Shown: one piece after another, positions 1 through 32,243 of the stretch
How positions within the stretch are numbered: position 1 is the stretch's first letter
Layout: each line of letters opens with the position of its first letter
Assembly: GCA_937129345.1 (NCBI GenBank)
Contig: CAKZMZ010000513.1
Coordinates: 1 to 32,243, forward strand
Direction of reading: 5' to 3'
Source: an uncultured Thalassovita sp.
Lineage (GTDB): Bacteria > Bacteroidota > Bacteroidia > Cytophagales > Flammeovirgaceae
Length of the DNA: 32,243 bases
Notes under the pieces: generated by a model
Database searches by the model: none
What the model was told of the DNA's origin: nothing
What the model saw: the letters and a program-made list of their open reading frames with translations, nothing else
Made by a program: the position numbers and the translations under genes

Positions 1-22
1 ACCAACGCACTTTACAAAATCT

Positions 23-1631
<1,609 letters not shown>

Positions 1632-1848
1632 TTGAATAAAGTATGATTAAAAAAAGCAGTACTATTGTTGACGGGCGATAAACTTTCCACATCAAAAAAA
1701 ACACTACTTTACAGCTTTTAGAAATTTATAGAAAAATCTGTGTGCGTTTATTAAAAAAAGAAATGGAACAGAACTATCTTAATATAAATTTCAGAAGTCA
1801 AAATTAAGAGAAGGCATTAAAAAAACTTACTAGCAGACGTAAATAATT

Positions 1849-2601
1849 TTATTTATTTTCATTCCATATATCCCAAGATTTTTCTGCCTGTAATATGAGC
1901 ATGGGCATACCATTAATGACTTTTGCACCCACCAAGACACCTTTTTGCATAAACTGTGTATATTCTGGATTGTAAACTAAATCATACAAGTAGTGATTTG
2001 CGGTTAAAAATTCATAAGGTATTGGAGGGGCCGTATCGATTTTAGGATACATGCCCAATGGCGTGGTATTGATTATCAATTTATTAGCGGCTAGTATTTC
2101 TACCTCCAACTCTTTGTAAGTCACAAAATTTGCTCGAGACTTTTCCCTTGAAACAATGCTGTAAGATATGCCTAGGGCTTTTAATGCGGCAGCTACTGCT
2201 TTTGAAGCCCCACCGGATCCGAGAACGAGCGCGCCCATTTGCGTGTAATCTTGATTAGCACCTAAAAACTGTTCGAGTGATACCTTAAAACCATAGAAGT
2301 CAGAATTATATCCCTTTAACTTGCCATCGGTTATTTTTACTACGTTTACGGCTCCAATTTCTTTGGCATAGAAATCAATGTCATCCAGATAATCAAATAT
2401 TTTTTGCTTAAAGGGTATGGTTACGTTTAGTCCCTGTAAGCTCTGATTGCTATTTAAAACCTCAGGCAGCTTGTCGATACTTTCAATCTCAAATAGTTCA
2501 TATTTTGCATCTTCTATACCCTCTTTTTCAAACTTTTCGGCAAAGTATCTTTTAGAAAATGAATGACTGAGTGGATAACCGATGAGCCCGAATAATCTCA
2601 T
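1849..2601 (-). CDS. aroE: Shikimate dehydrogenase
   Basis: AroE reduces 3-dehydroshikimate to shikimate with NADPH in the cytosolic route to aromatic amino acids and folate. The 250-residue length is slightly short but usual for Bacteroidota. The shikimate-binding SHS motif is in GYPLSHSFSKRYF (residues 8-20). The catalytic Lys is residue 65 in NVTIPFKQK. The NADP-binding loop GSGGASKAV, the block INTTPLGMYP and the C-terminal NGMPMLILQAEKSWDIW are all present. It starts 20 bp after the stop of the M16-like gene on the same strand, so the two probably share a transcript. No other aromatic pathway gene is in the window. Confidence 0.96.
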   Translation of the reverse strand: MRLFGLIGYPLSHSFSKRYFAEKFEKEGIEDAKYELFEIESIDKLPEVLNSNQSLQGLNVTIPFKQKIFDYLDDIDFYAKEIGAVNVVKITDGKLKGYNSDFYGFKVSLEQFLGANQDYTQMGALVLGSGGASKAVAAALKALGISYSIVSREKSRANFVTYKELEVEILAANKLIINTTPLGMYPKIDTAPPIPYEFLTANHYLYDLVYNPEYTQFMQKGVLVGAKVINGMPMLILQAEKSWDIWNENK

Positions 2602-2621
2602 ATTAAATTTACATGTTTTTA

Positions 2622-3887
2622 TTAACCGATTGCTATTTCTAAATACTCTCTATCAAAATACTTTTTGGCAGTTTCTAAGATGTGATCTGCAGAAATTTTG
2701 TGGATTTCGCTAACGTAGTTATTAAAATAATCCTTATTAAGACCATGAAAATGAACTGTTTTGAAATATTGTGATAAAGAAAATGGAGAGTTTATCGACT
2801 TAATAAAACTTCCTACTACGTAACTTTTAACCACTGCCAGCTCATCTTCAGGCACCCTTTGAGTGGTTAATTGTTTGATTTCTTTATATATCTCTTCTAT
2901 GGCAAAATCCTTTTTTTCTTTTACTACATCTGTTGCTATAATATTGTATGCATGCTTTACCAAATAGACAATACTAGATTGTATACCATAAGTGAGCCCT
3001 TTTTCTTCTCTTAGGTTTCTCATAAGTCTAGAGCCGAAGTAACCACCTAATATTCTATTGAGCAATTCGAAGCTTAATGCATCTTTACTGTTTTTTTCTG
3101 GTGCTACTTGGCCTATCCTAATGGATGTCTGTAGGCTTTCTTTCCAATCATCATGAAATACCCCAAATCTTGATTTGATATCATTTGGCGAATTTGGAGT
3201 AATAATAGATTGCAAGGTCATTATATCAAACTCTGCTGTCATTTTAGAAAACAAATCATTGTCTATTAGGCCAGAGGCAATTATCTCAAAACTTTTTTGC
3301 TTTATATGTGAATCGTAATAAGCTACAATATCTTGATATTGCACACTATCTAACAAATCTGCACTTAGTTTATAACCATAAGGATGTCCCTTGCCAAACA
3401 ACTTATCCCTAAAGTTTATATTCGCAACGTATGCGGTTTTTTTGAAGTTAACAGACATTTGTTGCCTCACTCTTTTTTTAATGGAAGCAAATTCAGATTC
3501 TGGCAATACTGCTTCAGACAAAATCGATATCAGGATATCTGAAATTTTATGCAAATATTTAGATAGAAGATAGATGTCTATAGTAAGATGATCGAAACCT
3601 GAAGATATTTCCCAAAATATGCCGTGGCTGTCAAAGAAATTATTGATTTGCTTTGCCGAGTAGCTTTTTGTTCCTTCCAACATCAGCTTCGACAGCAAAA
3701 AGGCGGTTCCTGGTTTCTCTTCGTACCACTTGCCTGCCTTAAATATCAATTGTAAATTAAGTACCGGTTGATTGCCCGCACTGATGGCATGCAACTTTAT
3801 ACCATTTTGCAATTCTTGCGAAACAACTTCTTGTAAATGTACATCTTTGATTGGGACAAACTTAGGAGCTACTGACCTATCTATCAT
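2622..3887 (-). CDS. M16 (insulinase-like) family protein without the zinc motif
   Basis: This 421-residue protein has the two-lobed M16 layout. The N-terminal lobe carries the family block around LNLQLIFKAGKW and GTAFLLSKLMLEGT (residues 43-73). The C-terminal lobe carries LRNLREEKGLTYGIQSSI, the conserved Arg/Tyr region of M16 enzymes. The HxxEH zinc-binding motif is gone: the three ligand positions are Phe63, Ser66 and Lys67. It should therefore not be an active protease alone. In known bacterial M16B heterodimers one subunit lacks the motif and supplies the Arg/Tyr pair to a catalytic subunit. No catalytic partner lies next to this gene; its neighbours are aroE and porV. There is no signal peptide, so it is probably cytoplasmic. 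Family call firm, inactivity read from sequence, partner role inferred. Confidence 0.9.
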   Translation of the reverse strand: MIDRSVAPKFVPIKDVHLQEVVSQELQNGIKLHAISAGNQPVLNLQLIFKAGKWYEEKPGTAFLLSKLMLEGTKSYSAKQINNFFDSHGIFWEISSGFDHLTIDIYLLSKYLHKISDILISILSEAVLPESEFASIKKRVRQQMSVNFKKTAYVANINFRDKLFGKGHPYGYKLSADLLDSVQYQDIVAYYDSHIKQKSFEIIASGLIDNDLFSKMTAEFDIMTLQSIITPNSPNDIKSRFGVFHDDWKESLQTSIRIGQVAPEKNSKDALSFELLNRILGGYFGSRLMRNLREEKGLTYGIQSSIVYLVKHAYNIIATDVVKEKKDFAIEEIYKEIKQLTTQRVPEDELAVVKSYVVGSFIKSINSPFSLSQYFKTVHFHGLNKDYFNNYVSEIHKISADHILETAKKYFDREYLEIAIG

Positions 3888-3941
3888 ATAAATATCTGGC
3901 TTAAAAAATTTTTAGACAACTTATACTATTAAACATTGGGA

Positions 3942-3970
3942 AACAAAAAAGGCGCGTTGTTCGCGCCTTT
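3942..3970 (-). terminator. Rho-independent terminator after porV
   Basis: A perfect 9-bp stem (AAAGGCGCG / CGCGCCTTT) closes a 5-nt loop. Read on the minus strand, the stem is followed by a run of T (TTTTTTGTTT). It lies between the porV stop and the M16-like start, so it should end the porV transcript and give the M16-like/aroE pair its own promoter. The short T run on the plus side makes weak bidirectional use possible. Confidence 0.88.
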
Positions 3971-3989
3971 CTTAATTAAAATATCAAAT

Positions 3990-5210
3990 TTAATTGGCAT
4001 CTAGCTTAGCAGAATCTGACTTACCATTTAAATTAAACAGTAAAGAAAAACGCAAAGTATCTGCTAAAGGATGATTCTGCTGTCTTGATATCAGATAAGA
4101 AAAATCAATCCCAAAAACCTGATACCTTAGGCCTACACCTAAGGTAAAGTATTGCCTATTGCCTTTGTTTCTATTCTCGTGAAAATAACCTCCTCTTACT
4201 GCAACCAAGTCATTATACCAATACTCTAAACCCGCAGCGAACATTAGCTCACGCATTTCTTCTCCAAAACCATTAGGTGCATCGCCCACTGATAAAAACA
4301 TGGCCTCAACCCAGCCTCTATCACTATTATCTCTACCCGCTACAATTACTTCGTCGCCATTTTCATCTATTGCGGTTATTGGCGGCGTAGGAACCATCAA
4401 CTTACTTACATCAAAAGCAAAGGTCAATTTGTTAACTGGATCAAATTCCGTTGTTAATGCAGTTCCTAATCTTAAGGTAGTAGGTATAAAATCTCGGTTA
4501 TCATCATCTGAGTAAGTGATTTTGGGGCCAAGATTACTTAGGTTAGCACCAAAGGCTAGCTGAGAATCGTAACCACCTAAAATCAATTCATCATTAGTAT
4601 AATATGCAGAAACATCTGCCGAGAGAGAATTAGCAGGTTTGGTATCGGTATTGGTAGAGCCACTTGTAAAATTTCCTGAAAGATTGGAATGTAAAAACCT
4701 AGTGGTAACGCCCATACTAAAGCGCTGAGAAAGTTTAAGCGCGTAACTTGCATCGAAAGAAAACTCCCTAGGGTTAAAATCTTGTATTACATTACGGTTG
4801 ATATCGGTAAATTGCATATCACCGAGATCAAAATAGCGCATAGAAATGCCTACAGCACTATTATTATTTACTTTTTTATAGCCTGACAAATAGTAAAGTG
4901 CCATATCTCCTACAATTTTTTGTAACCAAGGTGTTACAGAGGCCGAAGCTCCGATACTATTTTCTGCAAATGCTAGCTTGGATGGATTCCAATAGGTAGC
5001 GTTTACATCTGGCGATACAGCCACGCCTGCATCTCCCATACCTGCACTTCTTGCATCAGGGGCAATGGTTAAAAAAGGTACTGCCGTTATAATTGGGTTT
5101 CTCTCTTCTACTTGGCCAGAAATTGGTGTTTGAGGATTTGGCTGCGCATAAAGTGTAACAATACTGGCCATGCAGGCCAACATTGCAATACTTACTCTTT
5201 TGAACAACAT
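3990..5210 (-). CDS. porV: Type IX secretion system outer-membrane protein PorV
   Basis: PorV (LptO) is a FadL-like outer-membrane barrel of the T9SS. It collects cargo with C-terminal sorting domains from the translocon and delivers it to the PorU sortase on the cell surface. The protein has 406 residues. An N-terminal signal peptide ends near LYAQP. The family block PFLTIAPDARSAGMGDAGVA (residues 45-64) and the following NATYWNPSKLAF are diagnostic. Amphipathic strands run to the end of the protein. The gene directly follows porU on the same strand, as in other Bacteroidota. The 171-bp spacer holds a candidate -7 box and repeated AACTAAA elements, so porV may also be transcribed by itself. 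A strong terminator follows. Confidence 0.96.
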   Translation of the reverse strand: MLFKRVSIAMLACMASIVTLYAQPNPQTPISGQVEERNPIITAVPFLTIAPDARSAGMGDAGVAVSPDVNATYWNPSKLAFAENSIGASASVTPWLQKIVGDMALYYLSGYKKVNNNSAVGISMRYFDLGDMQFTDINRNVIQDFNPREFSFDASYALKLSQRFSMGVTTRFLHSNLSGNFTSGSTNTDTKPANSLSADVSAYYTNDELILGGYDSQLAFGANLSNLGPKITYSDDDNRDFIPTTLRLGTALTTEFDPVNKLTFAFDVSKLMVPTPPITAIDENGDEVIVAGRDNSDRGWVEAMFLSVGDAPNGFGEEMRELMFAAGLEYWYNDLVAVRGGYFHENRNKGNRQYFTLGVGLRYQVFGIDFSYLISRQQNHPLADTLRFSLLFNLNGKSDSAKLDAN

Positions 5211-5269
5211 GCTTTTCTAATTTATGTAGTGAATATCTTTAAAACCAAAGTCACAGTCTTGTTGATATG

Positions 5270-5277
5270 CAAAACTA
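5270..5277 (-). promoter_or_regulatory. Candidate -7 box for porV
   Basis: On the minus strand this reads TAGTTTTG, a full match to the Bacteroidota -7 consensus TAnnTTTG, 60 bp before the porV start. No TTG was found at the usual upstream distance; the nearest is 13 bp away. The box overlaps one of three AACTAAA/TTTAGTT repeats, so a bound regulator could block it. Confidence 0.35.
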
Positions 5278-5327
5278 AACTTTAATAAACCAATTACACG
5301 CTTAGTATAGGTTTAGTTTTAACTAAA
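5273..5327. repeat. Triple AACTAAA repeat upstream of porV (possible operator)
   Basis: AACTAAA occurs at 5273-5279 and 5321-5327, and its inverse TTTAGTT at 5312-5318. The last two form a TTTAGTT-TT-AACTAAA palindrome. A longer inverted pair, AAAACTAAAC (5271-5280) and GTTTAGTTTT (5311-5320), spans 30 bp. This is in the porU-porV spacer and overlaps the candidate -7 box. Such an arrangement fits a dimeric DNA-binding regulator, but AT-rich spacers can form it by chance. Confidence 0.4.
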
Positions 5328-5381
5328 AGAAAAAATGTTACTGTAACTTAGTAGAGTTGCTTCATGGGCAAGTTGAGAGGT

Positions 5382-8300
5382 TTAATATTTAGTGATTCTC
5401 AGGGTTTTGTCAAAAGAAATATTCAAACTAGGATAGTAAATATATGCTTTTATCAAATACAATCCACTTTTGACTAGGTAACCGTTACTACTATAACCGT
5501 TCCAATCTACAATATTAACATTTGAAGTAGAATTTGCAATATTTTGATAGTAATCATTCACGAGTTTACCTGACACATCATATATAGCGACTTGTAGTTC
5601 TATTTGCTCTCCCTGAAACGCATTAAAGTAAGAGACTTGTACATTATCTATAAATGGATTTGGTGAGGCAATAATTTGACCAATGCTATTGTCGTCAATT
5701 TGACCAACTCTAAACAATATCTTTTGCTCTGCTAAATTGTTTTGGTTGTCCCAAACTTTTACTGAAAGACTGTGCAAGCCTGGTTCCAAATCTACTAAAC
5801 TATAGCGTATCCTACCTTTTTTGTAGTCATCTAGAGCTCCTTTATAGAAATCATTGAGCATTACAGTAAATTCCCCATTTAGTGTCGCCGTTATTTGCTG
5901 TCCTATGCCATTGCCTGTAATATTGATGCCGCTCTCATCAAAAATATCTACAAACAGAGTAGCATTCTCACCTACAAAATCCCCACTCTTAAAATCAGGC
6001 TCATCCAAATAAACCAATAAATCTGGAGGTGTACTGTCCAAAACGAAATTATTTGAGGAACCGCCAACTATCAATTCATCTATTGCTCCCGCTGCATCCC
6101 TGACCTTCTCATCATGACTGGCATACAGACTTATTTTCCCTTCGTCAAAATTGTAATCGATATTTTTTGGCACCAAAAATTCTAATGAAAACCTACCTTC
6201 ATTTACAGTTGCAGTACCTCTAAAAATAACACTGAGCCTATCTTCAAAGTCCATTACAGTATTGGGTCCCTCATCTCCAAGGGTCGTAATAGTTGTGGTC
6301 TTGTCGTAAACGGTGGCTTCTAAAGTACCATTAAAATCAGAAGAAAGCACTCCATTAAACTGTACCTCGCCCTCCAATCTTACCAGGTCTAGTGATTGAA
6401 TGGTATCTACCTCTATGTTATCTCTATTTTTGATAGAAGTTATCTTGATATCCTCCTGAGGATAAGCCAAACGCATAGATGGATCGCCCAATAAGGCAAA
6501 ATTCCTATTGATCACACCTGTAATACTATTGTTTTTTGTTTTGACAAGTATATCTCCTAATCTAGGCATTTCTCCATTTACTGGCTCAAAGGCTGCTTCA
6601 TAAAAGGCTTGATTCAATAAAAAATTGGTGTTTGAAAAAACAGGTCTTGTAGTAGTAAGCAAAGCTATGGCACCTCCCTCTGCATTTAGCAGGGCCAATT
6701 CAGCACCTGAATTTAAAGTAGGATTGTCATACCTGCCGAACTCGCAAGTAGCTGTTACAAGCAAGGGCATTTTATACTTATTTTTCCAATTAACTATTTG
6801 TCCATTGGTCAAGATATCTTCGCTGGTCCAGCCTGTTTCGGCTCCGTGGCCACTAAAATTCATGATCAAGACTCCATTGTCGATATTTTTCTCTAGCTCT
6901 GCTCTAGCTTCAGGTGCAAAACGCTTACCTGTATTGGTAGAAACAACCTGTGGGTAAGCATCCACAAAAATTCTGTTGGTATTAAACAACTGGTAATTAC
7001 TTTCTATGAACCGTCCCAATCTATCAGCCTGTAATTGATGGGTATTGGCATCACCATCATCGGCGACCATCGCGATGCGCTTTCTCCATTTGCCTAAAGT
7101 CTCTTTGGCAGTAGCGTACCTGATCAGCTTGTCAACCACTGCTTTGGCTTCTTCTAAGGTGTTTACGGGCAGCCTGCCAATGCCAACATCCATTAAGTGA
7201 GACTCTTCATTAAATGCTTCGCTCCAAGCGCCTTCCTCTTTGTCCATAAAAGAGAAATAATCATCAGATGAGTAGCTATAGATAGGATGCAGTGACTCAT
7301 AAGATTCGTAAATAGGAATTAAGCTGCTATTGGCCGTTTCAGGCAATCTGTTTTTGTAATCGAAACTACCATCTCCAAATAGTAAAACATACTTAAGAGA
7401 GTCGGCCGCATTGCTTTTTAAATAAATATGCCTGATAAAATCGCGAATGGCCGTAATGTCTTGTCTACCCGAGGAAAACTCATTATAAATTTCTTCTGTC
7501 GTAGCTACTGCTGAACTTAAACCATCATGTGTATTTCTGAAATCGGCCAATCGTGATGCCTCACTTTTTAAAAATGGCGGTACGATGATCAACAGATTCA
7601 CCGCGCCAACGCTGTGCAGGTCTTGAGGCTCTACCTTACCCACTGCCAAGGGTACTTCGAAGGCCTCACCAGCGAGCAGGACCAATTCTTTGGCTCCTGT
7701 ATTGGGTACGTGCACATATTTGCTAGCACCTTCAGTCTCTATGGCATATTCTTGTACATTAGCGATGTCTGTCACATCCCAAAGCTTGGCTTCATTAGGT
7801 GCATCCTGAAGCTGGATTTTTAAGATATCTTCACTGCCACTCTCTGCAAATCGCATGAGGGTATGCGTTCCATATAGCTGTGCCCGTCTTTTGAACTCTA
7901 GTGTAAAATAATCGAGGTAACCAGCGTCTTTTGATGAAGAAGAACGCTTTTCAAAAGCAAAGCTCAATTCTAATACATCTGTATTTTGGAATGTACCAGA
8001 AAGGGTTTCTTCGGCAATGCGCCCTTTTATACCATAAGTGGTTTCAGGAACAGAGGCAATGCTGATCTCTTTACCGATGCCTTGATTGGTAGATATTTCG
8101 AAAACCCCTCCAGAGGGTGCCGAGGACATTAGAGCGGTAGAGATTTTTACAGGAGCAGCATTTGCTACACCTGAAAGTGGAAATGAAAAATCGTAATTTA
8201 AATTGAAATCGAACCGCTCCCCGAACCATCTTCTGCCAGAACCAGATCCAGAACCTCCTCTATTTGATGAGAGATCTAGGTGATTGATTTCATCGATCTC

Positions 8301-8840
8301 ATGGTGGATCAACTCATCGAATTGGTTGACTTCTATACTTGTGCCTACAGGTTTTGAAGCCAAGGCCACTTTGTTTGAGATTTCTTCTGAAATCTTGATA
8401 AAATAATAGGCAGTATCTGCATAAAGGTTTTTTTCATATACCCATCTTTGTTTAAGGCTATCGTAATAAGCTTTATCAGGGCCTTGTGCATAGAACAAAA
8501 TGTAATCCTCGCTATTGAAAGCCCCATCGCCACCGCCCTTTACATTTACTGCAGTTTCTGGCAAATCTTTAAACCTTTTAATAGAATTGGGTTGGGGCAA
8601 CATTCCACCACCATAACCCAATATTTTTATATTATCAGGATCTACTGAGTTCGTATTGATGCCCAGTTCATTTAAGAGAGATGCGTCAATTTTGTAAATG
8701 CCATTTTTTGTAATAGCGATTTTATAAACATCACCAGATGATAGGACTGAATTTTCGGGAGCTTGCGAATGAGTGTGTTGCAAAGCACCAAAAACTAAGT
8801 TCATACAAAAAGTTACAACTAAAATAAATCTCAGAGACAT
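5382..8840 (-). CDS. porU: Type IX secretion system sortase PorU
   Basis: PorU is the gingipain-like (C25) surface sortase of the T9SS. It removes C-terminal signals from cargo and attaches the cargo to the outer-membrane surface lipopolysaccharide. The protein is 1152 residues, normal for PorU. A signal peptide covers about residues 1-26. The catalytic dyad is visible: His665 in NFSGHGAETGW and Cys699 in TATCEFGRYDN. The block LLFGDGSFDYKN before them is a PorU hallmark. The last 90 or so residues (ASPNPFIDNVQVSYFN to the C-terminus) form a T9SS-type C-terminal domain with a DVSGKLV-like strand; PorU is known to keep this domain uncleaved. porV follows immediately. Identification is very secure. 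Confidence 0.97.
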   Translation of the reverse strand: MSLRFILVVTFCMNLVFGALQHTHSQAPENSVLSSGDVYKIAITKNGIYKIDASLLNELGINTNSVDPDNIKILGYGGGMLPQPNSIKRFKDLPETAVNVKGGGDGAFNSEDYILFYAQGPDKAYYDSLKQRWVYEKNLYADTAYYFIKISEEISNKVALASKPVGTSIEVNQFDELIHHEIDEINHLDLSSNRGGSGSGSGRRWFGERFDFNLNYDFSFPLSGVANAAPVKISTALMSSAPSGGVFEISTNQGIGKEISIASVPETTYGIKGRIAEETLSGTFQNTDVLELSFAFEKRSSSSKDAGYLDYFTLEFKRRAQLYGTHTLMRFAESGSEDILKIQLQDAPNEAKLWDVTDIANVQEYAIETEGASKYVHVPNTGAKELVLLAGEAFEVPLAVGKVEPQDLHSVGAVNLLIIVPPFLKSEASRLADFRNTHDGLSSAVATTEEIYNEFSSGRQDITAIRDFIRHIYLKSNAADSLKYVLLFGDGSFDYKNRLPETANSSLIPIYESYESLHPIYSYSSDDYFSFMDKEEGAWSEAFNEESHLMDVGIGRLPVNTLEEAKAVVDKLIRYATAKETLGKWRKRIAMVADDGDANTHQLQADRLGRFIESNYQLFNTNRIFVDAYPQVVSTNTGKRFAPEARAELEKNIDNGVLIMNFSGHGAETGWTSEDILTNGQIVNWKNKYKMPLLVTATCEFGRYDNPTLNSGAELALLNAEGGAIALLTTTRPVFSNTNFLLNQAFYEAAFEPVNGEMPRLGDILVKTKNNSITGVINRNFALLGDPSMRLAYPQEDIKITSIKNRDNIEVDTIQSLDLVRLEGEVQFNGVLSSDFNGTLEATVYDKTTTITTLGDEGPNTVMDFEDRLSVIFRGTATVNEGRFSLEFLVPKNIDYNFDEGKISLYASHDEKVRDAAGAIDELIVGGSSNNFVLDSTPPDLLVYLDEPDFKSGDFVGENATLFVDIFDESGINITGNGIGQQITATLNGEFTVMLNDFYKGALDDYKKGRIRYSLVDLEPGLHSLSVKVWDNQNNLAEQKILFRVGQIDDNSIGQIIASPNPFIDNVQVSYFNAFQGEQIELQVAIYDVSGKLVNDYYQNIANSTSNVNIVDWNGYSSNGYLVKSGLYLIKAYIYYPSLNISFDKTLRITKY

Positions 8841-8893
8841 ATATAAAACCTTGTACCTTTTGAGAAAAGAAAAATACCTTGCTGAAAGTTCCT

Positions 8894-8901
8894 CAAATTT
8901 A
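8894..8901 (-). promoter_or_regulatory. Candidate -7 box for porU
   Basis: The minus strand reads TAAATTTG, matching TAnnTTTG, 54 bp before the porU start. A TTTG lies 16 bp upstream at 8918-8921, shorter than the usual 19-21 bp and inside the terminator of the preceding gene. The start site would follow closely on the end of the RND transcript. Confidence 0.4.
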
Positions 8902-8916
8902 AGTGTTAAATAATAA

Positions 8917-8949
8917 ACAAAAGAGCTTCTTCTAAATGAGAAAAAGCCC
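8917..8949 (-). terminator. Terminator after the RND efflux operon
   Basis: An 11-bp stem with one G-U pair on the minus strand (GGGCTTTTTCT / AGAAGAAGCTC) closes a 5-nt loop. It is followed on the minus strand by TTTTGTTT. It lies 40 bp after the permease stop and ahead of porU. Confidence 0.75.
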
Positions 8950-8988
8950 TTATCGAATATTTGTTGTTGTAATCTAGAAATGTGCTGT

Positions 8989-11900
8989 TTACACGCTCAT
9001 CTCTTTCATACGCTTGTTTAACTCATCTACATCTATAATGCGTTTGGTTCTTCCAGAAACGAAAGAATAAACTGCCGGTATGATGTACAAAGTGAGCAAA
9101 GTAGAAAAAAGTAGCCCACCGATTACAGCAATACCCATAGAAACTCTACTTTCAGAACCTGCACCTAGTGCTAGAGCAATGGGCAAAATACCGAGTACGG
9201 TAGAAAGCGCTGTCATTAAAATAGCTCTAAATCGCATGGAGGCGGCTTCTATTACCGCCGCACTTCTATTTAATCCACCTGCTTTCTTTTGGTTGGCAAA
9301 TTCAACAATGAGTATGGCATTTTTGGTTACCAAGCCTATAAGCATAATGATACCGATTTGGCTAAAAACATTAATGGTTTCTCCAAAATACCAAAGGGTA
9401 AGTAGTGAACCACACAAAGCCAATGGCACGGTAAACATAATGATCAAAGGATCTCTAAAGCTTTCGAATTGTGCAGAGAGCACTAAGTAAACTAGTACCA
9501 ATGCCAATAAAAATGCAAATAAGATACTGGATGAACTATCCACAAAATCTTTTGAGGTACCATCTAACGAAGTGCTAAAAGTCTCATCTAGCAGACCATC
9601 AGCGATGTTATCCATGGCTGCGATACCATCGCCAATGGAATAGCCCGGGCTCAAAGTGGCAGACACTGTGGCCGCTACATACCTATTAAATCTAAATAAT
9701 TGTGGAGGTGTACTTTGTTCATAAGTGTCTATTACGTTGTCTAACTGTATTAGCTCGCCATTTCTATTTTTTACAAAAAGCGATTTAATGTCAAGCGGGT
9801 CATTCCTGTCTTCTTTGGTCACCTGCCCTACAACCTGATATTGCTTCCCGTTCATCATGAAATATCCGAAACGCTGCCCACTTACACCTAATGATAAGGT
9901 TTGCGCCACATCAGCAACAGATACCCCTAAGTTATTGGCCTTTTCTCTATTGATATTGATGATCAATTCGGGCTTAGTGAATTTTAGGTTGACATCCACG
10001 AAAGCAAAAGTAGGGTCTTCAGAAGCGGCAATTTTAAAGTCTTCTAATACGCCTTTCAACTTATCTAATGAAGTTGCCTGTATTACATACTGAATAGGAT
10101 ATCTAGAACGACGGTTGCCAATGGTTTGCTCTTGGGTAAAAGAACCTCTTGCATCAGATAAATATTTCACCTTTTCGTTTAAGCGGTCAATAATTTCTGA
10201 TTGGGAGGCCTCTCTTTCAGAAGGCGGCACTAAGACCAATCTTGCAAAGGCCGTATTTACCGATGAGGATGAACCAAACCCAGGAGAAGTTACCGTGACC
10301 AAACCTTTTAATTCAGGAGTTTCTTCTTGAACGATTTGTATGAGCTTGTCCACGTATTCGTCCATGTACTCAAAGGAAGCGCCTTCAGGTGCTGCTGCAA
10401 AGAAGCGACCTCCCGAACGATCCTCTAAGGGTGCCAATTCTTGTTTTAATACACCCTGTACGTAATAGATGCCTACAAATGAAAGGACCACCACTACAAA
10501 TGATACCCATCTGTACCTCATAAAACCCTCCAAAGATTTTTTATAACCTGAGGTTAACCAGTTAAAAAATGGTTCAGTAACCCTGTAGAGCCAAGTATGC
10601 CTTTTGCGCTTCTTCAAAATTCTTGAAGAGAGCATGGGCGTTAAACTCAAGGCCACAAACGAGGAAATGATTACTGCTGAGGCAATGGTAATACCAAACT
10701 CTGTAAATAATCTACCCGTCAGTCCTTCTAAAAAAAGAATTGGCATAAATACCGCCACGAGTGAAATCGTAGTAGAAATTACAGCAAAAAATATTTCTTG
10801 AGAACCTTTAAAACCAGCATCAATTGGCTGCATGCCTTTTTCAATTTTGGCATAGATATTTTCGAGCACTACAATGGCATCATCCACAACCAATCCAATG
10901 GCCAGTACTATTCCTAAGAGAGTTAGTACATTAATGGAATAGTCCAAAAGGTAAAGTACGAAGAAAGTACCTGTTAATGAAATAGGGATGACCAATACAG
11001 GAATAACAGTAGTACGCCAATCTCGCAAGAACAAGAAGATAATGCTCACCACTAATATAAAAGCTATACCAATGGTTTGTTGAACCTCTAAAATTGACTC
11101 TCTAATGTATTTGGTAGCATCGTAACTCACGCCCCATTTAATATCTTCTGGCAAGTCTTTTTGTATCTGATCCAATCTTTTGTAAACACCATCTGCAATG
11201 TCTATATGGTTTGAGCCTGGTTGTGGTACTATGGCATTTACCACCATAGGGACGCCATTATATCTCAACAAGGTTTTTTCATTTAGTGCACCCAATTCTG
11301 CCCTACCAATGTCTCTAAACCTAATCACTCTGTTGGCATCTTCTCTAATAATCAGATTATTAAACTCCTCAGGAGTGGTCAATCTACCCAAAGTCCTGAT
11401 ACTTAATTCGGTACTTTTACCCTCTACAAAACCTGAGGGCAACTCTACATTTTCTCTATTAAGTGCATTTCTTACTTCTAGTGGGGTAATACTGTAGGCA
11501 GAAAGCCTTGCGGGATCCATCCACAAACGCATGGAATATTCGCGCTCGCCCCAAACCATAATATTTGAGATGCCCGAAACTGTCTGTAAACGCTCTTTAA
11601 AGATATTTACGCCAATGTCAGAGAGTTCAAGTAAGCTTCTATCATCTGATTGTATGGTAATGAAGATAATTGGACTGGCATCAGCATCGGCTTTTCGCAC
11701 TGAAGGTGCATCTATGTCGGGAGGGAGGTTTCTTACAGCACCTGAAACCTTATCTCTAACATCATTGGCGGCTGCCTCCAAATCTATTTCTAATTCAAAC
11801 TCAACTGTTACGGTACTTCTGCCATCTCTACTCACCGAGGTAATGGTCTTAATACCTGCAATACCATTTATGGCCTCTTCTAGGGGCTCGGTAATTTGAG

Positions 11901-12081
11901 ACTCTATAATATCTGCATTGGCACCGGTGTAAGATGTAGACACCGTGATGATTGGAGGATCTACACTAGGATACTCCCTCACCCCTAAAAAATTGAAACC
12001 GATTGCACCAAAAATTATAATTACTATCGATAGTACAATGGTAAAAACGGGTCTTGAAATACTTACAGAAGATAAGCTCAT
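8989..12081 (-). CDS. RND efflux pump permease, HAE1 (AcrB-like) family
   Basis: This inner-membrane subunit of a tripartite pump exports hydrophobic or amphiphilic compounds by proton antiport. The 1030-residue length, the N-terminal first helix after SISRPVFT, and two halves each holding a large periplasmic loop and a bundle of membrane helices are typical of AcrB homologues. The proton-relay pair is Asp400-Asp401 in GLVVDDAIVVLEN. The matching Lys is in GLVTKNAILIVEFANQ of the second half. The gene starts 23 bp after its adaptor gene. No TolC-like channel gene is adjacent, so the pump must use a channel encoded elsewhere. The HAE1 rather than metal-exporting class follows from the TM4 motif. 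Substrates cannot be read from sequence. Confidence 0.95.
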   Translation of the reverse strand: MSLSSVSISRPVFTIVLSIVIIIFGAIGFNFLGVREYPSVDPPIITVSTSYTGANADIIESQITEPLEEAINGIAGIKTITSVSRDGRSTVTVEFELEIDLEAAANDVRDKVSGAVRNLPPDIDAPSVRKADADASPIIFITIQSDDRSLLELSDIGVNIFKERLQTVSGISNIMVWGEREYSMRLWMDPARLSAYSITPLEVRNALNRENVELPSGFVEGKSTELSIRTLGRLTTPEEFNNLIIREDANRVIRFRDIGRAELGALNEKTLLRYNGVPMVVNAIVPQPGSNHIDIADGVYKRLDQIQKDLPEDIKWGVSYDATKYIRESILEVQQTIGIAFILVVSIIFLFLRDWRTTVIPVLVIPISLTGTFFVLYLLDYSINVLTLLGIVLAIGLVVDDAIVVLENIYAKIEKGMQPIDAGFKGSQEIFFAVISTTISLVAVFMPILFLEGLTGRLFTEFGITIASAVIISSFVALSLTPMLSSRILKKRKRHTWLYRVTEPFFNWLTSGYKKSLEGFMRYRWVSFVVVVLSFVGIYYVQGVLKQELAPLEDRSGGRFFAAAPEGASFEYMDEYVDKLIQIVQEETPELKGLVTVTSPGFGSSSSVNTAFARLVLVPPSEREASQSEIIDRLNEKVKYLSDARGSFTQEQTIGNRRSRYPIQYVIQATSLDKLKGVLEDFKIAASEDPTFAFVDVNLKFTKPELIININREKANNLGVSVADVAQTLSLGVSGQRFGYFMMNGKQYQVVGQVTKEDRNDPLDIKSLFVKNRNGELIQLDNVIDTYEQSTPPQLFRFNRYVAATVSATLSPGYSIGDGIAAMDNIADGLLDETFSTSLDGTSKDFVDSSSSILFAFLLALVLVYLVLSAQFESFRDPLIIMFTVPLALCGSLLTLWYFGETINVFSQIGIIMLIGLVTKNAILIVEFANQKKAGGLNRSAAVIEAASMRFRAILMTALSTVLGILPIALALGAGSESRVSMGIAVIGGLLFSTLLTLYIIPAVYSFVSGRTKRIIDVDELNKRMKEMSV

Positions 12082-12104
12082 AATATATGGATTAGATGAT
12101 TAAG

Positions 12105-13169
12105 TTAATCTAAAATACTGAGTTGTGTGCCATTTCTGATTTTAAGGATGCCAGAAACTACCACAGAATCTCCTTCCTGCAATCCCTCAGTAATTTGTAT
12201 TCTATCAGAAAGTCTTATTCCGGTTTCAACATTCACCGATACGGCCTTGCCTTCTTTGGCCAAAAAAACTTTCTTGGTATTCATTTCAGGAATAATGGCT
12301 TCTGTAGGCACACAAAGTGCATCCTCTATCCTATTTAGAATGATGGAAACATTGGCAAAAGCCCCCGGCAAAATCTCACCACTTGCATTGGGCGCAACCG
12401 CCCTCAAAGATATGGTCCTAGTAGCCACATCTATTTTGGGTTCTACAGCATACACTCTACCCTCAAAAGACTCTTCCAAACCGTCTATCTCAAATAGAAT
12501 TTCTGTTCCCGATTTAATTCTTCCCATGTATTTTTCTGGCAAGGTAAAATCGATTTTAATCGAACTTGCATCCACTAAATCGGCAATTACATCTGAAGAG
12601 GTAATGTACTTGCCCTCGCTGATGTATCTGAGACCAATGGTTCCTGAGAATGGCGCTCTTATTTTTTTCTTGTCGATTTGCGTTTTTATCAAGTCAATAT
12701 CGGCTTGGGTGGTTTGTAAATCTCTGATCGTACTTTCGTATTGCTCATCGCTCACACCACCTCGGGCATTTAATTGCTTTTCACGATTCGCTTTCTTTTC
12801 AAGAAACTCCTCTTGATAAACCGCACGCTCTAACTGTGCTTGTAGTTCGCGATCATCTAGAGTTACCAGTAGTTGTCCTTCTTTTACATAATCACCTTCA
12901 TTAAAAGCAATTTGGGTTACCTTCCCTGAAGACTCGCTAGTAATCATCACTTCTTCATTGGGAATGATAGAACCTTTAGATTGAAGTACCTCTTCTATGG
13001 TTTCTTTGTTAATTGGCAAAGCCTTTACGTAAACTCCTTCTTGCTTCTTGGTAGAAGCACCCGCAGCAGATTTATCTTCTGCTTTCGAAAAATCCATTTT
13101 AGAAACAACCAAACCCACCACAATAATTATGATGATTCCAACAGATATGGTCTTTGCGTTCAATTTCAT
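12105..13169 (-). CDS. RND efflux periplasmic adaptor (membrane-fusion protein)
   Basis: The 354-residue adaptor bridges the RND permease to an outer-membrane channel. An N-terminal membrane anchor (about residues 8-24) replaces the lipoprotein signal found in AcrA; no lipobox Cys is present. The barrel-sandwich (lipoyl-like) halves are VTQIAFNEGDYVKEGQLLVTLDD and KIRAPFSGTIGLRYISEGKYI, recognisable here by GDYVKEGQLL and APFSGTIG. They flank a short coiled-coil hairpin of about residues 110-160. A beta-barrel and a membrane-proximal domain follow (PGAFANVSI, EGLQEGDSVV). It is the first gene of a two-gene operon with the permease. A candidate -7 box lies 40 bp upstream. No repressor gene is adjacent. 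Confidence 0.94.
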   Translation of the reverse strand: MKLNAKTISVGIIIIIVVGLVVSKMDFSKAEDKSAAGASTKKQEGVYVKALPINKETIEEVLQSKGSIIPNEEVMITSESSGKVTQIAFNEGDYVKEGQLLVTLDDRELQAQLERAVYQEEFLEKKANREKQLNARGGVSDEQYESTIRDLQTTQADIDLIKTQIDKKKIRAPFSGTIGLRYISEGKYITSSDVIADLVDASSIKIDFTLPEKYMGRIKSGTEILFEIDGLEESFEGRVYAVEPKIDVATRTISLRAVAPNASGEILPGAFANVSIILNRIEDALCVPTEAIIPEMNTKKVFLAKEGKAVSVNVETGIRLSDRIQITEGLQEGDSVVVSGILKIRNGTQLSILD

Positions 13170-13208
13170 GTATTTAAAATAATATTATTTTTCAATTTAG
13201 AGAAACAA

Positions 13209-13216
13209 CAAAATTA
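13209..13216 (-). promoter_or_regulatory. Candidate -7 box for the RND operon
   Basis: The minus strand reads TAATTTTG, a full match to TAnnTTTG. It implies a leader of roughly 35 nt before the adaptor ATG. No clear -33 TTG lies at standard spacing. Confidence 0.4.
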
Positions 13217-13388
13217 ATGATTCGTCAACCTTTATGGTTCTGGAATAATCGTCTATTCGTCAAGTAACTGTTTTTCCAGTCTAAATGATGATATTAACAT
13301 GCTGAACTACCATTTGCCCTTAACATTTGCTAACAAATGCGATAAATAACCCCACGAATGGCGTATAGCGCATACTAAACCAATGTAA

Positions 13389-14900
13389 CTAGTCTATGAT
13401 CCTTACCTTGAACTGCTTTTTATACTCCTCAACATTTTCAGATATGCAGTGTTTTTCCCAAACCAAAGGCAATTGTTTCAAGGTTTCTGTCCGGTGCCTA
13501 AACTCCCAATAAATGTCTTTGTGTTTGCGCGTGGCCTCATCAAAAGTGACTATGGGTTGTGGATAGTCTGTACCTATTTCACACTTATAAAAAACTTGTT
13601 CAATCTTGGTCATTTTCCAAGGTTCGTAAATCTGTGGGGAGGGTACATTATTGAGTTCAGGTACCCATTTTTTTACAAATGCTCCCTCGGTATCATGCCT
13701 CTGCGATTGAACGGTGGGATTGTAGATGCGCAGCGGATGGTAGCCCGTTGTTCCTGCTTGCATCTGTAGTTGAGGATAATGTATGCCAGGTTCATAATCT
13801 AAAAAAATATTGGCCAGGAAAACGGCCAACCTACGCCAGTCTAACCAAAGCGTAAAGCTAAAAAATGTAGAAAGCATGGCACGCATCCTAAAATTTATAT
13901 AGCCTGTAGCTTTTAAACACCTTACGCTAGCATCTATCATAGGATAACCTGTTCGCCCTTGGTAAAAGGCTTCTTCCCAAGCATCCTTGCCATTTCGCTC
14001 GAGTGCCTCAAAAGCTGGATTTATACATCGCTCGGCAATCTCTACTTCAGTCTCTAGCTTTTGTATGTAGTGGCTTCTCCACCACAACCTAGACTGAAAA
14101 TTATCAAAAACATAGGCATACTGATGATGCGCCTTGTATTGCTCTGCTGCTTGGAAGACCTGTTTTACGCTTAAGCAACCATATGCCAAATAGGGAGATA
14201 GCCTACTACAACTCTTCCTACTGGCCGCTGGTTTTGAGATGTGCCTATTGTAATTGATAGCGCGATTTTTTAAAAAAGTGCTCAGGTATTTTTTTGCCCA
14301 AGAAGTACCTCCTCTTTGTATATTATGGTGGCTCTCGGTAATTTCTTTTGGCAGTTCGTTTCCCTTAAGCTCATATAATAAATCTTGCCCTAATCGGAGA
14401 AAATTGACTTGAGAGATATCGTTCTTAATTATTGGAGAAAATATAAAATTTTGCCAACGGGCCTGCCAATTGTACCTGTCTTTTATTCCACGATTTACGC
14501 CATCTTGCGAATACTCCGAAAAGCCGATGCCACTCTGCTTACAAAACTTTTGTACTTGTTTGTCTCTATCAAAGGTAAAAGGCACGCCGGTTTCTTGGTG
14601 AGCAAAAATCTCTTTTATCTCATAATGCTCTTTAAGTTTTGTTAAAGAAGCCACCACCTCGCCATGGAAAATATACAGCTTACCTCCTTGGTCTAAAAGC
14701 TCCTTTTTTAAATCGGATAAGGCCTCATAAATAAAGCGCCAATGGATCAAAGCATGATCGGGCTGCTGCATGAGTGATGGCTCAAAAAAATAGCACACCA
14801 AGGTTGGCAGGCCACTTTCTTCTGCTTTTTTAAAAGCCAAATGGTCTTGTGTCCTCAAGTCTCTTTTAAGCCAAACTATATTGCATGCTTCTTTTTCCAT
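13389..14900 (-). CDS. Cryptochrome/photolyase family flavoprotein
   Basis: This 503-residue protein has the two-domain photolyase layout. An N-terminal alpha/beta antenna domain begins with IVWLKRDLRTQDHLA. A helical FAD-binding domain holds RAINYNRHISKPAA, SRLSPYLAYGCLS, GRTGYPMIDASVR and RIYNPTVQSQRHD. Family members repair UV-induced pyrimidine dimers or sense blue light. The segment next to the flavin ring reads DYEPGIHYPQLQMQAG. By alignment to E. coli PhrB, His374 replaces the Asn beside flavin N5, and Leu378 replaces the first Trp of the electron-transfer triad. The Trp of the second step (DWRR) is kept. It may belong to a less-studied bacterial cryptochrome branch, so repair activity is not assured and I give no phr symbol. 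The start at ATG 14900 sits 8 residues before the conserved strand. Confidence 0.92.
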   Translation of the reverse strand: MEKEACNIVWLKRDLRTQDHLAFKKAEESGLPTLVCYFFEPSLMQQPDHALIHWRFIYEALSDLKKELLDQGGKLYIFHGEVVASLTKLKEHYEIKEIFAHQETGVPFTFDRDKQVQKFCKQSGIGFSEYSQDGVNRGIKDRYNWQARWQNFIFSPIIKNDISQVNFLRLGQDLLYELKGNELPKEITESHHNIQRGGTSWAKKYLSTFLKNRAINYNRHISKPAASRKSCSRLSPYLAYGCLSVKQVFQAAEQYKAHHQYAYVFDNFQSRLWWRSHYIQKLETEVEIAERCINPAFEALERNGKDAWEEAFYQGRTGYPMIDASVRCLKATGYINFRMRAMLSTFFSFTLWLDWRRLAVFLANIFLDYEPGIHYPQLQMQAGTTGYHPLRIYNPTVQSQRHDTEGAFVKKWVPELNNVPSPQIYEPWKMTKIEQVFYKCEIGTDYPQPIVTFDEATRKHKDIYWEFRHRTETLKQLPLVWEKHCISENVEEYKKQFKVRIID

Positions 14901-15361
14901 GTGTTAACAAAACAGAGGTTTAAGGGTAATGTTCCTTACAGCTCTAAATCTAAGACATGAGTTACTCTAGGATCTACAGAACCCTATTCTGTGACCCACT
15001 GAACAGTTTAAATATCGGCTTTTTAGTCAGAGGTACTGCGCTATTCGAGGTTTCTGAACCTAGAACCACCTATCTAAGGATCTATAATTAAAGAACAAAA
15101 GATATAAGACGGAATACCATTCTAAGGACAGTAAGTTCGGGGTTGCAAAACCCGAATAGCTTGTATGCTTCACCTCATATGATTTTAAAAGTGCTCTTTT
15201 AACCTTGTGCTGCAAAGTACAAAGATTCATAAGTATGCAAAAAGTTAACAAATATTATCATAAAAACTTACAACCTACATTAATAGATAGAGCTTAGAAC
15301 ATTCGCCTCAAACTTTTTTGACCATATACCAACTCGGAAAGAATTTAAAATATTTTCAACT
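14901..15361. other. Gene-free spacer of 461 bp with four small hairpins
   Basis: This stretch separates the divergent photolyase-like and TPR genes. No credible protein gene is visible; a 63-codon minus-strand frame (15060-15251) has no recognisable features. Four inverted repeats lie between 14976 and 15202, described as a separate entry. The TPR gene promoter should be within the right 150 bp, but no full TAnnTTTG box was found there. Confidence 0.6.
14976..15202. repeat. Cluster of four inverted repeats (possible structured RNA)
   Basis: Four hairpins are spaced over 227 bp. ACAGAA/TTCTGT at 14976-14992 has a 5-nt loop. AGGTT/AACCT at 15048-15061 has a 4-nt loop. TTCGGG-TT/AA-CCCGAA at 15136-15156 has one bulged G and a GCAA tetraloop. 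TTAAAAG/CTTTTAA at 15185-15202 has a TGCT loop. A partial direct repeat (CTAGGATCTA and CTAAGGATCTA) also occurs at 14967 and 15074. The transcribed strand, if any, cannot be told. It might be an untranslated leader, a small RNA, or chance. Confidence 0.35.
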
Positions 15362-16705
15362 ATGAAAAACATTGTTCTACTATTAAGTCTTTTTCCATTA
15401 ATCAGTTTAACTGTATTGGCCCAAGAGGAGGAGCACCATGCAACCAAAGCAGATGCCATTGAGGAGTTTTTCAGAAAAGGGGAACTCATGCGCAAGTCTA
15501 AGCAATACGACAAGGCACTTTTAGAGTACGATTACGCGCTTGCCATCAATGATACCATCTCAAGAGTACATCTTGCTAAGGCCATGGCTTTTTATGCACA
15601 AAAGAACACAGTTAAGGCCATAGAATCTTTAGAAAAAACCATAGAGCTTGCGCCAAAAAACATGAACGCCTATAACTTGCTCACTAAGCTTTACATGCAT
15701 GCCAAAAACAATGAAAAACTCATCTTTACACTAGAGAGAATGGCAGAAGCAGAAGAGGAAGCCAAGGCAAAGCAAGGTACTATCTTAAAAATAGCTAGTT
15801 ACTACATCAGTAAAAAACAGTTTGAAACAGCCAAAAAATATACGGACCAAGCCCTAGTATTGGATAAAACCGATTTAGAAGCGCTTTACCAACATGCCCA
15901 AGTAAGCAATGCTTTGGGCGATTACAATGCAGCTAAAACCAGTATGGAATCGGCCACCCAAACACTAGGTTCCGATGACCCAAAACAAATTGCAAAGTTC
16001 TACTACGAGTTGGGTTATGCATACCATCATCTCAAAGACTATGAGAAAAAAGAGCAGGCATTTTTAAAAGCAAACGTAGGGCCGTTTAAAACTTTGGTAG
16101 CGAAATTAACTCCGGAGTACTTTTATAACTTGGGGAGCAGCTATGCCAAGGTTTATGATTTAAGCAACGCAGATCTGATGTTAAAAGAAGCCTTAAACAT
16201 AGATCCAAATCATACAGCAACCAACAAGCTACTCGCCGAAATAGCTATTAAATCTGAGCATCACCCTAAAATGGCAATAGACTACTATAAAAAGGCCATT
16301 GAGGGAGAAGAAGATTATAAAAAGGCGGTAAAACTGTACGATACCGTTATTGAATTGCTATTAAGTTCTGAAGAATATACTGAAGCCATTAAATTGGCCG
16401 ATGAATGTCTTTCAAAAGCACTTAACGCAAGAAATATACTCTTAATGAAAAGTATGGCATTGCACAAAACAGATAAGACCAAAGACGCACTTGTCATTCT
16501 AGACAAACTGATCCTTGATGCGAACCTTACGCAAATAGAAATTGTGAAATACAATTTTGCCGCAGGGATTATGCATCGCTCAGAAAAAGAGTTTGATCGA
16601 GCCAAAGCAGCTTTTAGTAAAGCAGGCAAAGGCCCCTTTAGTACGGTAGCGCAACGTGAGTTTGAACTTATGACTTTAGAGCAAGATCAGCAACTTACAG
16701 AATAA
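15362..16705 (+). CDS. Secreted tetratricopeptide repeat (TPR) protein
   Basis: This 447-residue protein has a signal peptide (about residues 1-20, ending near VLAQEE). The rest is TPR-like helical hairpins: units beginning near KGELMRKSKQYDKALLEYDYALAI, SLEKTIELAPKNMNAYNLL, YFYNLGSSYAKVYDLSNADL and IMHRSEKEFDRAKAAFSKAG are recognisable. TPRs form scaffolds for protein contacts. With a signal peptide this one should act in the periplasm or at the outer membrane. No catalytic motif is seen and the partner is unknown. A strong terminator follows 10 bp after the stop. The downstream plus-strand gene starts 14 bp beyond that terminator and so may be transcribed separately or by read-through. TPR call firm; function unknown. 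Confidence 0.85.
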   Translation: MKNIVLLLSLFPLISLTVLAQEEEHHATKADAIEEFFRKGELMRKSKQYDKALLEYDYALAINDTISRVHLAKAMAFYAQKNTVKAIESLEKTIELAPKNMNAYNLLTKLYMHAKNNEKLIFTLERMAEAEEEAKAKQGTILKIASYYISKKQFETAKKYTDQALVLDKTDLEALYQHAQVSNALGDYNAAKTSMESATQTLGSDDPKQIAKFYYELGYAYHHLKDYEKKEQAFLKANVGPFKTLVAKLTPEYFYNLGSSYAKVYDLSNADLMLKEALNIDPNHTATNKLLAEIAIKSEHHPKMAIDYYKKAIEGEEDYKKAVKLYDTVIELLLSSEEYTEAIKLADECLSKALNARNILLMKSMALHKTDKTKDALVILDKLILDANLTQIEIVKYNFAAGIMHRSEKEFDRAKAAFSKAGKGPFSTVAQREFELMTLEQDQQLTE

Positions 16706-16714
16706 TTCTTTACT

Positions 16715-16748
16715 AAAGCCCGCCCAATCTTTTTAGGCGGGCTTTTTT
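16715..16748 (+). terminator. Rho-independent terminator after the TPR gene
   Basis: A perfect 10-bp stem (AAAGCCCGCC / GGCGGGCTTT) with an 11-nt loop is followed by three more T. It is the clearest terminator on the plus strand in this window. It lies between two genes on the same strand, so expression of the downstream gene depends on read-through or on a promoter overlapping it. Confidence 0.92.
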
Positions 16749-16761
16749 ACCTAAAACCCTA

Positions 16762-17586
16762 ATGCCTGCCCTCATCCGATTTTTTTTATTTCTATTGATT
16801 TGTGCCAACTATTCGGCCTTAGCGCAAACAAGTACCCCGACCGTTTCTCTTAAAAAAGTAATCCATACCGAGCAAATTGAACAGGTTTTTACCATTGCTA
16901 CGCAGGGCATTTTTGTAGCAAATACTGAAAGTATACTGCAATACAGTTACGATGGATCATTTATTAGTAAGCATGTTTTAGAGCACTCTAACAACGATAT
17001 TTGCATAGATGCTACCAATGCCTTCCACATACTCATTTATGACAAGGATGCAAACCGGGCTACTTTTGCCGATAGGTGGTTGAGAAAAATTTCTGAGTTA
17101 GAATTGGACGCAGCCTATAAATTGGCCTGTATGGCAAAAACAGGGGACCTGTGGCTTTACAATAGCTTTAACCACAGCATCATCAAATACAACCCAAACC
17201 TGCAGCAGACTTTAGCCGAAATATCCTTATCAAATCATTTTGTAAGAAAAGAAAAAGTAATTGACATTAAAGAATTTGAACATTTTATTGCGCTGCGCAC
17301 TAATAAAAACCTATATTTTCTTTCTGCCTTTGGTGAATTAGTATCGAAGATTGAGATAACTGAACATACTCTTGCTCATCTCGGCCAAGAAAGTCTTTGG
17401 TTACTTAAAGGTAGATTCCTGCAAAAATTAAATTTGTATAACAAAGAAAGCACAACCTATAAAGTAGAACTATCTAAACCGAATGAGATAAAACAGTTTA
17501 TAGTGGCCGAAAGCGAAAAAAAACTGATATTAAGTTCAGGCAATTCACTGTACTTGTATGAATTACCCTCTTTAGTTGGGCATTGA
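16762..17586 (+). CDS. Secreted protein of unknown function, propeller-like
   Basis: I do not recognise this 274-residue protein. It has a signal peptide (about residues 1-21, ending near ALAQTS). The mature part is rich in short strand pairs spaced about 40 residues apart, such as TQGIFVANTESILQYS, TGDLWLYNSFNHSIIKYN, ESLWLLKGRFLQKLNLY and EKKLILSSGNSLYLYEL. This spacing is typical of beta-propeller blades, so it may be a small six-bladed propeller. No enzyme motif is visible. The gene follows the TPR gene on the same strand across a terminator, which suggests but does not prove a shared role. Its last 15 bp overlap the 3' end of the convergent Hpt gene. Confidence 0.7.
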   Translation: MPALIRFFLFLLICANYSALAQTSTPTVSLKKVIHTEQIEQVFTIATQGIFVANTESILQYSYDGSFISKHVLEHSNNDICIDATNAFHILIYDKDANRATFADRWLRKISELELDAAYKLACMAKTGDLWLYNSFNHSIIKYNPNLQQTLAEISLSNHFVRKEKVIDIKEFEHFIALRTNKNLYFLSAFGELVSKIEITEHTLAHLGQESLWLLKGRFLQKLNLYNKESTTYKVELSKPNEIKQFIVAESEKKLILSSGNSLYLYELPSLVGH

Positions 17587-17937
17587 GCTGAGTTCTAGCA
17601 AAGCGGTTTTTGTAGTATCGACAGCTTTGTAAAGCCGCTCTTTAAACTTGTTTATATTTTTGATATCAGCAGACTTTGCAAAAGCGCGCAACTTCATGAT
17701 TTCGGAGGTCATTACCTTAGCACCTACTGTGCTGGCACTGCCTTGCATCTTGTGGAGCACTTTCCTTATTGCTTCGAAATCACTGTTCGCCACAGCCTGT
17801 TCAAGCTCTTCTACATAAATTTCGTTTTGTTGAATAAAGGTCTCGACCATTTCTACAACAAAGGTATCGTCGTTAAAATCCTGTAATGACTGGTATTTAT
17901 TGGCATCTATAATTCCTGCTGCAAAGGCTTTTTCCAT
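17572..17937 (-). CDS. Hpt (histidine phosphotransfer) domain protein
   Basis: This 121-residue protein is a free-standing Hpt domain, which carries phosphoryl groups between receiver domains of multi-step two-component relays in the cytosol. The phosphoacceptor is His62 in the signature LHKMQGSASTVGA. The flanking helices (FVVEMVETFIQQNE and KLRAFAKSADIKN) make up the four-helix bundle. No histidine kinase or response regulator lies nearby, so its relay partners are encoded elsewhere. The gene stands alone, convergent with the plus-strand pair and separated from the LysM gene upstream by 137 bp. A 9-bp inverted repeat sits just ahead of its start codon. Confidence 0.93.
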   Translation of the reverse strand: MEKAFAAGIIDANKYQSLQDFNDDTFVVEMVETFIQQNEIYVEELEQAVANSDFEAIRKVLHKMQGSASTVGAKVMTSEIMKLRAFAKSADIKNINKFKERLYKAVDTTKTALLELSSMPN

Positions 17938-17944
17938 AATATTA

Positions 17945-18052
17945 GCTTTTTACTCATAACTCGTAAAAAGCCTTTGCCTTGCCTTATTCTTGCATTAATT
18001 TAAAATGGATTTTCTTTTGTACTCACAAGCAGAGCACATAGTCGTAAAAAGC
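17945..18052. repeat. GTAAAAAGC repeats ahead of the Hpt gene
   Basis: GCTTTTTAC (17945-17953) and GTAAAAAGC (17963-17971) form a perfect 9-bp inverted repeat with a 9-nt loop, starting 7 nt before the Hpt ATG. The 11-mer TCGTAAAAAGC occurs at 17961-17971 and again at 18042-18052. The hairpin could mask the ribosome entry region of the Hpt mRNA, or the copies could be protein-binding sites. Neither can be shown from sequence. Confidence 0.4.
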
Positions 18053-18074
18053 AGGTTTCTCAGAAGAAAACAAC

Positions 18075-20522
18075 TTATGCAAGCGGAGGCACAAAATTGG
18101 GTTTCCTGGCACTTAGAGTACTGTTTAAAATGCTGTTTGCCCGTTTTTTTATCCTTCCATCTGAACCAGCATCCATAGCGATTTGCTGTAAAACTTCTCT
18201 ATCATCTATCTGCTGTAAAGCACCTGGCGAAGCAATGCCCCTTCTGCTAGCCACTTTTTCTATGGCCGACCTAAATATGTCACGGGTTTTATTGATCCAC
18301 TGGTTTACGGTTAAATCGACCACTAAACCACAGCCCATCGGCGAACTCACAATCCGATTTAGAAAAACATCCTTCAAACGCAGTCGGTTGGTTTTTATAT
18401 CGGTTTTAATACTCATGGCAGGCCTTACGTAACCGATTGCCGCCCTTTCTAATTGCGCCGAATAAAAAGCCGGATGGTGAGCAGCTCTTATAAAAGCACC
18501 ATACAATTGCTTATCAGACTTTAAGGCGATCTCTGCATCTATGCCTTCTGTTTGGTGCTTACCAGTAACTGCGTGCAGATCGTATACTTTAAGGTTGCCG
18601 TCATGAATTTGACCGTTGCGCAGAATAATATCCACATCAATACCTATTTTTTGAAAATACTCAGCAAATAATTGAGGATGTTTTTGCTTCATGGTAGCGA
18701 TAACAGCGCCTAAAGATCCGTTGGTATTTCCGCCTTTACCCGCAAACTGTATAAAACCCCAAGAAAAATTGGCTTTGTCATAGGTATTTATGGCATCGAA
18801 ACAGCCCTCGTGACTCGATACATATTTTAGCGCTAGGGCCATATTTTCATCCAGCCCCAGATCTGAGAAAACCTTAACGGGTACATCGGGCATAAAACTA
18901 CCCTTGTAGCCTATGCCTTGGTAAAATTCGTTAAAACTGCTTCTTACAAAATTGTTAAATTGAGCCGTAATAAACCGGCCTTGCATGGTAGGATGTGGAA
19001 CCACTAGGGTATATTCTGCATACTCTCTTAATAACTTGTGGGTTAGATCATTGGGCGAAACCACACCTCTTGTAAATGCTGATGTGCCCAGCATAGACCT
19101 AAATCTAGAGTTGGCCCAATACTCTACCCTATATTTGGTCTGGAAACGCTCTAACGCCTGTACCGTTCTCGGTATGCTGCCTTGACCTATTGGCGATCTG
19201 CCCAAACGCGACATCAACACGCTAGGAGACTCGCCATGGTTAGGATTGAGCAACCTCAATTGAATTAAGCGATTCTGTACTTTTTCTAAATCTGATGGAT
19301 TGTTATTAAAAACCTTTCCCACCGTACCCTGCAGGCCAGTTCCCATAATATCTTCTCCACTTGTTTCCTGCAACTCAAACACGCTTCTTGCCTTTGCAAT
19401 TTCGCCTGCTTGCCCGCTTTGGTAAGAGGGCACCGGCTTTTTCTTGGCAGAGGGTATCAGTAACTGCTGACCCACATATAAGCCTCCCCCACTTAACTTA
19501 TTAAGTCTAACAATTTCTTCGGGAGATGTACCAAACTGATCGGCAATTTTGGCCAACCAATCGCCACGCTTTACCGTGTAGGTTTGAAAGTTGGCATTGG
19601 CACGGGGCGGATTTATATCTGGCGCTTTTACTCTTAGCATTTGCCCTATGTAAATGGTGGCATTGGGCGCCAAATCGTTTAAGGCTAGAATTTGCTGCGG
19701 TGTAGTGCCGAAGCGCTGCGCAATGGCGTATAAAGAATCGCCCCTTTTTACCGTATAAACATCGGTATTTGCGTTGCCTGTAGAGGGCTTAAAATCTGGC
19801 GCAGGAGCCGGAGTGGTTGACGATGGCCTCACCTTTATCTTTTGGCCAATATAAATTCTGCTTTGTGTATTAAGGTTATTGAGTTGGAGCAGGTATTGTG
19901 GCGTTGTATTGTACTGCTGCGCAATCGAGTAAAGAGAATCTCCTCTTTGAACGGTATGATAATCGGGCGTTTCATTTTGCTGCCCTCCTTGTGGCCCTCC
20001 CGAAACAATCAGTCTTTGGCCAGGATAAATATTTGAGGAGGCACTCATACCATTGAGTTGCTGAATTGTCTCAGGTTTGGTACCAAAACGCCGTGCAATT
20101 GAATATAGCGAATCACCTGTTTTTACTGTATAGTATCGTACATTGCCTGTAACGCTACTAACCTTTGGAATTTCGGTATTGCCAGAAAGGCGCGATTCTT
20201 CCCTAACTTTTAACTGCTGACCTATGTAAATTGACTGATTTGCGCTCAGCCCGTTCAATAAAAGCAAGCGCTGTGGTGTAGTATTGAATCTTTTTGCAAT
20301 AGAATATAAAGAATCGCCCCTCCTAACCGCATAATATTCTGCGCCTCCACTAGAACTACCACCTTTTGAGCTATTGCCATTTTTTGCCACAATAAGACTT
20401 TGCCCGGGATGTATTGGGTCGTAAGGTTTTAAATTATTGAGCGATAAAATTTGGGTGGTACTTAAATCGTATTGCTTACCAATGCTATACAGCGTTTCGC
20501 CAGGTTGTACTACGTGTATCAT
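18075..20522 (-). CDS. Six-LysM protein with a lysozyme-like C-terminal region
   Basis: Six LysM modules (about residues 2-46, 62-107, 129-173, 187-231, 255-299 and 313-357), each with a V-x-x-G-D/E-x-L-Y-x-I core, should bind N-acetylglucosamine polymers such as peptidoglycan. Low-complexity Ser/Gly/Pro linkers separate them. The remaining 450 residues include YVSSHEGCFDAINTYDKANF and SWGFIQFAG. This Glu...Ser-x-Gly-x-x-Gln pattern resembles lysozyme-like hydrolases, with Glu572 a possible catalytic acid. The protein starts directly with a LysM module. An in-frame TAA lies 15 bp before the ATG with no other start between, so it has no Sec signal peptide. It also lacks a T9SS C-terminal domain. 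Export, if any, uses another route or cell lysis. LysM call firm; the enzyme call is moderate. Confidence 0.88.
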   Translation of the reverse strand: MIHVVQPGETLYSIGKQYDLSTTQILSLNNLKPYDPIHPGQSLIVAKNGNSSKGGSSSGGAEYYAVRRGDSLYSIAKRFNTTPQRLLLLNGLSANQSIYIGQQLKVREESRLSGNTEIPKVSSVTGNVRYYTVKTGDSLYSIARRFGTKPETIQQLNGMSASSNIYPGQRLIVSGGPQGGQQNETPDYHTVQRGDSLYSIAQQYNTTPQYLLQLNNLNTQSRIYIGQKIKVRPSSTTPAPAPDFKPSTGNANTDVYTVKRGDSLYAIAQRFGTTPQQILALNDLAPNATIYIGQMLRVKAPDINPPRANANFQTYTVKRGDWLAKIADQFGTSPEEIVRLNKLSGGGLYVGQQLLIPSAKKKPVPSYQSGQAGEIAKARSVFELQETSGEDIMGTGLQGTVGKVFNNNPSDLEKVQNRLIQLRLLNPNHGESPSVLMSRLGRSPIGQGSIPRTVQALERFQTKYRVEYWANSRFRSMLGTSAFTRGVVSPNDLTHKLLREYAEYTLVVPHPTMQGRFITAQFNNFVRSSFNEFYQGIGYKGSFMPDVPVKVFSDLGLDENMALALKYVSSHEGCFDAINTYDKANFSWGFIQFAGKGGNTNGSLGAVIATMKQKHPQLFAEYFQKIGIDVDIILRNGQIHDGNLKVYDLHAVTGKHQTEGIDAEIALKSDKQLYGAFIRAAHHPAFYSAQLERAAIGYVRPAMSIKTDIKTNRLRLKDVFLNRIVSSPMGCGLVVDLTVNQWINKTRDIFRSAIEKVASRRGIASPGALQQIDDREVLQQIAMDAGSDGRIKKRANSILNSTLSARKPNFVPPLA

Positions 20523-20942
20523 AAAGATGGGTGCAGTTTAAAAAATATCAATTGCGCAAAATGTTGGCTATTAGTGATTTATTTTTAGAACAAACGATAA
20601 TGACCTTAAAAATTTTGCTTATCTGTATATTTAAAGATAATTCTTATAAAAAGCTACTTTTTACAGAATTATTGGAAAGTTAAAAAGAATCTATGAGAGA
20701 AAGAAGGGATTACTTGGTTTTGAAGGTGAAGTCATACTCCTGAATTTGCCTATTGCCTGTTTTTACTCTAGTGTATGGGAGTTGCTTAAATTTGCAAAAA
20801 ATCATTCATGTAAAAGTTTGTTGGATTGGGTAAGCAAAAAATTCAACTTAACAAACTGAAAATTAACAGAAATATGTAAACATCAGCATTACTTTATAAA
20901 AAACTCAAAAGTTGGCTTCACTTCACATTTTCATAAAAATTT
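20523..20942. other. Spacer of 420 bp between SGNH and LysM genes
   Basis: The left part is AT-rich leader for the LysM gene. In the middle is a possible 31-codon frame on the minus strand (20710-20805). A plus-strand TAAATTTG (20787-20794) matches the -7 consensus but leads to no gene. No terminator for the SGNH pair could be identified. Confidence 0.5.
20710..20805 (-). CDS. Possible 31-residue small protein
   Basis: The frame runs from ATG at 20803-20805 to TAA at 20710-20712. It encodes a basic, polar peptide containing KQLPYTRVKTGNRQ and EYDFTFKTK, with a composition more protein-like than its AT-rich surroundings. It lies between two genes on the same strand. It could be a small protein, the remnant of a longer gene, or chance. 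I do not recognise it. Confidence 0.25.
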   Translation of the reverse strand: MIFCKFKQLPYTRVKTGNRQIQEYDFTFKTK

Positions 20943-22199
20943 TCAATTCCCGCCCTGCGAAAGGTAACTTTGGTATTGCCTGAAACTTTTATCTATGGCC
21001 TGAAACAACAGTTCGCCTTGCAATGCGTAACCCCTGCCCGTAAAATGCAGCTTATCTCTTTGTGCCAATCCGTTCCTGTACCATTCATTTATTGACTGAA
21101 AACCTCCCATGACATCATACAAATCCCATACGGCCAAACCCATTTCTCGGGCTACTTCAAAAATGGCTTGCCTAGCCTTTTCGTTGTTTTTATTGGGGTA
21201 GCGCCTACGGCGATAATTGTCTGCAGGAGTAGTGAGCAAAATAGCAGTTTGTGGTGAAACACGCTGTACCTTATCTACCAAAATACGCAGGTTGGTTTTG
21301 TACTGTTTTTCATCAAAAGCATACATGTAGGCATCATTGGTGCCCAAAGAAATGATCATTAAATCTGGCTCGAGTATTTCGGCGTGCTTTTCAAAATCTC
21401 TACATCTAAAATAGCTGTTAACATCGGCAGAATTTACTCCTGAAGCGCTGTAAACAACGCCCGGGGCTGTATTTTCCAATGTTACGCCTTGCAATACAAA
21501 TTTACTTTGCTCATCGCGGTTTTTGTTGACCACCAATTCTACCGCGGTTTGTGGCTTTCTAAAAGTAAATTCCACAAAGCCATCTCCTACAAAATATCCC
21601 GAAACAGAATTACCCGCACTTAGCTTTGGCACTATATCGAAAGAAGCAGGGTCGGTATTCGGGTAAAATACCTTTACTTTTTTTACATTATAAGAGAAAT
21701 CATCCACATTAGGATGCAAGGAAACCGTGCTGCCCGCTTGGTAGGTTTCTAGGCTAATTCCACTAATGCCCCAACGGCTCGCATCTCTATTTTTTACACT
21801 GCGCTTACCCGACCATGTTCTCGAAAAAAAAGTTTTGTAATTGTAAGGATTGTTCGTCCTTGCCGCACTGTAGGGAAAAACAAAACCTCTTGCCGACATA
21901 GGAAAACGCTTATCCTCTAAAAACTTTTCTCTGACCTTTCCAGAAAACATATCGGCCTGTATATGGGAGTCGCCTAAATGGAAAATATGCACTTGGCAAT
22001 CTTTTCGGTTTTCTAGCCTGTTCAACTTTCCAAAAAAAGACTGTAGGGCATCTGGCTGGAAGTACAGCAATTGGTTCTGATCATAATTGACAAATCCGTA
22101 GTCTAGATACCACAGGTCAGATTTTTGAGCTTGGCCTAGACCAATATTGCTCAAACTCAACAAACCGAGCAAGATCAGATGTACTGCTTTTATTTTCAT
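20943..22199 (-). CDS. Exported SGNH/GDSL hydrolase family protein
   Basis: This 418-residue protein has a signal peptide (about residues 1-24, ending near GLGQAQ) and an SGNH fold. The nucleophile is Ser78 in FHLGDSHIQAD. The oxyanion residues are in LMIISLGTNDAYMY. The catalytic Asp382 and His385 are in RDKLHFTGRGYA. Periplasmic SGNH proteins commonly remove or add acyl groups on polysaccharides or peptidoglycan. In many Bacteroidota, tandem genes of this kind accompany an MBOAT membrane acyltransferase, but none is present here. The gene follows its longer relative by 38 bp on the same strand, so the two are probably co-transcribed and may work together. All catalytic residues are present; the substrate is unknown. 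Confidence 0.88.
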   Translation of the reverse strand: MKIKAVHLILLGLLSLSNIGLGQAQKSDLWYLDYGFVNYDQNQLLYFQPDALQSFFGKLNRLENRKDCQVHIFHLGDSHIQADMFSGKVREKFLEDKRFPMSARGFVFPYSAARTNNPYNYKTFFSRTWSGKRSVKNRDASRWGISGISLETYQAGSTVSLHPNVDDFSYNVKKVKVFYPNTDPASFDIVPKLSAGNSVSGYFVGDGFVEFTFRKPQTAVELVVNKNRDEQSKFVLQGVTLENTAPGVVYSASGVNSADVNSYFRCRDFEKHAEILEPDLMIISLGTNDAYMYAFDEKQYKTNLRILVDKVQRVSPQTAILLTTPADNYRRRRYPNKNNEKARQAIFEVAREMGLAVWDLYDVMGGFQSINEWYRNGLAQRDKLHFTGRGYALQGELLFQAIDKSFRQYQSYLSQGGN

Positions 22200-22237
22200 A
22201 TAAATGTTTTAAACTTTCTCAATACAATTGCTTACCC

Positions 22238-23713
22238 CTATTGTACAATGGTGCGCTGCTTATATTCTTCGTAGGCCCTCATTAACTCTGAATACATCAT
22301 TTCGGCAACCAACCTTGCCCCTCTTGGTGTAAAATGTGTGTAGTCTGTATGGCCCATAGGGGGTTCTGCATTCACCCAACTCACCATGGAGTTTTCGCCG
22401 CCCATAGCTTCGTACAAATCCCAAAAAGCGCAACCTGCCTCAAAAGCCGCCGCTTTTTGGGCGTCTCGCACCAATTTTACATTAGGGTAACTTTCGTACT
22501 CGGTGCCTTCTTTTCTAGACATGTCCGAAACGCCTACAACCAAAATATCGAGTTCTGGATCCAAAGATTTTAGGTATTTCAATTGCTTTGAAAATGAATA
22601 GCGATAGAAACCGTAATCGTCACGCACATTAGGAATGACATTTACACCATACTGTACAATCAAGAATTTAACATTGAGCTTTTTAATTTGCTCTTTGTAA
22701 AAATTTCTGCTGATTTGGGTAAATGCCAGTCCGGAACTGCCTCGCATAGCTATGTTGTCTAAAGCGATGCCCCGTTGACAATCGAAAGCAACGCCGTACA
22801 AATCAGGAGACCCACTACTCGCAAACTCAAATACCGCTTTTTGAAAGTTGCCATTTAACTTGTATTTGTGCATGCCAAAATCGTTGGTAGTCGGTAAATC
22901 TTCTGAAGCTAACTTGCTACCATTCAATGTTAGTGACACGTTTAAAGGTGCTCTTCTGTTCCTGTAAAGTAGAGTAATTTCTTCAACCGCATTAAATCGC
23001 TTATAAGTTTTCGTGTTGCGCAAAAAACGCGACCAAGCCTTGTAGGGTGGTGGTGGTTTTTCTTCGTGATCATAAAGAGCGAAATAATGTCCTAATAAGC
23101 CATAATTTTTATGGGTCGGTTGTTTGCGCTCAGCACCGTAAGTAGAATACCGCACCCAATTTTCACTGGTTTTTTGCCAAAGAGTGGCGCTAATGTCATT
23201 TACAATCATAAGCGGGGCCAAGCCAATACCACAACCACCAAACCGCTTTTGGAAACGGTTTCTTAGATAATCGCTAATGCGGTCGCCTTCTAGCTGAGAG
23301 TCGCCATAATGTAAAATCCTTATCAATTCGTTTTTACCTGAAAGTTCTCTCAAAGAAGCAAAAAAGTTATCTAGTGCTTTCTCGTTGCCTGCAGGATACT
23401 GTATGGGCACTTTAAAATCTCTTAGCTTTTCAGAGACATCTTCTTGGTAATTTACCTGCTTAGTCACTTCGGTGTCTACTTCCTCTTCTTGCGTTTCGGT
23501 CTCTTCTTCTTTCTTCACAAGAGATCCCTCTAAAGCTATAATGTTGGTGATATCTGCTTGCTTTACAGGTTGGCCAAAGGCATCGTCAAAGTCAAAAATC
23601 TTAAACTCTGACAGCAATGGCAAAGACACATTGCCAGGAGATAAGAGCATGATGATACCTGACATGCAGCCTACATAAAAAAGAATTAAGAAAAGTCTTG
23701 AAGGCTTAACCAT
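22238..23713 (-). CDS. Membrane-anchored or exported SGNH hydrolase-like protein
   Basis: This 491-residue protein has an N-terminal hydrophobic segment (about residues 7-28) that may be a signal peptide or an anchor. A Glu/Thr/Val-rich linker follows (around EETETQEEEVDTE). The SGNH domain has the nucleophile Ser139 in HYGDSQLEGDR and the pair Asp457/His460 in TDYTHFTPRG. The third block reads IVQYGVNVIPN, not the usual G-x-N-D; the Asn is kept. It is upstream of, and distantly related to, the next SGNH gene, and they should form one operon. A likely role is in acyl transfer to or removal from an envelope glycan, by analogy with AlgJ/AlgX/PatB-type proteins. That is an inference. Confidence 0.85.
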   Translation of the reverse strand: MVKPSRLFLILFYVGCMSGIIMLLSPGNVSLPLLSEFKIFDFDDAFGQPVKQADITNIIALEGSLVKKEEETETQEEEVDTEVTKQVNYQEDVSEKLRDFKVPIQYPAGNEKALDNFFASLRELSGKNELIRILHYGDSQLEGDRISDYLRNRFQKRFGGCGIGLAPLMIVNDISATLWQKTSENWVRYSTYGAERKQPTHKNYGLLGHYFALYDHEEKPPPPYKAWSRFLRNTKTYKRFNAVEEITLLYRNRRAPLNVSLTLNGSKLASEDLPTTNDFGMHKYKLNGNFQKAVFEFASSGSPDLYGVAFDCQRGIALDNIAMRGSSGLAFTQISRNFYKEQIKKLNVKFLIVQYGVNVIPNVRDDYGFYRYSFSKQLKYLKSLDPELDILVVGVSDMSRKEGTEYESYPNVKLVRDAQKAAAFEAGCAFWDLYEAMGGENSMVSWVNAEPPMGHTDYTHFTPRGARLVAEMMYSELMRAYEEYKQRTIVQ

Positions 23714-23759
23714 GAAAAAATAAAGGCTAAAAAGTATATATCTTAAAATTGGATTTTTA

Positions 23760-23767
23760 CAAATATA
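23760..23767 (-). promoter_or_regulatory. Candidate -7 box for the SGNH pair
   Basis: The minus strand reads TATATTTG, matching TAnnTTTG, 47 bp before the start of the first SGNH gene. The -33 element is not clear. Confidence 0.4.
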
Positions 23768-23826
23768 CTACTTTTTAAAAGGCTTTAAATAAGTTGGCCC
23801 ATTTGTGACCAATAAGAATGCGTGGA

Positions 23827-24021
23827 TTAAGAGGCAGCTTTTTTATTTACATGGACCGTAAGGTTGTCCATTTCTTGTTGTGAGATCTTACCTGATGCGG
23901 CCGCTTTAATGTAACTATCTATCTCCTCAGGGTTGGGAGTAGCATTGTTTTTAAAAATCAAATAAAGCACTGAGGTAAATATGAAACCTAAAAATCCTAT
24001 CAATAATATATAAAAAAACAT
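23827..24021 (-). CDS. Small single-span membrane protein of unknown function
   Basis: This 64-residue protein has one N-terminal membrane helix (about residues 2-23, FFYILLIGFLGFIFTSVLY). A short soluble tail follows, with NPEEIDSYIKAAASGKIS and a charged end. The tail looks helical. It lies between rny and the SGNH pair on the same strand. A terminator separates it from rny, and 113 bp separate it from the SGNH genes. It has a clear ATG and a normal small-membrane-protein composition, so I think it is real. I do not recognise the family. Confidence 0.65.
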   Translation of the reverse strand: MFFYILLIGFLGFIFTSVLYLIFKNNATPNPEEIDSYIKAAASGKISQQEMDNLTVHVNKKAAS

Positions 24022-24037
24022 TGCTTAGTGGGTTATT

Positions 24038-24081
24038 AAAAAATTTTGCCTTCTGCTCTCAAAAATAAAAATAGAAGGCAA
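24038..24081 (-). terminator. Terminator after rny
   Basis: A perfect 9-bp stem (TTGCCTTCT / AGAAGGCAA) with an 18-nt AT-rich loop is followed on the minus strand by AATTTTTTAAT. It starts about 40 bp after the rny stop. Confidence 0.75.
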
Positions 24082-24121
24082 TAAGTTCCTAATAAATGTT
24101 AATGCAATTTATGTAAAAACC

Positions 24122-25723
24122 TTACCTTGCATAGTTTACCGCCCTCATTTCACGAATTACGGTCACTTTTATCTGCCCAGGATACTGCATCTCTTTCTCT
24201 ATTTTGCTAGAGATCTCGAAAGAAAGCTGGCTTGCCTGCTCATCACCTACGTTTTCTGCATCTACCATCACCCGTAGTTCTCTGCCTGCTTGCATGGCGT
24301 AGCACTTATTTACCCCCTTGAAAGATAATGCCAAAGCTTCTAAATCTTCGAGCCTTTTTATGTAAGATTCCATCATTTCCCTACGTGCACCAGGTCTAGA
24401 TCCTGAGATAGCATCGCAAGCTTGTACTATAGGGGCGGTCATACAAGTCATTTCTACTTCGTCATGATGGGCACCAATAGCATTGCAAACATCTTTGTGT
24501 TCTCCGTATTTTTCGGCCCATTGCATGCCTAAAATAGCGTGGGGCAATTCCGATTCTTCTTCGGGCACTTTGCCAATGTCATGCAAGAGGCCTGCCCTTT
24601 TGGCTAATTTGGCGTTTAGGCCCAACTCTGCGGCCATAGTAGCAGAAAGGTTGGCCACTTCTCTAGAGTGCTGCAACAGGTTTTGCCCATAAGAAGACCT
24701 AAAGCGCATGCGCCCGACCATTTTTACCAATGCAGGATGCAAACCATGTATACCCAAGTCTATGGCGGTACGTTCGCCCAATTCCATGATCTGCTCATTC
24801 ATGCTTTTGCGCGTTTTGCCTACAACTTCCTCTATCCTGGCTGGGTGGATCCTACCATCTGCCACCAACTTTTGCAGGGATGCGCGGGCAATTTCTCTGC
24901 GCACTGGATCAAAACCTGATATGATGATGGCCTCGGGGGTATCATCAACAATAATCTCAACTCCTGTAGACGATTCTAACGCTCGGATGTTTCTGCCCTC
25001 TCTACCGATTATCTTACCTTTTACCTCGTCGCTTTCTAGGTTAAATACTGATACGCAGTTTTCTATGGCATGCTCGGCAGCAGTTCTTTGGATAGTGGTG
25101 AGCACCACTTTCTTGGCCTGCTTAGATGCACTCAGCTTGGCCTCTTCAACAATATTTTTGATGTAGACAGAAGCGTTGGCGCGTGCCTCATCGCGAAGCG
25201 CTTCGATCAATTGCTCCCTTGCTTCATCTACTTTTAAGTTGGAAATTTTTTCTAGCTTTTCTATCTGCTCTTTACGCATATTCTCTGCATCGAGCATTTT
25301 TTTGTCTACGACCTCTACCTGCTTTTTAATATCTTCTCTTCGCTGATTCAGTTCACTTTCTTTTTGCTTGAGCATTTCTTGCTGCTTAGAAAGGTTCGAC
25401 TCTTTCTCTTTTTGCTTTTTCTCGGTCTGCTTTAGCTTACTTTCTATGTTTCTTAGTTTGCCCTCATTGGTAAGCAACTGATTTTTCTTTTTATTCAGCT
25501 CATTCTGTACTTTCATCTCTTGCTCTTTTACCTCGAGCAACCTGTCTTTTTTAATGCTTTCTGCTTTAATTTCAGCCTCTTTAAGAATGGAGCCGGCTTT
25601 TTTCTGGGCTTCTACCTCGTATTTTCCTAAAGCTTTTTTCAATAGAAACCTACCAATAAACAGGCCTATTGCCAATGCAATAAGCGCGGTTACTATAACT
25701 GCTATTATTGTTGTTTCGGTCAT
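24122..25723 (-). CDS. rny: Ribonuclease Y
   Basis: RNase Y is a membrane-anchored endoribonuclease that starts mRNA decay. The 533-residue protein has an N-terminal membrane helix (about residues 5-27). A long charged coiled coil follows (about residues 30-200), rich in KQKEKESNL-like heptads. A KH RNA-binding domain contains [18 protein letters not shown]. An HD metal-dependent catalytic domain contains [13 protein letters not shown] and [10 protein letters not shown], where the HD pair binds the metals. The order and length are normal. It starts 88 bp after zapA on the same strand, a linkage seen in other Bacteroidota, and ends at its own terminator. Confidence 0.97.
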
Positions 25724-25811
25724 CTCCGGTTAAGTTAATGGTGATAAAAAAATAGCCTACTTTGACTGTAGAGGAGATGATTTTAGGAATGATTACAGAA
25801 CCTCTATAAGA

Positions 25812-26099
25812 TTAGGGATTATCAAGAAGACCTTTCAGTTTTTTATTGATCCCATCTACGAGTTTTTCTTGTTGCTCTTTCTTCTCCAATTCTTTCAACT
25901 TTTCAACTTCAGCATCAAAAGCGACCATGGCCAATAGGTCTTGCTTGTCTTGTATCCTCATTTGTTCTTTGCGTAGTTTTAATTTACTTTCTATAGCCTT
26001 TGCCGCTTTCCTAAGGATGGCTTCTTCCTCAGGTTTTATCTTGAGAGAATAGGTTCTGTCTGCAATTTTTATTTTTATGAAAAAATCATTCATAAACAT
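25812..26099 (-). CDS. zapA: Cell division protein ZapA
   Basis: ZapA binds FtsZ and bundles its filaments, stabilising the division ring. The 95-residue protein has the ZapA N-terminal block FFIKIKIADRTYSLKIKPEEE, here clear from IKIADRTYSLKI, then the helix EEAILRKAAKAIESKL and a C-terminal coiled coil. The first strand is typical and the length is normal. Two ATG codons are possible (26099 and 26093), differing by two residues. The gene lies 10 bp after the coiled-coil gene, so they form an operon. Confidence 0.9.
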   Translation of the reverse strand: MFMNDFFIKIKIADRTYSLKIKPEEEAILRKAAKAIESKLKLRKEQMRIQDKQDLLAMVAFDAEVEKLKELEKKEQQEKLVDGINKKLKGLLDNP

Positions 26100-26109
26100 G
26101 AATAGACTA

Positions 26110-26412
26110 CTAAACTTCCCTGCTCAGGTAAGCCAAGCAGTTATCTATTTCCTTTATATATTCATCAATTTTAGTCCTGAGTTCATCAGCACTTAAATCA
26201 TCTACTGCCAAGTATTGTACAATCTTACTAATTTTTGCCTTATATTGAAAGTCATTTAACTGGTGATTTTTCTCTTCGAGCAAAGATTTTAGTTTTTTGT
26301 TCTCTTCAGTAAGCGCTGCATAATCCGCCTGCAGCAGTTGAAACTTGTTCAACAACTCATCCACATGGGCCGCTAACTCTTCTAGCTTATCTGTTTTATT
26401 GTTAGAATCCAT
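26110..26412 (-). CDS. Small coiled-coil protein, ZapB-like
   Basis: This 100-residue protein is one long coiled coil for about residues 8-60 (LEELAAHVDELLNKFQLLQ, then EENKKLKSLLEEK). A short helical C-terminal part contains DDLSADELRTKIDEYIKE. It precedes zapA by 10 bp. In Bacteroidota a gene of this shape usually precedes zapA, and ZapB is the coiled-coil partner of ZapA in proteobacteria. The division role is inferred from position and shape, since coiled coils resemble each other without common descent. Confidence 0.75.
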   Translation of the reverse strand: MDSNNKTDKLEELAAHVDELLNKFQLLQADYAALTEENKKLKSLLEEKNHQLNDFQYKAKISKIVQYLAVDDLSADELRTKIDEYIKEIDNCLAYLSREV

Positions 26413-26920
26413 CTGTATCTAATTTGTACTTTTCGGAAGTTTTACTGAAAAGCTCTGCTAAAATAATTGCGCTTGCTCACTAGTACCTTTTAGCAAAAAA
26501 TTTTACAAATCACTAAGATAAAAGCAAATTATAAATAATAATCCAACTTCTTAGGTTTAGCGGGCATTTTATCAGATTTGAAGGTGCATCGACATCAGTT
26601 TACAGAAACATTGTGCTAAAAACCTCAAAAATGCTAATATTTTTAGCATTACTAATTTTTTATCTATCTAACAAAAAAACGTCTCTCTGGTTTATCGAGG
26701 CCAATCAAACCTATCTTATAATTAAGCCTACTAAGTGCATAGAAATAAAATCTTAAACAATTTAGATTAAATTTTGAGCATTTTGTTAACATTAATGACA
26801 TAAATGCTTTTATTTTAAACATTAAGCTTTTATTATTGTATCTCGATTCCGTAGCCAGTGCAGGAAGCAAGCAAACGGACACTTATCTTCTATCAGAGCT
26901 TTTACTAACTTAACACTAAA
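26413..26920. other. Divergent spacer of 508 bp
   Basis: This AT-rich spacer separates the zapB-like/zapA/rny cluster from the glucosaminidase pair and should hold promoters for both. No gene is supported; a 72-codon minus-strand frame at 26664-26882 looks random. A perfect 8-bp inverted repeat lies at 26630-26650. A near-match to the -7 consensus (TAAATTTTG, one base too long) occurs near 26766 on the plus strand. Confidence 0.55.
26630..26650. repeat. 8-bp inverted repeat in the divergent spacer
   Basis: AATGCTAA and TTAGCATT are separated by TATTT, and ACTAATTTTTT follows on the plus strand. It could be a weak terminator, for instance for an unseen short transcript, or an operator between the two divergent units. 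The stem is AT-rich, so terminator strength would be low. Confidence 0.35.
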
Positions 26921-27967
26921 ATGAAAGATATAAGAGTAACTTTACCTATCGTAAAGCAGGAAGGAATGCCTGTTCGCATCAGATTTGGACTAGATCACTT
27001 TGCTTGGGAAACCGCCAAAGGTATGGTGTACTATACCTTTAATAAATGGTTGATGGCCAGCACCATTATCTTAACATTTGCCTTGGTCTACATGATCAAA
27101 CACAAACCTGAAGAAATTACCCGAGTGTACAACCTCATCCATAAAGATGGTAAATTTTCAGATGCCTCAGGCAAGGTACATGAAGTGGAGTTTCCCATAC
27201 AATCTTTCTCAGAAATGCAAAATGTAGAGGGGAAACAGGGGCATGAGGCAAAACCCACCTCAGCGGTACGCTCTAGTTTTATGGAAGAAAAGCATCAATT
27301 GATTTACAGATACAAAACTTCCTTTGAGGTCAACAGAACTGAACAGCTGCCCATAGAAGCCCTGTTGCAACTCAATAAGGAAATAAGTGCGCTTTATCTT
27401 GAAAAAGTATTACCTACCGCTACTAAAGATACCAAAATATTGTCTTTTTTTAGCGATAACGAGTCAATTTATAAAATAGAAACCGCATTAATGGAGCAGG
27501 CAAAATACCATATTCCCGCTTCTATAAAATTGGCCTCTGCGGCTTTGGCCACCAATTATGGCCAAGAAGTTTTCAATAATAATTACTTTAACATTAGAGA
27601 TAAGGAGAACAAAAATACGGAGCGTATCGCAACAGAATACTTAACTAAAGAGCAGGTAATAAAGTATAAAAAATTCATTATCTCTCACGAACCTGTAAGA
27701 GCAGAACCTTCTTTGTTTGCCTGTAAAATTAGACAGACCTTTAAGGAATACTATTCACCTTGGGCATCTTTTAGAGACCATTCTCTTTACCTGACAAAAA
27801 ACAGAAGGTTTGCCCCACTCTTTACCTTAGGAAATAGCTATAAAAAGTGGGCGGCAAAACTGGGCAACCCTCTAAAAGGTGGCTTGGGCTACAGCACCGA
27901 TCCTAATTACAAAATAGCCATTGTTCAAATAATAGAAAAATTCCATCTTGATCTTTTAGACCACTGA
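26921..27967 (+). CDS. GH73-like glucosaminidase paralogue lacking the catalytic Glu
   Basis: This 348-residue protein has a short cytoplasmic N-terminus, one membrane helix (about residues 44-59) and a C-terminal glucosaminidase-type domain (about residues 180-345). Related domains cut N-acetylglucosaminyl bonds in peptidoglycan. The core block IPASIKLASAALATNYGQ aligns with the next gene's VPASIKLAQSALETGYG. The presumed catalytic Glu is replaced by Ala210 (GCC at 27548-27550). The rest of the fold is kept, including NNNYFNIRDK, WASFRDHSLYL and GLGYSTDPNYK. It is probably inactive and may bind glycan or help its paralogue. The two genes are tandem, 72 bp apart. Confidence 0.87.
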   Translation: MKDIRVTLPIVKQEGMPVRIRFGLDHFAWETAKGMVYYTFNKWLMASTIILTFALVYMIKHKPEEITRVYNLIHKDGKFSDASGKVHEVEFPIQSFSEMQNVEGKQGHEAKPTSAVRSSFMEEKHQLIYRYKTSFEVNRTEQLPIEALLQLNKEISALYLEKVLPTATKDTKILSFFSDNESIYKIETALMEQAKYHIPASIKLASAALATNYGQEVFNNNYFNIRDKENKNTERIATEYLTKEQVIKYKKFIISHEPVRAEPSLFACKIRQTFKEYYSPWASFRDHSLYLTKNRRFAPLFTLGNSYKKWAAKLGNPLKGGLGYSTDPNYKIAIVQIIEKFHLDLLDH

Positions 27968-28039
27968 TCCCCTATAATCCAACAAAGCACAAAATCATTC
28001 TTTACACATCTTTTTCATCTAATAAATGGAGCCAAGGTC

Positions 28040-29152
28040 ATGAAACCCCAACTTAGATTTAAACTTCCGCTAATTTCTTTTAGAAATAAACCTGTATTTT
28101 TTGGACTAAAAGGCAATGCATTTTATGGAGAATTTGACAATGGCAAGTCTATGTTTATTTTCCATAGCAATGTGCTCATAGCCATTATCTGCCTCATCCC
28201 TTTTATGATTCTTTTTTTTGGGGAAAGACCTCAGCACATTAAAAACGTATATACTTTGGTACAGGGTGATGTTGAACAACTCCCTAAGGGTTTTGAGTTT
28301 GAAGAATATGGCCCCAACTCCCAAAAGTTTAGAGAGGACAAACAAGCCCCACTTGCAGAGCCTGAAGAAGAACCCGATTTTCTTTTTGAAGAAGAGCTAG
28401 AAGCTGTTGAAAACGAGCTTTTTCACCAAACATCTTATCACGAGAGCAAGAGAGCACAATTTATCAAAGAGCGAGAGAAAATCATCTATCAATTTAAAAA
28501 GAAGTACAACATCTGGAAAAATGAAGAGATGAGCAATGAGATGCTTACCGCAATGAACAAGAAAATCTCTCAACTATTTATAAAAATTATTTTAGACCAA
28601 AGCAAGGTAGAAAAACATGTGTACCGCTTTTTTACTGATAATGAAGAATTATATAAAATTGAGACAGCTTTAATGGAACAGGCCAAATACCATGTGCCCG
28701 CTTCTATAAAATTGGCACAGTCGGCATTGGAAACAGGCTATGGCAAAAGAGTGATCAACAATAATTTTTTTGGCATAAAAGATAAAAAGGGCAATACCCC
28801 CCTGAGCATAACCACCGAATATTACAATGACCATGAGCTTAAAAGAAACCGAAGAAAAGTGATCTCTAAAAAGAAGGTCTTTAAAAATGGTAAATACTTT
28901 TGGCAGTGCAGGGTAAGAGACCATTTTATTTCTTACAATACCGCTTGGGAGTCTTTTAGAGACCATTCTAGATTTTTGCTTGAAAATGAACGCTACCACC
29001 CATTATTTACAGGCGGTAAAAATTACCAAGCCTGGGCAGATAAGATTGGTTCTACAAAATACGGTGGCGTTGGGTATGCCACTTCTCCACTGTATGGAAA
29101 ATTGTTAAAAGGCATTATCCGCAGGTATCACTTAGACTTGCTTGACTATTAA
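28040..29152 (+). CDS. Membrane-anchored GH73-like glucosaminidase
   Basis: This 370-residue paralogue of the preceding gene has the same layout: about 43 N-terminal residues, a membrane helix (about residues 44-60), an acidic stretch (EPEEEPDFLFEEELEAVE), and a C-terminal glucosaminidase domain. The active-site block VPASIKLAQSALETGYG keeps Glu231, matching the catalytic Glu of GH73 enzymes in the A-L-E-S/T-G-x-G motif. NNNFFGIKDKKG, AWESFRDHSRFL and GGVGYATSPLYG are also typical. It should cleave peptidoglycan glycan strands on the periplasmic side. The shared membrane topology and adjacency suggest the two act as a pair. The gene converges on the sigma-factor operon with 31 bp between. Confidence 0.9.
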   Translation: MKPQLRFKLPLISFRNKPVFFGLKGNAFYGEFDNGKSMFIFHSNVLIAIICLIPFMILFFGERPQHIKNVYTLVQGDVEQLPKGFEFEEYGPNSQKFREDKQAPLAEPEEEPDFLFEEELEAVENELFHQTSYHESKRAQFIKEREKIIYQFKKKYNIWKNEEMSNEMLTAMNKKISQLFIKIILDQSKVEKHVYRFFTDNEELYKIETALMEQAKYHVPASIKLAQSALETGYGKRVINNNFFGIKDKKGNTPLSITTEYYNDHELKRNRRKVISKKKVFKNGKYFWQCRVRDHFISYNTAWESFRDHSRFLLENERYHPLFTGGKNYQAWADKIGSTKYGGVGYATSPLYGKLLKGIIRRYHLDLLDY

Positions 29153-29183
29153 AGCTAATAAGAGTGCCAATAAAGCATAGGGC

Positions 29184-30686
29184 TCACCTTCCAAAATTAT
29201 ATCTCAGCCTTAATCCTGTAGAGTTGATAGGAATATTTTCTTGACCCATGCTTAAAATAGGTATGCTCCAAAATGGCTCAATGCCTACAGAGGAGTGCAA
29301 CCCAACGGCTTTCTCCATACCAACCGAAAGAGTAATGGTACTGAAAAGGTCTATATGCTCGAAGGCACCATAAGTTACTTCTTCGTTGACAATGCTTAGC
29401 TTTCTAATATTAGATTGCGTAGGCAATTGAAATTTCTCTTTTTCATACTCGTATCTTTCAGACAAATAAAAATAAGAAGAAGCCGCAGCACCTATATAAA
29501 AGCGCCTATTTACATTGGTAGAGATATAGTAATTTAGTTGAATGGGGATTTCTATGGCAGAGAGGTGCGCTGTGGTAGTTACAAGGTCTGTCATTTCTTG
29601 TGTGCTCTCTACAAAACTATTGATAGAGTTGGCACTAAAACCAGGAAAGGCGGCAGTAGAAAAAGATGCCTCGTCTTGTTGCCCAAACCTAGACTGATCG
29701 GGAAAAGCCTTTCCGTGCATCTGCTTAAAAATAAAGCCACTTGCAATTACGATTTTTTCACTCAGCGAATAATTTGCTGTGAAACCTAACCCAAAACCAA
29801 CTTCCCGATAGTTGTTTACTCTATTATTTTGGTTTAGAAAACCCTCTGCCAAAATGCTAAAATAAAACCTATCCAAACCTTTAATGCCTTTAGACATACC
29901 CATAGTCATGGGGACAAGGCTAGACTCGACTTTACCTACGCTATCTAAATAAAGTGGCTTATTTTTTAGTATGACATTTTCTGTGGCGAAATTATCAGTG
30001 GCGAAAATTTTGGAGCTTTTAGACTCTCGCAAAATGGATTCATCTTCGCTGTTTGCCGCCTCTTCTTGATTGGTTACAAAATTTCCGGAGGTATTTACAG
30101 TAGCAATATTTTCTTCTTCAGTAGCTGCACTTGTATTTACACTTTCCTTGTCTTCTATGCTTTCTCTAGTTGTGTCGCTTGTTTTTTCTACTTCAGTTTC
30201 ACTTATTTTCTTTTCTCGCAAGGCAAGCTGTTCCTTGCTTTTAATTTCTGAGTCTTTTGTATCGGTACTCTCGTTTACAAAACTATTGCGTTTTAAAACA
30301 GAAGCCGTTTGTAATTCTTTATTAGTATCGTCAGCTCTGGTATTTTCTTCATCATTTACATCTGCCAACATCTGTTGTTGACTGTTAAAGCCCGAGGAAT
30401 CTGCTCCACTTCTTAAATTACTCTTCTCTGTTTGCCTGCTGTTTACAACACTTTGATCCAATTCTCTCAATTGAGTGGTAAGTGTAGCATCGCCTAAAGG
30501 CAAATAAGCCAATGTAACCAAAAACAATGCAGTGCAAGCGGCCAAAATCCACCTAGAATAATTTTTTGGCGTTCTGCCGAGACGTTTCTGCATGTCGGCC
30601 CAATGCCCCGCATCATAAGGGGGCTCATAGGCTTCCATCTCTTGCCTTATTTTATCTGCAAGCCGCTTATCGAACTGTTCTTGCAT
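29184..30686 (-). CDS. Anti-sigma-like membrane protein with a beta-barrel-like C-terminus
   Basis: This 500-residue protein is encoded right after an ECF sigma factor and overlaps it by 20 bp. Residues 1-45 are cytoplasmic, charged and helical (DKRLADKIRQEMEAYEP, GHWADMQKRL). One membrane helix follows (about residues 46-64). About 190 residues of Ser/Thr/Glu/Asn/Lys-rich, probably disordered linker come next. The C-terminal 240 residues alternate in an outer-membrane-barrel-like pattern (VGFGLGFTANYSLSEKIVIASG, AAASSYFYLSERYE, GLRLRYNFGR) and end in an aromatic/charged strand. The position next to the sigma gene and the N-terminal layout suggest it holds the sigma factor at the inner membrane, with the distal end sensing the envelope. 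There is no zinc-binding anti-sigma motif. Role inferred. Confidence 0.75.
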   Translation of the reverse strand: MQEQFDKRLADKIRQEMEAYEPPYDAGHWADMQKRLGRTPKNYSRWILAACTALFLVTLAYLPLGDATLTTQLRELDQSVVNSRQTEKSNLRSGADSSGFNSQQQMLADVNDEENTRADDTNKELQTASVLKRNSFVNESTDTKDSEIKSKEQLALREKKISETEVEKTSDTTRESIEDKESVNTSAATEEENIATVNTSGNFVTNQEEAANSEDESILRESKSSKIFATDNFATENVILKNKPLYLDSVGKVESSLVPMTMGMSKGIKGLDRFYFSILAEGFLNQNNRVNNYREVGFGLGFTANYSLSEKIVIASGFIFKQMHGKAFPDQSRFGQQDEASFSTAAFPGFSANSINSFVESTQEMTDLVTTTAHLSAIEIPIQLNYYISTNVNRRFYIGAAASSYFYLSERYEYEKEKFQLPTQSNIRKLSIVNEEVTYGAFEHIDLFSTITLSVGMEKAVGLHSSVGIEPFWSIPILSMGQENIPINSTGLRLRYNFGR

Positions 30687-31293
30687 AATTTTTTTGATAT
30701 AAGTGTTTTACCATTTCCCTTAGTTTTTGCTTTGCCCTTGTTAGGTTTGAGCGCGAAGTACCTTCGGGAATATCCATCATTTCTCCTATTTCTTTGTGGG
30801 AATAACCTTCAATCTCGTAAAGGTTAAAAACCATTCTGTAGTGCGTGGGCAACTCCTGTAACAAATCCAAAATCTCTTCTGCCGTAAGTCTGTCTACTAT
30901 ATCAAAATCGTAGGTTTTCTCTTCTGCGGCGCTTATTTCAGAACTCTGCTGATACTTCTTATTTGCCCTGTAATAGTCTATAGAAGTGTTGATAACGATT
31001 CTTCTAAGCCAAGCCCTAAAAGAACGGCTAAAGTCGTATTTATCAAGTCGGGTAAAGACCTTAAAAAAGCTCTCGTTCAAAATTTCGGCAGATTCGTTTT
31101 TAGAATTGGAATAGCGCAAGGCCACAGACATAGCATACCCATAAAAGTGTTTGTACAACTTTTCTTGGGCAGATGCCTTATTCTTGAGGCAACCTTTTAA
31201 GATTGTGAGTTCTTTTTCTGTAAGCCCGTGCTGCAAAGTAGTCTCAGTATTTAATTCAATTTCCCAGTCACCCTTTAAAATCAATGCATCCAA
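30667..31293 (-). CDS. ECF-type RNA polymerase sigma factor
   Basis: This 208-residue protein has sigma-70 regions 2 and 4. Region 2 covers about residues 40-110 and includes AEILNESFFKVFTRLDKYD and SFRAWLRRIVINTSIDYYR. Region 4 covers about residues 140-190 and includes ELPTHYRMVFNLYEIEGYSHKEIGEMM and PEGTSRSNLTRAKQKLRE. ECF factors direct RNA polymerase to stress or envelope genes and are held by a membrane partner, here probably the overlapping downstream gene. No ATG fits the start: the first internal Met is inside region 2. TTG codons at 31293, 31284 or 31236 are the candidates. The last would start the protein near the usual ECF N-terminus. Confidence 0.93.
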   Translation of the reverse strand: MDALILKGDWEIELNTETTLQHGLTEKELTILKGCLKNKASAQEKLYKHFYGYAMSVALRYSNSKNESAEILNESFFKVFTRLDKYDFSRSFRAWLRRIVINTSIDYYRANKKYQQSSEISAAEEKTYDFDIVDRLTAEEILDLLQELPTHYRMVFNLYEIEGYSHKEIGEMMDIPEGTSRSNLTRAKQKLREMVKHLYQKNYARTVR

Positions 31294-31368
31294 AGTACTA
31301 CAAGTTACATGATTTCCGATTTACCCATCATTCTCTTTTGCCTTAAACCATATTTTATAAAAATTAAT

Positions 31369-31394
31369 TTGACACTAGCCTATCAACTTGACAC
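31369..31394 (-). repeat. GTGTCAA direct repeat upstream of the sigma gene
   Basis: The minus strand carries GTGTCAA twice, with starts 19 bp apart (31369-31375 and 31388-31394), about 75 bp before the TTG start of the sigma gene. It could be a binding site for regulation of this operon, including by the sigma factor itself, but this is untested and the units are short. Confidence 0.3.
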
Positions 31395-31659
31395 AAAAGG
31401 AATAATGTTTTAAAAGAGTACGCAAGCAATGCGGCCTATGCTGCAAAGGCATAAAGAATTTTTCTGTTATACTCTCGCTATAGCTTTTTAACATAAAACT
31501 AAAAGCATCTTTAACGATTCTTTCAACATCAAAAGTCAGCACTTACAAGCGCTATTCGAACGATTTGCAACATATTGATTTCTTTGGTGCCGCGTTTTTC
31601 GAAAAATAATTGTTTTGACAAAGAATTATTTTCTATGACCAACTTCTTTGCATTTGTGT

Positions 31660-31667
31660 TAAATTTG
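31660..31667 (+). promoter_or_regulatory. Candidate -7 box for the E2 gene
   Basis: TAAATTTG matches TAnnTTTG exactly, 25 bp before the E2 ATG, giving a leader of about 20 nt. No TTG lies 19-21 bp upstream. Confidence 0.45.
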
Positions 31668-31692
31668 CACGTAACACATAAATAACAACACT

Positions 31693-32243
31693 ATGAGTCA
31701 AGTAGAAATGGTTATGCCGAAAATGGGCGAGAGCGTCATGGAAGGTACCATACTGAAATGGTTAAAGCAAGTTGGAGACACCATAGAACAAGACGAGTCG
31801 GTATTAGAAGTAGCCACAGACAAGGTAGATACCGATGTGCCCGCACCATTTACTGGCGTATTGAAAAAAATCCTTGCCAATGAGGGCGATGTAGTTGAAG
31901 TAGACAAGCCTATAGCCATTATTGAAACCAAAGCCAATAACGAAAGCAATAAGGAAGCGAGCGAGACTGAAGACAAACAAGAAGAAGTTTTACAAGAACC
32001 CTTACTACAACAGCAGGAAGTTCAAGCCCAAGGCATTGTTTATCGGAATGGCGAAAAAGCCAATAATGGTTTTTATTCTCCATTGGTCATGAATATTGCC
32101 AAAAAGGAAAACATCAGTGCTTCAGAACTAGAAAAAATACCGGGTACAGGTAAAGAAAACAGACTTACCAAGCGCGATATCCTTGCTTTTATAGAAAACC
32201 GCGACCATGCCACGGCCATTATGACTGAAACGCCACCACCTAG
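31693..32243 (+). CDS. 2-oxo acid dehydrogenase E2 (dihydrolipoamide acyltransferase), 5' part
   Basis: E2 is the core of 2-oxo acid dehydrogenase complexes and carries acyl groups from E1 to coenzyme A on a lipoyl arm. The first 183 codons are in the window and the gene runs off the right edge. An N-terminal lipoyl domain (about residues 2-78) starts [20 protein letters not shown]. The lipoylated Lys44 lies in [14 protein letters not shown] Glu/Gln-rich linker ([17 protein letters not shown]) leads to a peripheral subunit-binding domain (about residues 131-166, [15 protein letters not shown] and [13 protein letters not shown]) that docks E1 or E3. The acyltransferase domain is outside the window, so whether it acts in the pyruvate, 2-oxoglutarate or branched-chain complex cannot be told. 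There is a single lipoyl domain. Confidence 0.94.

Follow-up and report, generated by a model that had tools for sequence, protein, structure and literature searches.

Glucosaminidases cause cell lysis when they are unrestrained, and their control in Bacteroidota is little known. Dead hydrolase domains serve as regulators in other families; EnvC and NlpD carry degenerate LytM/M23 domains and activate amidases. In Staphylococcus aureus, the membrane-anchored GH73 enzyme SagB acts together with the membrane protein SpdC, a partner which is thought to control it.

We have analyzed a DNA stretch of 32,243 nucleotides from a marine bacterium (the window) harboring two genes for paralogous GH73 proteins, P0001 and P0002, oriented in the same direction (Table 1). 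Its sequence makes it very probable that P0001 is a pseudoenzyme which has been conserved beside an active-type sister. The pair resembles SagB and SpdC in that an anchored GH73 enzyme has a candidate membrane partner controlling its activity; SpdC, however, is not a GH73 paralogue, whereas the candidate partner found here is the enzyme's own disarmed copy. With EnvC and NlpD the locus shares a catalytically dead peptidoglycan-hydrolase domain retained as a regulator, a role for which P0001 is a candidate, and a member that appears dead by sequence has been kept by selection beside one that appears live. In contrast, EnvC and NlpD have the M23 endopeptidase fold and activate enzymes of another family, whereas the dead and live members described here are tandem paralogues; the only Pfam match of the pair was to PF01832, and no LytM/M23 domain was found.

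Among enzymes of the same family, FlgJ, AtlA of E. faecalis, Auto, and TM0633 share the fold, the ALExG position, the second Glu of the β-hairpin, and a YATD-type region, all of which are present in P0002. P0001 differs from them by Ala in place of the general acid and by a changed Lys, and in both proteins of the pair, unlike in these enzymes, a single transmembrane pass and a helical hairpin precede the domain. The same exchange of Glu to Ala at the same place is present in the structures 3k3t (E185A FlgJ of Sphingomonas) and 4pi8 (E138A AtlE), but these are laboratory mutants, while the change in P0001 is natural and conserved. A GH73 pseudoenzyme was not found in the open-access literature searched, a scope that leaves out most subscription journals; likewise, the earlier note on this DNA knew of none described for the family.

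Architecture and surroundings of the tandem pair

The earlier note had described tandem GH73 paralogues of shared topology separated by 72 bp, and both the open reading frames and the gap proved exact. Both proteins scored above the curated PF01832 cut-off of 30.2 bits, and hydropathy analysis revealed one transmembrane segment in each at about residues 43-61; a second hydrophobic segment was not found in P0001. AlphaFold2 models (mean pLDDT 82 for P0001, with the GH73 part mostly above 90, and 76 for P0002) predicted a common order of N-terminal meander, transmembrane helix, linker, helical hairpin, and GH73 domain, the meander and the linker being of low confidence in both. The model of P0002 contains four N-terminal strands at a place equivalent to those of P0001 and a helical hairpin as in P0001.

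The P0001 model matched AtlA (7qfu) with a Z-score of 19.4 and 2.0 Å over 146 residues, and its lysozyme-like GH73 fold was also recognized in comparison with 3fi7 (Z 16.3), 5dn5 (Z 13.5), and the Sphingomonas FlgJ mutant structure 3k3t. For P0002, Foldseek gave a probability of 1.00 to AtlA, Auto, and FlgJ (7qfu, 3fi7, 5dn5).

Table 1. Positions of the tandem pair, its residues and neighbors in the window, and of further GH73 proteins without the catalytic Glu at other loci
Feature	Position	Strand	Basis
P0001, 348 aa, membrane-anchored GH73-fold pseudo-glucosaminidase (putative)	26921..27967	+	PF01832 68.4 bits, AF2, structural match
P0001 N-terminal stretch, residues 1-41, predicted four-strand β-meander, presumed cytoplasmic	26921..27043	+	DSSP of model, pLDDT about 57-68, low confidence
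P0001 single TM helix, about residues 42-61	27044..27103	+	hydropathy mean 1.46, helix 42-60 in model
P0001 helical hairpin preceding GH73 domain, residues 114-167	27260..27421	+	helices 114-134 and 145-167, high pLDDT
P0001 GH73-fold domain, residues 171-348	27431..27964	+	PF01832 and structural matches
P0001 Ala210 codon GCC, general-acid position	27548..27550	+	Ala in all 4 orthologues, Glu in each of 28 active-type relatives
P0001 Arg226 codon, position of FlgJ Lys207 / AtlA Lys232	27596..27598	+	R,R,E,E across P0001 and its orthologues
P0001 Glu239 codon, second β-hairpin Glu (FlgJ Glu223 equivalent)	27635..27637	+	alignment
Intergenic gap P0001/P0002, 72 bp	27968..28039	.	
P0002, 370 aa, membrane-anchored GH73, catalytic residues intact	28040..29152	+	PF01832 85.2 bits, AF2, Foldseek
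P0002 Glu231 codon GAA, general acid	28730..28732	+	aligned with FlgJ/TM0633 ALE(S/T)GWG
P0002 Glu260 codon, second catalytic Glu of the β-hairpin	28817..28819	+	TTEY motif vs FlgJ TTEY
Convergent neighbor: N-terminal part, one hydrophobic stretch, linker, outer-membrane β-barrel; resembles Dma anti-sigma factors	29184..30686	-	OMP_b-brl_2 match below cut-off
ECF sigma factor beside β-barrel gene	30667..31293	-	PF08281/PF04542, TIGR02937
Second family of anchored GH73-like proteins	L114:2708-3538 (-), L115:1614-2486 (+), L116:7812-8741 (-), L117:57-920 (-), L118:7110-7895 (-)		
Saprospiraceae-type Glu-less GH73 (Q, H, L, N or Y)	L103:5590-6363, L108:5638-6354, L110:251-985, L113:5632-6387, L161:1498-2253		

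In the three other genomes with the pair the intergenic gap measured 68, 144, and 148 bp; a Bacteroidota -7 box was not recognized in the 72-bp gap of the window, and a shared promoter signal was not found. On the 3′ side, the pair is followed in both genera by the convergent β-barrel gene and the ECF sigma factor gene, and then by a lipoamide acyltransferase gene. The β-barrel gene lies next to the pair at each of the four loci. In a further genome (G002) a single active GH73 gene adjoins matching sigma factor and barrel genes, and the placement beside a GH73 gene is kept in three genera. A phage origin of the pair was considered and rejected, as the evidence amounted to a single weak match to a phage lysin and two remote ones to viral contigs.

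Other genes of the window were also noted. In this genus, a ZapA cell-division gene and a gene for a coiled-coil-like protein of 100 aa (25812-26412) precede the pair in divergent orientation; Flexithrix lacks this arrangement. A protein of 815 aa with many LysM domains, probably binding to the cell wall, is encoded at 18075-20522. Two tandem genes at 20943-23713 encode GDSL-type esterases, both with Ser and DxxH; the upstream one has GVNV for GxND in block III.

Catalytic site and substrate cleft

The alignment of P0001 with P0002 is free of gaps through the catalytic block and places Ala210 opposite Glu231; both codons are exactly where the earlier note had read them. The Glu231 site corresponds to Glu184 of StFlgJ, the general acid of this enzyme (PMC4752226), and replacement of this Glu by Ala leads to inactivity of AtlA, AtlE, AtlWM, AcmA, LytB, SpFlgJ, StFlgJ, Auto, TM0633, and AcpCD (PMC7170848). 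Glu at this site had been called the established general acid of GH73 enzymes, and this assignment holds, as does the presence of Ala in P0001 when the pair is aligned with FlgJ and TM0633. The description of the surrounding frame as otherwise conserved holds for the gap-free block only in part: in P0001 the motif reads ALATNYG, with Gly exchanged for Asn beside the site, and FGIK has become FNIR. The active-site set of P0002 is complete and comprises Glu231, Glu260, Lys247, and the YAT(D/S) region (Tyr346-Ala-Thr-Ser); with these residues intact, P0002 is by its sequence an active-type enzyme.

Changes in P0001 are not restricted to the general acid. The Lys which holds the β-hairpin is replaced by Arg226; in AtlA the corresponding K232 is catalytically important, and its mutant keeps only a few per cent of residual activity (PMC9108991). 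Across P0001 and its three orthologues (the pseudo proteins), N,S,K,Q occur at the nearby Gly245 site and T,T,A,S at the site of Thr326 in the YATD region; Tyr324 of this region and Asn220/Asn221 are retained in all four. A replacement acid was sought in the four GH73 domains, and the only shared acids were at positions 181, 187, 192, and 347, none of them catalytic. Hence, the catalytic positions have gained no other conserved acid, the presence of which the earlier note had named as fatal to its proposal.

Because an exchange of Glu to Ala at the general acid is established to inactivate GH73 enzymes, P0001 should not cut, and catalysis by known means is very unlikely. P0001 might still hydrolyze peptidoglycan by its β-hairpin Glu239 or by another acid; this Glu is kept in three of the four pseudo proteins, and substrate-assisted catalysis has been proposed for some GH73 enzymes (PMC4752226). 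We consider this improbable, however: the Glu of the helical lobe is a common requirement in the GH73 enzymes tested (PMC7170848), the second Glu is also gone in Flexithrix, where it is Val, no new acid is conserved, and two of the proteins have Glu at the Lys position.

Binding of glycan by P0001 is possible. PDB entry 4pi8 represents, according to its title, E138A AtlE with NAG-NAM; hence, binding may survive without the acid. The cleft erosion is milder in the P0001 copy of the window, and Flexithrix and its relative have lost further positions contacting the substrate, which weakens the glycan-binding version; as a conserved role in the Flexithrix genus, binding is therefore less likely.

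Conservation, phylogeny, and selection

The tandem pair was identified in four assemblies from two genera of Flammeovirgaceae, namely in the window, in another genome of its genus (PBYL01000235), in the isolate Flexithrix dorotheae DSM 6795, and in a bin from Flammeovirgaceae. PBYL01000235.1 (L037) belongs to a public bin labelled Thalassovita (Alphaproteobacteria), a label that looks wrong for this Flammeovirgaceae locus. The survey of Cytophagales suggested by the earlier note covered 390 genomes of the order, and a search with a profile of the pseudo proteins scored above 600 bits only for the four of the pair, the next best match reaching 296 bits. All four upstream genes encode Ala at the site (ALATNYG, VIATNYG, AIATSFG, AIATDFG; codons GCC or GCT), and all four downstream genes encode Glu, always as GAA; Glu is also present in all 28 active-type relatives of the alignment. 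Hence, the Ala is not unique to this genome, and the proposed tandem pair of an active-type and an inactive-type protein with shared topology, as judged by sequence, extends to two genera with Ala fixed upstream and Glu downstream. The four pseudo proteins share 103 columns without any variation, which makes the constancy of Ala alone modest evidence.

The genome of the window is a metagenome bin in 653 contigs, and Ala might thus have arisen as an error of sequencing or assembly. This is extremely improbable and was rejected, since three other assemblies including an isolate carry Ala, specified by two different codons.

Phylogenetic analysis of 54 proteins placed the pseudo copies in one clade (99/97) and their partners in another (100/98), both nested inside the anchored GH73 group of Flammeovirgaceae. 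The simplest reading is one duplication of a GH73 gene and a single loss of Glu, both predating the separation of the two genera. For Flexithrix and its relative, comparison of the pseudo genes showed 81% protein identity with dN 0.12, and the resulting dN/dS of about 0.06 is a value for this one pair at a dS near 2, i.e. close to saturation, YN00 being saturated for most pairs; it indicates strong purifying selection.

Divergence is faster in the pseudo proteins than in the partners by a factor of about 2.4 (path in the tree 2.5 vs 1.02 changes per column), as would be expected if P0001 were a decaying duplicate without function. We regard such decay as quite improbable, however, because the reading frame has stayed open in all four species from both genera, dN/dS is low, and many residues as well as the gene order are kept. 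P0001 is thus highly likely to be a protein that does not cut but is functional.

Conservation differs along the pseudo proteins. Between the genera, conservation is only 14% for the transmembrane segments and 21% for the helical hairpins, and identity in the β-lobe is 19%; the low values for segment and hairpin leave these parts without an obvious conserved interaction surface. Within each genus, the N-terminal stretch is well preserved (0.71 and 0.90). A relaxation specific to the β-lobe was rejected. Between the pseudo proteins of Flexithrix and its relative the lobe does differ more than the remaining domain (Fisher p 0.004), but this part is the least conserved one in the active partner too, and between genera pseudo and active divergence stand in about the same ratio (1.9) inside and outside the lobe.

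Candidate role of P0001 and further Glu-less GH73 proteins

The best explanation overall, to which we assign a probability of about 0.5, is that P0001 is a conserved pseudo-glucosaminidase retained upstream of its intact sister, which it positions or restrains. A membrane-anchored GH73 gene would have been duplicated before the split of the two Flammeovirgaceae genera; the upstream copy would have lost its general acid once and been kept since as a folded, membrane-anchored, non-cutting protein directly 5′ of the intact gene. P0001 and P0002 would then be made together, held in the inner membrane by the same kind of anchor, and may associate through the parts they share, i.e. the helical hairpin or the GH73 core, so that P0001 could position or restrain P0002.

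The same topology, the shared hairpin, the conserved adjacency, and the selection point to such a companion role. Adjacency and shared architecture fit the idea of a heteromer without proving it, and adjacency could also result from duplication alone; moreover, the pair is present in only four genomes of two genera. Formation of a heteromer or regulation of cutting by P0001, as originally suggested for this pair, is plausible, and the chance that the actual job of P0001 is that of a partner acting on P0002 is a little less than even.

The main rival holds that P0001 works by itself, independently of P0002, as a binder, anchor, or sensor for peptidoglycan, with the GH73 domain holding glycan and the N-terminal part reading out or tethering in the cytoplasm. 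The NAG-NAM complex of the E138A autolysin, the retained Tyr324 and Asn220/Asn221, and the conservation of the N-terminal stretch within the genera agree with it; against it stand the eroding cleft at the Lys, Gly245, Thr326, and Glu239 sites, the divergent β-lobe, and the constant location of P0001 beside an active gene. We consider such a function somewhat unlikely, though a serious alternative to the positioning or restraining of P0002.

GH73 proteins without the catalytic Glu were also found elsewhere. A second, more diverged family of anchored GH73-like proteins, present in the pair genomes and G002, lacks the β-lobe and carries Q,Q,S,S,K in place of Glu; its genes are always divergent from a conserved gene of 351-387 aa without a Pfam match over cut-off. 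Of the copies scanned with PF01832, that of the window genome passed, that of Flexithrix fell just short, and that of G002 gave no match. Anchored GH73 proteins of Saprospiraceae have Q,H,L,N at this site and a further genome of the class has Y; both copies scanned (L103 and L161) passed PF01832. Among sampled Bacteroidia loci, a sample ranked by profile score and not random, 33 of 34 GH73 proteins have Glu, the exception being Y. Loss of Glu was thus rare overall and confined to membrane-anchored forms among the proteins examined. With the disarmed tandem copy as an obligate regulatory partner and two other Glu-less groups, one in Flammeovirgaceae and one in Saprospiraceae, anchored pseudo-glucosaminidases might form a class of cell-wall regulators that recurs in Flammeovirgaceae and in Bacteroidota more widely, a generalization we regard as speculative and rather unlikely.

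A match to PF01832 does not equal activity, as several membrane-anchored GH73 groups found here are without the catalytic Glu. A natural and conserved copy with Glu exchanged for Ala beside a live-type enzyme, present in the isolate Flexithrix dorotheae, would provide a direct handle on the control of glucosaminidases.
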